Source: Actinomycetota bacterium (GTDB lineage Bacteria; Actinomycetota; Actinomycetes; S36-B12; CAIYMF01). Taken from it: a DNA stretch of 64,000 nucleotides. Where the stretch lies: assembly GCA_020161245.1 (NCBI GenBank), contig JAIUOK010000004.1:1-64000 (forward strand). Direction: 5' to 3'. Shown piece by piece: positions 1 to 64,000 of this stretch (its first letter is position 1; every line of letters starts with the position of its first letter). Under the pieces are notes generated by a model, which worked only from the letters and a program-made list of their open reading frames with translations, did no database searches and had not been told where the DNA came from. The translations under genes and the position numbers were made by a program.

Positions 1-189
1 GGACGGCGCGCCGGGCGGTCCCCCGGCCGGCCGTGGCGAGGAGCCGGGCGGTCCCGGGGCGGGCCTGATGCGCTCCCCAGCGCGGAGCAGGGGGCGGCCA
101 CGGCCGTGCGGCTCGTGGCTCGCCCCCTGCCTGTCGACGGGTCGGCGACCGGCCTGCTGTGGGAGGACCGCGAGGTCGTCCCCTGGTAG
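1..189 (+). CDS. 3' end of a probable short-chain dehydrogenase (partial)
   Basis: The frame that is open from base 1 ends at a TAG at 187-189 and gives the last 62 residues of a protein that begins outside the window. The tail has the pattern GGPDA, then an S-A-E-Q-G-A-A-T-A-V helix, then G-S-A-T-G-L-L-W-E-D-R, and ends in VVPW. Classical SDR oxidoreductases often end this way (GPTGGFFRDG..PW after a SxEEGAxTAVWLA helix), so an SDR C-terminus is likely. The Rossmann and catalytic YxxxK parts lie upstream, so substrate and cofactor cannot be judged. It converges on the ABC exporter genes, leaving only 18 bp between. Confidence 0.55.
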   Translation, partial: GRRAGRSPGRPWRGAGRSRGGPDALPSAEQGAATAVRLVARPLPVDGSATGLLWEDREVVPW

Positions 190-207
190 GCCCGGGTCAG
201 CAGCGCG

Positions 208-1008
208 TCAGGTGACGTCGCGCTTCTGGGTGGTGAGCGCGGCGATGGTGCCGAGGACCGCAGTCCAGGCCAGCAGCAGGAGCGTCGCGCCCCAGACCGG
301 CAGGTACTGGGCGTTGTTGAGCCCGGTCGTCTGCAGGATCCCCTGCACCGCACCGCCAGGGAGCCACTTGCCGACGTCGGGCAGGAACCCGACCACGAGC
401 TGCTCCACGAGCAGGACCCAGACGAGCACGCCGAGCACGCCGGCGATCTGGTTGCGGACAAGCGCGCCGACGGCGACGCCGAGCACGGCGAACAGGGCCG
501 CCGCGAGGATCGCTCCGCCCGCGATCTGGCCGAGCGAGCCCCACGGGACATCGGCGTGCGACTTCAGCGGCAGCAGCGCCAGGGCCAGGGCGTAGCCGAA
601 CACGATCCCGACCAGGCCGTAGAAGGCGCCCACGAACGCGTAGGCGACCATCTTCGCCAGCATCACGGCGTTGCGGCGCGGCTCGGCGAGGAAGGTCGAG
701 GTGATCGTCTGGTGGCGGATCTCCTGCGTCATACCCAGCGTGCCGATGACGATCGCGAAGATGTACGACGCGCCGGACTGGGCGAACAGGTTGCGCATGC
801 CCGGCTCGGTCTCGAGCGTGGGGATCTCCATGCCCGGCGTCTGCGGCGCGAAGATGCTCGACACGACGCCGAGGGCGACGAACCCTACGACGCCGAGCAG
901 CATCCAGAGCCACATCTTGGTGCTGGTGACCTTGAGGATCTCGGCGGAGACCAGGCGCGGGCGGTGCGGGGCCGCGGTGCTCGGCGCGGGGATCGTGGCG
1001 GCGCTCAT
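208..1008 (-). CDS. ABC-2 type transporter, permease subunit
   Basis: A 266-residue integral membrane protein. A short cytosolic N-terminus with the L-x-S-A-E-x-x-K-x-x-S/T-x-x-x motif typical of ABC-2 permeases is followed by about six hydrophobic segments (roughly residues 32-52, 82-100, 120-145, 165-185, 190-210 and 235-258). The amphipathic stretch TQEIRHQTITSTFLAEPRR is a hallmark of this family. The ATG overlaps the stop of the upstream ATPase gene by 4 bp (ATGA), so the two are translationally coupled and form one exporter. The substrate is unknown; relatives export antibiotics, lipids or peptides, or give drug resistance. Confidence 0.9.
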   Translation of the reverse strand: MSAATIPAPSTAAPHRPRLVSAEILKVTSTKMWLWMLLGVVGFVALGVVSSIFAPQTPGMEIPTLETEPGMRNLFAQSGASYIFAIVIGTLGMTQEIRHQTITSTFLAEPRRNAVMLAKMVAYAFVGAFYGLVGIVFGYALALALLPLKSHADVPWGSLGQIAGGAILAAALFAVLGVAVGALVRNQIAGVLGVLVWVLLVEQLVVGFLPDVGKWLPGGAVQGILQTTGLNNAQYLPVWGATLLLLAWTAVLGTIAALTTQKRDVT

Positions 1009-1943
1009 GACTGCGCTCCCGTCGAGGTGAGGGACAGGAAGATCTGCTCGAGGTCGCTGCTGGCCCGGCGCAGCTCGTGCAGCTCGACGCCGCTGGCGAA
1101 CGCGACGTGGCCCACCTCGGCGGGGTCGAGACCCTCCACCGTGACGCTGCCGTCGTCCTCGGGGCGCACGGCGGCGGCGGGGGAGTGCGCGGCGATGGCG
1201 TCGGCGAGCTGCTGCGGCGACGGCGTCCGCACGACGACGTGGCCGGACTCGGTGGTGAGCTCGGAGAGCGGGCAGGCGCGCACGAGGCGGCCGCCGGCGA
1301 TGATGACGACGTCGTCGACGGTCTGCTCGACCTCGGACAGCACGTGGCTGGAGACCAGCACGGTGCGGCCCTCGCCGGCCAGGTAGCGCAGGAAGGCGCG
1401 CAGCCAGGCGATGCCCTCGGGGTCGAGGCCGTTGGCCGGCTCGTCCAGGACGAGGACGCCGGGGTCGCCGAGCAGCGCGGCGGCCAGCTGCAGGCGCTGG
1501 CGCATCCCGAGGCTGAACCCGCCGACCCCGCGGTCCCCGACGCCGACGATGGCGAGGACGTCGGGCACGCGCTTCTCGTCGAGCCCGCCCGCGCGGGCGA
1601 GCACGCGGAGGTGGTTGGTCGCGCTGCGGCCCGGGTGGAACCCGGTGGCCTCGAGCGCGGAGCCGACGACGCGCGTCGGAGCGGTGATGTCGTGGTAGGC
1701 GCGGCCGCCGATCGTGGCGCTGCCCGACGTCGGCGCGACGAGGCCGAGCAGGCAGCGCAGCGTCGTCGTCTTGCCGGCGCCGTTCGGGCCCAGGAAGCCG
1801 GTGACCCGGCCGGGCTCCACGCTGAAGGAGAGATGGTCGACGGCCACGACGCCGCCGAAGTGCTTGGAGAGGTCGTCGACGACGACCGGCACCCCGACGA
1901 CGCCCGACGCCGAGGGGACGACCCCAGGACTGGTCTGCGTCAT
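1005..1943 (-). CDS. ABC-2 type transporter, ATP-binding subunit
   Basis: A 312-residue ATPase that powers the adjacent permease. Walker A GPNGAGKT is near residue 52, the signature FSLGMRQR near 143, Walker B VLVLDEP followed by ANGLDPEG near 163, and the H-loop SSHVLSE near 200. A C-terminal extension of about 90 residues after the nucleotide-binding domain is usual in DrrA/CcmA-like exporters. The frame stays open upstream, but the start at 1943 (MTQTSPG) is preferred because the extra N-terminal sequence is low-complexity shadow of the channel gene. It is the first gene of a two-gene operon and its stop overlaps the permease start. Confidence 0.92.
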   Translation of the reverse strand: MTQTSPGVVPSASGVVGVPVVVDDLSKHFGGVVAVDHLSFSVEPGRVTGFLGPNGAGKTTTLRCLLGLVAPTSGSATIGGRAYHDITAPTRVVGSALEATGFHPGRSATNHLRVLARAGGLDEKRVPDVLAIVGVGDRGVGGFSLGMRQRLQLAAALLGDPGVLVLDEPANGLDPEGIAWLRAFLRYLAGEGRTVLVSSHVLSEVEQTVDDVVIIAGGRLVRACPLSELTTESGHVVVRTPSPQQLADAIAAHSPAAAVRPEDDGSVTVEGLDPAEVGHVAFASGVELHELRRASSDLEQIFLSLTSTGAQS

Positions 1944-2022
1944 GCCCCCACCCTCTCCCGCTGGAGCGGTGAAGATCCAGCGGGTTGCCCCCGGAGCGGA
2001 CCCTGGCTGCGACCCTGAGGCG

Positions 2023-2901
2023 CTACTTCTGGCTGAGCAGCTCCTCGAGGCGGGCGATCGCCCGCTGCTGCTCGGCGAGCAGGGCGTGCAGCTCCTCGAC
2101 CTTGGCATGCAGCTTCTCGTCGCGGTCGCGGTTCTCCGCGTCGACGAGGTCCTCCTCGGCCTCCTCCGCGGCGTCCTGCTCTTTCTTGGGCGCGATGAAC
2201 GCGTTGGCGAGGTAGCCGGAGAGCGTGCCGAAGATCGCGACGCCCAGGATGATGATGCCGCTGCCGACCAGCCGCCCGGGGTTCGTGACGGGGTACTGGT
2301 CGCCGTAGCCCACGGTCGCGATCGTGACGATGACGTACCAGATCGAATCGGACGCCGACGTGATGTTGGCGTTCGGCGCGTACTGCTCGATCCGCAGCAT
2401 CCAGACGCTGCCGAACTCCAGCACGAAGATGGCGATGAGCAGCAGCAGCCACAGGGCGCTGCCGGCACGGTCCTTGATGAGCGTCCGTGCCAGGTGCTTG
2501 AGGCCGTAGCGGCGCACGAGGTTCCACACCTTGATGAGGCGGAACACGCGCAGGATCTTCAGCTGCGGCAGGGGGAGCGAGGCGCCGAGGTCGGCCCAGC
2601 CGAACTGGCGGAAGAAGTACCGGTTCTTCGAGGGCGCCTTGCGGAGCCGGTAGAGGAAGTCGATGAACAGGACGATCGAGAGCAGCAGGTTCATCGCGCC
2701 GAGGACGTAGCGGATCGCCTCGTCCTGTGTCACGTAGATCAGCAGCAGGTTGGTGATCGACAGGATCGACAGGATCCCGATGAAGACCTCGTACCCGGGG
2801 TTGTTGAGGACGCTCGCCTCGTCGCCGTCCGCGGGGGGCGCGGCGGACGGGGCGGCCTCGGCCTCGACGGCCTCGGTCAGGGACGCGTCGTCGCTGGGCA
2901 T
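2023..2901 (-). CDS. Voltage-gated-like potassium channel, 6TM/1P
   Basis: A 292-residue membrane protein with the selectivity filter TVGYGD at about residues 196-201, preceded by a pore helix (SIWYVIVTIA) and followed by an inner helix. Four hydrophobic segments precede the pore. The segment near 115-131 carries basic residues every third position (R118, R121, K124, then R130-R131), which looks like an S4 voltage sensor. The C-terminal 50 residues (about 240-292) are rich in E, K and L heptads and probably form a cytosolic coiled coil for tetramer assembly. The start at 2901 has a strong GAGGAGG ribosome site. It lies 56 bp downstream of the MarR gene on the same strand and may be co-transcribed with it. 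Confidence 0.9.
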   Translation of the reverse strand: MPSDDASLTEAVEAEAAPSAAPPADGDEASVLNNPGYEVFIGILSILSITNLLLIYVTQDEAIRYVLGAMNLLLSIVLFIDFLYRLRKAPSKNRYFFRQFGWADLGASLPLPQLKILRVFRLIKVWNLVRRYGLKHLARTLIKDRAGSALWLLLLIAIFVLEFGSVWMLRIEQYAPNANITSASDSIWYVIVTIATVGYGDQYPVTNPGRLVGSGIIILGVAIFGTLSGYLANAFIAPKKEQDAAEEAEEDLVDAENRDRDEKLHAKVEELHALLAEQQRAIARLEELLSQK

Positions 2902-2957
2902 GGATCCTCCTCGCGCGCCGGGGCAGCGGCGCAGTCAGAGCATGGCAGGCGGAGACC

Positions 2958-3422
2958 TCAGCGCACGGCCTCCGACGCGAGTGCCGTGACGACGCGTCGG
3001 AAGGCAGCGAAGTCGTCGGCGTCGAACGAGGAGGCCAGCCGCTCCTCCGCCTCGCGCGCGATGCCGTCGACCAGGGCCGACATCCGCCGTCCGCGCCGGG
3101 TGGTGCGCACCTGCCAGGCCCGGCCGTCGGTGGGGTCGGGCCGCCGCTCGACCAGGCCGGACGCCTCGAGATCGGCGAGCAGCTCGCCGAGGGACTGCTT
3201 GGTCATGTGCAGCGCGGCGGCGAGCTCGGTCGGGCGGACACCGGTGGCGGGGACGTGCTGCAGCACCCGGGCGCGCGAGCCCGACAGCGGAAGATCCAGC
3301 CGCCGCTCGGCCAGCACCGCGCCGAACTCGGCGCGGAAGCGGCGGCCGGCCTGCTCGAGCAGGCGGAACAGGTGGTCGTGCTGAACCGCCTCGGCGGCCG
3401 CCGCCTCGCTCATCGGACGCAT
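2958..3422 (-). CDS. MarR-family transcriptional regulator
   Basis: A 154-residue winged-helix regulator. The core runs from about residue 45 to 125: a helix-turn-helix with RPTELAAALHMTKQSLGELLADLEASGLVERRPDPTDGRA, interrupted here only for readability, where the D-P-x-D-x-R-A wing is the MarR signature. Flanking N- and C-terminal helices would form the dimer interface. Two starts are possible: ATG at 3422 or ATG at 3413 three codons later. It is divergent from the phosphotransferase gene across 38 bp, so it may control that gene, itself and the channel gene downstream. The ligand is unknown. Confidence 0.85.
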   Translation of the reverse strand: MRPMSEAAAAEAVQHDHLFRLLEQAGRRFRAEFGAVLAERRLDLPLSGSRARVLQHVPATGVRPTELAAALHMTKQSLGELLADLEASGLVERRPDPTDGRAWQVRTTRRGRRMSALVDGIAREAEERLASSFDADDFAAFRRVVTALASEAVR

Positions 3423-3436
3423 CCCTTGTCGTGGTC

Positions 3437-3457
3437 GGATAGTCAGGCTACCTTACC
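3437..3457. promoter_or_regulatory. Imperfect dyad in the marR/phosphotransferase intergenic region
   Basis: The 38 bp between the two divergent starts holds an imperfect inverted repeat, GGATAGTCAG followed by GCTACCTTACC, with 6 of 10 arm positions matching. It is the only notably AT-richer spot here and must contain both promoters. A MarR dimer site at this place would be usual for the family. The symmetry is weak, so this is only a candidate operator. Confidence 0.3.
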
Positions 3458-3460
3458 AAA

Positions 3461-4615
3461 ATGACCGAGACCCTCCCGCGCGACTCGCGGCTCGACGGCA
3501 TCGTCCATACCGCGGCCGGGCTGGCCGGCTGCCGGCCCGCCGACGTGGTGGTGCGGCCGGTGCCCTACGCGTTCGGATCGCCGGCGACCGCAGGGATCTG
3601 GCAGGTCTGCGCGCCCGACCGGCAGTGGTGCGTGAAGGCGATCCAGCATCCCCGCCATTGGCCGGGGCTCCAGCTGATGCCGCCCGAGCTGCAGGAGGGG
3701 TTCGCCGCCGAGTTCCCCTGGCGCTTCGAGCTCGACATGGAGGAGAGCGGCATCGCCGCCGTCATGCCGCCCGGGCTGCGGACCGCACGGCTCGACCGGG
3801 TCGAGACACCGGACGACGAGCACGCGACTCTGTGGTGGGAGTGGATCGACGACGACGGCAGCGCGTGGACGCGCGCCCAGTACCTCGACGCCGCCAGGGC
3901 GCTCGGCCGGCTGGCCGCACGGAGGCGGGAGGGCGCTCCCGCGAACGCGGCGCTGCCCGGGCTCTGCCTCCGGGTGCCGCGCGGGTTCGCCCTGCGCATG
4001 TACGCGGAGCGGCGCACGCTCTGGACGACGGTCCCCGTGCTGCGCGACCCCGGCGTCCGCGCGCACCCCGTCGTCCAGGCGGCGCTGGCCGAGACGGGTC
4101 CTGGCGTCTGGGACGACATGCTCGTCCTCGCGAGCCGGATCCCGTCGCTGCTCGACGCCCTCGACGGACTGCCGCAGACCTTCGCCCACGGCGACGCCAG
4201 CCCGCAGAACCTGCTGCGTCCGTCGGCCGAGCCGGGCACATTCGTCGCCATCGACTGGGGCTTCGGCAGCCTGCTCGCCGTCGGGTTCGACCTCGGGCAG
4301 CTGCTGGTGGGGCTCGTGCACGCCGGACTCGCGCCGGCGTCGCAGTTGCCCGAGCTGGCCGACGACGTCGTCGCCGCCTACGCGGAGGGCTGCTCGCTGG
4401 AGGGGTGGGACGTCGGCGCCGACCCGGTGCGGCGTGGCTTCGTCGGCTCCGTGCTCTGCCGCAGCGTGCTCGACTCGGTGCCCCTCGACGCGCTGGAGGG
4501 GGAGCCGGACGCCGCGAGGACAGAGCTGATGGCTGAGCGCCTGCGGCTGTGCCGCGCCCTGCTCGACCTCGACGGCGACCTCGACCTCGACGGCGATCTG
4601 GGGCTCGAGGGCTGA
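3461..4615 (+). CDS. Aminoglycoside phosphotransferase (APH)-fold kinase-like protein
   Basis: A 384-residue protein of the APH/choline kinase fold. The catalytic loop HGDASPQNLL (His-Gly-Asp with the conserved Asn five residues on, near residues 243-252) and the metal-binding IDWGFGS (near 263) are intact, so it is probably an active small-molecule kinase. The front part with WQVCAPDRQWCVKAI resembles the nucleotide-binding lobe with a conserved Lys. Many actinobacterial relatives lack a known substrate, so antibiotic resistance should not be assumed. The ATG at 3461 sits close to the likely promoter and could be leaderless. The C-terminus ends in an acidic DLDGD repeat made by an 18 bp tandem duplication. 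It converges on the GNAT gene with 6 bp between. Confidence 0.8.
   Translation: MTETLPRDSRLDGIVHTAAGLAGCRPADVVVRPVPYAFGSPATAGIWQVCAPDRQWCVKAIQHPRHWPGLQLMPPELQEGFAAEFPWRFELDMEESGIAAVMPPGLRTARLDRVETPDDEHATLWWEWIDDDGSAWTRAQYLDAARALGRLAARRREGAPANAALPGLCLRVPRGFALRMYAERRTLWTTVPVLRDPGVRAHPVVQAALAETGPGVWDDMLVLASRIPSLLDALDGLPQTFAHGDASPQNLLRPSAEPGTFVAIDWGFGSLLAVGFDLGQLLVGLVHAGLAPASQLPELADDVVAAYAEGCSLEGWDVGADPVRRGFVGSVLCRSVLDSVPLDALEGEPDAARTELMAERLRLCRALLDLDGDLDLDGDLGLEG
4562..4597 (+). repeat. 18 bp tandem duplication in a coding C-terminus
   Basis: Two copies of an 18 bp unit (4562-4579 and 4580-4597) differ at only the last base (c/t). They encode the peptide L-D-L-D-G-D twice, just before the stop codon of the phosphotransferase gene. 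The unit is a multiple of three, so copy-number changes keep the frame. Confidence 0.85.
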
Positions 4616-4621
4616 GGAGGC

Positions 4622-5218
4622 TCAGGCCTCGTAGGGGTCGGGGCCGGTGATGTCGACCTCGATCTCGCGGAGCCCGTCGACGTACTCGTCGCGGAGCACC
4701 TCGCCTGCGCTGCGCATCATCCGGTGCGACGCCTCGTTCTCCGGCGACATCACCGCGGTGAACCGGGTGACGCCCTCCTCGCGGGCGCGTCGGCGCAGCG
4801 CGACCATCATGAGCGTGCCGGCGCCCTGGCCGTGGATCTCGTCGGCGATGGTGACGGCGACGTCGGCGCACTCGGGGTCGCCGGGCAGCCGGATGAAGCG
4901 GCCGTCGCCCAGCAGGATGTCGTCGCGGCTGCTGCGCGCCCACCACATCACCAGTGCGACGTGCTGGTGGCCGTCGACCTCGTCGACGAGCTTGCGCAGC
5001 CCCTGGCTCGAGAGCTCGCCCTTGCCGGTGAGGAACCGCAGGTAGCGGCTGCGCTCGGACAGGTGCGGGAACGCGTCGGCGAGGGTCTGTCGGTCCTCCT
5101 GGTGCAGCGGTCTGATGATGACCCGCAGGCCGTGCTTGAGGGTGCCGCGCAGGTAGATGTCGGGCCGCTTCGGGTCGACGTCGCCGAGCGGGTCGACGCT
5201 GATGCGGCCCTCGGTCAT
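4622..5218 (-). CDS. GNAT-family acetyltransferase, Pat-like
   Basis: A 198-residue single-domain GNAT protein. The start of the domain, LKHGLRVIIRPLHQEDRQ followed by LSERSRYLRFL, closely follows the pattern of the acetyltransferase domain of bacterial protein-lysine acetyltransferases (Pat/AcuA-like: LRDG..V.IRPI...D...L.....LS..SRYLRF). The acetyl-CoA loop is degenerate but recognisable as D-E-I-H-G-Q-G-A-G-T-L near residue 130, then NEASHRMMRSAG near 163. It starts 7 bp after the stop of the HDAC-like gene on the same strand, so both are probably one transcript. An acetylation role on protein lysines or small amines is inference from the family and this neighbour. Confidence 0.82.
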   Translation of the reverse strand: MTEGRISVDPLGDVDPKRPDIYLRGTLKHGLRVIIRPLHQEDRQTLADAFPHLSERSRYLRFLTGKGELSSQGLRKLVDEVDGHQHVALVMWWARSSRDDILLGDGRFIRLPGDPECADVAVTIADEIHGQGAGTLMMVALRRRAREEGVTRFTAVMSPENEASHRMMRSAGEVLRDEYVDGLREIEVDITGPDPYEA

Positions 5219-5225
5219 GACCCGA

Positions 5226-6296
5226 TCATCCCTGACGAGGCCCCGCCAGGCCCGCGAGGGTCTCGCCCACCAGGACGCCGATGGTGCCCAGGTCGTAGCC
5301 GCCCTCCTGTACCGCGACCGTGGGCAGCCCCAGCGCCGCGAGCCGCTCGCCGGCCGCGCGGTGGCCGGCGACGGAGATGTCGAGCGGGGACTCGGGGTCG
5401 GCCGCGGCGGAGTCGACGCCGAGGCTGACCACCAGCGCCGTCGCGCCGTGGGACTCCACGGCAGCGGCCAGCCGGTCGACCGCGTCGAGCCAGGCGGCGT
5501 CCGTGGTGCCCGGCGCGAGGGGGAGGTTGAGGGTGGCGCCGGCCCCGTCGCCGCGGCCGGTCTCGTCGGCGAACCCGGCGTAGTGCGGGAACCAGCCGGC
5601 GCCCGGATCCACGTGCAGCGAGCAGTAGAGGACGTCGGCGCGGTCGTAGAACAGGGCCTGTGTCCCGTTGCCGTGGTGGGCGTCGATGTCGACGACGGCG
5701 ACGCGCTCGTGCCCCGCGTCGCGCAGCGACTGCGCCGCGACCGCGGCGTTGTTGAGGTAGCAGCTTCCGCCGTAGGCCGAGCGGGTCACGTGGTGGCCGG
5801 GCGGGCGCGCGAGCGCGTAGGCGAGGGGTGCGCCGGCGACGACGGCGTCGACCGCCGTGAGTGCGACGTCGACCGCCGCGCGCGCCGCCTCCCACGTGCC
5901 GGGGCCTACCAGAGTCATCGTGTCGTAGCAGTAGCGGCCCGCGGCTGCATGCACCGCCGTCGGCTCGCGCAGCGGCAGGCCGTCGAGCATCGCCTCGGTG
6001 GGCATGAGGTAAGGGACGACGCGGTCCTGGCCGGGCTCCTGAGGGAAGCCGGCCGCGACCCAGCGCGCGTGCACCGTGCGCAGGTGCTCCACGAGCGCGG
6101 GGTCGTGGATGCGCAGCAGCACGTCGTCGTCGTGGGCCGTGGAGGGGCGCACCTCGTGGCCGCGCGAGCGCAGCTCCGCCTCGATCGCGGTGGCCCGCTC
6201 GGGCACCTCGGTGCCGGGCGTGCGCACGCCGACCCAGATCTCTGCGGACGGCACGTGCAGCAGGCACCGCGCGTCCGCCACCACCACTGCCGTCAT
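5226..6296 (-). CDS. HDAC-family zinc amidohydrolase (acetylpolyamine amidohydrolase / AcuC-like)
   Basis: A 356-residue arginase/deacetylase-fold enzyme that removes acyl groups from amines or lysines. Seen motifs: RPPGHH with catalytic-type His168-His169, SCYLNNAAVAA, the zinc site VVDIDAHHGNGTQ with Asp205 and His207, a second ligand Asp295 in SLGVD, and EGGYDLG with Tyr334. All residues needed for catalysis are present. The ATG at 6296 (MTAVVVAD) is preferred; 16 further upstream residues are in frame but would leave only about 10 bp to the divergent peptidase start. It is first in an operon with the GNAT gene and divergent from the P1 peptidase across 38 bp. Polyamine versus protein substrate cannot be decided from sequence alone. 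Confidence 0.9.
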   Translation of the reverse strand: MTAVVVADARCLLHVPSAEIWVGVRTPGTEVPERATAIEAELRSRGHEVRPSTAHDDDVLLRIHDPALVEHLRTVHARWVAAGFPQEPGQDRVVPYLMPTEAMLDGLPLREPTAVHAAAGRYCYDTMTLVGPGTWEAARAAVDVALTAVDAVVAGAPLAYALARPPGHHVTRSAYGGSCYLNNAAVAAQSLRDAGHERVAVVDIDAHHGNGTQALFYDRADVLYCSLHVDPGAGWFPHYAGFADETGRGDGAGATLNLPLAPGTTDAAWLDAVDRLAAAVESHGATALVVSLGVDSAAADPESPLDISVAGHRAAGERLAALGLPTVAVQEGGYDLGTIGVLVGETLAGLAGPRQG

Positions 6297-6334
6297 GCCC
6301 CCACTCTGGCAGCCCGTGCGGCAGGATCGCCGCC

Positions 6335-7423
6335 ATGACGACACTTGCTGACCTGGGAGTCAGCATCGGCCGCCTGCCCTCCGGGCCCACGGGCAGCGTG
6401 ATCGACGTCCCCGGCGCCGGCCTGGGCCACGCCACCGTGGTCTACGACGACGCCCCGCCGCCCGAGGGCCGCGGCATCGCGCGCACCGGCGTGACCGTGG
6501 TGCATCCCGGTGGCGACGCCTGGGCCTCGCCCGTGCCGGCCGGCGTCGCGCTGCTCAACGGTGCTGGCGAGCTGACGTCTCGCTCGCAGGTCGACGAGTG
6601 GGGCGTCGTCGAGACGCCGGTGTTCCTCACGTCCACGATGCAGGTCGGTCGCGTGTACGACGCCGCGTGCGACGTGCTCATGGCCGACCAGCCCCTCATC
6701 GGCGTCGAGGACGTCGTCATCCCGACCGTCGGCGAGTGCGACGACTCGTGGCTGTCGGACCCTCGCCACCGCCATGTGACCCGCGACGACGTCGAGGCCG
6801 CGTACCGCGCCGCGATCGCATCGGCGGGGTCGTCGTCACCGCCGCTTCAGGGCGCCGTCGGCGCCGGCACCGGCATGTCGTGCTACTCGTGGAAGGGCGG
6901 GATCGGCACGGCCTCGCGCGTGCTGCCCGATGGCCACGTCGTCGGTGTCGTGCTGCTGTGCAACTTCGGCCAGTGGGACCGCCTCACTATCGCCGGCGTG
7001 CCGGTCGGGATGCTCATGGGCCGGCCCGACCACGTGCCGCCGCCACCCGCGGGCTCGTGCCTGGGCGTCGTCGTGACCGACGCCCCGATCGACCACCACG
7101 GCTGCGAACGGCTCGCGACGCGGATCGGCCTCGGCCTCGCGCGCACCGGCTCGACCGCGCACCACGCGTCGGGCGAGATCTTCATCGCGCTCGCGAACGG
7201 GCTGCGCGCGCCGCGCGGCACCCGCACCGCCGTGGCGCCGATCGGCGGGCGCGAGCTGGACCCGTACTTCGAAGCCGTCGTCGACGCCTCGGAGGAGGCC
7301 GTGATCAACGCGCTGCTGTCGGCCCACGACGTGACGGGGGTCGGCGGTGCGACCGTGCCGGCGCTGCCTGTCGACCAGATCGTGCGGCTGCTCGACGAGC
7401 ACCACGCCGGGGAGGGCCGATGA
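6335..7423 (+). CDS. P1-family (DmpA-like) self-processing aminopeptidase
   Basis: A 362-residue Ntn-type peptidase. The DmpA family cleaves itself before an internal Ser, which then becomes the N-terminal nucleophile of the beta chain. Here the site fits Gly240-Ser241 in PPAGSCLGVVVTDAPI, matching the family pattern GS-I-V-V-V-TDAP. Other landmarks are VPGAGLGHATV near residue 25, ALLNGAGEL near 70, GAVGAGTGMSC near 170 and CNFGQWDRLTIAGVPVG near 207. Relatives release N-terminal amino acids from peptides, D-amino acid amides or beta-peptides. The ATG at 6335 is close to the divergent HDAC start. The last codon overlaps the start of the CocE-like gene (ATGA), so the two hydrolases are made together. 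Confidence 0.88.
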   Translation: MTTLADLGVSIGRLPSGPTGSVIDVPGAGLGHATVVYDDAPPPEGRGIARTGVTVVHPGGDAWASPVPAGVALLNGAGELTSRSQVDEWGVVETPVFLTSTMQVGRVYDAACDVLMADQPLIGVEDVVIPTVGECDDSWLSDPRHRHVTRDDVEAAYRAAIASAGSSSPPLQGAVGAGTGMSCYSWKGGIGTASRVLPDGHVVGVVLLCNFGQWDRLTIAGVPVGMLMGRPDHVPPPPAGSCLGVVVTDAPIDHHGCERLATRIGLGLARTGSTAHHASGEIFIALANGLRAPRGTRTAVAPIGGRELDPYFEAVVDASEEAVINALLSAHDVTGVGGATVPALPVDQIVRLLDEHHAGEGR

Positions 7424-9393
7424 CCGCCGAGCCGATCGAGACCGGGACGCGCCAGGACGCCTGGATCCCCATGAGCGACGGCGTCTACCTGTCGGTGACG
7501 CTGTACCTCCCGGAGGCGTCGCACGGCCCGCAGCCGTGCATCCTCGAGGCGCTGCCGTACCGCAAGGACGACATGACGTCGTCGTACCGGCCCGAGTACA
7601 CCCGGCTGCGCGACGAGCACGCGTACGCCGTCGCGCGGCTCGACCTGCGCGGCACCGGCAGCAGCGGCGGCCGGGCGACCGACGAGTACCCGGCGCAGGA
7701 GCAGCGCGACCTCGCCGAGGTGATCGCGTGGCTCGCGGCGCAGGAGTGGTGCGACGGCAACGTCGGCATGTACGGCACGTCGTACAGCGGGTTCAACTCC
7801 TTGCAGATGGCCTGCGAGCAGCCGCCGGCGCTCAAGGCGGTCATCGCCATCTACGCCACCGACGACCGGTTCACCGACGACGTCCACTACATGGGCGGCC
7901 TGCGGAAGTGGATCGACATCGTCGACTACTGCCACTACATGGCGCCGATGAACGCGCTGCCGCCCGTGCCGGAGGTGTTCGGCGCGGGGTGGCGCGACGA
8001 GTGGCGGGCGCGCATCTCCGAGCACGAGCCGTGGCTGCTCAACTGGCTCTCGCACCAGCGCCGCGACGCCTACTGGCAGCACGGATCCGTGCGCCCGGGC
8101 TACGACCGCATCCGGATCCCCACGTTCATCGTCGCCGGCTGGGCCGACGGCTACCGCAACAACACGTTCCGCACGATGGAGGCGCTCGGCGCCGACGGGA
8201 CGCCCCGGCGGCTGCTCGCCGGCCCGTGGGCGCATGCCGCGACGTCGACCTCGGCACCCGGTCCGCGCATCGACCTCGTGCCGGAGATGGTGCAGTGGTG
8301 GGACCGCTGGCTCCGCGGCCGCGAGGAGGCGATCCCGGACGGCACGCCCGAGGCGGTCTGGTACGTCCGCGAGTCGCACGTGCCCGAGCCGGATCTCGAC
8401 ACCGTGCCGGGGGAGTGGCGGGCCGACGTCTGGCCGAGCCCGCGGTCGTCCTGGCTCGAGGCGCGACTCGAGGGCCGTGCCCCGTACGTCGTCAAGCCCG
8501 ATGTCGGAACCGCCGCGTGGATCTCGTGCGCGGGCCACCTGCCCTACGGGCAGCCCTACGACCAGCGCCACGACGACGTCGACTCGCTGGTCTGGGACCT
8601 CGACCCATCGCAGCTCTCGCGCGGCGGGCTGGAGATCGCCGGCCACCCCCACGTGCTGCTCGCCGTCGCGGCGTCCGAGCCCGTGGCGACCGTGTCGGTG
8701 AAGCTGCAGGACGTCGCTCCCGACGGCACGTCCACCCTCGTCACGCGCGGCACGCTCAACCTCACCCGCCGCGGCGGGATGCACCTCGCCGAGCCGCTCG
8801 TGCCCGGCGAGGCGGTCGAGGTCGACGTCGAGCTCGAGGCGACGGCCTACCGGTGGCTGCCGGGTCACCGCCTCCGCGTCGCGGTCGCCGGCGCGGACTG
8901 GCCCAACACCGTCGCGCCGCCGCGGCCGGTGACGCTCACCGTGTCCGGCGGGCGGCTGCGGCTGCCGGCGTACGACGCCGAAGGCGCGCCCGAGCCGCCG
9001 GCCTTCGTCCCCGGCGACGAGACGACGTCCGAGGACGCGCACGGCGTCGTGTGGCGCGTCGAGCGAGATGTGCTGGCCCGGCGCACCACCTGCGTCGTCG
9101 ACCACGGCTCGACATACGATGCGCCGTACGGCGCGGTGACCGAGCACTACGCCGGGCGGGTGTCGGTGTCGACGCGCACGTTCGAGCAGAACGCGGCAGC
9201 TGACGTGAGCTTCCGGCTCTCGTTCCGCGACGACGCGACGGGCGAGCCCGTGGTGTGCACGTCGCGGTCGACGCTCGAGGTGCACGCGGGTGAGCGGGTG
9301 TTCGACGTCCGCATCTCGCTCACCTGCACCGAGGGCGACGAGATCGTCGGCGAGCGCAGCTGGCACCGCCAGATCGACCGCGACCTCGCCTGA
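7420..9393 (+). CDS. CocE/NonD-family hydrolase (S15 X-Pro dipeptidyl-peptidase-like)
   Basis: A 657-residue enzyme with an alpha/beta-hydrolase domain followed by a C-terminal jelly-roll X-Pro dipeptidyl-peptidase domain (from about residue 330). The triad is visible: Ser121 in GTSYSG, Asp243 in AGWADGY and His272 in GPWAH. The oxyanion region is LPYRKDD and the strand DLRGTGSSGG is typical. Family members hydrolyse esters, amides or X-Pro peptides (cocaine esterase, glutaryl-7-ACA acylase, PepX). The frame extends far upstream as a shadow of the peptidase gene; the start at 7420, overlapping its stop, is chosen because homology begins at once (DAWIPMSDGVYLS). No signal peptide is seen, so it is probably cytosolic. 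Peptide or amide scavenging with the P1 peptidase is a likely but unproved role. Confidence 0.88.
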   Translation: MTAEPIETGTRQDAWIPMSDGVYLSVTLYLPEASHGPQPCILEALPYRKDDMTSSYRPEYTRLRDEHAYAVARLDLRGTGSSGGRATDEYPAQEQRDLAEVIAWLAAQEWCDGNVGMYGTSYSGFNSLQMACEQPPALKAVIAIYATDDRFTDDVHYMGGLRKWIDIVDYCHYMAPMNALPPVPEVFGAGWRDEWRARISEHEPWLLNWLSHQRRDAYWQHGSVRPGYDRIRIPTFIVAGWADGYRNNTFRTMEALGADGTPRRLLAGPWAHAATSTSAPGPRIDLVPEMVQWWDRWLRGREEAIPDGTPEAVWYVRESHVPEPDLDTVPGEWRADVWPSPRSSWLEARLEGRAPYVVKPDVGTAAWISCAGHLPYGQPYDQRHDDVDSLVWDLDPSQLSRGGLEIAGHPHVLLAVAASEPVATVSVKLQDVAPDGTSTLVTRGTLNLTRRGGMHLAEPLVPGEAVEVDVELEATAYRWLPGHRLRVAVAGADWPNTVAPPRPVTLTVSGGRLRLPAYDAEGAPEPPAFVPGDETTSEDAHGVVWRVERDVLARRTTCVVDHGSTYDAPYGAVTEHYAGRVSVSTRTFEQNAAADVSFRLSFRDDATGEPVVCTSRSTLEVHAGERVFDVRISLTCTEGDEIVGERSWHRQIDRDLA

Positions 9394-9427
9394 CCCCCCC
9401 CCACGTCGAACCCAGCTTCTCCCGCTA

Positions 9428-9441
9428 GACCGGGCCCGGTC
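9428..9441. terminator. Palindromic hairpin after the CocE-like gene
   Basis: A perfect 14 bp palindrome (GACCGGGCCCGGTC) 34 bp after the stop of the CocE-like gene. A second hairpin, GCCGGG-AAT-CCCGGC, follows at 9519-9533. GC-rich stems without a T run are common terminator-like elements in high-GC actinobacteria. The pair separates the peptidase operon from the acyltransferase gene. Confidence 0.4.
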
Positions 9442-9563
9442 GTGCGGAATGTCCTGGGTCCGGCGTGGCGGTGACTGTGGCGAGGCTCTCGTGAGGGCGC
9501 GTGCATGGACGCCCGAATGCCGGGAATCCCGGCGCCCATGTCCAGGCGGCCCCGGGAGACGGC

Positions 9564-11630
9564 GTGAGCACGGCGCTCGCGCCGGCCCGTGCCGGTGCGC
9601 CCGCCCCGCAGCGCGCGCGGGCGGGTCACGCCTTCCGCCACGACGTGCACGGCCTGCGGGCCGTGGCGGTGCTGCTCGTCGTGCTGTACCACGCCGGCGT
9701 GCCCGGGATCACCGGCGGCTACGTCGGCGTCGACGTCTTCTTCGTCATCAGCGGCTACCTGATCACCTCGCTGCTGCTGCGCGAGATCGCGTCGACCGGC
9801 CGGGTGTCGCTGCCCGCCTTCTACGCCCGCCGGGTGCGGCGTCTCCTGCCCGCGGCGGGCGTCGTCGTCGCCGTCGCGCTGGTCGCCGCTCGGGTGTGGG
9901 GGCCTGCGCTGCAGGTCGTGCCGACGGCGTGGGACGCGGTGTGGACGTCGGGCTACGCCATCAACTTCCGGCTCGGTGCCCGCGGCGTCGACTACCTCGC
10001 GGCGAGCGAGACGGCCTCGCCGCTGCAGCACTTCTGGTCGCTCGCGGTGGAGGAGCAGTTCTACCTCGTGTGGCCGCTGCTCCTGCTCGGGGCTTCGCTC
10101 CTCGCTGCCCGCACCGGCCGTCGCGCTGTGCCGCTCGTCGTCGCTGCGGTGGCCGTAGCGGGCTTCGTGTACTCGGTGCATCTCACGCAGGCCTCGGCGC
10201 CGACGGCGTACTTCGCCTCGACCGCTCGCGCGTGGGAGCTCGCCGCGGGTGCGCTTGTGGCTCTCGCCGCATCCCGTCTCGCGCGACTGCCCGCAGCTGT
10301 GGCCGTCGCCCTGTCGTGGGCCGGGCTCGCACTCGTGGTCGCGGGTGCCGTGGTGCTCGACGACGCGACGCCGTTCCCCGGCACCGCGGCGCTGCTCCCG
10401 GTGGTGGGTGCCTCGGCTGTGATCGCGGCAGGGTGCGGAGCCGGCAGCCGCGCGGGCGGCTCCTGGCTGCTCGACCGGCGACCGATGCAGCGGATCGGCA
10501 CGCTGTCGTACGGCTGGTACCTCTGGCACTGGCCGGTGCTCGTGCTCGCTCCGGGCGGCGTCGACGGCTCGCGGTCGTGGATCGTCGGCGTCGGGCTGAG
10601 CGTGCTGTCGCTCGGGCTCGCCTGGCTGACCTACGTCGCCGTCGAGCAGCCCGCGATGCGCGGCAGCCTGCAGCCGGCCACGTGGCTGCGGCGGGGCCTC
10701 GCGATCTCGGGCGGCGTCGTCGCCCTGGCGCTGCTGCTCGTGGCGACGGCGCCGCGTGTGGTGGGCAGCGGAACTCCGGCCGGGCCGCTGCGCGTGACCG
10801 ATGCGGCCTCGCTGTCGGCCGCGCTGACGGCGGCAGCACGGACCCGCGCGCTCCCCTCGGATGTGTCGCCGACGCTGGACGTCGCACGCGCCGACCGGCC
10901 GGCGTCCGATGGCGTGTGCCACCGCGACTTCGCCGACGTCGACGTCGTGCCCTGCGCGTTCGGCGATCCGCGCGGCACCCGGACCGTCGTCCTGCTCGGC
11001 GACTCCCATGCCCAGCAGTGGCTCGGGGCGCTGGATGAGGCAGCCCGTCAGCGGCAGTGGCGGGTCGTGCCGCTGACCAAGGCTGCCTGCCCCGTCGCCG
11101 AGCTCGCGGTGGTGAGCCCCACGCTCAAGCGCGAGTACACCGAGTGCTCGCAGTGGCGTGCGCGTGCTCTCGATGCCGTCGTCGCCGCGCGCCCGGAGCT
11201 CGTGCTGGTGAGCCAGAGCGACGCTGTGCCCGGCACGTCGGTCGACAACGGGCTGTGGGCCGAGCGCACCGTCGTCACGCTCGACCGGCTGCGCCAGCAG
11301 GGGCTGCGCGTGGTGTTCCTGCGCGACACGCCGTTCCCGCGCAGCGATGTGCCGGCCTGCCTCGAGCAGCATCTCGCCGATGCCCGCGCCTGCGGCGTCC
11401 CGCGGGCCGACGCCTACAACTCCTCCGAGCTGTTCACCGACCGCCACGAGCGCGTGGCTTCCGCCGTCGATGCGGCCGGCTTCCGCTCGATCGAGCCGGC
11501 GCCCTGGCTGTGCACCTCGACGTTCTGCCCCGTCGTGGTCGGCGACGAGCTGGTCTACCGCGACGACAGCCACCTCACCGACACCTACTCCCGCACCCTC
11601 GCCCCGCTGCTGGCACCGCTCCTGCGGTAG
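9564..11630 (+). CDS. Acyltransferase-3 family membrane protein with C-terminal SGNH domain (OafA/YrhL-like)
   Basis: A protein of 688 residues counted from GTG 9564. It O-acylates a cell-surface or secreted polymer. The N-terminal acyltransferase-3 domain opens with RHDVHGLRAVAVLLVVLYHAG (broken here for length) and VGVDVFFVISGYLI. About ten membrane spans follow up to residue 390. The periplasmic SGNH part has GDSHAQQW with Ser481 and a DDSHLTD block with His670, so both catalytic motifs are intact. GTG 9564 is preferred because CGGGAG sits 6 bp upstream; an in-frame GTG at 9501 would add 21 unremarkable residues. The acceptor could be a cell-wall polysaccharide, lipid or antibiotic sugar. 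It converges on the secreted protein gene, with a hairpin between. Confidence 0.9.
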   Translation: MSTALAPARAGAPAPQRARAGHAFRHDVHGLRAVAVLLVVLYHAGVPGITGGYVGVDVFFVISGYLITSLLLREIASTGRVSLPAFYARRVRRLLPAAGVVVAVALVAARVWGPALQVVPTAWDAVWTSGYAINFRLGARGVDYLAASETASPLQHFWSLAVEEQFYLVWPLLLLGASLLAARTGRRAVPLVVAAVAVAGFVYSVHLTQASAPTAYFASTARAWELAAGALVALAASRLARLPAAVAVALSWAGLALVVAGAVVLDDATPFPGTAALLPVVGASAVIAAGCGAGSRAGGSWLLDRRPMQRIGTLSYGWYLWHWPVLVLAPGGVDGSRSWIVGVGLSVLSLGLAWLTYVAVEQPAMRGSLQPATWLRRGLAISGGVVALALLLVATAPRVVGSGTPAGPLRVTDAASLSAALTAAARTRALPSDVSPTLDVARADRPASDGVCHRDFADVDVVPCAFGDPRGTRTVVLLGDSHAQQWLGALDEAARQRQWRVVPLTKAACPVAELAVVSPTLKREYTECSQWRARALDAVVAARPELVLVSQSDAVPGTSVDNGLWAERTVVTLDRLRQQGLRVVFLRDTPFPRSDVPACLEQHLADARACGVPRADAYNSSELFTDRHERVASAVDAAGFRSIEPAPWLCTSTFCPVVVGDELVYRDDSHLTDTYSRTLAPLLAPLLR

Positions 11631-11699
11631 TCCCCGCGCAGCGCGCGATCTGCTGTGCCGGTGGCTGGCGTTGCGCGGTCCCTGCGTCGCGATCCGGTT

Positions 11700-11717
11700 C
11701 GCCGCTCGGGAGCGGCG
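11700..11717. terminator. Hairpin between convergent genes
   Basis: A 7 bp perfect stem, CGCCGCT-CGGG-AGCGGCG, lies midway between the ends of two convergent genes (11630 and 11730). It has no T run, but its position suggests a shared bidirectional terminator. Confidence 0.5.
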
Positions 11718-11729
11718 CGGGCCGCAGGG

Positions 11730-13667
11730 TCAGCGGACCAGGACTCGTCGCTCGCTGCTCAGCCAGGTGGCGGTCCGCACGTTCTGCGGGATGAGGACCC
11801 GCACCAGCTTCGTGCCGGACGTCGTCAGGGTCACGCTGGCCTTGGCGGCAGAGCGCGCGAAGGTCAGGCCCGCGACGGTGCGCCAGTAGCCCGCGACGTA
11901 CACCTGCACGCTGCCGCGCGCCCCGTCCGGGACGCCGAGGGCCGTGACCGACACGGTGAACGGCACTCTGGCCCGTGCGGTGGACGGGACGGTCGCGCGC
12001 ACGGCCGGCAGCGGGCGGAACGTCTGCGGCGTGATCGCCGCGCCGAAGATCCCGGTCGTCCCCGCCGTGACGGCCCGCCACTGCGCGGTGCTGGCCGGCG
12101 TGAAGGGCATGGTGGCGACGCCGTCGCTCCCGGTGGTCACAACGCCGGTCAGGCGCCAGATCGTCTCGCCGGGCAGCCGCCGCTCGATCCTGACCTGACG
12201 TCCCGCCGCGGGGCCGGCCGCGGTCACGTCAACCCGGACGCTCAACGAGGTGGGCCGTCCCACGACGCCGTAGCGCGGCAGCCGCAGCGTCGGCTCGGCC
12301 ACCGGCAGCACCTCGATGGTCGAGTCGCTGACCGAGTTCCAGGTCGGCGCGAAGGAGCCGGAGGCGTGGCCGCGGACTGTGAGCTGAGGCCGGAACGTGC
12401 CGAGCGCCGTCGGCGTCCAGGTGCTCGTCAGCGTCGTGGTCTGGGGGCAAGGGAACGGGCACGGCACGAGGTCGTTGGCCGCCACCCCGTTGCTCGGCGA
12501 GAAGGTGACGGCCGCCGCTGTCGGGGACGTGCGCGTGAGGGTGATGCCGTTGGTGATGGTCACCGGGCGGCCGAAGGGGACCGGCCCCTCCGGCACCGAC
12601 CACGTGAAGGAGGCGGTACCGGTGATGACGACGTCGTAGGTCACGTCGGCCGGAACGCCGCGCGTGTCTACCACCGAGAGGTGGAGCGTGTGCGGTCCCG
12701 GCGTGAGGACGCTGCTCGCCTGGACGACGAACGATGACTGCGCGAAGTCCAGCGCCAGGCCATCGGTGACCCAGGGCTCGCCGTCCACGGTCACGGTGTA
12801 CGTCAAAGGCCTGGCGGGCACCGCCGGGAGGCCCGGCGGCGGCCCGAACCGGATGAGCTGGCCGACAGTGTCGTACTGGTCGAGGAGCGCCGGCGGCTGC
12901 AGCGTCAGGCCGTGGTCGACCGCGATCGGGACGTCGACCGCCACGCTCGTGACGCCGGCGGCGTCGACCGCGAACAGGGTGCCCGTGTACGTGGCAGACG
13001 CCCACGCGGAGGTGTCGAGGACCGCCCGCCAGGAGCCGTCGCCCTGGCGGACGAGCGGCGTCAGGACGATCGGCTTGCCGAAGCCCGCCTGAGTCCGCAG
13101 GACGACGCGGTCGATGGGCGAGGAGCCGAAGCCCGGGAGGGCGCTGGCGTGCACCGTGAGGGTGTCCCGCGCGGTGATGCCGTAGCCCCATGGGTAGGAC
13201 GGGTCGCCGATCTCGTCGTCGAGCGTCACGGTGGGGCGGTGGTTGTCGAGCACGACGGACGCGGTCGTCTGCGTGGTGGTGGGGCTCCACGTCGCGGTAG
13301 CGGTGATCTGCTGGGTGCCGTCGGCGAGGGCGTACATCGCCGCGGGCGACTCCGGCAGCGGAGCGGTGTCGTACGACACGGGGACGGTGCACCCAGACGT
13401 GCACACGCCGTTCAGATTCACGTCCGCGAGGACAGGTCCGTACGCGGGGTGGCCGATCCGCACCACCAGGCGCGACGGGCCGCCCTCGTCGGGCGAGGCG
13501 CCGAGCACGACGTCGAAGTTCAGCGCGCCCGCCGTCGGCCCGGCGGGGAGGCCGGCGAACGTCACCGAGCCGCCGGAGGCGGACGCGGGTGCGGCCGGCA
13601 GGACGGGCAGCAGGGCTGCGGCGACGACACCCGCGGCGAGCGCGCACACACGCGCGAGACCTCTCAC
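11730..13667 (-). CDS. Large secreted protein with Ig-like/all-beta domains, function unknown
   Basis: A 645-residue exported protein. The start is GTG 13667 (MRGLARV), with an AGGGGGAA ribosome site about 5 bp upstream; the frame is open further but lacks such a site. The signal peptide has a hydrophobic core at residues 8-25 and a likely cleavage after ASA (residue 30). The rest is Thr-, Val- and Pro-rich, with repeated beta-strand patterns typical of Ig-like or bacterial surface domains, for example around VTFAGLPAGP, TYTVTVDGEPW and SLSVRVDV. Two close Cys pairs (NGVCTSGCTV and VPCPFPCP) suggest small disulfide loops. There is no LPxTG or membrane anchor at the C-terminus, so it is probably released or bound non-covalently. 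No enzyme motif was recognised. Confidence 0.75.
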   Translation of the reverse strand: MRGLARVCALAAGVVAAALLPVLPAAPASASGGSVTFAGLPAGPTAGALNFDVVLGASPDEGGPSRLVVRIGHPAYGPVLADVNLNGVCTSGCTVPVSYDTAPLPESPAAMYALADGTQQITATATWSPTTTQTTASVVLDNHRPTVTLDDEIGDPSYPWGYGITARDTLTVHASALPGFGSSPIDRVVLRTQAGFGKPIVLTPLVRQGDGSWRAVLDTSAWASATYTGTLFAVDAAGVTSVAVDVPIAVDHGLTLQPPALLDQYDTVGQLIRFGPPPGLPAVPARPLTYTVTVDGEPWVTDGLALDFAQSSFVVQASSVLTPGPHTLHLSVVDTRGVPADVTYDVVITGTASFTWSVPEGPVPFGRPVTITNGITLTRTSPTAAAVTFSPSNGVAANDLVPCPFPCPQTTTLTSTWTPTALGTFRPQLTVRGHASGSFAPTWNSVSDSTIEVLPVAEPTLRLPRYGVVGRPTSLSVRVDVTAAGPAAGRQVRIERRLPGETIWRLTGVVTTGSDGVATMPFTPASTAQWRAVTAGTTGIFGAAITPQTFRPLPAVRATVPSTARARVPFTVSVTALGVPDGARGSVQVYVAGYWRTVAGLTFARSAAKASVTLTTSGTKLVRVLIPQNVRTATWLSSERRVLVR

Positions 13668-14177
13668 GATGCTTCCCCCTTCGGCGGCGATAGCCGCCAG
13701 CACGCCGACAGGGTACGGCCACGGGCGATCGCACGGCCGTCCAACGCGCCATCTCCACGCGTGCGGCCCAGCGGACCCATCGGGTGGAGCTGGGTCGCGC
13801 CGTCACGCGCGGCGCTCCTAGGGGAAGTGGCGCCAGACGCCCTCGGAGACGACCGTCGTCTCGGCGTCGACAACCGCGATCGCCGTCTGCTCGTCGACGG
13901 CGTACGACGGGTTGCCGAGCTCCGCCGCCCACGCGGCTGCGGCCTCCCCTTTGGTGTCGGAGTCGATGTCCGCTCTCTGCGACGCGTTCGGACCCCCAGC
14001 GCGCCATCGGAGTGGTCGCCCAGCACGTCGCACCTGCGGCGTGCTCAAGGCGATGGGCGGTTCTGTGGACGACACGCCGGCACGCCATCCTTGTGGATAG
14101 CACGCGCTGGGATCGCCTGCGGCTCAACGGGTTGCGGGTGGAGTGGACTGTCGGAGGTGGGTCGTAGCGTTGCTGCC
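13668..14177. other. Intergenic stretch with a coding remnant
   Basis: This 510 bp gap separates the divergent starts of the secreted-protein gene and the HNH gene, so it must hold both promoters. Apart from the remnant at 13818-13952 on the minus strand, no intact gene was seen. The last 60 bp before the HNH start contain TAGCGT at 14165-14170, which could be a -10 box for a near-leaderless transcript. Confidence 0.5.
13818..13952 (-). pseudogene. C-terminal remnant, possibly of a peptidase E (S51)-like gene
   Basis: The minus-strand frame ending at 13818 encodes a tail that looks like real protein, unlike the sequence before it. It shows a helix EAAAAWAAEL, then NPSYAVDEQTAIAVVD, then TVVSEGVWRHF. 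The pattern of a short helix, Y-A-x-D-x-x-T/A-A-x-x-V, then a valine-rich strand resembles the C-terminus of S51 peptidase/amidotransferase-like proteins. That identification is from memory of the pattern only. Upstream, the frame (open to an ATG at 14075) becomes an Arg/Pro-rich shadow, so the gene is truncated. It lies next to an HNH gene of a family often found in variable loci. Confidence 0.35.
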
Positions 14178-15797
14178 ATGACCACCACCCAGGCCTCGTC
14201 GCTCGGCGCGGATGTCGCGCTGCTGCTCGACACCGCGCAGCGGGTGGCTGCCCGGATCGCCGGGGGCGAGGCCGACGGGCTGGAGCCGGCGTCGGCGGCG
14301 GGCCTGGTGTCGGAGCTGGTCGCGGTGGCGGGCCTGGGGACTGCGGGGGCGGCCGTGATGGCGCGTGGCCTGCACCGCTCGGGCGCGCTGCGGGAGTCGG
14401 GGTTCTTCTCGATCAGGGCGTTCGCGGCCGAGGTGTGCGGGGTGGACGGGTCGACCGGGTCGCGGCTGTCGCGGCTGGGGACCCATCTCGACCGGTTCGC
14501 CGACCTGCGGGCCGGCGTGTTGGCCGGGCGGTTCCACCCGGACTCGGCGCTGATCGCGGCGACCGCGATCGAGGACGCCGTCGCCGACCTGCGCGGCGCC
14601 GCCCGCGACGAGGCGCGCCTGACGGGGGAGTCGATCATGGTGCCGCTGTGCGAGGCCGGCACGGCCGAGCAGGTCGAGGCTGCCGGGAAGTCGCTGATCT
14701 TCCACCTCGACCCGCAGTCCGCGGCCCGCCGCGCGCTGGAGGCCCTGGAGAGGAGGGAGGTCCGGATCGCGACCGTCGGCACGCAGTCCCGCGTGACGAT
14801 GGTGCTCGACGCCGTCACCGGGGCCGCGTTCAAGACGGTCCTGGATGCGGAGGTCGACCGCCGGTTCCGGGAGGGCTCGCTGCCCGAGGAGCTGCAGCCG
14901 ACCGGCGACGACGCCGAGGACGAGCGCCGCGCCCGCCTCGCCCGGCCGCGTCTGTACGCCGAGGCGTTCGAGGCCATCATCCGCAGGATCCTCGACGGCG
15001 GGATGGTCGGCACCAAGCACGGCGAGGCCCCGCATGTGTCGCTCCTGGTGTCGGAGGACATCCACAAGGCGGGCGGCCCGGCGCAGCTGCTCGTCCCCGG
15101 GCAGGAGCCGGTGACGGTGGCGAACGAGACCGCCGCGCGGGTGATGTGCGATGCGACGGTCACCGAGATCCATGTGAACGGTCTCGTCCCCGACCCGAGA
15201 GGCCGCCTCGCCCCCACCAGCCTCACCGCCCTGGCCGAGCAGCACCGGCACGCCCGCGACGCTGCAGCGACGGTGCACCCCGACGAGCTTGTCGCCTGCA
15301 CCTGCCCCGCCAGTTCGGCCCGCAGTTCTACGTCCACCGCGGACCGCGGGCTGCGCGACCTCAATGCACCCGCCGACCCGGCCGAGGTGCACGACCTGAC
15401 CGGCATGTGCGCGTCGGTGCACTGCGTCGCGCGCCGCTCCCGCACTGCGACCCGCGACCAGTGGGAGGCGCTGCGGGCCGCGCACCGGCACTGCATGTTC
15501 CCCGGCTGCCGCGTCGACGCCAGCAGGTGCGAGGCCCACCACGTCCGGCCGTGGGAGCGCGGCGGGGCGACGTGCCTGTCCGACCTGATCCTGCTCTGCT
15601 CGCGGCACCACCACCTCGTGCATGAGGGCCGATGGCGGATCCTCGCCGACAACGGCTACCCGATCGGCGACCCGAGGCACTGGGCCTTCGCACCGCCCGA
15701 GACCGGCTACGTCGGCCGCGACGGCGCCCTGCTCGCCGAACGCCTCCGACGAGGCCACCCACCCGACCCACCACCGGGATCCCCGTTCGCCGCCTGA
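14178..15797 (+). CDS. DUF222 / 13E12-repeat family protein with C-terminal HNH endonuclease domain
   Basis: A 539-residue protein. Residues 1 to about 330 form the helical DUF222 region common to actinobacterial 13E12-repeat proteins, with GSRLSRL, FHPDSALIAA and a TVGTQSRVTMVLDA block. The C-terminal HNH motif is complete: C-x4-C in CMFPGC, then CEAHHVRPWERGGATCLSD, and LLCSRHHHLVHEGRW. It could therefore bind metal and cut DNA. These genes occur in many near-identical copies in actinobacterial genomes and have been linked to mobile repeats; a biological role is not settled. The start is ATG 14178 (MTTTQASS). The far longer upstream frame is a shadow of the antisense secreted-protein gene. 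Confidence 0.9.
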   Translation: MTTTQASSLGADVALLLDTAQRVAARIAGGEADGLEPASAAGLVSELVAVAGLGTAGAAVMARGLHRSGALRESGFFSIRAFAAEVCGVDGSTGSRLSRLGTHLDRFADLRAGVLAGRFHPDSALIAATAIEDAVADLRGAARDEARLTGESIMVPLCEAGTAEQVEAAGKSLIFHLDPQSAARRALEALERREVRIATVGTQSRVTMVLDAVTGAAFKTVLDAEVDRRFREGSLPEELQPTGDDAEDERRARLARPRLYAEAFEAIIRRILDGGMVGTKHGEAPHVSLLVSEDIHKAGGPAQLLVPGQEPVTVANETAARVMCDATVTEIHVNGLVPDPRGRLAPTSLTALAEQHRHARDAAATVHPDELVACTCPASSARSSTSTADRGLRDLNAPADPAEVHDLTGMCASVHCVARRSRTATRDQWEALRAAHRHCMFPGCRVDASRCEAHHVRPWERGGATCLSDLILLCSRHHHLVHEGRWRILADNGYPIGDPRHWAFAPPETGYVGRDGALLAERLRRGHPPDPPPGSPFAA

Positions 15798-15842
15798 CCC
15801 GCCCGCCCGCTGCCCAGCCTGAGCCCGACGCCGCAGAGGCGT

Positions 15843-15863
15843 TCGGGCCACAGGCAGGCCCGA
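15843..15863. terminator. Hairpin after the HNH gene
   Basis: A 7 bp perfect stem TCGGGCC-acaggca-GGCCCGA starts 46 bp after the HNH stop codon and ends 61 bp before the next start. It lacks a T run, as is common in high-GC genomes, and could end the HNH transcript. Confidence 0.4.
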
Positions 15864-15924
15864 CCACGAGCAGGCCACGGAGCGGGGCGCTCATGGCCAT
15901 GGGGCAACCGGTCATGATGGGGCG

Positions 15925-16554
15925 ATGCTGCGGATCCTCGCCTTCGCCGAGGGCGACGTCCCCGTGGCTCTGCGGCGACAGGTCCGGGCGGCGCAGGAGG
16001 AGGCCTGGCCGTCGGCGACCGAGGCCGAGGCCGCCAGCCTGGCGCCGCAGCATGATCCTGCGCTGCACCCCCGGAGCCTGATCCTGCTCGAGGGCGACGC
16101 GGTGCTGTCAGCGCTGGACGTGCTGTCCACGCGCATCGAGCACGCCGGGTCGGCCTGGGCGGCATCGGGCCTGAGCAGCGTGGTGACGCCGTCGGCACAT
16201 CGCGGCCGCGGGCATGCGCGGGAGCTCGTGAGCCAGGCCCGCGTGATGCTGGTCGAGCAGGTCGACATCGTCGAGCCGGTCGGGAACGCGGAGCGGTTCG
16301 GGCCCCGGGCCGACGTCGTGCTCTTCACCTGCGACCGCCCGCTCCAGGGGTTCTATGAGGCCTGCGGGTTCGAGGTGCTGCCCGGCACAGTGCTGGTCGG
16401 CGGCACCCCGCAGGACCCGTTCCCCAGCGACGGACCCGGCATGGACAAAGTGACGCTGGGTGCGTTCGTGACGCCCGCAGCCGTGCGGGCGAGGGGCCGG
16501 TTCGTCGGCGCCCGCATCGGCCTCTACAGCGGACCGATCGACCGGCTCTGGTAG
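15925..16554 (+). CDS. GNAT-family N-acetyltransferase
   Basis: A 209-residue protein with one GNAT fold. The acetyl-CoA pyrophosphate loop is PSAHRGRGHARELV near residue 90, preceded by a beta strand GLSSVVTP, and the fold's last helix-strand unit is QGFYEACGFEVLPGT near residue 145. The N-terminal 60 residues resemble those of acetyltransferases acting on aminoglycosides or small amines, but no substrate can be named. The ATG at 15925 directly precedes a well-fitting LRILAFAEGDVP strand. It is a single gene between a terminator-like hairpin and the kdp leader. Confidence 0.75.
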   Translation: MLRILAFAEGDVPVALRRQVRAAQEEAWPSATEAEAASLAPQHDPALHPRSLILLEGDAVLSALDVLSTRIEHAGSAWAASGLSSVVTPSAHRGRGHARELVSQARVMLVEQVDIVEPVGNAERFGPRADVVLFTCDRPLQGFYEACGFEVLPGTVLVGGTPQDPFPSDGPGMDKVTLGAFVTPAAVRARGRFVGARIGLYSGPIDRLW

Positions 16555-16604
16555 CCGCGCAGGCACAGGCGGCGGTGCGGCGGGCGACCCCCGGGCCGGA
16601 TCGG

Positions 16605-16655
16605 CATCAAGGGTGCGTAAGGAAGCGCCCCCAGCGCGTCAGGGCGTCGTCAGTA
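16605..16655 (+). promoter_or_regulatory. Four spaced direct repeats in the kdp leader (candidate KdpE sites)
   Basis: Four short motifs of consensus C-R-T-M-A-R-G occur as two pairs: CATCAAG at 16605, CGTAAGG at 16616, CGTCAGG at 16637 and CGTCAGT at 16648. Offsets are 11, 21 and 11 bp. OmpR/PhoB-type response regulators such as KdpE bind direct repeats about 11 bp apart, so this spacing fits two tandem dimer sites in front of the kdp operon. The repeats lie 91-134 bp before the first small ORF. Binding is inference. Confidence 0.45.
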
Positions 16656-16697
16656 CGGGACTCGCGACGACCGGCACGGGCATGGGATGGGCGCGTT

Positions 16698-16716
16698 GCC
16701 CGCCGCACCGGCGGGC
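16698..16716 (+). promoter_or_regulatory. Strong GC hairpin in the kdp leader
   Basis: A perfect 8 bp stem with a 3-base loop (GCCCGCCG-cac-CGGCGGGC) ends 22 bp before the start of the first small ORF. In RNA it would be very stable. It may stabilise or pause the leader, or act as an attenuator; no alternative pairing partner was identified. Confidence 0.4.
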
Positions 16717-16738
16717 CTGTCCTTCGGAGCCTGCACCC

Positions 16739-16822
16739 ATGGCTGATCTGAGCGCGGCGGGAATCTTCGTCGCCATCGCCCTCATCCTGCTCGTCGTCGC
16801 GGCCCGGCTGGAGAAGCTGTGA
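16739..16822 (+). CDS. Small single-span membrane protein upstream of kdpF
   Basis: A 27-residue ORF (MADLSAAG start, VAARLEKL end) with one hydrophobic span at about residues 7-21 and a basic C-terminal tail. GGAG lies about 10 bp before the ATG. Its stop overlaps the GTG of kdpF (GTGA), and the reading frame, length and hydrophobic profile resemble a second KdpF-like peptide. It was found by reading the leader by eye. Coupling to kdpF supports translation; homology outside this locus was not checked. A role in stabilising or tuning the Kdp complex would be by analogy with KdpF. Confidence 0.6.
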
Positions 16823-16908
16823 CCGCCCTCGACATCGTGGCCCTGGTGGTCGGCGCGGGCCTGCTCATCTACCTGGTGGCTGCTCTGCTGCGAGCGGAGG
16901 AATTCTGA
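16819..16908 (+). CDS. kdpF: Potassium-transporting ATPase subunit KdpF
   Basis: A 29-residue hydrophobic peptide starting at GTG 16819. It matches KdpF in length and layout: a short polar start (TALDIVAL), one membrane span, and a tail ending L-L-R-A-E-E-F, compared with ..LLRPERF in typical KdpF. KdpF stabilises the KdpABC complex in the membrane. GGAG is 5 bp upstream. Its stop overlaps the kdpA start (TGATG). It was too short for routine gene finding but its position between the leader ORF and kdpA makes the call firm. Confidence 0.9.
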
Positions 16909-18569
16909 TGTCCCCCGCCCTGGCCGCCGCCCTGCAGGTGGCAGCCCTCGTCGTCGCGCTCGCGGCCGCCTGGCGGCCGCTGGGCGACTACCTGGCGCGC
17001 ACCCTGACGTCGGAACGGCACACCCGGGTCGAGCGGGCGCTGTACCGCGCAGGCGGCATCGATGCGGGCGCCGACCAGCGGTGGCCCGTCTACCTGCGCT
17101 CCGTCCTGGCCTTCTCCCTGGTCTCGATGGTCGTCCTCTACGCGATCCTCCGGCTGCAGGCGTACCTCCCCTACTCGCTCGGGCGCGAGGGGATGCCGTC
17201 GCTGCAGGCCCTCAACACCGCCGTCAGCTTCGTGACCAACACCAACTGGCAGTCGTACTCGGGCGAGCAGGCGCTCGGCTACACGGCTCAGGCGGCCGGG
17301 CTCGCGGTCCAGAACTTCCTGTCGAGCGCGGTCGGCATCGCGGTCGCCGTCGCCCTGGTGCGCGGGTTCACCCGCACCCGCACCGACCGGATCGGCTCGT
17401 TCTGGGTCGATCTCACCCGCATCGTGCTCCGCGTCCTCCTGCCCCTGGCGGCCGTGGCCGCAGTGGTCCTGCTCCTCGGCGGCGTCGTGCAGAACCTCGC
17501 CGGCGACACGACGATCACCACCCTGGGCGGCGGGACGCAGACGCTGCCCGGCGGCCCGGTGGCGAGCCAGGAGGCCATCAAGGAGCTCGGCACCAACGGC
17601 GGCGGCTTCTACAACGCCAACTCCGCCCACCCGTTCGAGAACCCCACCGGTTTCACCAACCTCGTCGAGATCTTCCTGATCCTGCTCATCCCGTTCAGCC
17701 TCACCCGCACGTTCGGCCGCCTGGTTGGAGACGTCCGGCAGGGCGTGGCGATCCTCGGTGTGATGTCGGGGCTGTTCGCCGTCATGACGGCGATCACCGT
17801 GTGGGCCGAGATCCAGCACGCCGGCCCTGCGCTGCAGCTGGCGGGCGCTGCGATGGAGGGCAAGGAGGTGCGCTTCGGCGTGCCGATCTCGGCCGTCTTC
17901 GCATCGGCCACGACCGGGACGTCGACCGGCGCGGTCGACTCGATGCACTCCAGCTTCACGGCCTACGGCGGCGGGGCGGTCATCGTCAACATGCTCTTCG
18001 GCGAGGTAGCGCCCGGCGGAGTCGGCTCGGGCCTGTACGGCATGCTCATCGCCGCCATCGTCGCGGTGTTCGTCGCGGGCCTCATGGTGGGTCGGACGCC
18101 GGAGTACCTGGGCAAGAAGATCCAGGCGCGCGAGATGAAGCTCGTGTCGCTCTACATCCTGACGACGCCGGCGCTGGTGCTGCTCGGCCTCGGCGCGGCC
18201 ATGGCGACGGAGACCGGTCGCTCGTCGATCCTCAACCCGGGCGCGCACGGGCTGTCCGAGGTGCTCTACGCCTTCGCCTCGGCGTCGAACAACAACGGGT
18301 CGGCCTTCGCAGGGCTCTCGGCCAACACCGACTTCTACAACGTCGCGCTGGCGGTGGCGATGGCGCTGGGCCGGTTCCTGCCGATCTGCTTCGTCCTCGC
18401 TCTCGCCGGCTCGTTGGCGGCCCAGAGCGTCACGCCGGCGACTGCCGGCACCCTGCCCACCCACAGGCCGCTGTTCGCGGGCCTCGTCGCCGGCGTCGTC
18501 GTCATCGTCGCCGCGCTCACCTTCGTCCCTGCTCTGGCCCTCGGGCCGCTCGCGGAAGGATTGTCATGA
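16908..18569 (+). CDS. kdpA: Potassium-transporting ATPase, channel-like subunit KdpA
   Basis: A 553-residue, about 10-span membrane protein that selects K+ and passes it to KdpB. The four pore-loop motifs are all visible: [11 protein letters not shown] (near 107), [20 protein letters not shown] (near 227), [15 protein letters not shown] (near 340) and [17 protein letters not shown] (near 460). Length is normal for KdpA. ATG 16908 overlaps the kdpF stop; its own stop overlaps the kdpB start (ATGA). This is part of a high-affinity K+ uptake system induced at low K+ or by osmotic stress. Confidence 0.97.
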
Positions 18570-20632
18570 CCTCGCCGGTCCTCTCACCGGAGCCCGAGGC
18601 GCCGCAGCGCGGCTCGGTCGGCGCGGGCGCGTTCGACGCGACGTCGCTCGTGTCGTCGCTGCCCGAGGCGCTGCGCAAGCTCGACCCGCGGCGCATGTGG
18701 CGCACCCCCGTCATGTTCGTGGTGCTGGTGGGTGCCGTGCTCACCACGGTGATCGCCATAGTGGAGCCGAGCGTGTTCGCGTGGGCGATCACCGCGTGGC
18801 TGTGGCTGACGGTCGTGTTCGCCAACCTCGCCGAGGCCGTCGCCGAGGGACGTGGCCGTGCACAGGCCGCGTCGCTGCGCGCTACCCGGCGCGACACGGT
18901 GGCGCGTCGGCTGCTGCCCGGCGGCGGCGAGGAGACGGTGGCCGCCACCGAGCTGCGCGTCGGCGATCGTGTCGTCTGCGAGGCGGGCGACGTGATCCCC
19001 GGCGACGGCGACGTCGTCGAGGGGGTCGCCAGTGTCGACGAGTCGGCCATCACCGGCGAGTCGGCGCCGGTCATCCGCGAGAGCGGCGGCGACCGCAGTG
19101 CCGTCACCGGCGGGACGAAGGTGCTCTCGGACCGCGTCGTCGTGGAGATCACGGCTGCCCCCGGGTCGACGTTCATCGACCGGATGATCACGCTCGTCGA
19201 GGGCGCCAACCGGCAGAAGACTCCGAACGAGCTCGCGCTCAACATCCTGCTCGCGTCGCTGACCATCGTGTTCCTGCTCGTCGTGCTGACCCTCCAGCCG
19301 CTCGCGGTCTACTCGGGCGCCGAGCAGAGCATCGTGGTGCTCGTCGCGTTGCTGGTGTGCCTCATCCCGACGACCATCGGCGCGCTGCTCTCCGCGATCG
19401 GCATCGCCGGGATGGACCGGCTCGTGCAGCGCAACGTGCTGGCCATGTCGGGCCGGGCCGTCGAGGCGGCGGGCGACGTGGCCACCCTCCTGCTCGACAA
19501 GACGGGCACCATCACGCTCGGGAACCGCCAGGCGACCGAGCTGTTGCCCGCGCCGGGTGTCGGCATGGCCGAGCTGGCGGACGCCGCCCAGCTCTCGAGC
19601 CTCGCGGACGAGACCCCCGAGGGCCGCTCGATCGTCGTGCTCTGCAAGGAGCGCTACGAACTCCGTGCCCGCGACGAGGGCGAGCTGCTGCACGCCACGT
19701 GGGTGCCGTTCACGGCACAGACCCGGATGAGCGGCGTCGACCTCGATGGCCGCGCGGTCCGCAAGGGTGCCGCAGGCGCCGTCATCGCCCACGTCCGGGC
19801 GCTGGGTGGTCGGGTGCCCGACGACGTGACCGCGACGGTCGATGCCATCGCCGGCTCGGGCGGGACCCCCTTGGTCGTCTCGGTCGACGACCGCGTCCTC
19901 GGGGTCGTCCACCTCAAGGACGTCGTCAAGGCCGGCATGCGGGAGCGGTTCGACGAGCTTCGCCGGATGGGCATCCGCACGGTGATGATCACCGGCGACA
20001 ACCCGATGACCGCCCGGGCGATCGCGGAGGAGGCCGGCGTCGACGACTTCCTCGCCGAGGCAACCCCGGAGGACAAGCTGGCGCTGATCCGCAAGGAGCA
20101 GGAGGGCGGCCGCCTCGTCGCGATGACGGGCGACGGCACCAACGACGCCCCTGCGCTGGCCCAGGCGGACGTCGGCGTGGCGATGAACACGGGCACGTCG
20201 GCCGCGAAGGAGGCCGGCAACATGGTCGACCTCGACAGCAACCCCACCAAGCTCATCGACGTCGTGGAGATCGGCAAGCAGCTGCTCATCACGCGCGGGG
20301 CGCTGACGACGTTCTCCATCGCCAACGACATCGCGAAGTACTTCGCGATCATCCCGGCGATGTTCGCGGTCGCCTACCCCGGGCTCGATGCGCTCAACGT
20401 CATGCGGCTCTCGAGCCCCGAGTCGGCAATCCTCTCGGCCGTCGTCTTCAACGCGCTCGTCATCATCGCGCTGATCCCGCTGGCGCTTCGCGGTGTGCGG
20501 TACCGGCCCTCGAGCGCGTCCGACCTCCTGCGGCGCAACCTCTGGATCTACGGCCTCGGCGGGATCCTCGTCCCGTTCGTCGGGATCAAGCTCATCGACG
20601 TGCTCGTCTCCATGATCCCGGGACTGGGGTGA
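18566..20632 (+). CDS. kdpB: Potassium-transporting P-type ATPase subunit KdpB
   Basis: A 688-residue P1A ATPase that supplies energy to KdpA. The phosphorylated Asp is Asp311 in [15 protein letters not shown]; the actuator loop TGES is near residue 162, and the nucleotide/hinge motifs [10 protein letters not shown] and [18 protein letters not shown] are near 474 and 522. Cytosolic N-terminus precedes the first spans. The frame is open far upstream as a kdpA shadow; the start at 18566 overlapping the kdpA stop begins the family's usual N-terminus. All catalytic residues are intact. Confidence 0.97.
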
Positions 20633-20637
20633 CCACC

Positions 20638-21216
20638 ATGAACGCCACCATGCGCCAGGCCTGGGTCGGCCTGCGACTGCTGCTGCTCATGACGCTGATC
20701 GTCGGCGTCGTCTACCCGGCCGCGATCACGGTCGTCGGACGCCTCGTGCCGGACCGCACAGACGGCAGCCTGCTGACGGGGCCCGACGGATCCGTCGTGG
20801 GCTCCCGCCTGATCGGACAGGGCTTCGAGGGAGATCAGTGGTTCGTGCCGCGCCCCTCGGCGGCGGGCGACGGCTACGACGCACTCTCGAGCGGGGGCTC
20901 CAACCTCGCCGCCGACAACCCCGACCTCGTGCAGACGGTCGAGGAGCGCAAGGCCGAGGTGGCGGCGCGCGAGGGCGTCTCGCCCGACGAGGTGCCTGCG
21001 GACGCCGTCACCGCGAGCGGCAGCGGGCTCGACCCGCACATCAGCCCGGCCTACGCCGAGCTCCAGGTCGCCCGGGTGGCGAAGGCCCGCGGCCTCGCCG
21101 AGGACCAGGTGCGCTCCCTGGTGGAGCAGAGCACCGACGAGCCGGGGCTCGGCTTCCTCGGCGAGCCCGGCGTCAACGTCCTCGCGCTCAACCTCGCACT
21201 GGAGTCCCTCGGGTGA
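20638..21216 (+). CDS. kdpC: Potassium-transporting ATPase subunit KdpC
   Basis: A 192-residue subunit with one N-terminal membrane span (LRLLLLMTLIVGVVYPAAIT, about residues 12-32) and a soluble domain. Family motifs are GSRLIGQ, FVPRPSAAG, SGGSNLAADNPDL and the C-terminal FLGEPGVNVLALNLAL. KdpC stabilises the complex and aids ATP binding. ATG 20638 is chosen; an in-frame GTG nine bases earlier is possible. Its stop overlaps the kdpD start (GTGA). Confidence 0.95.
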   Translation: MNATMRQAWVGLRLLLLMTLIVGVVYPAAITVVGRLVPDRTDGSLLTGPDGSVVGSRLIGQGFEGDQWFVPRPSAAGDGYDALSSGGSNLAADNPDLVQTVEERKAEVAAREGVSPDEVPADAVTASGSGLDPHISPAYAELQVARVAKARGLAEDQVRSLVEQSTDEPGLGFLGEPGVNVLALNLALESLG

Positions 21217-23756
21217 CCGACTCCCTCGACGCCGCGGCCCACCCGCCTGCACGACAGACTGGGCGGGTGAGCCGCGGCCGTCTGCGCATCTACCTCGGTG
21301 CCGCTCCCGGCGTCGGGAAGACCTTCGCCATGCTCGGCGAAGGGCACCGGCGCCGTGAGCGCGGGGCCGACGTCGTCGTCGCGTTCGTCGAGACCCACGG
21401 CCGGCCGCACACGGCGGCGGCGGTGGGCAGCCTCGAGGTCGTGCCCCGCAGGGTCGTGCAGCACCGGGGGGCTGCCTTCGAGGAGATGGACCTCGACGCT
21501 GTGCTGGCGCGGCGTCCAGCCATCGCGCTCGTCGACGAGCTCGCGCACACCAATGTCCCCGGCAGCGGCCACGAGAAGCGCTGGCAGGACGTCCAGGTGC
21601 TGCTCGATGCCGGCATCGACGTCATCTCGACGGTGAACATCCAGCACCTCGAGTCGCTCAACGACGTCGTCGAGTCCATCACCGGCGTGCGTCAGCGCGA
21701 GACAGTCCCCGACGCGGTCGTCCGCGCGGCCGACCAGATCGAGCTCGTGGACATGAGCCCCGAGTCGCTGCGCCGGCGCCTGGCGCACGGCAACGTCTAC
21801 AAGCCCGAGAAGGTCGACGCCGCGCTGTCGAACTACTTCCGGGTCGGCAACCTGACGGCGCTGCGCGAGCTCGCCCTCCTCTGGGTCGCGGACCGCGTCG
21901 ACGAGGGGCTCGAGCGCTACCGCGCCGAGCAGGGCATCGACGCCACCTGGGCCGCCCGGCAGCGCATCGTCGTCGCCGTGACGGGAGGTGCGGAGAGCGC
22001 CACCCTGCTGCGCCGCGGCGCCCTCATCGCCGGCCGCGCGACCGGGCGCACCCTCGTCGCTGTCCACGTGCTCCGAGGCGACGGCACGGCGACAGCGCCG
22101 GCCGACCGGGTGGCCCAGCTGAGGCGCCTGACCGAGGAGCTCGGCGGCACCTTCCACACCGTCGTGGGCGACGACGTCGCCGCGGCCGTCCTCGAGTTCG
22201 CGCGCTCGGTCAACGCGTCTCAGGTCGTCGTCGGGGCCTCGCGCAAGGGCCGGCTCGCGATGGCGCTCTCGCCGAGCACGGCGGACCTCATCGTGCGGGC
22301 GTCGGGCGACATCGACGTCCATGTGGTCACGCACGAGAACGCGGGGCGGCATCCCGGGCTCGCTCGGCCGTCGCTCCCCCGCCGCTGGCTCCCCTGGGCG
22401 CTCGCTGTCGCGATCCCCATCGCGGTGACCCTGCTCATGCACCCGTTCCGCGAGGATCTCGCGCTCACCACGGTGGTGCTGGCGTACTTGCTCGGCGTCG
22501 TCGCATCATCGCTGGTCGGCGGACTGGCCCCTGCGATCGTGACCTCGCTCGTGGCCAGCCTGCTGGCCAACTACTACTTCACGCCGCCCACCGGTCAGCT
22601 GACGATCGCCTCCCCCGAGAACGCCTTCGCCCTCATCGCGTTCGTGGCGGTCGGCGCCGCCGTCGCGACCGTGGTCGACCGGAGCGCGGCCCGGGCCAGG
22701 GAGGCTGCCCGGCGGGGCTCCGAGGCTGCGGTGCTCGCCTCCCTGTCGGCGGGCGTGCTGCGCCGGCAGGACGGCGTCCGGGCACTGCTGGAGCAGGCCT
22801 GCGAGACCTTCGGTGCACCCGGCGCAGCGCTCTTCGAGCAGGAGCGGCAGGGCGGGCCGGCCTCCGTCGTCGAGGTGTCCGGGGCAGCACCGCCGCGCAG
22901 CCCCGACGCTGCCGCCGTCGTCGCCGACGCGGGTCCCGGGCTCGTGCTGGCGCTGGCCGGCTCCGCCCTGCCCGCGTCGGACCGCCGGATGCTGGATGCC
23001 TTCGCCGCCCAGGCCGCGGCCGTGCTCGAGCGCGACCGGCTCGCGGCCCGTGCGGCGGACGTCGCCCGCCTCGAGCAGGCGGACGCCGTCCGCACGGCGC
23101 TGCTCGCCGCCGTGTCGCACGACCTGCGCACGCCGATCGCCGGCATCAAGGCGAGCGTGGCGACGCTGCGCGACCCGGAGCTGCACCTCGACGGCCAGGA
23201 CCGCGAGGCTCTGCTCGAGAGCACCGCCGAGGCAGCCGACCGCCTCGACACGCTGGTCGCGAACCTCCTCGACCTGTCGCGGCTGCAGACCGGCGCCGTG
23301 CGCCCGGTGCTCGCACCGACGTCGCTCGACGAGGTGCTGCACCGGGCCCTGCAGTCGGTACCGTCGGGCGCTGTGGAGGACGGGACGCACGAGGACCTGC
23401 CGCTGGTGCTCACCGACGCCGGCCTGCTCGAGCGCGTCGTGGCCAACATCGTCGAGAACGCGGTGCGCCACTCCCCCGACGGCGTCCCCGTGCGGCTGGC
23501 GGCTCATGTCGCCGACGGGCGTCTGCAGCTGCTCGTCGTCGACCGCGGACCAGGGGTACCGGAGCGCGACCGGCCGCGGATGTTCCAGGCCTTCCAGCGG
23601 CTCGGCGACAGCCCGGCCGGGTCCGGCGTCGGCCTGGGCCTCGCCGTCGCGACCGGCCTCGCCGACGCCGTCGGTGCGACCGTCGACGCCGAGGACACGC
23701 CCGGGGGCGGGCTGACCATGGTGGTGTCGGTGCCGTTGGCCGAGGCGTCCGCATGA
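21213..23756 (+). CDS. kdpD: Osmosensitive K+ channel sensor histidine kinase KdpD
   Basis: An 847-residue sensor kinase of full length for the family. The cytosolic KdpD domain begins with GAAPGVGKTFAMLGEGHRR (Walker A, near residue 28) and contains DELAHTNVPGS; a universal stress protein-like domain follows at about 250-370. Four membrane spans lie at about 385-485, then a GAF region. The histidine box is AVSHDLRTPIAG (near 630), and ATP-binding N, G1 and G2 boxes NIVENAVRHSPDG, VVDRGPGVP and GVGLGLAVATGL are intact. GTG 21213 overlaps kdpC; a second GTG at 21267 (MSRGRLRIY) could be the true start. It phosphorylates KdpE. Confidence 0.95.
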   Translation: MTDSLDAAAHPPARQTGRVSRGRLRIYLGAAPGVGKTFAMLGEGHRRRERGADVVVAFVETHGRPHTAAAVGSLEVVPRRVVQHRGAAFEEMDLDAVLARRPAIALVDELAHTNVPGSGHEKRWQDVQVLLDAGIDVISTVNIQHLESLNDVVESITGVRQRETVPDAVVRAADQIELVDMSPESLRRRLAHGNVYKPEKVDAALSNYFRVGNLTALRELALLWVADRVDEGLERYRAEQGIDATWAARQRIVVAVTGGAESATLLRRGALIAGRATGRTLVAVHVLRGDGTATAPADRVAQLRRLTEELGGTFHTVVGDDVAAAVLEFARSVNASQVVVGASRKGRLAMALSPSTADLIVRASGDIDVHVVTHENAGRHPGLARPSLPRRWLPWALAVAIPIAVTLLMHPFREDLALTTVVLAYLLGVVASSLVGGLAPAIVTSLVASLLANYYFTPPTGQLTIASPENAFALIAFVAVGAAVATVVDRSAARAREAARRGSEAAVLASLSAGVLRRQDGVRALLEQACETFGAPGAALFEQERQGGPASVVEVSGAAPPRSPDAAAVVADAGPGLVLALAGSALPASDRRMLDAFAAQAAAVLERDRLAARAADVARLEQADAVRTALLAAVSHDLRTPIAGIKASVATLRDPELHLDGQDREALLESTAEAADRLDTLVANLLDLSRLQTGAVRPVLAPTSLDEVLHRALQSVPSGAVEDGTHEDLPLVLTDAGLLERVVANIVENAVRHSPDGVPVRLAAHVADGRLQLLVVDRGPGVPERDRPRMFQAFQRLGDSPAGSGVGLGLAVATGLADAVGATVDAEDTPGGGLTMVVSVPLAEASA

Positions 23757-24436
23757 CGCGCGTGCTGGTGGTCGACGACGAGGCCGCCCTGGCCCGCGCG
23801 CTCTCGATCAACCTCAGGGCGCGCGGGTTCGAGGTGGCCACCGCCGCCGACGGGCGGTCGGCGCTCGACCTGGTGGCCCGCTTCCACCCCGACGTCGTCG
23901 TGCTCGACCTCGGCCTGCCCGACCTCGACGGCCTCGACGTACTCGAGGGCATCCGCGGGTGGAGCCCGGTACCCGTGCTCGTCCTCTCGGCCCGCACGAC
24001 CGGCGACGAGAAGGTCGAGGCGCTCGACCGCGGTGCCGACGACTACGTGACGAAGCCGTTCGACATGAACGAGCTGCTGGCGAGGATCCGCGCGGCCGCG
24101 CGCCGCGGCTCCCTGTCGGGCTCGGACTCCGCGCCGGACACCGTGGACGTCGGCACCTTCTCCATCGATCTGGCCGCCGGCAGGGTGACGCGCGACGGCG
24201 GCTCCGTGCGCCTCACGCCTACCGAGTACCACCTCCTCGAGGTGCTGGCCCGCAACATCGGGCGGCTCGTGCCGCAGCAGCAGCTGCTCCAGGAGGTCTG
24301 GGGCCCCGGATACGAGAAGGAGACGCACTACCTGCGGGTGTACGTCGCGCAGCTGCGCCGCAAGCTGGAGGCCGATCCGGCCCACCCGCGCCATCTCGTC
24401 ACCGAGCCCGGCCTCGGCTACCGCCTCGACCGCTAG
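23753..24436 (+). CDS. kdpE: KDP operon response regulator KdpE
   Basis: A 227-residue OmpR-type regulator. The receiver domain has acidic residues DDE at 9-11, the phosphorylated Asp in VVVLDLGLPDLDG near residue 53, a Ser/Thr switch in VLSART near 82, and Lys in TKPFDMNE near 104. The C-terminal winged helix begins at about 130, with LTPTEYHLLEVLARN and a recognition helix near YLRVYVAQLRRKLE. ATG 23753 overlaps the kdpD stop, so sensor and regulator are coupled. Candidate direct-repeat binding sites lie in the kdp leader at 16605-16655. Confidence 0.95.
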   Translation: MTRVLVVDDEAALARALSINLRARGFEVATAADGRSALDLVARFHPDVVVLDLGLPDLDGLDVLEGIRGWSPVPVLVLSARTTGDEKVEALDRGADDYVTKPFDMNELLARIRAAARRGSLSGSDSAPDTVDVGTFSIDLAAGRVTRDGGSVRLTPTEYHLLEVLARNIGRLVPQQQLLQEVWGPGYEKETHYLRVYVAQLRRKLEADPAHPRHLVTEPGLGYRLDR

Positions 24437-24526
24437 CGCTGCCCCGCCGTATCCCGGCCGGCCACTTCTGGTTGCCGAACGACCGCCTGATCTCGATCGG
24501 CACGCGCATCGACCTGTGAGCCGGGA

Positions 24527-26698
24527 TCAGACGTCGACCGGCTGGAGGAAGACGCCGCCGCCGGCCTGCTTGGCGGCGTAGCAGGCGCGGTCGGCCTGCT
24601 TGAGCAGCTCGTCGGTGGGCAGCGGGTCGGGCGGCTCGACGGGGACGGCGCCGACGCTGACCCGGACCGAGAGATCGTGGTCGCCGGACCGTACGGAGAC
24701 GTGCTCGATCTCGTGCACCACCTGGCGGGCCACCTGCAGCCCGCGCTCGATGCCGCAGTCGCCGAGGACGATCGCGAACTCGTCGCCCCCGAGTCGCGCC
24801 ACGATGTCGCGACGGCGCACGCAGCGCTGCATGGCTGCCGCGACGAGCTGGAGCAGTGCGTCGCCCACGTCGTGGCCGCCGCGGTCGTTGACCGCCTTGA
24901 ACCCGTCGAGGTCGAGGAAGAGCAGCACGTGCGCCGACCCCTCGAGCTCGGTGCGCTCCCGGGCTGCGCGGAAGGCGCGCCGGAAGCCGCGACGGTTGAG
25001 CAGGTCGGTCAGCGGGTCGTGGTCGGCGGCGTAGTTCGACGTCTCCGCCTCGCGGCGGGCCTGGCGCTCCATCCCCGTGACGAGCAGCAGGAACGCCTCG
25101 AGCAGCCCCAGGACGAGCACCCCCGCCAGGAGGAACGCGGGGAGGTTGCGGCCCTGGATGTCCGCGAGCGCCTCGCGCGTCTGCGTGACGGTCAGCTCCC
25201 AGGCTCGACCGTTGACGTCGATCGCGGTCGTCTGCGGCTGCTCGGAGGACTCCTCGCCCTGAAGGGGATGCGAGCCGATCGGCACGGGTGCCGCCGGATC
25301 GGTGACGTCGACGACGTCCACCCCGACGCCGGCCCACTCGGACGGCGCGAAGGTGCCGTCGATGAGCCGCTGCAGCCGGTAGACGCCCACCGCGTAGCCG
25401 AGCACGGCGGTACGGCGCTCCGCCACGGTCGGCGGTACGACGCCGCCGCGGTACACCGGCACGAGCGTGAGCATCCCCGTGACGGTCCCGTCGCCCTGCA
25501 CGAGCTCGACCGGTGCGGTCGACGCCGGCTCGCCCGTGTCGCGCGCCGCCGTGATGGCGGCGGCGCGCACCGGGTTGGACCGGATGTCGTAGCCCATCGC
25601 CTTCGCGTTGTCCTCGAACGGCTCGATGTAGGTGACGACGACGTACGACGGCCGGGGGCCGACCGGCACCGGCTCGCCGGCGGCGTCCTTCTCCGTCACC
25701 TCGAACAGGGCCCGGCCGGGCTGGGCCCGGACCGAGGCGACGAACGCGTCGAGCTCGGGCGCCGTGACGAAGGTGTTCCACGACAGCGCTGCGAGGTCCG
25801 GGTAGCGGGCCAGCGCGGGCCGGGTGAACTGACGGAACTCCGCCGCAGTGACCGCCTCGCTGGACGAGACGAGGCCCGCGACGCCGTTGAGCACCTCGCT
25901 GTGCAGCTGCAGCGTGGTGAGCAGCTGCGAGGCGGCGCTGGAGGCGAGCAGCTCCTGGCGCAGCTGCACGCGGCGGACCTCCTGGCCCTGGTTGGCGACG
26001 AAGGCGCTCACCAGGACGAGGGTGACGACGACCGAGGGCACGGCGACCTTCCAGCGCCGGCCGGCCCAGATCTCGCGCTGCTCCGGCAGCAGCATGAGCA
26101 CGATCGGCCCGAACACCAGCACGCCCGCGGTGTCGCCCGTCCACCAGGTCATCCAGCCGAGGAGCGCCTGGTCGGGCCGGATCACGCCGTTGGCCAGCTG
26201 CGCCAGGACGCCGACCGTCGCGTTGACCAGGCATGCCACCGGGCCGGCCAGGATCAGGAACTCGCTGATCTGCCACGCACGGCTGAGGCTCACGTGCTGC
26301 CCGAGCCGCCAGCGCACCAGGGCCGACCCGGCGGCCGCCTGCGCTGCAGCTCCGGCGGCGATCGCACCGGCCGTGGTGACGACGACGCCTGTGCTCGCCC
26401 CGCTGGCCGACAGTGTCGACGCGTTGACGAGCAGGGAGCCGACGGCCACGCCCCAGGCGACGGCGTACCCGCGCTGGTAGACCAGCGCGAAGGCGAGGCC
26501 GGCTGCCGGCCACAGCGGCGCCGCAAGGCCGATCGAGCGCGCAGCCCACAGCGTCGCGAGCCCGACGGCGGCGTAGAGACCGGCGGTGACGAGGACGGTC
26601 AGGGCGGTGGCAGCAGGGCTGCGGTCCGGCGACGGGCCCCGCGCCTGCGCAGCACGCAGGCGCGCCTCGGCGCGCTGGCGGACACCCGTGCCGCTCAC
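24527..26698 (-). CDS. MASE1-CHASE-GGDEF diguanylate cyclase
   Basis: A 723-residue membrane sensor that should make c-di-GMP. About eight N-terminal spans (residues 30-235) match a MASE1-type sensory module. A periplasmic CHASE domain spans about 265-480 (RPALARYPDLAALSW, YIEPFEDNAKAMGYDI, GTFAPSEW). After a final span near 510 comes the GGDEF domain: DPLTDLLNRRGF, LFLDLDGFKAVND and ARLGGDEFAIVLG. The catalytic loop is intact, and RRRD five residues before GGDEF is an I-site for product inhibition. GTG 26698 has a GGGGAGG site about 5 bp upstream. It is convergent with kdpE and divergent from the amidotransferase operon. Confidence 0.93.
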   Translation of the reverse strand: MSGTGVRQRAEARLRAAQARGPSPDRSPAATALTVLVTAGLYAAVGLATLWAARSIGLAAPLWPAAGLAFALVYQRGYAVAWGVAVGSLLVNASTLSASGASTGVVVTTAGAIAAGAAAQAAAGSALVRWRLGQHVSLSRAWQISEFLILAGPVACLVNATVGVLAQLANGVIRPDQALLGWMTWWTGDTAGVLVFGPIVLMLLPEQREIWAGRRWKVAVPSVVVTLVLVSAFVANQGQEVRRVQLRQELLASSAASQLLTTLQLHSEVLNGVAGLVSSSEAVTAAEFRQFTRPALARYPDLAALSWNTFVTAPELDAFVASVRAQPGRALFEVTEKDAAGEPVPVGPRPSYVVVTYIEPFEDNAKAMGYDIRSNPVRAAAITAARDTGEPASTAPVELVQGDGTVTGMLTLVPVYRGGVVPPTVAERRTAVLGYAVGVYRLQRLIDGTFAPSEWAGVGVDVVDVTDPAAPVPIGSHPLQGEESSEQPQTTAIDVNGRAWELTVTQTREALADIQGRNLPAFLLAGVLVLGLLEAFLLLVTGMERQARREAETSNYAADHDPLTDLLNRRGFRRAFRAARERTELEGSAHVLLFLDLDGFKAVNDRGGHDVGDALLQLVAAAMQRCVRRRDIVARLGGDEFAIVLGDCGIERGLQVARQVVHEIEHVSVRSGDHDLSVRVSVGAVPVEPPDPLPTDELLKQADRACYAAKQAGGGVFLQPVDV

Positions 26699-26867
26699 GG
26701 CAACCTCCCCGTCCGCCGACGCCGCTGCCAGTCTGCTGCCCGCGAGCGGCCGGTGTCGCTCCGAGGAGACGTCCCTCGTCCTCGGCAGGGGATGCGTCCG
26801 CAGGCCGGAGTGCGACAGGCTGCTCCCGTCCGCCGGAGGGGGCGGGCGCGGCGACCGAGGAGGGGCG

Positions 26868-27701
26868 ATGTGCCGCTGGATGGCCTACCGGGGACGGCCG
26901 ATCCGGGCCAGCGAGCTCGTCGTCGAGTCGCAGCACTCGATCGTCGCCCAGTCGCTCGACTCGCCCCTGGGCGCGGAGACGGTCAACGGCGACGGCTTCG
27001 GCCTCGGCTGGTACTCGGTCGACGCCGACGTGCCGCCCGGCCGCTACCGCAGCGTCGAACCGGCGTGGAACGACCAGAACCTGCGCGAGATCGCCGCCGC
27101 CGTCACCTCGCCGCTGTTCCTCTGCCATGTGCGGGCCGCGGCCGGGCCGCCCATCCAGCAGACCAACTGCCACCCCTTCGTCCACGACCGCTGGATGCTC
27201 GTGCACAACGGCGCGATCCACGGCTGGCCCGGACTGCGCCGCGACCTGCTGCTCGAGGTCGACCCGGGTCTGTTCCCGCTCGTCCAGGGCACGACCGACA
27301 CGGAGGTGCTCTTCCACCTCGCGCTCACCCTCGGGCTGCGCGACGACCCGCCGACGGCCCTCGCGCGCGCCATCGGGGCAGTCGAGCGGGTGGGCCGCGC
27401 CCACGGTGTCGCGCTGCCGTGGCAGGGCACGCTCGGGGTCAGCGACGGCAGCACCCTGTGGGCCGTGCGCTACTCGACCGAGGGCCGCACGCGCACGCTC
27501 TTCCACTCCCAGGACGTGCCGACCCTGCGCCAGCTCTACCCCTCGGCCGAGCGGCTCGACCTGTTCTCCGACGACGCCGTCGTGGTGGTGAGCGAGCCGC
27601 TCAGCGACCTCCCCGGCGTCTTCGTCGAGGTGCCGGAGGCCACCCTGCTCACCGTCGACGACGACGGGCTGCGCCACGAGCCCTTCGCACCGGCCGCATG
27701 A
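26868..27701 (+). CDS. Class II glutamine amidotransferase (YafJ/EgtC-like)
   Basis: A 277-residue Ntn-hydrolase. The start MCRWMAYRG puts Cys2 as the N-terminal nucleophile after Met removal, which decides ATG 26868; AGGAGG lies just upstream. Glutaminase landmarks follow: NGDGFGLGWY (near 41), FLCHVRAA (near 84), TNCHPFVHDRWMLVHNGAI (near 99) and QGTTDTEVLFHL (near 143). It hydrolyses glutamine or a gamma-glutamyl amide, as EgtC does in ergothioneine synthesis, but no egt genes are in the window, so the substrate is open. It opens a three-gene operon; the next start overlaps its stop (ATGA). It is divergent from a diguanylate cyclase gene. Confidence 0.88.
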   Translation: MCRWMAYRGRPIRASELVVESQHSIVAQSLDSPLGAETVNGDGFGLGWYSVDADVPPGRYRSVEPAWNDQNLREIAAAVTSPLFLCHVRAAAGPPIQQTNCHPFVHDRWMLVHNGAIHGWPGLRRDLLLEVDPGLFPLVQGTTDTEVLFHLALTLGLRDDPPTALARAIGAVERVGRAHGVALPWQGTLGVSDGSTLWAVRYSTEGRTRTLFHSQDVPTLRQLYPSAERLDLFSDDAVVVVSEPLSDLPGVFVEVPEATLLTVDDDGLRHEPFAPAA

Positions 27702-28363
27702 GCGACCCGCAGCCCGCGCTGGCCGGGTCCGACCGCACCCTCGTCACGCTGACCGGCTGGGGGTTCGCCGTCGGCTCGCTGCTGTTCGTGGTCGGCGTGC
27801 CGCTGAGCCTCTCGACGTCGTCGTCCGCCCCCGTCGTCAGCGGCTGGACGTTCTTCGCCGGGTCGGTCTTCTTCACGACGGCCGCGACGCTGCAGATGAC
27901 GACGTCGTGGCGCACCGTGCGTCGCGAGCGGGCCGCGGGGACGGTCTCGGCCTACGACCACGCCGAGCTGACCGCGTCCTGGGTGCAGTGGATCGGCACC
28001 CTGGCCTTCAACGTCACGACCCTTCGCGCCGCGGTGGCAGCCACCGGTGCCGCCGATCCGAGCGCGGCCGCGATCTGGCGGCCGGACGCCTTCGGCTCGG
28101 TGCTGTTCCTCGTCTCCAGCGTCATCGCGCTCGTGCCCGAGGTGCGCAAGCACCGGCACGGCCACGTCCGCGACCGGTCCTGGGCCATCGCCGCCTCGAA
28201 CATGCTGGGGTCGGTGCTCTTCGGCATCTCGGCCGTGGGCGCCTTCACCGCGCCGGCCTCGGGCCAGCTGGTCAGCCTGTCGTGGGACGACTGGGGCTGC
28301 GCGCTCGGCGGCGTGTGCTTCCTCCTCGGGGCCCTGCTCCTGCTGCCGAGGAGGGGGACGTGA
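27698..28363 (+). CDS. Integral membrane protein of unknown function, six spans
   Basis: A 221-residue membrane protein with six hydrophobic segments at about residues 18-38, 46-66, 93-112, 131-150, 167-186 and 200-216. Polar patches between spans include the basic loop RTVRRERAAG and PEVRKHRHGHVRDRS. The repeat of W-x-x-G-S-x-L-F-like turns resembles small actinobacterial membrane proteins sometimes assigned to YrhK-like families, but that is unsure. It is coupled by 4 bp overlaps both to the amidotransferase before it and to the PAS-GGDEF gene after it, so it may link the two. Confidence 0.7.
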   Translation: MSDPQPALAGSDRTLVTLTGWGFAVGSLLFVVGVPLSLSTSSSAPVVSGWTFFAGSVFFTTAATLQMTTSWRTVRRERAAGTVSAYDHAELTASWVQWIGTLAFNVTTLRAAVAATGAADPSAAAIWRPDAFGSVLFLVSSVIALVPEVRKHRHGHVRDRSWAIAASNMLGSVLFGISAVGAFTAPASGQLVSLSWDDWGCALGGVCFLLGALLLLPRRGT

Positions 28364-29805
28364 CCGACGTCCCCCGCACCGGGGACCCGTCGGGCTCAAG
28401 TCCGCCTCGTCCCGGAGCCGAACCGGACCGTGTGCCGCTCTCGCATGCCTCGGTCGACCAGGTAGTCGACGCCGTCATGCCCCGCTCGGGGCAGCTGCGC
28501 GCCGTGCCCGACGAGCGCACCGACTCCCTGGCCGGACTCGGCCTGCAGCTCTACCGCATGGCCGCCGTGCAGTCGGCCGTGCCGATGCTCGTCGTCTCGG
28601 TGGAGGGCCGGGTGGCTGCCGCCAACGACGCCGCGTGCGCGCTGCTCGGACGCAGCGAGACCGAGCTGCAGAGCATGTCCCTCGGGGACATGTCGCATCC
28701 TGACGACGTCGCATCCAGCCGCGCCGCGCTCGAGGACGTGCTCACGGGCGACGTCGGCCACTACCGTGCAACCCGGCGCTACCTACGACCCGACGGCAGC
28801 GTCGTCCACGTCGACGCCTCCGTCACGCTGCTGCACGACGACGAGGGCCGCCCGGTCGGCTTCTTCGCGGTGGCGGTCGACGAGACCGAGCGCCTGGTCG
28901 CCGAGCGCCGCGCCGCCGAGGCCGACGAGCTGCTGCGCGCGTCGATGAACTCGCTGCTCGACCCCTGGGTGTTCCTGCGGCCCGTGCGCGACGACGGCGG
29001 GCGGATCGTGGACTTCGTCTACCTCGAGGCCAACATCGCGGCCTGCGAGCACAACGGGCTCACGCACGACGAGCTCGTCGGCAGGCGCCTGCTCGACCTG
29101 CTGCCGGGGCACGCCGGCGAGCTGCTCGAGATGTACGCCCAGGTGATCGAGACGGGCGTGCCCCTCGCCATCGACGACCACCCGTTCGTCTCCCCCGACG
29201 GCAGCCCCGGCTGGTTCGACAACCGCGCGGTCAAGGTCGGCGACGACGGCCTGTCCTTCACGTGGAAGGACGTGACCGAGGCGCACCTGCTGCGGCTGCA
29301 GCTGGCCAAGCGCGCGACGACCGACGTCCTCACGGGGCTGGCGAACCGGGCCGGCCTCGAGGACGCCGCCGAGCGGCTCGGCGCCATCACGCGCGGCAGC
29401 ACCGAGCGGCTGAGCGTCCTGTACCTCGACCTCGACGGCATGAAGGAGGTCAACGACAGCCTCGGCCACCCCGCCGGCGACCAGCTGCTGCGCACGGTCG
29501 CCGACCGCATCGCGGGCACCCTGCGCTCGTCGGACACAGTGGCCCGGCTCGGCGGCGACGAGTTCGTCGTCCTGGCCGCCGGCATCGACGAGGACACCGC
29601 CGCCAGCACCCTCGCGGTCAAGATCGCCCAGGCGGTGACACGGCCTGTGCACCTCGACGGCCAGGTGATCGTCCCCACCATCAGCATCGGCATCGCCGTG
29701 GGCGACCTCGCGACGCCGTTCGACGTGCTGCTCAAGAAGGCCGACGACCAGCTGCTCGCGCGCAAGCGCGACCTCTACGGCGACACCGGCCACCGCCGCG
29801 CCTGA
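28360..29805 (+). CDS. PAS-PAS-GGDEF diguanylate cyclase
   Basis: A 481-residue soluble signalling enzyme. The first PAS domain covers about residues 68-185 (VPMLVVSVEGRVAAANDA, GRSETELQSMSLGDMSHPDD, RYLRPDGSVVHVD); a second PAS-like domain covers about 190-310 (FVYLEANIAACEHNGLT). The GGDEF domain follows: DVLTGLANRAGLED, LYLDLDGMKEVND and ARLGGDEFVVLAA. RSSD five residues before GGDEF is an inhibitory I-site. No EAL domain and no membrane span are seen. GTG 28360 overlaps the stop of the membrane protein gene, and GAGGGGGA sits just upstream. It converges on narI with 18 bp between. Confidence 0.93.
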   Translation: MTDVPRTGDPSGSSPPRPGAEPDRVPLSHASVDQVVDAVMPRSGQLRAVPDERTDSLAGLGLQLYRMAAVQSAVPMLVVSVEGRVAAANDAACALLGRSETELQSMSLGDMSHPDDVASSRAALEDVLTGDVGHYRATRRYLRPDGSVVHVDASVTLLHDDEGRPVGFFAVAVDETERLVAERRAAEADELLRASMNSLLDPWVFLRPVRDDGGRIVDFVYLEANIAACEHNGLTHDELVGRRLLDLLPGHAGELLEMYAQVIETGVPLAIDDHPFVSPDGSPGWFDNRAVKVGDDGLSFTWKDVTEAHLLRLQLAKRATTDVLTGLANRAGLEDAAERLGAITRGSTERLSVLYLDLDGMKEVNDSLGHPAGDQLLRTVADRIAGTLRSSDTVARLGGDEFVVLAAGIDEDTAASTLAVKIAQAVTRPVHLDGQVIVPTISIGIAVGDLATPFDVLLKKADDQLLARKRDLYGDTGHRRA

Positions 29806-29823
29806 CCGGCACCGCGCCACCGG

Positions 29824-30576
29824 CTAGCGACGCACGGGCTCCCATCCGCGGCGCGGGTCGCGGTTGCCGTGCATACGCGGATCTCGGCTGCGGTACACGA
29901 GGTACGGGCGGGCGACGTAGCCGACGGGCGCGCTGAAGATATGCACGAGCCGGGTGAACGGGATCATGGCGAAGAGAACCATGGCAACCGCCGCGTGCAG
30001 CTGGAAGCTGAGCGGCGCCGACGTCATGTCGCCCGGGTCGGGGCTCAGGACGAACAGGCTGCGGAACCACACCGCGACCGACTCGCGGTAGTTGTAGCCG
30101 TCGGGGTAGCCGCCGGTCAGGTTGAGCATGTTGATGCCCACCGTGTTGAAGACGCCGAGGAGCACCACCGCGCCGAGCAGCACGTACATGACCTTGTCCA
30201 TCGGGGTGGTCACCTGGAACACGCGGGGCGTCGCGCGGCGCCGGTAGATCAGGATCGCCAGCCCGACGACCACCATGACCGCTGCGACGACGCCGAACGC
30301 CACCGCGGCGACGTGGTAGGTGTGCTCGCTGATGCCGATCGCAGAGGTCCACGACGCCGGCACCAGCAGCCCGAGCACGTGACCGCCGAGCGCGAGCAGG
30401 ATGCCGACGTGGAACAGCGGGCTGCCGATCCGGAGCAACCGGCTCTCGTAGATCTGGGAGGAGCGCGTCGTCCAGCCGTAGGCGTCGTAGCGGTAGCGCC
30501 AGAACATGCCCACCGCGAAAGCCACGACGCTGACGTAGGGCAGCGCCACCCACACGAAGCTCTGCAGCGGACTCAT
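29824..30576 (-). CDS. narI: Respiratory nitrate reductase, gamma subunit
   Basis: A 250-residue membrane cytochrome b that takes electrons from menaquinol and passes them to NarH. Five spans are predicted. Haem ligand histidines are visible in LFHVGILLALGGHVLG (near 54-66) and in SFQLHAAVAM and FTRLVHIFSAP (near 190 and 207). The length is normal for NarI. It is the last gene of the nar operon; its ATG overlaps the narJ stop (ATGA). Confidence 0.96.
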   Translation of the reverse strand: MSPLQSFVWVALPYVSVVAFAVGMFWRYRYDAYGWTTRSSQIYESRLLRIGSPLFHVGILLALGGHVLGLLVPASWTSAIGISEHTYHVAAVAFGVVAAVMVVVGLAILIYRRRATPRVFQVTTPMDKVMYVLLGAVVLLGVFNTVGINMLNLTGGYPDGYNYRESVAVWFRSLFVLSPDPGDMTSAPLSFQLHAAVAMVLFAMIPFTRLVHIFSAPVGYVARPYLVYRSRDPRMHGNRDPRRGWEPVRR

Positions 30577-31205
30577 GCGCGAGCACCCACCTTCAGGGAG
30601 TCGACAGGGACGAACGGGGCGAGTCCGACGACCTCGGACGGCGGGCCGGCGGCAGCGAGCTCCTGCGCGGTAGGGCCCTCGGGGGCAGCCGGCACGACGA
30701 CGAGCAGGGCGTCCACGGCGTGCGCGTACGGCGACGAGAACCGGTGCAGGGCGGCACTGAGGACCTCGATGCCGGACCGGTGCTGCGCGAGCAGCTCCAG
30801 GGCGACCGCGATGTCGCCGACAGCCCCGAACTCGAGCACGACCGGCAGGAAGTCGGGGAGCTCCTCGTTGCCGATGTCGAAGCCCGCCGCCTGGTAGGAC
30901 TCCTTGAAGCCGACCAGCGCCATCCCGCGGCGGCGGGTGTCGCCGTTGAGGAAGTAGGTCAGGTAGAGGCAGGCGCGCCGCCGTCGGTCGAAGATCTCGA
31001 CGTAGTGCGCCTGCGCGGCGACGAGCTCGGTGCTGCGCAGCCAGGACGCGACCTGCATCACCCCCTCAGCGGAACCCGCCGGCAGCGAGGCTGCTGCGTT
31101 CTGCACAGCGCCCAGCCGCTCGAGGGTCGTCTGCTCGGGGTAGGACAGCAGCATCGACGTGACGGCGAGCAGGCGCCGTACCGACCGTTCCTCGAACGTG
31201 GTCAC
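30573..31205 (-). CDS. narJ: Nitrate reductase assembly chaperone NarJ
   Basis: A 210-residue TorD/NarJ-type chaperone needed to load the molybdenum cofactor into NarG; it is not part of the final enzyme. Typical features are the helical N-terminus with LLSYPE, the LVAAQAHYVEIFDRRRRACLYLTYFLNGDTR block (cut here across two motifs: YVEIFDRRRR and CLYLTYF-x-x-GDTRRRG), and NEELPDFLPVVLEF. GTG 31205 is used because it overlaps the narH stop (GTGA); the longer frame upstream is a narH shadow. Confidence 0.95.
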   Translation of the reverse strand: MTTFEERSVRRLLAVTSMLLSYPEQTTLERLGAVQNAAASLPAGSAEGVMQVASWLRSTELVAAQAHYVEIFDRRRRACLYLTYFLNGDTRRRGMALVGFKESYQAAGFDIGNEELPDFLPVVLEFGAVGDIAVALELLAQHRSGIEVLSAALHRFSSPYAHAVDALLVVVPAAPEGPTAQELAAAGPPSEVVGLAPFVPVDSLKVGARA

Positions 31206-32788
31206 TGCAGGCCTCCCACCGGCGGCAGCTCCTCGTGCGTGTCGGCCTCGAAGCGCTTCTTGGTGACGTGGAAGCTCTCGATGGAGACCGGGACCGGCTT
31301 GAGCTCGCCCACCGGGGTGACCGTGCCCATGCCGGGACCGCCCTCGAAGTCGAGCGAGCAGCCGGGCGTCTCCTCCAGCGAGCGCGCAGCCTCCTGGTGG
31401 GCGGCGGGGATGACGTAGCGATGCTCGTACTTCGCGATCGCCAACAGCCGGTACATCTCGTAGAGGTCCTCGCCTGCGAGGCCGACCTGCGTCGCGATGC
31501 CCTCCTGGGTGTCGCGGCCGAGATTGACGTCGCGCATGTACGACCGCATGGCAGCGAGCCGGCGCAGCACGCCGTCCACGACTCCGGTGTCGCCCGCGGT
31601 CAGGAGGTTGGCGAGGTAGCCGACCGGGATACGCAGCGCCTCGATCGCGCCGAAGAGGTTGCCCGCGTCCTCGGCGTCGTGTCCGGAGTTCTTCAGTGCG
31701 TCGACCACAGGCGACAGCGGCGGGATGTACCAGACCATCGGCATGGTGCGGTACTCCGGGTGCAGCGGCAGCGCGAGGCGGTACTTCTTGGCGAGGGCGT
31801 ACACGGGCGACCTCTGCGCCGCCTCGATCCAGTCCTCGGCGATACCGTCTCGCCGCGCCTGCTCGACGACGGCCGGGTCGCTGGGGTCGAGGAGCACATC
31901 GAGCTGCGCTTCGTAGAGGTCCTTGTCGTCCTCCACCGAGGCGGCGGCCAGCACCTTGTCGGCGTCGTACAGGAACAGACCGATGTAGCGCAGCCGGCCA
32001 ACGCACGTCTCCGCGCACACGGTGGGCTGGCCCACCTCGATGCGGGGGTAGCACAGCGTGCACTTCTCCGCCTTGCCCGTGCGGTGGTTGAAGTAGACCT
32101 TCTTGTACGGGCAGCCCGACACGCACATGCGCCAGCCGCGGCAGCGGTCCTGGTCGACCAGCACGATGCCGTCCTCGGACCGCTTGTACATGGCGCCCGA
32201 CGGGCACGACGCCACGCACGACGGGTTGAGGCAGTGCTCGCAGATGCGCGGCAGGTAGAACATGAACGCCTTCTCGAGCTCGAAGACCACCTGGTCCTCG
32301 ATGCCCTTGAGCATCGGGTCGGTGTGACCGCGCTCATGGGTGCCCCCGAGGTCGTCGTCCCAGTTCGCGCCCCAGCGGATCTCCATGTCCTCGCCGGTGA
32401 TGAGCGACTTCGGCCGGGCCACGGGCGTCGTGTCCATCGGCGGGGCCGACACGAGGGTGTCGTAGTCGTAGGTCCACGGCTCGTAGTAGTCGTCGATGGT
32501 CGGCAGCTTCGGGTTGCTGAAGATCTGCGTGAGCCGGTGCCAGCGGCTGCCCGAGCGCAGGCGGAGCTTCCCGCGCTTGGTGCGGACCCAGCCGCCCTTC
32601 CACTGCTCCTGGTCCTCGTAGCGGCGCGGGTATCCGAGGCCGGGCCGCGTCTCGACGTTGTTGAACCACACGTACTCGACACCGGATCGGTTGGTCCACG
32701 TCTGCTTGCACGTCACCGAGCACGTGTGGCAGCCGATGCACTTGTCGAGGTTCATCACCATGCCCACCTGGGCCATGACGCGCGTCAT
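31202..32788 (-). CDS. narH: Respiratory nitrate reductase, beta subunit
   Basis: A 528-residue iron-sulfur subunit that carries electrons from NarI to NarG. Four cluster motifs are complete: CIGCHTCSVTCK at the N-terminus, CEHCLNPSCVASCP, CRGWRMCVSGCP and CTLC...CAETCVGRLRYIG. The Trp in CRGWRMC replaces a Cys, as expected for the 3Fe-4S cluster of NarH. ATG 32788 overlaps the narG stop by one base (TGATG). Confidence 0.97.
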   Translation of the reverse strand: MTRVMAQVGMVMNLDKCIGCHTCSVTCKQTWTNRSGVEYVWFNNVETRPGLGYPRRYEDQEQWKGGWVRTKRGKLRLRSGSRWHRLTQIFSNPKLPTIDDYYEPWTYDYDTLVSAPPMDTTPVARPKSLITGEDMEIRWGANWDDDLGGTHERGHTDPMLKGIEDQVVFELEKAFMFYLPRICEHCLNPSCVASCPSGAMYKRSEDGIVLVDQDRCRGWRMCVSGCPYKKVYFNHRTGKAEKCTLCYPRIEVGQPTVCAETCVGRLRYIGLFLYDADKVLAAASVEDDKDLYEAQLDVLLDPSDPAVVEQARRDGIAEDWIEAAQRSPVYALAKKYRLALPLHPEYRTMPMVWYIPPLSPVVDALKNSGHDAEDAGNLFGAIEALRIPVGYLANLLTAGDTGVVDGVLRRLAAMRSYMRDVNLGRDTQEGIATQVGLAGEDLYEMYRLLAIAKYEHRYVIPAAHQEAARSLEETPGCSLDFEGGPGMGTVTPVGELKPVPVSIESFHVTKKRFEADTHEELPPVGGLQ

Positions 32789-35700
32789 CAGTACTGGACC
32801 TCCTGCGAACGGCGGCGGATCGTGGTGACCTCGTCGCGCTGGTTGCCGGTGGGCCCGTAGTAGTTGAACCCGTACGACAGCTGGGCGTAGCCGCCCACGA
32901 GATGGGTCGGCTTGAGCAGCAGGCGCGTCAGCGAGTTGTGGATGCCGCCTCGCTTGCCGGTGCTCTCGACCCGCGGCACGCCGACCGTGCGGTCCTTGGC
33001 GTGGTACATGTACACGGTGCCCTCGGGCATGCGGTGGCTGACCACGGCGCGCGCGACGACGACGCCGTTGCGGTTGACCGCCTCGATCCAGTCGTTGTCC
33101 TTGACCCCGATCTTCTCGGCGTCCTCGCGGCTCATCCAGATGTCGGGCCCCCCGCGCGAGAGCGCGAGCATGAACAGGTTGTCCTGGTACTCCGAGTGGA
33201 TCGACCACTTCGAGTGCGGCGTCAGGTAGCGCACGACCACCTGCTGCTCGTCGTGGTCGCCGATCGTCGGGTAGCCCGCGATCGCGGCGAGGTTGAGCGG
33301 CGGCCGGTAGACCGGCATCTGCTCGCCCACCTCGGCCATCCACTCGTGGTCGAGGAAGAAGTGCTGGCGGCCCGTGAGGGTGTGCCACGGCTTGAGCCGC
33401 TCCACGTTGATCGTGAACGGCGAGTACCGGCGACCGCCGTGCTCGCTGCCCGACCACTCCCATGACGTGATCACGGGCTGCGGCCGGCTCTGCGTGTCTG
33501 CGAAGGTGATGAGCTTGCCCTCGTGCTCGCGGGCCAGGTCGGCCATCCGCTGGCCCGTGCGCCGCTCGAGCTGCTCGAACCCCGCGACCGCGACCTCGCC
33601 GTTCGAGACGCCGGAGAGGGCGAGGATCGCCTCGCACGCCTGCTCGGCCGTCTCGAGCCGGGGCCGTCCGTCGGCGACGCCGCCCCGGCGGGTGCCGTTG
33701 ACGCGTCCGAGATGCTCGACCGTGCGCGACTGCTTGAGCGTGACGCCCTTGACCACCGTGCCGAGGTTCTCGACGTTGGGACCGAGCGTCGCCATCTTCT
33801 CCGCCACCGCGCCGTAGTCGCGCTCGACGACGACGATCGCCGGCATCGTGCGGCCGGGGACCGGCTCGCACTCCCCTGCCCGCCAGTCGAGCACGCGGCC
33901 CAGCGGCTGCGCGATCTCCGTTGGGGTGTCGTGCTGCTGAGGCAGCGCGACCACGTCTGTGCGCACGCCGAGTCGCGGGCCGGCGAGCTCGGAGAACACC
34001 TGCGCCATCCGCTGGAACGCGTCGTAGTCGCTGCGGGCCTGCCACGGCGGCGCGATGGCGGCGTTGAAGGCGTGCACGTAGGGGTGCATGTCGGTGGAAG
34101 CGACGTCGTACTTCTCGTACCACGTGGCCGCGGGCAGGACGACGTCGCTGAACAGCGTCGTCGAGGTCATCCGGAAGTCCATCGACACGAGCAGGTCGAG
34201 CTTGCCGACCGGGGCCTCGTCGCGCCACGTCACGCTCGAGGGGCGCAGCCCCTCGGGCGTCTCATCGGCAGAGATGGCGCCGTCGGTGCCGAGGAGGTGG
34301 TGGAGGAAGTACTCGTTGCCCTTGCCGGACGACCCGAGCAGGTTCGCCCGCCACACGGTGAGTACGCGCGGCCAGTTCTCCTCGGCGTCGGGATCGTCGA
34401 CGCTGAACCGCAGCCGCCCCTCCGTGAGCTCCTGCACGACGTAGTCGGGCACCGCCATGCCGGCGTCGTGCGCCGCCTCGGCGATGCGGTGCGGGTTGTG
34501 GTCGAAGGTGGGGAACGACGGCGTCCAGCCCATGCGCGTGGCCTGCGCGAGGGTGTCGGCGAAGGCCTGTCCGCGGAACCGCCCGGTGCCGAGCGGCGAG
34601 GCGACGTCGTCTGCGCCGAACGCGTCGTAGCGCCACTGGTCGGTGTGCAGGTACCAGAACGAGGTGCCCGCCATCTGCCGCGGTGGGCGCGACCAGTCGA
34701 GGCCGAACGCCAGCTGCGCCCAGCCGGTGAACGGGCGCGCCTTCTCCTGACCGACGTAGTGCGCCCAGCCGCCGCCGTTCTTGCCCTGGCAGCCGGTGAG
34801 CAGCACCAGGCTGATGATCGCGCGGTAGATCGTGTCGGAGTGGTACCAGTGGTTGGTACCGGCGCCGAGCGTGATCATCGAGCGGCCGCCCGAGTCCACG
34901 GCGTTCTGCGCGAACTCGCGCGCCACACGGGCGACGGTCTGCGCCGGGACCGACGTGATCTCCTCCTGCCACGCAGGCGTGTAGAGGCTCTCCGGATCGC
35001 CATAGCCCTGCGACCACGTGCCGGGCAGGCCCGGTCGGCCGACGCCGTACTGCGCGAGCAGCAGGTCGTAGACGGTCGTGACGACGGCGTCGCCCACCCG
35101 CCGCACGGGCACACCCCGGCGGATCGCGCTGCCGCGCTCGCTGCCCTCGTCGCCGACGTCGAAGCGCGGCAGGTCGACCGTGACGGTCTCCGCGCCCTCG
35201 GCGAGAAGGGACAGCAGGGGGTCGGTGCCCTCGAGGTCGAGGTTCCAGCGGCCCTCGCCGGACTCGGTGTGCCGGAAGCCGATCGAGCCGTTGGGAACCA
35301 CAGGTGATCCGGTGCCCGCGTCGACGAGGACCGGCTTCCACTGCGCTGCCTCCACGTCCTCGCCGAGGTCCTCGGCGTTGACGAAGCGGTCGGGCACCCA
35401 CGAGTCGCCGTGCTGGCGCAGCGCGACGAGGAACGGCAGGTCGGTGTAGCGCTTGGCGTAGTCGACGAGCATCGGCTCCTGGCGCTCGACCCAGAACTCG
35501 CGCAGGACCACATGGCCCATGGCCATCGCGAGCGCGCCGTCCGTGCCCGGCTGCGCGGGGAGCCACTCGTCGGCGAACTTCGTGTTGTCGGCGTAGTCGG
35601 GGCTGACCGTGACGACCTTCTGCCCCTTGTAGCGCGCCTCGGCCATGAAGTGGGCGTCGGGCGTGCGGGTCGTGGGGATGTTGGAGCCCCACATGATCAG

Positions 35701-36480
35701 GTAGCTGGCGTTCCACCAGTCGGCCGACTCGGGGACATCGGTCTGGTCGCCCCAGATCTGCGGGGACGCGATGGGCAGGTCGCAGTACCAGTCGTAGAAC
35801 GACAGCATCGTGCCGCCGATGAGGGAGGTGTAGCGGGCACCTGCGGCGTGGGACGCCATCGACATCGCGGGGATCGGCGAGAAGCCGGCGACGCGGTCGG
35901 GCCCCCATCGGTCGATGGTGTGGACCTGCGCGGCGGCAACGATCTCGAGCGCCTCGTCCCACGACGCGCGGACCAGCCCGCCCTTTCCCCGCTGCTGCAT
36001 GTAGGCCCGACGGCGCTGAGGGTCGTCGACGATGCTCGCCCAGGCAGCGACGGGGTCGCCGCCGTGCTGCTGCTTGGCGCGTCGGTACATCTCGAGCAGA
36101 GCGCCGCGGATGTAGGGGTAGCGGACGCGGGTCGGCGAGTACGTGTACCAGGAGAACGCCGCTCCGCGCGGGCAGCCGCGCGGCTCGTACTCGGGCGAGT
36201 CCGGGCCCACCGACGGGTAGTCGGTCTGCTGGGTCTCCCACGTGATGATGCCGTCCTTGACGTACACCTTCCACGAGCACGACCCCGTGCAGTTGACCCC
36301 GTGGGTGCTGCGGACGATCCGGTCGTGCGACCAGCGGTCCCGGTAGAAGACGTCTCCCTCGCGGCCACCCACGTAGTGAACGGCACGGTGATCGGACGAC
36401 GTCTCGCTGCGGCTGAGGAACGCGCGTGCGGAGATAAGCGCATCGACCAGCGGGTCGTCGATGCGTTGCGGGGTGGTCAC
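32788..36480 (-). CDS. narG: Respiratory nitrate reductase, alpha (catalytic) subunit
   Basis: A 1230-residue molybdo-bis-MGD enzyme that reduces nitrate to nitrite on the cytoplasmic side. The N-terminal FS0 cluster site HGVNCTGSCSWKVY with a His ligand is seen near residue 50. The molybdenum-ligand Asp region LSFYDWYCDLPIASPQ is near 218, and TWSQGYGDPESLY, TLGAGTNHWYHSD and NLLGSSGKGNEYFLHH follow the family. Length is normal. No twin-arginine leader is seen, as is usual for membrane-bound NarG. GTG 36480 is chosen: GGGAG lies 7 bp before it and it starts one base after the regulator's stop, so regulator and narGHJI are probably one operon. Confidence 0.97.
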   Translation of the reverse strand: MTTPQRIDDPLVDALISARAFLSRSETSSDHRAVHYVGGREGDVFYRDRWSHDRIVRSTHGVNCTGSCSWKVYVKDGIITWETQQTDYPSVGPDSPEYEPRGCPRGAAFSWYTYSPTRVRYPYIRGALLEMYRRAKQQHGGDPVAAWASIVDDPQRRRAYMQQRGKGGLVRASWDEALEIVAAAQVHTIDRWGPDRVAGFSPIPAMSMASHAAGARYTSLIGGTMLSFYDWYCDLPIASPQIWGDQTDVPESADWWNASYLIMWGSNIPTTRTPDAHFMAEARYKGQKVVTVSPDYADNTKFADEWLPAQPGTDGALAMAMGHVVLREFWVERQEPMLVDYAKRYTDLPFLVALRQHGDSWVPDRFVNAEDLGEDVEAAQWKPVLVDAGTGSPVVPNGSIGFRHTESGEGRWNLDLEGTDPLLSLLAEGAETVTVDLPRFDVGDEGSERGSAIRRGVPVRRVGDAVVTTVYDLLLAQYGVGRPGLPGTWSQGYGDPESLYTPAWQEEITSVPAQTVARVAREFAQNAVDSGGRSMITLGAGTNHWYHSDTIYRAIISLVLLTGCQGKNGGGWAHYVGQEKARPFTGWAQLAFGLDWSRPPRQMAGTSFWYLHTDQWRYDAFGADDVASPLGTGRFRGQAFADTLAQATRMGWTPSFPTFDHNPHRIAEAAHDAGMAVPDYVVQELTEGRLRFSVDDPDAEENWPRVLTVWRANLLGSSGKGNEYFLHHLLGTDGAISADETPEGLRPSSVTWRDEAPVGKLDLLVSMDFRMTSTTLFSDVVLPAATWYEKYDVASTDMHPYVHAFNAAIAPPWQARSDYDAFQRMAQVFSELAGPRLGVRTDVVALPQQHDTPTEIAQPLGRVLDWRAGECEPVPGRTMPAIVVVERDYGAVAEKMATLGPNVENLGTVVKGVTLKQSRTVEHLGRVNGTRRGGVADGRPRLETAEQACEAILALSGVSNGEVAVAGFEQLERRTGQRMADLAREHEGKLITFADTQSRPQPVITSWEWSGSEHGGRRYSPFTINVERLKPWHTLTGRQHFFLDHEWMAEVGEQMPVYRPPLNLAAIAGYPTIGDHDEQQVVVRYLTPHSKWSIHSEYQDNLFMLALSRGGPDIWMSREDAEKIGVKDNDWIEAVNRNGVVVARAVVSHRMPEGTVYMYHAKDRTVGVPRVESTGKRGGIHNSLTRLLLKPTHLVGGYAQLSYGFNYYGPTGNQRDEVTTIRRRSQEVQY

Positions 36481-36481
36481 G

Positions 36482-37201
36482 TCATTGCTCCCAGGGGCGA
36501 GGTGCAGCCTGAGCCGGCTGCGGCGAGGGCGCTGGCCGGAGGTCCGGCCGGTCGAGGTGGACGACGCAGAGGTCGTCCTTGACGAAGATGTCGAGCCTGC
36601 GGACTCCGACGCCGGCGTCGAGCTCGCCGAAGAAGCCGCCCAGCATCTCGCGGTGGAGCCGGCAGATCGCGCGGTCCTGCCGGGCGAGGTCGGCGAACGG
36701 GCACTGGGCGAGGTAGAGCCGGTCGCCCAGCGGGTCGGTCGTGGTGTGGAAGCCGAGGACGTCGAGGCCCTCCACTGCCATCGCGACGGCCGTCTCGGGG
36801 TCCACGGGCGCACCCTCGCCGACCTGCTTGTCGCGCTGGGTCCGCGCCAGCCGTCGGCCGGCGGCCTCGCCCGGCGTCGTGCCGGGCTCGGTCGAGGCCG
36901 CGGCCAGCTCGGCGGCCAGCGCGCGGTACGGGTCGGTGGGCTCCCCATGGGGCACAGCCCGGTAGAGCAGCCGCGGCCGGCCAGGACGGCGGCGGGGCTC
37001 CGGCACGGACTCGACGAGGCCCATCTCGCCGAGCAGGGCGAGGTGGGCCCGGACGGTGTTGGCGTGCAGACCCGATCCGCGGACGATCGCCTCCACGGTG
37101 AGCGGGTCGGCGGCATTGTGCAGCAGGTCCAGGACCCGCCGCTGCGTCGTTCCGGGCTCGGGCGCGCCGGCGGCCGCAGAGAACGCCACAGGCTCCGACA
37201 T
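36482..37201 (-). CDS. Winged-helix regulator with predicted Fe-S cysteine cluster, heading the nar operon
   Basis: A 239-residue ArsR/SufR-like regulator. The DNA-binding domain covers residues 18-82 (QRRVLDLLHNAADPLTVEAI, GLHANTVRAHLALL, and a basic RRRPGRPRLLYR wing). The C-terminal domain has Cys167-x12-Cys180, His183 and Cys212, which resembles the Fe-S ligand pattern of SufR-type repressors, where C-x12-C starts the set. One SufR Cys is missing. ATG 37201 (MSEPVAFS) is preferred over upstream in-frame starts. It ends one base before narG and is divergent from narK, so it is a strong candidate for the local nitrate-respiration regulator, comparable in role to the [4Fe-4S] regulator ArnR of Corynebacterium glutamicum. 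Fe-S or NO sensing is inference. Confidence 0.8.
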   Translation of the reverse strand: MSEPVAFSAAAGAPEPGTTQRRVLDLLHNAADPLTVEAIVRGSGLHANTVRAHLALLGEMGLVESVPEPRRRPGRPRLLYRAVPHGEPTDPYRALAAELAAASTEPGTTPGEAAGRRLARTQRDKQVGEGAPVDPETAVAMAVEGLDVLGFHTTTDPLGDRLYLAQCPFADLARQDRAICRLHREMLGGFFGELDAGVGVRRLDIFVKDDLCVVHLDRPDLRPAPSPQPAQAAPRPWEQ

Positions 37202-37220
37202 CCGGATCGCCGCCTCTCGC

Positions 37221-37233
37221 TTGGTAATAACCA
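37221..37233. promoter_or_regulatory. TA-rich motif 1 in the nar divergent promoter
   Basis: TTGGTAATAACCA, with TGGT and ACCA as inverted arms. It lies 20 bp before the regulator start and is the first of three related motifs in this 200 bp region. Candidate operator for the Fe-S regulator. Confidence 0.5.
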
Positions 37234-37300
37234 CAGCCGGTGTGAGGAACCGACCCTCGCAGCGTAGGGCGACTCCCACCGTGCTGGGAAGCAGACGGAC

Positions 37301-37316
37301 TGTGGTCCATGTCACT
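37301..37316. promoter_or_regulatory. CRP/GlxR-like site
   Basis: TGTGG-tccatg-TCACT fits the TGTGA-N6-TCACA consensus of CRP-family proteins with the core GTG-N8-CAC intact. It abuts TA-rich motif 2 and could give global (cAMP-CRP/GlxR) control of nar genes. Binding is not shown. Confidence 0.4.
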
Positions 37317-37327
37317 AGTAAATAACA
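37316..37327. promoter_or_regulatory. TA-rich motif 2 in the nar divergent promoter
   Basis: TAGTAAATAACA, sharing the 9-mer GTAAATAAC with motif 3. The two 9-mers start 63 bp apart, which is six helical turns. Confidence 0.5.
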
Positions 37328-37377
37328 CTGGACGGGCTGGACTGCACCCGCGTGGATGGGCGTACCTTGCGGCGTGA

Positions 37378-37390
37378 TTGGTAAATAACA
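37378..37390. promoter_or_regulatory. TA-rich motif 3, next to the narK ribosome site
   Basis: TTGGTAAATAACA ends directly before the GGAGG ribosome site of narK (ATG 37402). A protein bound here would block transcription through the leader or, if the promoter lies upstream, act as a roadblock. Confidence 0.5.
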
Positions 37391-37401
37391 GGAGGCCGGT
37401 C

Positions 37402-38805
37402 ATGACGACGCAGACGAGCGCAGCACCGACGCCGGCAGCAGCCGGAGCACCGCCGCTGCCCGAGGCGGCCGCCGCGGGCCGGTACCGCGTCCTGGTGACC
37501 TCGACGCTGGCGTTCACGCTCATGTTCGCCGTGTGGATGCAGTTCGGGATCCTCGGCATCCCGATCGCGAAGGAGTTCGGCCTCTCCGACACCGCGTTCT
37601 ACTGGCTGACCGCCCTGCCGGTCCTCAACGGAGCCATCTGGCGGCTGTGGACCGGCGTGCTGGCCGACCGCTGGGGCGGGCGCGTGGTGATGGCGGCGAT
37701 GCTCCTGCTCGCGGCGGTGCCCACCTTCCTGCTCGCCGGGGTCCGCAGCGCGCCGATGCTGTTCGTGCTGGCCTTCCTCATCGGGTTCGCCGGCAACTCC
37801 TTCAGCTCGGGCATCGCCTGGAACAGCGCGTGGTTCCCGCGCAGCCAGCAGGGGTTCGCCCTCGGCGTGTTCGGCGCCGGCAACGTGGGCGCTTCGGTCA
37901 CCAAGCTCATCGGCCCCGGCCTCATCGCCGCGACGGCCGGGTCGGTCCTGCTCGGCGGCCTGGTCGAGGGCGGCTGGCGACTGATCCCGGTCGTGTACGG
38001 CGTCGCCCTGGTCGTGATGGCCGCCGTGCTGTGGTTCGTGGCACCCCGACCGGATCGTCGGCCCGGCGCGACGACGCCGATGCGCGAGCACCTGCGCCCG
38101 CTCGCTCGCATGCGCGTGTGGCGCTTCAGCCTCTACTACGTCGCGGTCTTCGGCGCCTACGTGGCGCTGGCCTCCGCCCTGCCGAAGTACCTCGAGTCGA
38201 CCTACGGCGTCGAGCTGTGGCAGGCGGGTCTGCTGACGGCGGTCTTCATCTTCCCCGCGTCGCTGCTGCGCCCGCTCGGCGGCTGGCTCTCGGACAAGGT
38301 CGGCGCCCGCAGGATCATGTACTGGACGTTCGGGCTCATGCTCGTGACGACAGGCATCCTCATGATGCCCAGCGGCTACATCACCGTGGACGTCGCGACG
38401 TCCAAGTCGGCCGACGGCACGGCCGAGATCCTGCCATGGGACCTCGGGCTGCTTCCGTTCATGGCGCTGGTCTTCGTCCTGGGCTGCTCGATGGGCGTGG
38501 GCAAGGCCGCGGTCTACAAGCACATCCCGGAGTACTTCCCGCACGAGGTCGGCTCGGTCGGCGGGGTGGTCGGCATGCTCGGCGCCCTCGGCGGCTTCTT
38601 CCTGCTGCCTCTGTTCGGCTACGCGGTCTCGCTCACGGGCCTGCCCACCGCGGTGTTCGGGGTGCTGTTCCTGCTGACCCTCGCCTGCGCCGTCTGGATG
38701 CACCTCACCGTCGTGGCGATGCTCCACCGCCGCTCCCCCGACCTCACCCACGCGTTCGACCACCCCGACACAACCGACGTCGACGCATCTGCGCCGGCCC
38801 GCTGA
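37402..38805 (+). CDS. narK: Nitrate/nitrite MFS transporter, NarK family (first copy)
   Basis: A 467-residue, 12-span transporter of the nitrate/nitrite porter family. Family patterns include FGILGIPIAKEFGLS, LPVLNGAIWRLWTGVLADRWGG, the signature GFAGNSFSSGIAWNSAWFP (near 125), GVFGAGNVGASVTKLIGP (near 150) and GCSMGVGKAAVYKHIPEYFP. It brings nitrate in or exchanges it for nitrite to feed NarG. ATG 37402 has AGGAGG upstream, so the eight extra in-frame residues are rejected. The next transporter starts 15 bp after its stop. Confidence 0.93.
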   Translation: MTTQTSAAPTPAAAGAPPLPEAAAAGRYRVLVTSTLAFTLMFAVWMQFGILGIPIAKEFGLSDTAFYWLTALPVLNGAIWRLWTGVLADRWGGRVVMAAMLLLAAVPTFLLAGVRSAPMLFVLAFLIGFAGNSFSSGIAWNSAWFPRSQQGFALGVFGAGNVGASVTKLIGPGLIAATAGSVLLGGLVEGGWRLIPVVYGVALVVMAAVLWFVAPRPDRRPGATTPMREHLRPLARMRVWRFSLYYVAVFGAYVALASALPKYLESTYGVELWQAGLLTAVFIFPASLLRPLGGWLSDKVGARRIMYWTFGLMLVTTGILMMPSGYITVDVATSKSADGTAEILPWDLGLLPFMALVFVLGCSMGVGKAAVYKHIPEYFPHEVGSVGGVVGMLGALGGFFLLPLFGYAVSLTGLPTAVFGVLFLLTLACAVWMHLTVVAMLHRRSPDLTHAFDHPDTTDVDASAPAR

Positions 38806-38820
38806 CGGCGAGGAGCCGAC

Positions 38821-40227
38821 ATGTCCGTCACCGCCCCACCCACCAGGACCGGCAAGGAATGGCTCGAGGACTGGGACCCTGAGGACTCCGCCACGTGGGA
38901 CTCCCGGCTCGCCTGGCGCACGCTCTGGGTATCGACGTTCGCACTGCTGCTGGCCTTCTCGACCTGGTTCCTCGCCAGCGCGATCGCACCGCAGCTGACC
39001 TCGCTCGGGTTCGACCTCACCAAGCAGCAGCTCTACTGGCTCACGGCCATGCCCGGCCTCGCGGGCGGCACGTTGAGGCTCGTCTGGATGTTCCTGCCGC
39101 CGATCCTCGGCACGCGGAAGCTGGTCACGCTCACCTCGCTGCTGCTCATCATCCCGCTCGTCGGCTGGGGCCTGGCCGTCCAGAACCCCGGCACGAGCTT
39201 CACCACCCTCCTGATCCTGTCGCTGCTCGCGGGAATCGGGGGCGGTGCGTTCTCCGGCTTCATGCCGAGCACGTCCTACTTCTTCCCGCGCAGCAAGCAG
39301 GGCACCGCCCTGGGCCTGCAGGCAGGGATCGGCAACTTCGGCGTCTCGGTGGTCCAGTTCGTGACGCCGTGGATCGTCGGCTTCGCGATGGTCGGCGCGC
39401 TCGGCGCCTCGCAGACGCTGCGCGAGGCAGGCAAGGACGCACGCGAGGTCTGGTACCAGAACGCCGCCTACATCTACGTCCCGTTCCTGGTCGTCGCCGT
39501 CATCCTCGCGTGGACTCTCCTCAAGAGCGTGCCGGTGACCGCGAGCGTGCGCCAGCAGCTCGACATCTTCGGCAACGCCGACACCTGGTGGATGACGATC
39601 CTGTACATCATGACGTTCGGCACCTTCGCCGGGCTGTCGGCACAGTTCGGCCTGCTGATCAAGAACCTCTACGGCGCGGGCAACACCGACATCGTCGCTG
39701 CGGTGGCCGGCGGCGGCAGCGAGCTGCTGGTGCCTGGGTACTCGGTCCCCCAGCCGCTCGCCTACGCCTTCCTCGGGCCCCTGGTCGGTGCGCTCGCTCG
39801 CGTAGCCTTCAGCCCGCTGACCGACCGGTTCGGGGGCGCTCGATGGACCCTGGTCTCCGGCGTCGGCATCCTCGGCTCGCTCCTGTGGACCCTCACGACG
39901 CTGGCACCGGACCCGGCTGCCGGCGCCGCAGCGCTGCAGTCGCAGTTCCAGTCGTTCCTGTGGGCGATGATCGCGATCTTCTTCTTCACCGGCATCGGCA
40001 ACGCCTCGACCTTCAAGCAGATGCCGATGATCTTCGAGCGGCGCCAGGCAGGGGGCGTCATCGGGTGGACGGCGGCGATCGCCGCCTACAGCCCCTTCGC
40101 CTTCGGGCTGCTCCTGGCCACGACGACTGTGCCCATCTTCTTCTGGATCGGTGTCGTCTTCACCCTCGTCGGCATCGCCATCACCTGGGTGCGCTACGCG
40201 CGGCCTGGAGCGCCCCGCCCGAGCTGA
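38821..40227 (+). CDS. Nitrate/nitrite MFS transporter, NarK family (second copy)
   Basis: A 468-residue MFS transporter of the same family but of another subtype. It begins with the tract KEWLEDWDPEDSATWDSRLAWR, split here as EDWDPEDSATW and SRLAWRTLW, common in the NarK2/U group, and has ITSLG-like FDLTKQQLYWLTAMPGLAGG, GGGAFSGFMPSTSYFFP and GLQAGIGNFGVSVVQF. A longer central region and loop differ from the first copy. Two distinct porters in tandem resemble the fused NarK1-NarK2 proteins of some proteobacteria, one for nitrate/H+ uptake and one for nitrate/nitrite exchange; which does which is inference. Confidence 0.9.
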   Translation: MSVTAPPTRTGKEWLEDWDPEDSATWDSRLAWRTLWVSTFALLLAFSTWFLASAIAPQLTSLGFDLTKQQLYWLTAMPGLAGGTLRLVWMFLPPILGTRKLVTLTSLLLIIPLVGWGLAVQNPGTSFTTLLILSLLAGIGGGAFSGFMPSTSYFFPRSKQGTALGLQAGIGNFGVSVVQFVTPWIVGFAMVGALGASQTLREAGKDAREVWYQNAAYIYVPFLVVAVILAWTLLKSVPVTASVRQQLDIFGNADTWWMTILYIMTFGTFAGLSAQFGLLIKNLYGAGNTDIVAAVAGGGSELLVPGYSVPQPLAYAFLGPLVGALARVAFSPLTDRFGGARWTLVSGVGILGSLLWTLTTLAPDPAAGAAALQSQFQSFLWAMIAIFFFTGIGNASTFKQMPMIFERRQAGGVIGWTAAIAAYSPFAFGLLLATTTVPIFFWIGVVFTLVGIAITWVRYARPGAPRPS

Positions 40228-40312
40228 TCGATCCCACGCCCCTCGACCGGCGGGCCGGGCGACCCCCACCCCGGCCCGCCACAGACCACTCCCTCTCAGG
40301 AAAGGCCCCGTC

Positions 40313-40609
40313 ATGACCGACCTCCCCCTCGCTCCCTCCTCCGGATGCGGCTGCGGCACCTGCGGCTGCGGCGCAGCCGACGACACCCCTGTGCTCGATG
40401 TGCGCGCCATCCCCGCCGCGGTGCGCCACGCCGCCGTTCACGGCGCGCTCGACTCGCTGCCCCTGGCCGGGTCGATCGTCCTGCTCGCACCGCACCGGCC
40501 GCTGCCGCTGCTGGCCGAGCTCGACGAGCGGCGCCCCGGCGCATTCGCCGTCACCTACGACGTCGAGGGGCCGGACACGTGGGCCGTGCGGCTCACCCGT
40601 ACGGCCTGA
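40313..40609 (+). CDS. DUF2249 protein with Cys-rich N-terminus
   Basis: A 98-residue protein. The N-terminus has four closely spaced Cys (CGCGTCGCG), and the rest is a DUF2249 domain: VLDVRAIPAAVRHAAVHGALDSL, then LLAPHRPLPLLAELDERRPGAF. Such domains often accompany nitrate and nitric oxide metabolism genes and may bind metal or redox groups, but the function is unknown. AGGAAAGG precedes ATG 40313. It lies between the transporters and moeA on the same strand, with 4 bp to moeA. Confidence 0.8.
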   Translation: MTDLPLAPSSGCGCGTCGCGAADDTPVLDVRAIPAAVRHAAVHGALDSLPLAGSIVLLAPHRPLPLLAELDERRPGAFAVTYDVEGPDTWAVRLTRTA

Positions 40610-40613
40610 CGTG

Positions 40614-41801
40614 ATGACGACGCTCGACCAGCACGCCGATGCACGCTCCCGCACGGCGCCGTCCTGGCACGACGCCCGTGCCGTGGCGCATGCCGCGGCA
40701 CAGGCGCGCAGGCCTGTGGCAGTGCCGCTCGACGCAGCATGCGGCCGCGTGCTCGCCGATGACGTGCTCGCAACGACAGCACTGCCCGCGTTCACGTCGT
40801 CGGCGATGGACGGCTGGGCGGTGTGCGGAGACGGTCCGTGGCTGCGGACCGGCACCGTGCTGGCCGGGGCGCGCCCCCCTCGCGCGCTCCGACCGGGCGA
40901 GGCGGTCGTCATCGCGACAGGGGCGCAGGTGCCGGAGGGCACCTGCGCCGTCCTCCGGTCGGAGGACGGCGTCGAGACGGAAGGGCTTGTCGTCGGCCGA
41001 GTCCTCGACGGCGCCGACCTCCGACCGGCGGGCGAGGAGGCACGTGCCGGGGACGTGCTGCTGGACAAGGGGACGCGCCTGCGGCCCGCGCACCTCGGGC
41101 TGGCGGCAGCGGCAGGCCACGACACCCTCCGTGTCCTGCCGTCGCCGTCGGTCGACGTGCTCGTGCTCGGCGACGAGCTGCTGGCCTCAGGAAGCGCCGG
41201 CGACGGCCAGGTGCGCGACGCCCTCGGTCCTCAGCTGCCCGCGTGGATCCGTGCGCTCGGCGCCGAGCACCGCGGAACTTCGCGAGTCGTCGACGACGCC
41301 GGGCTGCTCCGCGAGGCGCTGGCTGCCAGCCGCGGGGACGTGGTCGTCACTACCGGCGGCACCGCCGCAGGCCCCGTCGACCACGTGCACCGCTGCCTGG
41401 CCGACCTCGGCGCCGAGCTCCTCGTCGACTCGGTCGCCGTCCGGCCGGGCCACCCGATGCTGCTGGCGTCGCTGCCCGACGGCCGGAACATGGTGGGCCT
41501 GCCCGGCAACCCGCTCGCGGCGGTCGTCGGGCTGCTCACCCTCGCGGCGCCGCTGCTCGACGGTCTGCGCGGCCTGGCCCCGCAGCCGCTCGGCAGCGCC
41601 CGCCTCGCCGACGACGTCGCCGGCCCCCGGCACGGGCACCGCCTGATCCCCTGCTCCCTGCAGCACGGCCTCGCATCGCCGTGCGCTGCCACCGGCTCGG
41701 CCATGCTGAGGGGCCTCGCCTCGGCGGACGGTCTCGCAGTGGTCGGGCCCGGCCGGCATCCGCGGCGTAGCGTGGTGGCATGGCTCCCGCTGCCGGCGTG
41801 A
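40614..41801 (+). CDS. moeA: Molybdopterin molybdotransferase MoeA
   Basis: A 395-residue enzyme that inserts molybdate into adenylated molybdopterin, the cofactor that NarG needs. Motifs are intact: FTSSAMDGWAV near residue 60, RPGEAVVIATGAQVPEG near 92, the domain 3 start VDVLVLGDELL, TTGGTAAGPVDHV and VGLPGNPLAAV near 296. ATG 40614 is used; GTG 40611 is an alternative. It is the only molybdenum cofactor gene in the window. Placement in the nar cluster suggests co-expression with nitrate reductase. Confidence 0.93.
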   Translation: MTTLDQHADARSRTAPSWHDARAVAHAAAQARRPVAVPLDAACGRVLADDVLATTALPAFTSSAMDGWAVCGDGPWLRTGTVLAGARPPRALRPGEAVVIATGAQVPEGTCAVLRSEDGVETEGLVVGRVLDGADLRPAGEEARAGDVLLDKGTRLRPAHLGLAAAAGHDTLRVLPSPSVDVLVLGDELLASGSAGDGQVRDALGPQLPAWIRALGAEHRGTSRVVDDAGLLREALAASRGDVVVTTGGTAAGPVDHVHRCLADLGAELLVDSVAVRPGHPMLLASLPDGRNMVGLPGNPLAAVVGLLTLAAPLLDGLRGLAPQPLGSARLADDVAGPRHGHRLIPCSLQHGLASPCAATGSAMLRGLASADGLAVVGPGRHPRRSVVAWLPLPA

Positions 41802-41977
41802 CGCGTCGCGTGGACGCGGCCTGCCCCCTGCGGCCCGGCCAGCCGTGCACGCTCTGCCATCCGGAGGCCAAGCTCGGCCCGCAGGACTGCCCGACCGTGG
41901 CGATCGTCATGGACGACCCCGATCTGCGTGCCGAGGTCGCGCGGCTGCGCGCGGAGCTGGCGGCTCAGGCTTCGTAA
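41798..41977 (+). CDS. Small Cys-rich protein, resembles actinobacterial DUF6767
   Basis: A 59-residue protein from GTG 41798, which overlaps the moeA stop (GTGA); an ATG at 41780 would add six residues. Four Cys sit in ACPLRPGQPCTLCHPE and GPQDCPTVAIVMDDPDL, followed by a short helix. The C-P-L-R-x-G-x-P-C-T-L-C pattern recalls small actinobacterial proteins filed under DUF6767, which is recalled and not checked. Spacing of the Cys suggests a metal or Fe-S site. Coupling to moeA hints at a nitrate or molybdenum role, but none is known. Confidence 0.6.
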   Translation: MTRRVDAACPLRPGQPCTLCHPEAKLGPQDCPTVAIVMDDPDLRAEVARLRAELAAQAS

Positions 41978-42131
41978 TGCTCTCTGCCGCAACACATTCC
42001 GCCGCCTCCCTCAGCCGAGGCTCCGGCGCAAGGTCAGCCACGCCTTGCGTGACGGGCCAGACACGGCTGCGGTGCCGCGTGCACGACGGGGAGGCCGTGG
42101 GTATGCGATGGAGGCGTCGTGAGGAGGGCCC

Positions 42132-42602
42132 ATGCCCAGCACTGCCACCATCCAGTCCGCACTGATCGTCGATCGCGACCAGCTCGTCGACGAGGCGTTC
42201 GCCTCGCTGGCCGCGCTCGACCTCGAGCACTACGGCCACGCGGGCGACGAGGTCACCCGCCAGCGCCTCGACGATCTCTACGGCCTGGTGCTCACCGCCA
42301 TCGCCGACCGCGACGTGTCGGCCGTCGTCAGCTACGCGACCACGGTCGCGCACGAGCGGTTCACCGCCGGCTTCGACGTCGCCGAGGTGCAGCTGGCGTT
42401 CAACATGCTCGAGACCGCGATGTGGCACCACGTCGTCAGCAGCGTCCCTGCGGACGAGCTCGCCGCCTCGATCGCGCTGCTGAGCACCGTGTTCGGCATC
42501 GCCAAGGACGCGCTCGCGCGCGAGTACGTCTCGCTCGCGGCGTCGCGGCATGTCACGTCGCTCGACGTGTCGGCGCTCTTCCACGGCGTCGCCGCCTCCT
42601 GA
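42132..42602 (+). CDS. RsbR N-terminal-like (RsbRD_N) helical protein
   Basis: A 156-residue all-helical protein with no membrane span. The segment FTAGFDVAEVQLAFNMLETAMW near residues 77-97, given here as GFDVAEVQLAFNMLE, looks like the core of RsbRD_N domains, which form the sensor half of stressosome-type proteins. No STAS or output domain is attached. GAGGAGG lies just before ATG 42132. It converges with the coiled-coil gene and lies near a GAF-SpoIIE phosphatase, so a place in partner-switching stress control is possible but unproved. Confidence 0.6.
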   Translation: MPSTATIQSALIVDRDQLVDEAFASLAALDLEHYGHAGDEVTRQRLDDLYGLVLTAIADRDVSAVVSYATTVAHERFTAGFDVAEVQLAFNMLETAMWHHVVSSVPADELAASIALLSTVFGIAKDALAREYVSLAASRHVTSLDVSALFHGVAAS

Positions 42603-42606
42603 CGTT

Positions 42607-43482
42607 TCAGCCCTCCAGCGTGGCCAGCGCCGCGCGAGCTGCCTCGGACTCCGCCTCCGCCTGCTCGAGAGCGGCCGACGCCTCGTCGACCTCGGCGTCG
42701 GCCGTCTCGCTCTCGGCAGCCGCGGACTCCGCCTGCTCGACCGCCTCGTCCAGCAGCACGCGCAGCCGGTCGACCTCGTCCGCCGTGGCGGCGACGTGGA
42801 GGTCGGCGGCCTCGGCCGCCTTCACCGCCCGGCCGTGCCGCTGCCGAGCCGCCCGCTCCTGGGCCTCGGCCACCTGCGCACGCCGTCTGGCGGCATCGAG
42901 CTCGGCCCGGTGCGCCGCCGCCCTCGCGGCCTCGGGGTCGTCCTCGTCGTCGCTCGTCGCGCGCGGCACCGGCCGCAGGACCGCGACCGCCCCGTCCGCC
43001 CCGAGCCCGCCCGGGAAGCCGGTCTCGGGCGCGAGCCCGTCCGACAGAGTGGCTGCCGCGAGCGCCTCGGCCGCATCGGCGTCGGCGAGCGCGGCGCGGA
43101 TGGTGTCCTCGACGCCGCGGCGCGCGTCGGCACCCACGGCACGGCCCGACGCCGCAGCGAGCTCGACGGCCTGGCCGACGAGGGCCGACACGAGGCGCTG
43201 CTGCTGGCGCGACAGCGCCTTGAGGTCGTCGCCCGACAGCGTCGCCGTGGCCTCGCGCAGCGCCGCGCCGATCCGGCCGAGCTCGCGCACCTCGTCCGGC
43301 CGCTCTCGGGCGAGCAGGTTGGCCAGCCACGCCACCACCGTCGGCCGGCGCAGCGCCTTGATGCGCGACGCCGCATCGCGATCACCGTCGGAGCGCGCCT
43401 GAGCGGCGAGGGCGTCGCGGGCCGCGACGAACTCCTCGGGCGGCAGCGCGTACAGGCGGCGTGCCTCCTGGTCGACGTCCAC
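42607..43482 (-). CDS. Coiled-coil protein of unknown function
   Basis: A 291-residue Ala-, Glu- and Arg-rich protein. Residues 1-110 form a compact helical part with PPEEFVAARDALA and RIKALRRPTVVAWLANLL. This layout recurs in actinobacterial hypothetical proteins. Residues 165-290 are a long charged coiled coil (RRRAQVAEAQERAARQRH and so on). No catalytic motif is seen. GTG 43482 is the likely start, with GGGGGA close before it. It is followed on the same strand, upstream, by the phosphatase gene 36 bp away. Confidence 0.65.
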   Translation of the reverse strand: MDVDQEARRLYALPPEEFVAARDALAAQARSDGDRDAASRIKALRRPTVVAWLANLLARERPDEVRELGRIGAALREATATLSGDDLKALSRQQQRLVSALVGQAVELAAASGRAVGADARRGVEDTIRAALADADAAEALAAATLSDGLAPETGFPGGLGADGAVAVLRPVPRATSDDEDDPEAARAAAHRAELDAARRRAQVAEAQERAARQRHGRAVKAAEAADLHVAATADEVDRLRVLLDEAVEQAESAAAESETADAEVDEASAALEQAEAESEAARAALATLEG

Positions 43483-43518
43483 TCCCCCACTCTGCCCGGT
43501 CCCGGGCCCGCGAGCGGG

Positions 43519-45189
43519 TCAGGTGACCTGCAGGGCGACGACGGCGACGTCGTCGGGCGCGGTCGTGCGGAACCACCGGATCGTGCCGAGCACGCGGTCG
43601 ACGACGTCGGCGGGGCCGGGGCGGTCCAGCGCCGAGAGCAGGCGCAGCAGCCGCTCCTCGCCGAACTCCATTCCGTTGCGGCGGGCCTCGATCACGCCGT
43701 CCGTGTGCATGAGCAGGACGTCGCCGTGGCCGAGATGCACGACCTGCTCGCCGACGATGGAGTCCGGGAACGCTCCGAGCAGCATGCCGGGCTCGCCGAC
43801 GTGCTCGGCGTCGCCGCCGCGGACCAGCACGGGAAGGCAGTGCCCGGCCAGCGCCACGTGGGCGTCGACGCCGTCGTCGCGCCGGGTGAGGCGCAGGATC
43901 GCGGCGGTGAGCAGACGGTCCTCGCCGGGTGCGCGCACGGACTCGACGAGCACCTCGTTGAGGCGGCGCAGCGACTCCGCAGGCGGTAGGTCGCGGGCCA
44001 GCGCGCGCAGCGTGTGCCGGGCCATCCCGGTGAGGCCGGCGGCCTCCACCCCGTGGCCGGTGACGTCGCCGATCACCACGACGAGCGCGCCGTCATGGGC
44101 GTGGAACGCGTCATAGAAGTCGCCGCAGACCTCGGTGCCGAGCTCGGCCGGCTCGTAGCCGGCAGCCAGCGTGACGCCGGGCCAGCTCGGCAGCGGCGGG
44201 GGCAGCAGCGAGCGCTGCAGCGCCCCCGCGATGCGCGCCTGCTCCGACAGCAGCGCTGCGTTGCTCGACAGCAGCCTGGCACGCTCCATGGCCGCGGCGA
44301 GATGGTCGGCCAGGGCCTGCAGCACGCCCACCTCGTCGAGGTCGAAGTCGCGCGCCTCGGACCAGCCGAAGGACGCGATGCCGACCGGTCGGCCGGCCGT
44401 GGCGACGAGCACCGTGGCCCACGCCTGCTGGCTCACGCCGCGCTCAGCGAGGTCGGGGAACCTCTCCTTCATGTCGGCGAAGTCGTGCACCACGACGGGC
44501 AGGCCCGCTCGCATGAGCTCGCTCGCCAGGCGCGAGTCGCTGACGCGGAAGGTGTTCCACTGCGAGAAGTCCTCGCCGAAGGACACCGACCTCGTGCACA
44601 CCGCGGCGTCGTCGTCGAGCAGGTGCAGCACCGCGGCGTCGGCGCCGAGCTGGTCAATGACAGCGCGCAGGACGATCGTGGCGGCCTGCTCGATGTCGGT
44701 GGAGTGGGCCAGCTCGCCCGCGACGGCCTGCAGGGTGCGCAGCCACGACGCCGTCGACTCGGCGCTGCGGCGCGCCCGGGCCTCCTCGCGTCCGGCGAGC
44801 GCCCGTCGCAGCGCGGATCCGCACAGCGCGGCTACCGACTCGGCCGTCGCGAACAGCTCGTCGTCGAGCTGCGTGCCCTCGGCCCAGCCCAGCCTGAGCA
44901 CCCCGAGGGCGGAGGAGCCGGACTCCAGCGGCAGCTCGAGCAGCCCGGGGTGGCCGGGGTCGTCCTCGGGCCGCCACCACACCCGCTCGTGGTCGCCGGG
45001 CGCGCGCGGCGCGGGCACCGGCCCGTGCTGCTCGGCGCCGCCGGCATCGCGCACGGCCACGACGACGGTGCTGGCCCCGAGCAGCGACCGGCAGGCGTCG
45101 GAGGCGACATCGACGACATCGGCGGGCTCCTGGGCGGCGGCGAGCTCCGTGGTGAGCGCGAGCCACGCCTGCGGCGCCCCTCCACGCAT
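43519..45189 (-). CDS. GAF-domain SpoIIE/PP2C-family serine phosphatase
   Basis: A 556-residue protein with two GAF sensor domains (about residues 10-150 and 170-310) and a C-terminal PP2C/SpoIIE domain (about 335-556). Metal-binding acidic motifs are seen as CGDFYDAF, IGDVTGHGVEAAG, MHTDGVIEAR and DDVAVVAL. Such enzymes dephosphorylate anti-anti-sigma factors in partner-switching systems. The longer open frame upstream is a menB shadow; ATG 45189 (MRGGAPQAW) opens the first GAF helix. No kinase or STAS gene is nearby except the RsbRD-like protein. Confidence 0.9.
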   Translation of the reverse strand: MRGGAPQAWLALTTELAAAQEPADVVDVASDACRSLLGASTVVVAVRDAGGAEQHGPVPAPRAPGDHERVWWRPEDDPGHPGLLELPLESGSSALGVLRLGWAEGTQLDDELFATAESVAALCGSALRRALAGREEARARRSAESTASWLRTLQAVAGELAHSTDIEQAATIVLRAVIDQLGADAAVLHLLDDDAAVCTRSVSFGEDFSQWNTFRVSDSRLASELMRAGLPVVVHDFADMKERFPDLAERGVSQQAWATVLVATAGRPVGIASFGWSEARDFDLDEVGVLQALADHLAAAMERARLLSSNAALLSEQARIAGALQRSLLPPPLPSWPGVTLAAGYEPAELGTEVCGDFYDAFHAHDGALVVVIGDVTGHGVEAAGLTGMARHTLRALARDLPPAESLRRLNEVLVESVRAPGEDRLLTAAILRLTRRDDGVDAHVALAGHCLPVLVRGGDAEHVGEPGMLLGAFPDSIVGEQVVHLGHGDVLLMHTDGVIEARRNGMEFGEERLLRLLSALDRPGPADVVDRVLGTIRWFRTTAPDDVAVVALQVT

Positions 45190-45313
45190 CGTCCGACCCC
45201 GTCCTTCGCCCTGCCCCGGCTGCCAGCATGCGCGACTCGCGCGCCCGGCACAATCGGCTAGCGGACGCCCGGCGCGTCGCACACGTCCGAACGGGGGATC
45301 CGGGTCCCGCGCG

Positions 45314-46159
45314 TCAGGGACGGCGCGGGAACTGCGCGAAGTCCGGCGTGCGCTTCCCCTTGAACGCCTCGCGCCCCTCCTGCGCCTCCGCGGAGCCGTA
45401 GAAGAGCAGGTTGGCGTCGTGGGCGAGCTGCTGGATGCCGGCGTAGCCGTCCTCGGAGGCGTGAAAGCTCGCCTTGAGCAGCCGCAGGGCGAACGGCGAG
45501 AGCTGCAGCATCTCGCGGCACCACGCGACCGTGGTGGCCTCGAGCTCCGCGAGCGGCACCACGGTGTTGACCAGGCCCATCGAGAGGGCCTCCTGCGCGT
45601 CGTACTGGCGGCAGAGGAACCAGATCTCCTTGGCCTTCTTGGGGCCCACCAGGTCGGCGAGGATGCTGGCGCCGAAGCCACCGTCGAACGAGCCGACCTT
45701 GGGCCCCACCTGGCCGAAGCGCGCGTTGTCGGCCGCGATGGTGAGGTCGGCCACGAGGTGCAGCACGTGGCCGCCGCCGATCGCCCAGCCCGCGACCATC
45801 GCGACGATCGGCTTGGGCGTGCGGCGCATCTGCACGTGCAGGTCGGTCACGTGGAAGCGCCCGGTGGCGCCGGCGTCGGTCTTGTAGCCGCTGTCGCCGC
45901 GCACGCGCTGGTCGCCGCCCGAGCAGAACGCCTTGTCGCCTGCGCCGGTGAGGATGATCGCTCCGACCCGCTCGTCCTCGCGCGCGACGTTGAGCGCGTG
46001 CGAGATCTCGATGATCGTCTGCGGCCGGAAGGCGTTGTGCACCTCGGGCCGGTTGATGGTGATCTTCGCGATGCCGTCGTCGGTCGTCGCGTACAGGATG
46101 TCGGAGTAGTCGCCGCTCTCGTTCCAGACGGCGCTGCTGGTCTCGGTCACGCCCGCCAT
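45314..46159 (-). CDS. menB: 1,4-dihydroxy-2-naphthoyl-CoA synthase MenB
   Basis: A 281-residue crotonase-fold enzyme that closes the second ring in menaquinone synthesis. Recognition rests on [32 protein letters not shown](R)VRG, a flexible loop, [33 protein letters not shown] and the C-terminal [16 protein letters not shown], which is the MenB ending. ATG 46159 is used; GTG 46150 is possible. No other men gene is here. Menaquinol is the donor for NarI, so it supports the nitrate pathway. Confidence 0.95.
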
Positions 46160-46199
46160 CCTCCCGCGCTGCGGCACCGGCCGCGAACGGGGGCGGGGC

Positions 46200-47942
46200 T
46201 CAGGCCGTGCGGACGACGACGGCGCCCGCACGGGCCAGCCGGACCGTCGAGCCCTGCACCTCGACGTCGTCGTCCCACGCCAGCAGCACCTGGTCGGCGG
46301 GCGAGTCCAGCACCACCTCCGCAGCGGCCCTCGCCGCGACCACGCGGAGGTCCTGCCGGGCCAGCACGGCCCAGACATCCTCGGACGAGGTCCGCACGCC
46401 GTAGCCGTCCCAGGTGCACGCGGCCAGGGCGGGCTCTCGAGCACGCAGGTGCAGCAGCGCGGCGTACCACCGCAGCAGGCGGTCGTGGGGCGGCTCCTCC
46501 CGCTCGGCCCAGCCCAGCACGCTGCGCCCGCGCGTGGCCGGGTCTTGCGGGTCGGGCACGTCGTCGCCGCCGAACTCGTCGCTGTGGGCCGACATCTCCG
46601 CACGACGGCCCTCCGTCACGGCGCGGCCGAGACCGGGGTCGGGGAACGACGAGAAGAACTGCCACGGGGTCGATGCGCCCCACTCCTCGCCCATGAACAG
46701 CATCGGCGTGAACGGCGACGCCAGCACCAGAGCCGCACCCGCCGCAGCCCGGCCGAGGTCGTCGACGAGATGGCCGAGGCGCTCGCCGAAGGCGCGGTTG
46801 CCCACCTGGTCGTGCGTCTGCAGCGACACCACGAAGCGCCACGGCTCCACGCGCGACCGGTCGACCGGGCGCCCGTGGGTGCGTCCCCGGAAGGTCGACC
46901 AGGTACCCGCGTGCAGGAAGGCGCCGTCGAGCACGGCGTGCAGCGCGCCCGGCTCGGCGAAGTCCGCGTAGTAGCCGCCAGTGTCGCCGGTGAGCCACAC
47001 GTGCAGCGCGTGATGCACGTCGTCGTCCCACTGCGCATCGATGCCGAGGCCCCCGAGCGCCCGCGGGGTCACGGTGCGCGGATCGTTGCGGTCGCTCTCG
47101 GCGATCAGATGCAGGGTGCGCCCGAGCTCCTCCCCCAAGGCGGCGACCGCCTCGGCGAGCTCCTCGAGGATGTGCGTCGCACGGTCGTCGCGCAGCTCGT
47201 GGACGGCATCGAGCCTCAGCCCGTCGAGGTGGTGGTCGCGCAGCAGCGCCAGGGCGGAGTCGAGGATCAGCGCCCGGACGCCGTCGGACCCCTCGCCGTC
47301 CAGGTTGATGCCGTCGCCCCACGGCGTGGAGTGGCGGGAGGCGAACCACGGGCCGAAGCGCGGGAGGTAGGCGCCCGAGGGCCCGAGGTGGTTGTGCACC
47401 ACGTCGAGGATCACGCCGAGCCCGCGCTCGTGGGCAGCATCGACGAAGCGGCACAGCGCATCCGGCCCGCCGTACGCCTCGTGCACCGACCACGGCGCGA
47501 CGCCGTCGTAGCCCCAGCCGCGGTCGCCGTCGAAGGCGGCGACCGGCATCAGCTCGACGAACCGGATACCGAGCTGTACGAGGTGCCCGAGCCTGCCGAT
47601 CGCCGCGTCGAGAGTGCCCTGCTCGGTGAACGTGCCGACGTGCAGCTCGTAGACCGACCCGCCCTCGAGCGGGAGCCCCGGCCAGCCGTCGTCGGTCCAG
47701 CGGAACGACGACGGGTCCCACCAGCGCGAGGGGCCATGGACACCGGTGGGGAGCCGCCGCGAGCGCGGATCAGGCAGCCGCTCGCCGTCCAACAACACCC
47801 AGTAGTCGGCACCGTGCTCCAACCCGTCGACATCGCCGGCCCACCAGCCGCCGGGACGCGACGGCGCCAGCGTGACGAGCCGGCCGCCGCACTGCACCCC
47901 GGCCGTCGTCGCCGAGGGTGCCCAGAGCTCGAACGCGGTCAC
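46200..47942 (-). CDS. treZ: Malto-oligosyltrehalose trehalohydrolase TreZ
   Basis: A 580-residue GH13 enzyme that releases trehalose from the end of malto-oligosyltrehalose. An N-terminal beta-sandwich (FELWAPSA) precedes the barrel, with the nucleophile Asp in [12 protein letters not shown] and the acid Glu in [12 protein letters not shown]. Also typical are [33 protein letters not shown] and [17 protein letters not shown] 47942 overlaps the treY stop (GTGA). Third gene of treXYZ. Confidence 0.95.
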
Positions 47943-50358
47943 GGCACGGCGTCCTCGCGGACCAGCAGTGCGACCGGCCAGCCGCCGAGCAGCGCGGAGA
48001 CATCGGCGCTGCCGCCCTCGTGCTCGGCGCCGGTGAGGACGTCGGTCCACCGGCCGTCGGGCAGCTCGAGCGACGTGCCCGCCCAGCCCCCTCTCGAGGC
48101 CAGCCGCAGCGGCAGCCGCGTGGCCACGGCGACGGCATCGGCGCCCGCGGCACCACGGGCCAGCGAGAGCACGTGGTCGGCGGCGTCGCCCTCGGCCGCC
48201 AGCGGCAGGTACAGCGAGCCGCGGCCGAACCACTCCGGGTGGTCCGCGCGCAGCCGCGTCGTCGCGCGGACGACCTTCGCCTTGGCGGCATCGAGGTCGG
48301 CGACCGGGTCGACGCCGCCGCGGGCACGGTCGAGCGCCGCCCCGATGCGGCCGGCGTCCGGCTCGCGCCGGTTGTCGGGGTCGACGAGCGACAGGTCGAC
48401 GACCTCGCAGCCCTGGTAGGTGTCCGGCACGCCGGGCAGCATGCCGAGGAGGAGCCGCTGGGCGAGCACCTGGGAGGCGAACCCCGGGTGCAGCCGCTCC
48501 ACCATCTGCTCGATGCTGCCGACCAGGTCGGCATCGGCCAGCACGTCGTGCAGCCACGCCTCCAGCCGCTTCTCGAACTCCTCGTCGGGCGCGGTCCACG
48601 ACGTCAGCCGCTTGGCCTCGCGCACCGACTTCTGCAGCACCGGCCAGAGCCGCTCGGCGTCGACGGGCCACGCACCCACCAGCGTCTGCCACGCGAACCA
48701 CTCCGTGGCCAGGTCCTCGTCGAAGGGCGCCGCGGCATGCCAGGCGCGGACTGCCGTGGCCCACTCCCAGGGCACCTCCGAGAGCAGCGACAGACGGGCC
48801 CGCACGTCCTCGCTGCGCTTGGTGTCGTGCGTCGACAGCGTCGACATCCCCTCGGGCCACGACACGAGCGCCTGGCGCGCCCACGTGTGCAGCTCGTCCG
48901 GTGCGACCCCGATGGCATCGGGCTCGCCGCCCACCTCGGCCAGCCCGACCAGCGGGAACCACCGGTAGAACGCCGTGTCCTCCAGACCCTTGGCCATCAC
49001 CGGGCCGCAGGTCTGCTGGAAGCGCACGAGCAGCTCGTCCTTCGCAGGCGAGCGGCCGAGCCGGCCCAGCACGAGATCGCGCACGAGCCGGATGTCGGCC
49101 GCACGACCGGGACGGCGCTCCACCGCGGTGCCGGCAGCCGCCTCGACGAGGGCGACCGCCGCCGGCGGTGCCGGCTCCCCCGGCACGACGTAGGCGCGGT
49201 AGACCGGCATCGCCACCAGCAGCTCGACGAGCGCCTCGCGCAGGCCGCGGCGCGAGTGGTCCCGCAGCCGCAGCTCCGCCTGGCACACCGCCGACGCCGA
49301 CGCGGCGAGCCGGTCGACCTCCGCCGCCAGCACCTGGTCGAGGACGTCGCGCTTGGACTGCTCGACGATGTCGGCGAACGGGGCATCGACGCCGGTGTGA
49401 CCGGCGAACGCCTCGACGAGCGCGGGCCGCCCCGCGGGGTCGACGAGCGCCCCGCCGATCATCCGCAGCGCGTCATAGCCGGTCGTCCCGGCGCAGGCCC
49501 AGTCGTTGGGCAGCAGCTCGCCGGGCTCGAGGATCTTCTCGACGACGACCCAGGCTCCGTCCGTGCGCGACGCCAGCCGCCTCAGGTAGCCGCGCGGGTC
49601 GGCAAGGCCGTCGGGGTGGTCGATGCGCAGACCGTCGACGACGCCGTCGTCGACGAGTCTCAGCAGCAGCTCGTGCGTCGCGTCGAACACGCCCTCGTCC
49701 TCCACCCGCACGGCCACGAGCGTGTCGACGTCGAAGAAGCGCCGGTAGTTGACCTCCTCGTCGCTGACCTGCCAGTAGGCCAGCCGGTAGTGCTGCGAGT
49801 CGAGCAGCGCCTCCAGCGGCAGCCCCTCCGTGCCCCGGCGCACCGGGAACACGTGGTCGAAGTAGCGCACCACCGGCTCGCCGTCGAGCTCGTCGAGCGA
49901 CAGGTCCCTGGCGTCGAGCACCTCGTCGATCGGCCGGCCGAGCACAGGCACGAGCAGCGACCGGTGCTCGCGCCAGTCGACGTCGAACCAGCGCGCGTAC
50001 CCCGACGTCGGCCCGTCGCGCAGCACGCTCCACAGCACGGCGTTGAGGCTCTCCGGCACAGGGATCGCCATGTGGTTGGGCACCACGTCGACGACCAGCC
50101 CGATGCCCCTGCGGTGCAGGGCCTCGGCCGCGGCGAGCAGACCCTCCTCGCCGCCGAGCTCGGGGTTGATGCGCGCGTGGTCGACGACGTCGTAGCCGTG
50201 GGTCGAGCCCGGGCCGGCGGCCAGCACCGGCGACAGGTACGCGTGCGACACGCCGAGGTCGGCCAGGTGGTCGGCTGCTGCCGCGACGGCGGCGAAGCCG
50301 CGCCCGGGCCCGAGCTGGAAGCGGTACGTCGACCGCACGGGCCGGCCGACCGGGTGGC

Positions 50359-50362
<4 letters not shown>
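47939..50362 (-). CDS. treY: Malto-oligosyltrehalose synthase TreY
   Basis: An 807-residue GH13 enzyme that turns the reducing-end alpha-1,4 bond into the alpha-1,1 bond of trehalose. It starts with STYRFQLGPGRGF, has YLSPVLAAGPGSTHGYDVVD, VVDVVPNHMAIP, GLRIDHPDGLADPRGY (nucleophile Asp), VVEKILEPGE (acid) and TLSTHDTKRSEDVRARL, all hallmarks of TreY. Length is within the family range. GTG 50362 overlaps the treX stop (GTGA). Confidence 0.96.
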
Positions 50363-52461
<2,099 letters not shown>

Positions 52462-52531
52462 GTCGTCTCCGACCCCCACCCGCGCGCGAGCGCGCCTCCT
52501 CGCGCCCGGATCTCGGGACGCGGGCGTCACC

Positions 52532-52557
52532 GTTCCCCGCACCGCTGTTCGCGAAAC
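52532..52557 (-). promoter_or_regulatory. Possible stress-sigma promoter of treXYZ
   Basis: On the minus strand GTTTCG (52557-52552) and GGGAAC (52537-52532) are 14 bp apart, similar to the GTTT-N14-16-GGGTAT type boxes of SigB/SigF-like factors. They lie about 70 bp before the treX start. TTCGCGAA at 52548-52555 is an 8 bp palindrome overlapping the first box. The match is partial. Confidence 0.3.
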
Positions 52558-52609
52558 GTGACTGCCGGCACGCCGGACTCCGGACGCCGTGGGCGCGGCC
52601 TCGACCGGG

Positions 52610-53410
52610 TCAGCGGGCGGAGGGCCGGCCGGCCGCGGCCACGAGCTCGGCGACCGCGAGGGCCAGCTCGGCGATGCGCTCGTCCTCTGGGCCGTTACCG
52701 GGGCCCAGGTATTGGTCGCGGCGGATCTCCAGCATGAGCGACTCGACGCGGGTGTCGCGGCCGTAGTGGCGCAGCGGCACGTACGTGCCGCTGAAGGGCT
52801 GGTCGGTCGCGACGTCCCAGCCGCCGAACGCCGTGCGTGCGGCCTCGAGGAGGGCGGCCGACGTATGAGCAGCGTCCGTGCCGAGGCACACCGGCGGGCG
52901 CTCGTCGGCCGCATGGAGCTCGTACGGGAGGGCTGCGGCGGGATAGGAGTGGACGTCGAGGATCACCGCCCGGCCGCACGCCTCGAGCCGCGCGTCGACC
53001 AGGTCCGCGAGCGCGGCGGCGTACGGGTGGAAGTACTCGTCGAGCAGAGCCGCGCGGTACTCCGGCTCCGCCTCGCGCAGGGGCGTGCGCTGCGACGTGG
53101 AGGTGTAGACCGCACCCATCCCCACGGCCTCCATCTCCTCGGCGGCGGGGTCGGTGAAGCGCTCGGGGTCGACGACGAGCCGCGACGCCCGGTTGACGAA
53201 GGCCCAGGGGCGCGGCGACGACGCGTCGGCGGCGAGCAGCGCCACGAGGTCCGTGCACGCGTCGGTCATCGCGGCCAGCTCGTCGCGCAGGGCGGCGTCG
53301 TCGAGCAGGATCCGGGCGCGCACGTCGTCGGGGATCCACGTCGACGAGTGCGGCACATGCAGGACCACGGGCGAGGCTGCGTCGCCCGGCACGATCTCGT
53401 AGGCCGGCAC
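52610..53410 (-). CDS. N-formylglutamate amidohydrolase-like enzyme
   Basis: A 266-residue protein of the N-formylglutamate amidohydrolase family. Its start VVLHVPHSSTWIPDDVR, the middle LTDPAAEEMEAVGMGAVYT-type block (PERFTDPAAEEMEAVG), LDEYFHPYAAAL and VILDVHSYPAAALPYE with a conserved DxHS are typical. It should cleave N-formyl- or related N-acyl-glutamate, a step of histidine breakdown, but no hut genes are near, so another amide may be the substrate. It follows the hydrolase gene by 19 bp on the same strand. Confidence 0.82.
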   Translation of the reverse strand: MPAYEIVPGDAASPVVLHVPHSSTWIPDDVRARILLDDAALRDELAAMTDACTDLVALLAADASSPRPWAFVNRASRLVVDPERFTDPAAEEMEAVGMGAVYTSTSQRTPLREAEPEYRAALLDEYFHPYAAALADLVDARLEACGRAVILDVHSYPAAALPYELHAADERPPVCLGTDAAHTSAALLEAARTAFGGWDVATDQPFSGTYVPLRHYGRDTRVESLMLEIRRDQYLGPGNGPEDERIAELALAVAELVAAAGRPSAR

Positions 53411-53429
53411 CCTGCGACCCTAGGCGACG

Positions 53430-54269
53430 TCAAGCGACGAGGAAGTCCAGGACCAGCCGGTTGAACGCGTCGGCGTGCTCGATCTGCGTCCAGTGCCCGC
53501 AGCGGCCGAACACGTGGAGGCGGACGTCCGGGAGCGTGCGCAGCAGGTGCAGCGCGTTCTCCAGCGGGATGACCCGGTCGTCGCGGCCGTGCACCACCAG
53601 AGTGCGGTGCGGCAGGGCGGCGATGACGTCGTCGGGCGTCACCATCGCGTCCACCCACCGCTGACGGGGGGCGGGGAACATCGCCTCGAACGACTCCTGG
53701 AAGCCCGGCTGGACGCTGGCCCGGTAGCGCACCTCGGCGAGCTCGTCGGTGACCAGCTCCCGAGACCACGCGAAGTAGTCCATGATCCGGCGCATGTTCT
53801 CCGGCGACGGCTGGTAGCCCCAGACTGCGTCGAGGCCCTCGGTGATCTCGAACGGCACACCCACGCTGCCCATGAGGACGAGCCGGTCGACGCGGTCGGG
53901 GTGGCGGGCTGCGAGGCTGAGAGCCAGAGCGCCGCCGAAGCTGTTGCCTACGAGCGAGGCCCGGTCGATGCCGAGCTCGTCGAGGACGCCCACCGCCTGG
54001 TCGACCCACCGCTGCATCGAGTACTCGATGCCCTCGGGCCGCTCGGTGAAGCCGAAGCCGACGAGGTCGGGCGCGACGACCCGCATCCGCTGCGCCAACG
54101 CCGGGATGGTCAGCCGCCAGTTGGCGTACGCCGTGACGCCGGGGCCGGATCCGTGCAGCAGCATGACGGGCGGCGCTGCCTCGTCGCCCGCGACGAGGCA
54201 GTTGGTGCGGATGCCGTCGGCATCGACGTCGATGCCGAGCTCGGGGCGGTCGCTCGTGGCAGCGGTCAT
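53430..54269 (-). CDS. Alpha/beta hydrolase of the meta-cleavage product hydrolase type (DmpD/MhpC-like)
   Basis: A 279-residue C-C bond hydrolase family member. LLHGSGPGVTAYANWRLTIP is the near-signature start of 2-hydroxymuconic semialdehyde hydrolases. The triad is Ser110 in GNSFGG, Asp230 in HGRDDRVIP and His259 in GRCGHWTQIE. No ring-cleaving dioxygenase or other aromatic pathway gene is in the window, so it is an orphan here; other esters remain possible. The ATG at 54269 begins a normal N-terminus. Confidence 0.85.
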   Translation of the reverse strand: MTAATSDRPELGIDVDADGIRTNCLVAGDEAAPPVMLLHGSGPGVTAYANWRLTIPALAQRMRVVAPDLVGFGFTERPEGIEYSMQRWVDQAVGVLDELGIDRASLVGNSFGGALALSLAARHPDRVDRLVLMGSVGVPFEITEGLDAVWGYQPSPENMRRIMDYFAWSRELVTDELAEVRYRASVQPGFQESFEAMFPAPRQRWVDAMVTPDDVIAALPHRTLVVHGRDDRVIPLENALHLLRTLPDVRLHVFGRCGHWTQIEHADAFNRLVLDFLVA

Positions 54270-54336
54270 ACCGGCAGCGTGCCGGGCCTCGCGTCGCGGG
54301 CGCGAGGCACGTCCCTCGGGACGGAACGCCGCGCGC

Positions 54337-55398
54337 CTACCGCCTCCGGGCGGCCAGGATCCGCGCGCGGTTCTCGCGCACCTCGTCCGGGATCGTCCAG
54401 TACGTGCCGATCAGAGCCTCGTACTCGGCCGGCTCGAACTCCGCGAGCCCGCCGCCCGGCGACGCCGTCAGCTCTCCGACGACGAGCCGGTCGCCCGGGT
54501 CGTAGAGATCGACCCGGACGTAGTCGAGCCCCTCGCCGAGCGTCTCCGCCATCGCGATGGCATCGCTGAGCGACGTGGGAGGAGGCGGCGGCTCGGGCAT
54601 CTCGCCGAAGTGCGAGGCCACGGGCAGCTGCTCCCAGTCGGGGGTCATCAGGGCGAGACGTTCGCCCGAGAAGCGTTCGGCGATCACGGCGATGTGGGAC
54701 ACGCGGCCGTCGAAGACGAGGAACTTGTAGTCGGGAGCCACGGTCGTCCGGCTGGGATCGAGCATGAGCTCCTCGGCCAGGATCCGGCGGGGCACCTGGC
54801 TGTAGGCCCATTCGGGGAGCCGGTGCGGTCCGTGCTCGTAGGACAGCGTCAGCCAGTAGGCGAGCAGAGCCGTCGCCCGGTCGACGTCGCAGTCGTCGGG
54901 GTGCACGAGGTGGCGGGTCCAGAGGGCGGTGCTGGCGACGGCGGGCAGGTGACGGCCGCGCGGGGCGCCGTCCCAGCGCACGATCACGCCGCCCGACCCG
55001 TGGGCGGCCTTGATGGCCATGCCCTCCGGGAGCGATCCCCAGTCGATGTCCTCGGCGCGGTCCCAGACCCCGTAGAGCTCGGGCAGGTGCCGCTCGCCGA
55101 CGCGGTCCGCGACGTAGTCGCGCATGGCCACCTTGTCGGCGAAGGTGACGAGGAAAGGCCGCCGGTCCCAGGCGAGGCGGTAGCGGATCTTGTCGCGGTA
55201 GGTCTGCGGGTCGTCGCCCGCGAGCCGCTCGAGGGTGCGGTAGGCGCGCGACTTCGGCCACAGCCCGCGGGGGGCGTCGACGGCCGCGTGCAGGGCGGTG
55301 CGCACAGGCCTCGGGAGCCGGTCGCGCAGGCCGGCGAGGGGGCGGTCGCCCTCCCCGCCCCGCGTCTGCTCCGCCCCCCGGGCGGTCTCCTCGGCCAT
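54337..55398 (-). CDS. TupA-like ATP-grasp protein (second of a tandem pair)
   Basis: A 353-residue protein resembling ATP-grasp TupA-like ligases: DKIRYRLAWDRRPFLVTFADKVAMRDYV, seen here as DKVAMRDYVADRVG, then MAIKAAHGSGGVIVRWD (nucleotide-binding Lys and Gly-rich loop, near 125), ILAEELM, DYKFLVFDGRVSHI, and LDYVRVDLYDPGDRLVVGELTASPGGG near 305 (metal site). It aligns along its length with the upstream gene, so the two are paralogues. ATG 55398 overlaps that gene's stop (TGATG). Family members act in teichuronopeptide or polysaccharide modification; the substrate here is unknown. Confidence 0.82.
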   Translation of the reverse strand: MAEETARGAEQTRGGEGDRPLAGLRDRLPRPVRTALHAAVDAPRGLWPKSRAYRTLERLAGDDPQTYRDKIRYRLAWDRRPFLVTFADKVAMRDYVADRVGERHLPELYGVWDRAEDIDWGSLPEGMAIKAAHGSGGVIVRWDGAPRGRHLPAVASTALWTRHLVHPDDCDVDRATALLAYWLTLSYEHGPHRLPEWAYSQVPRRILAEELMLDPSRTTVAPDYKFLVFDGRVSHIAVIAERFSGERLALMTPDWEQLPVASHFGEMPEPPPPPTSLSDAIAMAETLGEGLDYVRVDLYDPGDRLVVGELTASPGGGLAEFEPAEYEALIGTYWTIPDEVRENRARILAARRR

Positions 55399-56420
55399 CA
55401 GCCCTCCCCTCCCGCGTGCGCCGCGACGGCAGCAGCCTCGACGACCTCGGGCGCGAGCGTCCAGCGGCGGCCCTGCTCGAGCTCGAAGGACGGCGGCTCG
55501 AAGCGCTTCGCCCCGCCGGCCGGGTACACCGTCAGCTCGCCCACGACGATCCGGTCGCCGAGGTCGTAGATGTCGACGCGGACGTAGTCGAGACCGCGGC
55601 CGAGCTCCTCCGCCACGGCGTACGCCTCGTCCATGAGCCCAGGCCGCTCGGGGGGCCGGTCCGGCAGCGGCACGTCCGGGTACGGGGTGTCCCGCATCGT
55701 CCAGTCGCGGGTCATCATCGCCGCGCGCCGGTCGACGAATCGGCCCTCGACGACGCACGTGTGCGACGCAACGCCGTCGAACACGTCGATCTTGAGGTCG
55801 CGCGCGACGAGGCCGTCGCGGCCCAGCACCTCCTCGGCCATCACCCGGTGCGGCACATCGCGGTAGGCCCACTCCGGCAGGCGGTGCGGGCCGTGCTCGT
55901 AGGACTGCCCCAGCCACAGACGCAGCAGGGCCCGGGCCCGGTCGGCGTCGAAGTCGTCGGGGTGCACCTGGTGCCGCGACCACAGCGGGCCCTCGGCCGG
56001 GCCGGGCAGCCGGGTGCCGCGCGGCGCTCCGGACCACCGCACGATCACGCCGCCCGAGCCGTGCGTGGCCTTGATCGCGGCGTCGGTCGGCAGCTCGTCG
56101 AAGGGCACCGCCGCGGCGTCGTCCCAGAGGCCGAGCTGCGCCGGCAGGTACTGGTGGCCGACCCGTGCTGCGACGTAGTCGCGGGAGGCTGCCTTGTCGA
56201 CCAGCGTGGTGAGCAGCGGGCGCCGGTCCCACGCCATGCGGAACAGCACCTTGTCGTGGAAGCCCTCCGGCCGGGCAGGGGCCCGGCGCTGCAGGGTGCG
56301 GTAGGCGCGGTCGAGCGGCCAGAGCCCCTCGCGGAAGTCGACGGCGTTGCGCAGCGGGGCCCGCACCTGCCGGGGCAGGCGCGAGCGCAGCCCAGCAAGC
56401 CGCGGCGCGCTTTGAGACAC
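55398..56420 (-). CDS. TupA-like ATP-grasp protein (first of a tandem pair)
   Basis: A 340-residue paralogue of the next gene. Shared blocks include DKVLFRMAWDRRPLLTTLVDK, DYVAARVGHQYLPAQLGLWD, AAIKATHGSGGVIVRWSGAPRG, SYEHGPHRLPEWAYRDVPHR and LDYVRVDIYDLGDRIVVGEL. All ATP-grasp landmarks are present. GTG 56420 (VSQSAPRL) is the only convincing start, with GGGGGCAGG just before it. It opens a two-gene unit and is divergent from the AlkZ-like gene with only 25 bp between. Confidence 0.82.
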   Translation of the reverse strand: MSQSAPRLAGLRSRLPRQVRAPLRNAVDFREGLWPLDRAYRTLQRRAPARPEGFHDKVLFRMAWDRRPLLTTLVDKAASRDYVAARVGHQYLPAQLGLWDDAAAVPFDELPTDAAIKATHGSGGVIVRWSGAPRGTRLPGPAEGPLWSRHQVHPDDFDADRARALLRLWLGQSYEHGPHRLPEWAYRDVPHRVMAEEVLGRDGLVARDLKIDVFDGVASHTCVVEGRFVDRRAAMMTRDWTMRDTPYPDVPLPDRPPERPGLMDEAYAVAEELGRGLDYVRVDIYDLGDRIVVGELTVYPAGGAKRFEPPSFELEQGRRWTLAPEVVEAAAVAAHAGGEG

Positions 56421-56445
56421 CCTGCCCCCACCGACCTCGACACCT

Positions 56446-57561
56446 GTGATGCGGACGGTACCGGTCGCGCCGGGCGAGGGCCCGTCGCGGTCGCCCGAGC
56501 GGACGCTGTGGTTCGATCGCGACGTGCCCCTCGATGCCGCGATCGCGCGCGAGCGGCTGTCGGCGCAGCTGCTGACGGCCCGCGACGCCGACGGCCCGGT
56601 GGCCGTGGTCGAGCGGATCACGGCCGTCCAGGCGCAGGACCCTGTGGGCTTCCGGCTCGCGGTCCGGGCGCGGTCGACGACCGCGTCGTCGGCGGAGGTC
56701 GACCGGTGCCTGACCGACGACCGCTCGCTCGTCGTCGACTGGCTGTGCCGCGGCACGCTGCACCTCGTGCGCAGCGAGGACCGCGCTTGGCTGCACGCCC
56801 TCACCACGCCGCCCCTGCTCACGAGCAACCGCCGCCGGCTCGAGCAGGAAGGTGTCGACCCGGCCATGGCCGAGCGAGGCGTCGCCACGGTCTCCCGCGA
56901 GCTCGTGACGCAGGGACCGCGCACGCGGGCGCAGCTGCGCGAGGCGCTCGACTCGGCCGGCGTGCGCACGCAGGGGCAGGCGCTCGTGCACATCCTCGGC
57001 GCCGCGTCCTTCGCCGGGCTGTGCCTGCGCGGCCCGATGGTCGACGGCGAGCAGGCGTTCGTCGACCCGCGCGACTGGCTCGGCGAGCAGCGGCCGGTCG
57101 ACCGCGACGCCGCTCTGGCCGAGCTCGCGCGCCGCTACCTCGCGGGGCACGGCCCCGCGTCCGACCGGGACCTCGCCGCATGGTCGGGGCTGGGACTGCG
57201 CGACGTCCGCGCAGGACTGCGCTCGGTGGGCGGGCTCGTCGAGCTCGGGGGCGGCCTCGTCGCCCTCCGGGCGCCGCAGGCATCGGAGCTGCCGTCGCCG
57301 GTCCTGCTCGGTCCGTTCGACCCGGTGCTGCACGGGTGGGCATCGCGCGACTGGGTCGTCGGCCCCGACGAGGCCGGCGTCGTCACCAGCAACGGGCTGT
57401 TCCGGCCCACCGCCCTGGTCCACGGCGCGGTCGTCGCGACGTGGCGGCGGCCCGGCGGCGTGGTGGAGCTGATGCCGCGCGACGGCGCGACCATCGGCCG
57501 CGACGACCAGCGCGCGCTCGACGTCGACCGTGCCGCCGTCGAGGCGTGGCTGGCGGGCTGA
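56446..57561 (+). CDS. AlkZ-like winged-helix protein (HTH_42)
   Basis: A 371-residue protein of the winged-helix family that includes AlkZ DNA glycosylases. The Q-x-Q motif AVQAQDP with Gln62 and Gln64 is intact, and WLCRGTLHLV, RRYLAGHGPASDRDLAAWSGL, LLGPFDPVLHGW and the C-terminal GVVELMPRD fit the family, as does the length. It may excise alkylated or cross-linked bases, but many relatives are untested. The start is uncertain: GTG 56446, ATG 56449, or GTG 56524 nearer the first conserved helix. It converges on the MFS gene. Confidence 0.82.
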   Translation: MMRTVPVAPGEGPSRSPERTLWFDRDVPLDAAIARERLSAQLLTARDADGPVAVVERITAVQAQDPVGFRLAVRARSTTASSAEVDRCLTDDRSLVVDWLCRGTLHLVRSEDRAWLHALTTPPLLTSNRRRLEQEGVDPAMAERGVATVSRELVTQGPRTRAQLREALDSAGVRTQGQALVHILGAASFAGLCLRGPMVDGEQAFVDPRDWLGEQRPVDRDAALAELARRYLAGHGPASDRDLAAWSGLGLRDVRAGLRSVGGLVELGGGLVALRAPQASELPSPVLLGPFDPVLHGWASRDWVVGPDEAGVVTSNGLFRPTALVHGAVVATWRRPGGVVELMPRDGATIGRDDQRALDVDRAAVEAWLAG

Positions 57562-57567
57562 GCGGGA

Positions 57568-58842
57568 TCAGCCGCCGTCCTCGAGGCGGCGCAGGTCGTC
57601 CACCAGGCGCCGCGCCGGCCAGCGCAGGAACGCGATGCTGACGACCACGAGCCCCACGACCGCCATGAACGTGACGGAGAAGGCGGGCGACGTGCGGTCG
57701 GCCACCCAGCCGGACACGAGGTAGCCGAGCGCCGTGAACGCCGCGAAGCCCGCGCTCGCGATGCCGACGACGCGGCCGCGGTTGTCGTTGGGGGTGAGCA
57801 GCGTCGTGAACGACATGACGGGCACGAGGAACGCCTGCGCCATGCCCGACAGGAACCACAGCACGATGAGCACGACGATCGGCGGCTCGATGCCGGTGAG
57901 CAGCAGCGGCAGGCACACGCCGATGGCGAGCGGCAGCACCAGGTCGAGCTGGTCGGCCGGCCGGCGCCGGCCGACCAGGATGGAGCCGAGTGCAGCGCCG
58001 GTGATGACGGCGGCCATGAGGACGCCGCCGAACGCATCGAGCTCGTCGTTGCTGCGCACGTACGCCAGGGCCACGGCCTCGGGCGCGACGAGGGAGGCGG
58101 CCATCCCCCATCCGAGCAGGACCAGCGCGCGTCTCGACACGTCGCCCATGAGCATCGTGAAGCCGTCGCGCAGGTCGGCGAGCAGCTCGCCCACCGACGA
58201 GGTGCCCTCCAGCGACGCCGGCCTGCTGCGCATGAACGCGGCGATGATCGCGTAGGAGACGATGAACGACAGGGCGTTGACGAACAGCGCGACGCGGGGG
58301 CTGGTCAGCTGCACGATCAGGCCGCCTGCGACCAGGCCGATCGCCTGGTTGGCCAGGTGCAGCGAGCGGGTGAGGCCCGTGCCGGCGGTCACGAGGCCGG
58401 GCGTCGGCAGGATGTCCGGGATGGAGGCCGCGCGCGCCGACTCGAACAGCGGAGTGAACAGCTCGGCGACGAACAGCAGCGCGAAGAGCAGCCAGAGCGG
58501 GGCGTCGGGGCCGGCGGCGAGCGCGAGCGCGCCGACAGCCGCGGCCCGGGCCACGTCGGCGAGGAGCATGAGCGACTTGCGGCTGAACCGGTCGGCCAGC
58601 GGCCCGAGGAGTGCCGCACCCAGGAAGGTCGGCACGAACGAGACGGCGAACGTGGCAGCGGCGAGCAGGGCCGAGCCCGTATCGGCCAGGACGAGCAGCG
58701 CCAGAGCGACCCTCGCGACCTGGTCGCCGGCCTCGCTCGCGATCTGCGCGCCCACCAGGGCGCGGAACTCGCCGACCCGCAGAGCATCCAGGACCCCGGC
58801 GCGCTGAGGTCCTCGGACCTTGCTCGCGTCGGAGCCGCTCAC
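57568..58842 (-). CDS. MFS transporter, probable drug/efflux type
   Basis: A 424-residue membrane protein with about 12 spans. The first loop has LGPLADRFSRKSLML, the usual MFS motif A form of G-x-L-x-D-R-x-x-R-R, and similar layout occurs in efflux transporters of the EntS/MefA type (FRALVGAQIASEAGDQVARVALALLVL). No substrate can be named. GTG 58842 overlaps the glnE stop by 4 bp (GTGA), so it may be read with glnE. Confidence 0.85.
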   Translation of the reverse strand: MSGSDASKVRGPQRAGVLDALRVGEFRALVGAQIASEAGDQVARVALALLVLADTGSALLAAATFAVSFVPTFLGAALLGPLADRFSRKSLMLLADVARAAAVGALALAAGPDAPLWLLFALLFVAELFTPLFESARAASIPDILPTPGLVTAGTGLTRSLHLANQAIGLVAGGLIVQLTSPRVALFVNALSFIVSYAIIAAFMRSRPASLEGTSSVGELLADLRDGFTMLMGDVSRRALVLLGWGMAASLVAPEAVALAYVRSNDELDAFGGVLMAAVITGAALGSILVGRRRPADQLDLVLPLAIGVCLPLLLTGIEPPIVVLIVLWFLSGMAQAFLVPVMSFTTLLTPNDNRGRVVGIASAGFAAFTALGYLVSGWVADRTSPAFSVTFMAVVGLVVVSIAFLRWPARRLVDDLRRLEDGG

Positions 58843-61800
58843 GCGTAGAACACCCTCTCCACAACCCCCCGTGCACGACGCGTGATCCGCCGGTAGTCGT
58901 CCAGCAGCGCGCCGCTCTCGCCGGGAGGGTATCCGAGCACCTGGCTGACGGCCGCGAGGTCGCGCGCATCCGTCGGCACCATGTCACTCGCTCGGCCCCG
59001 CACGAGCATGACGGCGTCGCGCACGCGCGTCGCGATGCGCCAGGCGGCCGCGAGGTTCTCGCCGTCCTCCGCATCGAGCAGGCCGGCGTCGACGGCCGCT
59101 GACAGGGCCGGCACCGTGCGCGCCGTCCGCAGACCGGGCACCGCGTGCGCGTGCTGCAGCGTCAGCAGCTGTGCGACCCATTCGACGTCGGACAGCCCGC
59201 CCCTGCCCAGCTTGGTGTGCAGACCGGGGTCGGCTCCTCGGGGCAGCCGCTCGGACTCCATGCGGGCCTTGAGCCGGCGGATCTCACGCACCTGCGCGTC
59301 GTCGAGGCCGCCCTCCGGGTAGCGGAGCGGATCGATGAGCGCGACGAACCGGGCGCCGAGCTCGAGGTCGCCCGCGACGGGCTCGGCGCGCAGCAGCGCC
59401 TGCGCCTCCCACGTCGACATCCACTTCTCGTAGTACGCGGCGTACGACGCCAGGGTGCGCACGAGCGGGCCGTTCCGCCCCTCGGGCCGCAGGTCGGCGT
59501 CGATCTCGAGCGCCGGGTCCGGTGTGGGGATCATGAGCAGACGGCGCAGCTCGGACGCCACGGCGAGGGCCGCGTCGTGCGCCGCCTTGTCGTCGGCCCC
59601 CGGGAGGGGGTCGTGCACGAACATCACATCGGCGTCGCTGGCGAAGCCGAGCTCTCCCCCGCCGAAGCGGCCCATCGCGACGACGAGGAAACGGGTGGGC
59701 ATGGGCGCACCGCGCTCGGCCTCGACGGCGCGCACGGCGATCTCGAGCGCGCCCGTGATGGTCGCCCCGGCGATGTCGGACAGCGCGACGCCGGCGTCGT
59801 CGACCTCGGCCACGCCGAGCAGCTCGGCGACAGAGGTGCGGAAGAGCTCGCGGCGCCGCAGGGCGCGGACCGACGCGACCGCGGTCTCGGGGTCGTCGTT
59901 GCGACGCGCCGCTGACAGCGCCTCGACGTCGAGGGCGACCCGGCCGCGCGGCTCGAGCTCGTCGTCGTCGGCCAGCATCTGCACCGCCTCGGGCGCCCGC
60001 AGCAGCAGGTCGGAGGCGTAGCGGCTCGAGGCCAGGACGGTGGCCAGCCGCTGCGCCGCCAGGGACTCGTCGCGCAGCAGCCGCAGGTACCACGGCGTGG
60101 AGCCCAGCGAGTCGCTCATGCGGCGGAAGGCGAGCAGCCCCGCATCGGGATCGGGCGCGTCGGCGAACCAGCCGAGCATCACCGGGAGCAGCGTCCGCTG
60201 GATGGCCGCCCGACGGGTCACGCCGGACGTGAGCGCCTCGAGATGGCGCAGCGCAGCCTCGGGGTCGGCGAAGCCGAGCGCCTCGAGCCTGGCCCGCGCG
60301 GCCTCGGGGGTCAGCCGCGCCTCGCCCGCGTCGAGCCGCGCCACCGCGTTGAGCAGCGGCCGGTAGAACAGCTTCTCGTGCAGGCGCCGCACCTCGCGGC
60401 GGTGGCGCTTCCACGTCTCCATGAGCTCGTGCACCGGGTCGCTGCGCATGCCCATCGATCGCGCGATGCGGCGCAGGTCGACCTCGTCGTCGGGCACGAC
60501 GTGGGTGCGTCGCAGCCGGTGCAGCTGGATGCGGTGCTCGAAGGTGCGCAGGAACGCGTACGACTGCGCCAGAGCAGCGGCGTCCTCGCGGCCGACGTAG
60601 CCCCACACCGCCAGCGACTCCAGGGCCGGGATCGTCGTGGCGCTGTGCAGCATGACGTCGCTGCGCCCGTGCACGAGCTGCAGGAGCTGCACCGAGAACT
60701 CGACGTCGCGCAGCCCGCCGGTGCCGAGCTTGAGCTGGCGGTCGGCGTCCTTCGCGGGCACGTTCTGCTCGACCCGGCGCCGCATGGCCTGCACGTCCTC
60801 GACGAAGCTCGGGCGGCTGGCCGCTCCCCACACCAGCGGGGTGACGAGGTCGACGAACCGCTGCCCGAGCTCGAGATCGCCGGCGGCCGGCCGCGCCTTG
60901 AGCAGCGCCTGGAACTCCCACGTCGACGCCCAGCGCCGGTAGTACCCGTCGTAGGAGGCGAGGGTCCGGACGAGCGCGCCCGACTTCCCCTCCGGCCTCA
61001 GGTTGGGGTCGACCTCCCAGATGGTCCCCTCGGGGGTCGGGGCGTTGGCGGCGCGCATGAGCGCCTGCGCCAGCCGCGTTCCGGCGCGCAGCGCGTCGCT
61101 CTCGTCGACGCCGTCGCGCGGCTCGACCACGAACACGACGTCGACGTCGGAGATGTAGTTGAGCTCGCGGCCGCCGCACTTGCCGAGCGCGACGACGGCG
61201 ATGTCGCAGAGGTCGGCGTCCGCGCGGTGCTCGGCACGGGCGATCGCGAGCGCCGCCTCGAGCACGGCGTCGGCGAGCTCGGACAGCGCGGCCGAGACGT
61301 CGACGAACGGGCGCCCGTCGGCGACGTCGGCGGCCGCGATCGCCAGCAGCCTGCGCCGGTACGCGGCGCGCAGCCGCTCGAGTGCTGCGGTGCCGGCGTC
61401 CTCGGCGACGGGACGCGACGTGCGGGGCTGCGCCCCGACCGCGGCGAGCAGCTCGTCGCGCACCGCCGCCGCATCCACGAACGGCGCGGCGTCCTCGTCG
61501 CGCGGGCCGAGCACCACCCAGTCCTCCGGGTGGCGCACGAGATGGTCGCCGAGCGCGGCGGACGTGCCGAGCACCGCGAGCACCCGGCCGCGCACGGCCT
61601 CGTCGTCGTCCACCGCGGCGACGAGCGCGCGCGACGCGTCGGACGCCGTCTCGGCGATCCGCGAGAGCGACGCCAGCGCGAGGTCGGGGTCGGGCGCCAG
61701 ACCGAGGTCCTCGACCGCGTCCTGGCCGAGGCCCACGAGGCCGGGGTCGCTGAGCAGCCGGACGCCGCGTGCGGCGTCGACGAAGCCGAGCCGCGCCAGC

Positions 61801-61850
61801 CGTCCCTGGAGGCTGCCGGCACGCGCGTCCGGCGCGCCGTCGCCGGTCAT
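58839..61850 (-). CDS. glnE: Bifunctional glutamine synthetase adenylyltransferase/deadenylylase GlnE
   Basis: A 1003-residue two-domain enzyme that adds and removes AMP on glutamine synthetase in response to PII. Both nucleotidyltransferase halves are intact: GGRELNYISDVDVVFV near 210 in the first and GGELGFASDADVMFVHDPL near 735 in the second. Each is followed by LRPEGKSGALVRTL or LRPEGRNGPLVRTL and a WEFQALLKARP or WEAQALLRAEP block. Linked GlnD_UR_UTase helices separate them. Length matches actinobacterial GlnE. ATG 61850 lies 27 bp after the amidotransferase stop. Confidence 0.97.
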   Translation of the reverse strand: MTGDGAPDARAGSLQGRLARLGFVDAARGVRLLSDPGLVGLGQDAVEDLGLAPDPDLALASLSRIAETASDASRALVAAVDDDEAVRGRVLAVLGTSAALGDHLVRHPEDWVVLGPRDEDAAPFVDAAAVRDELLAAVGAQPRTSRPVAEDAGTAALERLRAAYRRRLLAIAAADVADGRPFVDVSAALSELADAVLEAALAIARAEHRADADLCDIAVVALGKCGGRELNYISDVDVVFVVEPRDGVDESDALRAGTRLAQALMRAANAPTPEGTIWEVDPNLRPEGKSGALVRTLASYDGYYRRWASTWEFQALLKARPAAGDLELGQRFVDLVTPLVWGAASRPSFVEDVQAMRRRVEQNVPAKDADRQLKLGTGGLRDVEFSVQLLQLVHGRSDVMLHSATTIPALESLAVWGYVGREDAAALAQSYAFLRTFEHRIQLHRLRRTHVVPDDEVDLRRIARSMGMRSDPVHELMETWKRHRREVRRLHEKLFYRPLLNAVARLDAGEARLTPEAARARLEALGFADPEAALRHLEALTSGVTRRAAIQRTLLPVMLGWFADAPDPDAGLLAFRRMSDSLGSTPWYLRLLRDESLAAQRLATVLASSRYASDLLLRAPEAVQMLADDDELEPRGRVALDVEALSAARRNDDPETAVASVRALRRRELFRTSVAELLGVAEVDDAGVALSDIAGATITGALEIAVRAVEAERGAPMPTRFLVVAMGRFGGGELGFASDADVMFVHDPLPGADDKAAHDAALAVASELRRLLMIPTPDPALEIDADLRPEGRNGPLVRTLASYAAYYEKWMSTWEAQALLRAEPVAGDLELGARFVALIDPLRYPEGGLDDAQVREIRRLKARMESERLPRGADPGLHTKLGRGGLSDVEWVAQLLTLQHAHAVPGLRTARTVPALSAAVDAGLLDAEDGENLAAAWRIATRVRDAVMLVRGRASDMVPTDARDLAAVSQVLGYPPGESGALLDDYRRITRRARGVVERVFYA

Positions 61851-61877
61851 CGCTCGCTCATGACATGCACCGACGTG

Positions 61878-62615
61878 TCAGACGCGGGCGCCGCGCACGA
61901 CGTCGCCGAAGGCATGGGCGAAGGGGCGCCACGCGTCGCGCATCTCCTGCCCCCGGTCGTGCAGGACCGCCATCACCGCCTCCGGCGTGGTGCCGCACTT
62001 CTCGAGCGGCTCGGGGTCGTCCCCGAACCACGAGCCGAGGATCTCCTCGTCGACCTCCGGGTGGAACTGCACGGCCCACTGCCGGTGGCCGAGCCGCCAC
62101 GCCTGGATGGGGCAGCCCTCGGTGGAGGCGAGGACGACCGCGCCCTCGGGCGCCGCCAGCATGGCGTCCTGGTGGTACTGCGCGACAGGCGCGCGGTCGA
62201 CCAGCGCCGAGAACACGGGGTCGTCCGCGGCCGAGGGCAGCAGGTCGATCTCGTAGACGCCGACCTCCGCCACGGGCGCGCGGCCGACCTCGCCGCCGCA
62301 TGCGAGGGTCATGAGCTGGCCGCCGAGGCACACGCCGAGCACCGGCTTGTCGTCCTCGACCGCGTGGACGATGAGAGCCCGCTCGTCAGGCAGCCAGGGC
62401 GCCCGGTCGTCCTCCCACGCCGCCATCTCGCCGCCGAGCAGCACGAGCCCGTCGTAGCGCTCGGGCAGGGTCGACGGGACGGGCTCGCCCTGGTCGGCGC
62501 GGACGACGTCGATCTCGATGCCGAGCTCGGCCCACCATTCGCCGAGCAGCGCGACGGGATCGGTGGGGTCGTTCTGGACGACGAGCAGGCGCGCCGGTGC
62601 GCCGGTTCCGTGCAT
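61878..62615 (-). CDS. Class I glutamine amidotransferase-like protein
   Basis: A 245-residue stand-alone GATase1 domain. Nucleophile Cys96 is in LGVCLGGQ, and the partner dyad His185 and Glu187 is in VQFHPEVDE, so it is likely active. Layout resembles GMP-synthase-like amidotransferases of unknown target. The start at 62615 has AAGGA five bases upstream. It sits between glnA2 and glnE on one strand, which suggests a link to glutamine metabolism. The acceptor or partner synthetase is not visible. Confidence 0.85.
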   Translation of the reverse strand: MHGTGAPARLLVVQNDPTDPVALLGEWWAELGIEIDVVRADQGEPVPSTLPERYDGLVLLGGEMAAWEDDRAPWLPDERALIVHAVEDDKPVLGVCLGGQLMTLACGGEVGRAPVAEVGVYEIDLLPSAADDPVFSALVDRAPVAQYHQDAMLAAPEGAVVLASTEGCPIQAWRLGHRQWAVQFHPEVDEEILGSWFGDDPEPLEKCGTTPEAVMAVLHDRGQEMRDAWRPFAHAFGDVVRGARV

Positions 62616-62664
62616 GGGGTTCCTTCGTCGTGGCCGTGCGCCCGGGGATGCGCGCGGCCGGCGG

Positions 62665-64000
62665 TCAGAGGACGGGCAGGTAGCGCTCGAGCTCGAAGGC
62701 GGTGACCTGGCGGCGGTAGTCGGCCCACTCCTGGCGCTTGTTGCGCAGGAAGTGGTCGAACACGTGCTCGCCGAGGGTCTCGGCGACGAGCTCGCTGCGC
62801 TCCATCACGGTGACCGCCTGGCCGAGCGACGTGGGCAGCGGCTCGATGCCGAGCGCGCGGCGCTCGGACTCGGTGAGCGCCCAGACGTCGTCCTCGGCGC
62901 CCGGCGGCAGCTCGTAGCCCTCCTCGATCCCCTTGAGGCCGGCGGCGAGCATCACGGCGAAGGCGAGGTAGGGGTTGCACGCCGAGTCGATGGAGCGGAA
63001 CTCCACCCGCGTGGAGTTGCCCTTCGACGGCTTGTACATCGGCACGCGCACGAGGGCGCTGCGGTTGTTGTGGCCCCAGCACACGTACGCCGGGGCCTCG
63101 CCGCCGCCGCCGAGCCGTTTGTAGGAGTTCACCCACTGGTTGGTGACGGCGGTGATCTCCGGCGCGTGGCGCAGCAGCCCCGCGATGAAGCTGCGGCCCA
63201 CCTTCGACAGCTGGTACTCGGCGCCCGCCTCGTAGAAGGCGTTGCGGTCGCCCTCGAACAGCGACAGGTGGGTGTGCATGCCCGAGCCCGGGTGGTCGCG
63301 GAACGGCTTGGGCATGAAGGTCGCGTAGACGCCCTGCTCGAGCGCGACCTCCTTCACCACCAGGCGGAAGGTCATGATGTTGTCGGCCGTGGTGAGAGCG
63401 TCGGCGTAGCGCAGGTCGATCTCCTGCTGCCCCGGCGCGCCCTCGTGGTGGGAGAACTCCACCGAGATGCCCATCGCCTCGAGCATCGTGATCGCCTGGC
63501 GGCGGAAGTCGTACCCGAGGCCGTGGGGCGTGTGGTCGAAGTAGCCGACGTTGTCGATCGGCACGGGCACCTCGCCCGGGTTCACGCCCTGCTTGAGCAG
63601 GAAGAACTCGATCTCGGGGTGCGTGTAGAACGTGAAGCCCAGGTCGGCGGCCTTCGCGAGCGCGCGCTTGAGCACGTGGCGCGGGTCGGCGTACGACGGG
63701 CTGCCGTCGGTCATGAGGATGTCGCAGAACATGCGGCCGACGCCGGGGCTCTCGCCGCGCCACGGCAGCACCTGGAAGGTGCTGGGGTCGGGCTTGGCCA
63801 GCATGTCGGACTCGAACACGCGCGCGAAGCCCTCGATCGCCGACCCGTCGAAGCCGATGCCCTCGGAGAACGCGCCCTCGAGCTCGGCCGGGGCCACCGC
63901 CACCGACTTGAGCATGCCCAGCACGTCGGTGAACCAGAGCCGCACGAAGCGGATGTCGCGCTCCTCGATGGTGCGGAGGACGAACTCGGTCTGCTTGTCC
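62665..64000 (-). CDS. glnA2: Glutamine synthetase, GlnA2-type (start codon cut by window edge)
   Basis: A 445-residue portion of glutamine synthetase that runs to base 64000. Reading on from the internal ATG at 63945 gives DKQTEFVLRTIEERDIRFVRLW, shown here as DKQTEFVL, whose first codon is 63999-63997; base 64000 would be the G of an ATG outside the window. Catalytic blocks GSAIEGF, EIEFFLL, HHEGAPGQQEIDLRYADAL, GSGMHTHLSL and NNRSALVRVP are present. Size, lack of the beta-type insertion and place next to glnE fit the alpha-type GlnA2. The EEGYELPP segment keeps a Tyr near the GSI-beta adenylation region, but whether GlnE acts on it is open. The enzyme makes glutamine from glutamate, ammonia and ATP. 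Confidence 0.95.
   Translation of the reverse strand, partial: DKQTEFVLRTIEERDIRFVRLWFTDVLGMLKSVAVAPAELEGAFSEGIGFDGSAIEGFARVFESDMLAKPDPSTFQVLPWRGESPGVGRMFCDILMTDGSPSYADPRHVLKRALAKAADLGFTFYTHPEIEFFLLKQGVNPGEVPVPIDNVGYFDHTPHGLGYDFRRQAITMLEAMGISVEFSHHEGAPGQQEIDLRYADALTTADNIMTFRLVVKEVALEQGVYATFMPKPFRDHPGSGMHTHLSLFEGDRNAFYEAGAEYQLSKVGRSFIAGLLRHAPEITAVTNQWVNSYKRLGGGGEAPAYVCWGHNNRSALVRVPMYKPSKGNSTRVEFRSIDSACNPYLAFAVMLAAGLKGIEEGYELPPGAEDDVWALTESERRALGIEPLPTSLGQAVTVMERSELVAETLGEHVFDHFLRNKRQEWADYRRQVTAFELERYLPVL

Follow-up and report, generated by a model that had tools for sequence, protein, structure and literature searches.

Conserved paired motifs and a candidate ArnR-type switch between divergent nitrate respiration genes in an actinobacterial family

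The divergent nar locus and its A/T-rich motifs

The window, that is, the whole stretch of 64,000 nucleotides analyzed here, carries a nitrate respiration locus whose genes lie on both strands around a short intergenic region:

29824..30576, minus strand: narI (TIGR00351, 186 bits)
30573..31205, minus strand: narJ (TIGR00684, 123 bits)
31202..32788, minus strand: narH (TIGR01660, 784 bits)
32788..36480, minus strand: narG (TIGR01580, 1666 bits; GTG start)
36482..37201, minus strand: regulator, an ArnR-like winged-helix protein of 239 aa with C167, C180, H183, and C212
37402..38805, plus strand: narK1, nitrate/nitrite transporter (TIGR00886, 9.9e-64, below the curated cut-off)
38821..40227, plus strand: narK2, second transporter (TIGR00886, 1.3e-79, below the curated cut-off)

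The narG, narH, narJ, and narI products all exceeded the curated family cut-offs. The GTG start of narG lies 1 bp past the regulator stop codon, and there is no space for a narGHJI promoter directly upstream. With regulator-narGHJI on the minus strand and narK1-narK2 on the plus strand, the 200-bp region between them is thus the control region of two divergent transcription units, in agreement with the original prediction, which placed three TA-rich motifs in a divergent nar promoter. A MoeA-like molybdenum-cofactor gene (40611-41801) follows narK2 on the same strand and may share its transcription unit.

The features of the control region are listed below.

37223..37231, minus strand: operator 1, regulator side, GTTATTACC, which reads GTAATAAC at 37224-37231 on the plus strand
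37301..37316, plus strand: predicted CRP/GlxR-like site TGTGGTCCATGTCACT, midway between operators 1 and 3
37318..37326, plus strand: middle motif GTAAATAAC, one base past the CRP-like 16-mer
37363..37368, plus strand: likely narK -10 hexamer TACCTT, assigned by inspection
37381..37389, plus strand: operator 3, narK side, GTAAATAAC, directly before the Shine-Dalgarno sequence AGGAGG at 37390-37395

The three motifs (starting at 37224, 37318, and 37381) were found where predicted, with centre-to-centre distances of 94.5 and 63 bp, corresponding to 9.0 and 6.0 helical turns at 10.5 bp per turn. The outer two are 157.5 bp apart in the window, or 15.0 turns. They also stand out from the surrounding DNA as expected, being the sole A/T runs of at least 6 bases in a window of 73% GC. 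Neither GTAAATAAC nor GTAATAAC occurred in shuffles of the window. Among 20,000 random sequences matched in dinucleotide composition to the 200-bp intergenic region, 0.08% contained at least one copy of the 9-mer and none contained two. When the search was extended to the whole genome (4,287,795 bases), the two copies described above were the only exact ones. With one mismatch allowed, GTAAATAAC gave 7 genome-wide matches versus 11 for a reversed control and was therefore not over-represented, so the signal lies in clustering and conservation, not in abundance. At this stringency, a site serving a genome-wide regulon was accordingly discarded as an explanation.

Conservation of the layout in related genomes

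A homologue of the regulator (E <= 1e-30) was present in 10 of 17 genomes of the family. Eight loci had both the full region and an orthologous regulator (61-72% identical), namely, the window, L004 to L009, and L124. At all eight, the motif recurred in the same divergent regulator-narK region, so that one condition set to refute the original prediction, absence from orthologous promoters, did not apply at the seven loci besides the window. The narK-side motif was exact in five loci, carried one mismatch in two (GTAAATACC and GTAATTAAC), and carried two mismatches in the remaining one (GCAAATACC). The regulator-side motif was found in seven of the eight loci, in a shortened form in this genome, and was very weak in L005. 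In the orthologues, it reads (G/A)TAAATAAC on the regulator's strand, immediately 5' of the Shine-Dalgarno sequence; here it is a degraded 8-mer with one A/T missing. Three family loci (L015, L018, and L020), whose regulator is 35-40% identical, lacked the motif. In the high-GC genomes with an orthologous regulator (G000, G002, G003, G007, and G009), all exact 9-mers lie within the nar region. A search of 60 relatives for the motif plus Shine-Dalgarno sequence returned nothing relevant, the pattern being too strict.

The outer operators are symmetrical, each oriented toward its own gene, and are therefore inverted relative to each other. The idea of three same-side motifs was thus borne out for the spacing (9.0 and 6.0 turns) but not for simple same-direction copies, since GTAATAAC at 37224 matches either strand about equally well and, of the seven other loci, six have a clearly inverted site on the regulator side. 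The distance between the outer operators was 157.5, 157, 156, 157, 157, 157, 157, and 157 bp in the eight loci, whereas operator-to-start-codon distances varied widely. Mean ungapped identity between the conserved sites was 33% and 37% over locus pairs, compared with 25% after shuffling, and part of this excess is due to promoter hexamers and to one close pair, L008/L009. The distance is constant while the intervening DNA has diverged; the spacing has thus been kept and the sequence has not, which indicates that operator spacing is under constraint. The loci are related, however, so that the spacing amounts to few independent observations rather than independent tests of phasing. When 166 genomes of the order were searched for TTATTTA-N145-155-TAAATAA, the pattern was found in four family genomes, at the nar locus only and always with exactly 150 bases between the two halves; in AT-rich genomes of another family, it was no commoner than a control.

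A site of the TGTNN-N6-TCAY form (TGTGA-N6-TCACA type) was present in all eight loci, with both half-sites off consensus at the outer or inner base. Measured start to start, it lies 79-80 bp from operator 3 and 77-78 bp from operator 1. A TAnnnT-type hexamer precedes operator 3 by 17-19 bp, also in all eight loci. From these comparisons, the conserved core appears to be an inverted pair of outer operators about 157 bp (about 15 turns) apart, centred on a CRP-like site.

Of the three motifs, conservation is poorest for the middle one. It is sharp in three of the eight loci (L003 to L005), where it begins 17 bp past the first base of the CRP-like site; in the other five, its place is A-rich and off consensus (AGAAATATC, TGAAGAATC, TGATTAATAC, TAAAAAATG, and TAAAAAACT). 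Because the motif adjoins the CRP-like site, its 63-bp distance to operator 3 is set by that position and by itself says little about phasing. Two roles are conceivable for it, an auxiliary operator in competition with an activator or an AT-rich upstream promoter element. In this species, it is probably an auxiliary repressor site, which would also compete with the activator. It was rejected as a narK -10 element because the conserved TAnnnT hexamer lies about 45 bp farther downstream; operator 3 was rejected in the same role since transcripts would then start within the Shine-Dalgarno sequence.

Several further sequences were noted in these genomes. On the regulator side, two elements are conserved in the window (37232-37300), L004, and L006 to L009: T(C/T)ACA (TCACA in most loci), some 12-18 bp inward of operator 1, and the hexamer TACnGT, some 34 bp inward of the same operator. 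The former may belong to a -10 element or to a second CRP half-site. In L008 (genome G013), the narK side carries an additional motif in tandem, TTAATTAAC, at 18 bp from operator 3. G003 has two complete nar loci (L005 and L124), each with its own regulator; the operators of the first copy are decayed and those of the second are intact. In more distant clades (L011, L012, L015, L040, L041, L046, and L049), a TGTGGTA(G/C/T)-type sequence lies 6-11 bp ahead of the regulator start codon, which suggests that transcripts there are leaderless and that the nar control region is more compact, with other AT-rich tracts. Exact copies of the 9-mer in family genomes that lack this regulator, or in AT-richer ones, were dismissed as candidate sites. 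Those outside nar regions (L131, L132, L135, L136, L125, L126, and L138) sit in unrelated sequence, among it a cobalamin-riboswitch-like stretch in L132 and L135 and one repeated element with CGAGTCCATCA inverted ends in L125, L126, and L138.

An ArnR-like regulator and the proposed switch

The N-terminal part of the regulator fits a winged helix of the ArsR/MarR type: it scored above the cut-off for the HTH_IclR and DprA_WH profiles and slightly below it for HTH_20 and HTH_5. Its predicted structure is a winged helix (mean pLDDT, 86.5), and a PDB structure search gave matches to the winged-helix domain with no full-length relative. C167, C180, H183, and C212 of the C-terminal domain (C-x12-C-x31-C plus the histidine) were invariant in sets of 12 and 18 sequences. 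At most loci, relatives of the regulator are adjacent to nar genes.

ArnR of Corynebacterium glutamicum is a winged-helix protein in which Cys179, Cys193, and Cys223 hold a [4Fe-4S] cluster, with a conserved histidine nearby; it represses narKGHJI and loses DNA binding upon exposure to NO, and GlxR activates the same operon (PMC12343034). The two systems share a nar-linked winged-helix regulator with three conserved cysteines and a histidine, and the combination of a repressor with a CRP/FNR-type activator (GlxR) on one nar promoter is predicted to be alike here. The cysteine spacings are 13 and 32 in the regulator versus 14 and 30 in ArnR. In C. glutamicum, arnR lies downstream of a single narKGHJI operon, whereas here the narGHJI operon opens with the regulator gene and narK is divergent; moreover, C. 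glutamicum ArnR also represses hmp, whereas exact motif copies here are confined to one region. We call the regulator ArnR-like rather than ArnR, as the match appears good in layout and is known by description rather than by direct alignment. SufR, the [4Fe-4S] winged-helix repressor, likewise combines a winged helix with a C-terminal cysteine cluster (PMC12343034), but it acts on suf genes, whereas the regulator here sits with nar genes. For the activator, the genome encodes a GlxR/Rv3676 orthologue (G000:C92), with E values of 4e-81 to Mycobacterium tuberculosis CRP-family chains and 3e-76 to a further CRP/FNR group (4byy, 4cyd, and 3r6s).

We consider it likely (probability of roughly 0.7) that this is the operator region of a divergent nitrate respiration switch, with an ArnR-like repressor on the outer operators and GlxR/Crp activation from the centre. 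The ArnR-like repressor, presumed to carry an Fe-S cluster and encoded by the leading gene of the regulator-narGHJI operon, would bind GTAAATAAC-type operators between promoter and Shine-Dalgarno sequence and block both transcription units, its own gene included. The narK start site is expected immediately upstream of operator 3, which follows the TAnnnT-type hexamer by 17-19 bp; a repressor bound there would thus occlude the point where narK transcription begins. On the regulator side, operator 1 would be the mirror image of operator 3. Midway between them, a GlxR/Crp-type activator would help both promoters once the repressor is released, plausibly when NO damages the cluster during anaerobiosis, as in Corynebacterium ArnR. 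That the regulator binds the motif is inferred from the co-occurrence of the two in one bacterial family; repression, its signal, and the activator's role are likewise predictions. Some details fit less well. The motif is an imperfect dyad, TnGTnAnTnACnA, which is short for a winged-helix dimer; the transcription start sites are guesses, and the regulator-side -10 element is ambiguous; and operator 1, very weak in L005, is also degraded in this genome.

Looping and other readings of the spacing

The conserved geometry can be read in several ways. The simplest account is steric repression at both ends with central activation, and we judge it somewhat better than an even bet that there is no loop. 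Each operator would block its own promoter, and the central CRP/GlxR dimer would fix the spacing to both RNA polymerases. The constant distances of the CRP-like site from operators 3 and 1 (79-80 and 77-78 bp) and of operator 3 from its hexamer (17-19 bp) are consistent with this arrangement. If the transcripts start about 6 bp before each operator, the CRP centre would lie near -66 for narK and -71 for the regulator, which is within the range of class I CRP promoters. Such an arrangement does not require exactly 15 turns between the operators, however, and it depends on an uncertain regulator -10 element and on a hypothetical activation of the regulator operon by GlxR.

Looping, which the original prediction suggested alongside cooperative repression, seems rather unlikely. 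In this reading, regulator dimers on operators 1 and 3, 15 turns apart on one face of the helix, would tetramerize and close a 157-bp loop, helped by a CRP-type bend and stabilized by the middle motif. It would explain why 157 bp, or 14.95 turns at 10.5 bp, has been kept in eight loci although the intervening DNA has diverged and why the CRP-like site lies within 2 bp of the midpoint, judged from start-to-start distances. In Escherichia coli, gal, lac, and deo have looping operator pairs with a bending protein between them. They resemble this region in having distant operators in helical register and a CRP or other bending site, but their repressor family differs. ArnR is reported to be dimeric both free and DNA bound (PMC12343034). 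No tetrameric form is known. In addition, activator-to-promoter geometry gives an identical spacing; the integral-turn distance found at the eight loci (156-157.5 bp) is predicted likewise by other constraints, and the relatedness of the loci leaves few independent observations of it. A repression loop bound by CRP would also be awkward if the CRP protein purely activates. It is distinctly doubtful, then, that a small Fe-S NO-sensing repressor loops 157 bp around a central CRP-type protein and so switches transport and nitrate reductase together. If true, the ArnR group would include a looping arrangement, one in which the state of the repressor's cluster would decide whether the CRP bend acts in repression or in activation.

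The remaining alternatives concern what recognizes the motif. Co-occurrence of motif and regulator does not prove binding, and the motif might instead be bound by a different protein, for example a global regulator of oxygen or nitrogen responses; by eye, a GlnR-like GTCAC-N6-ATAAC can be read at the middle site (37311-37326). This is quite improbable, because a global site should recur, whereas in five genomes with the regulator the exact 9-mer occurs in the nar region alone, and a GlnR box, which does not extend to the other two sites, was rejected as fitting the middle one only. Least probable of all is an A-rich leader that keeps the ribosome site open. It might be read from the outer motifs, which in most loci stand in sense orientation immediately 5' of each gene's Shine-Dalgarno sequence. 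Against it, start-codon distance varies and operator-to-operator distance does not, the middle motif lies outside any leader, the regulator-side copy here reads GTTATTACC in sense, and the 9-mer is otherwise absent from the genome.

Few organisms have known operators for ArnR-type Fe-S regulators. In these uncultured actinobacteria, a rigid promoter layout and a precise predicted operator motif emerged from comparison alone. Under the proposed switch, a single 157-bp module would join repression and activation of nitrate respiration, which would make it a clean system for distinguishing looping from steric repression.
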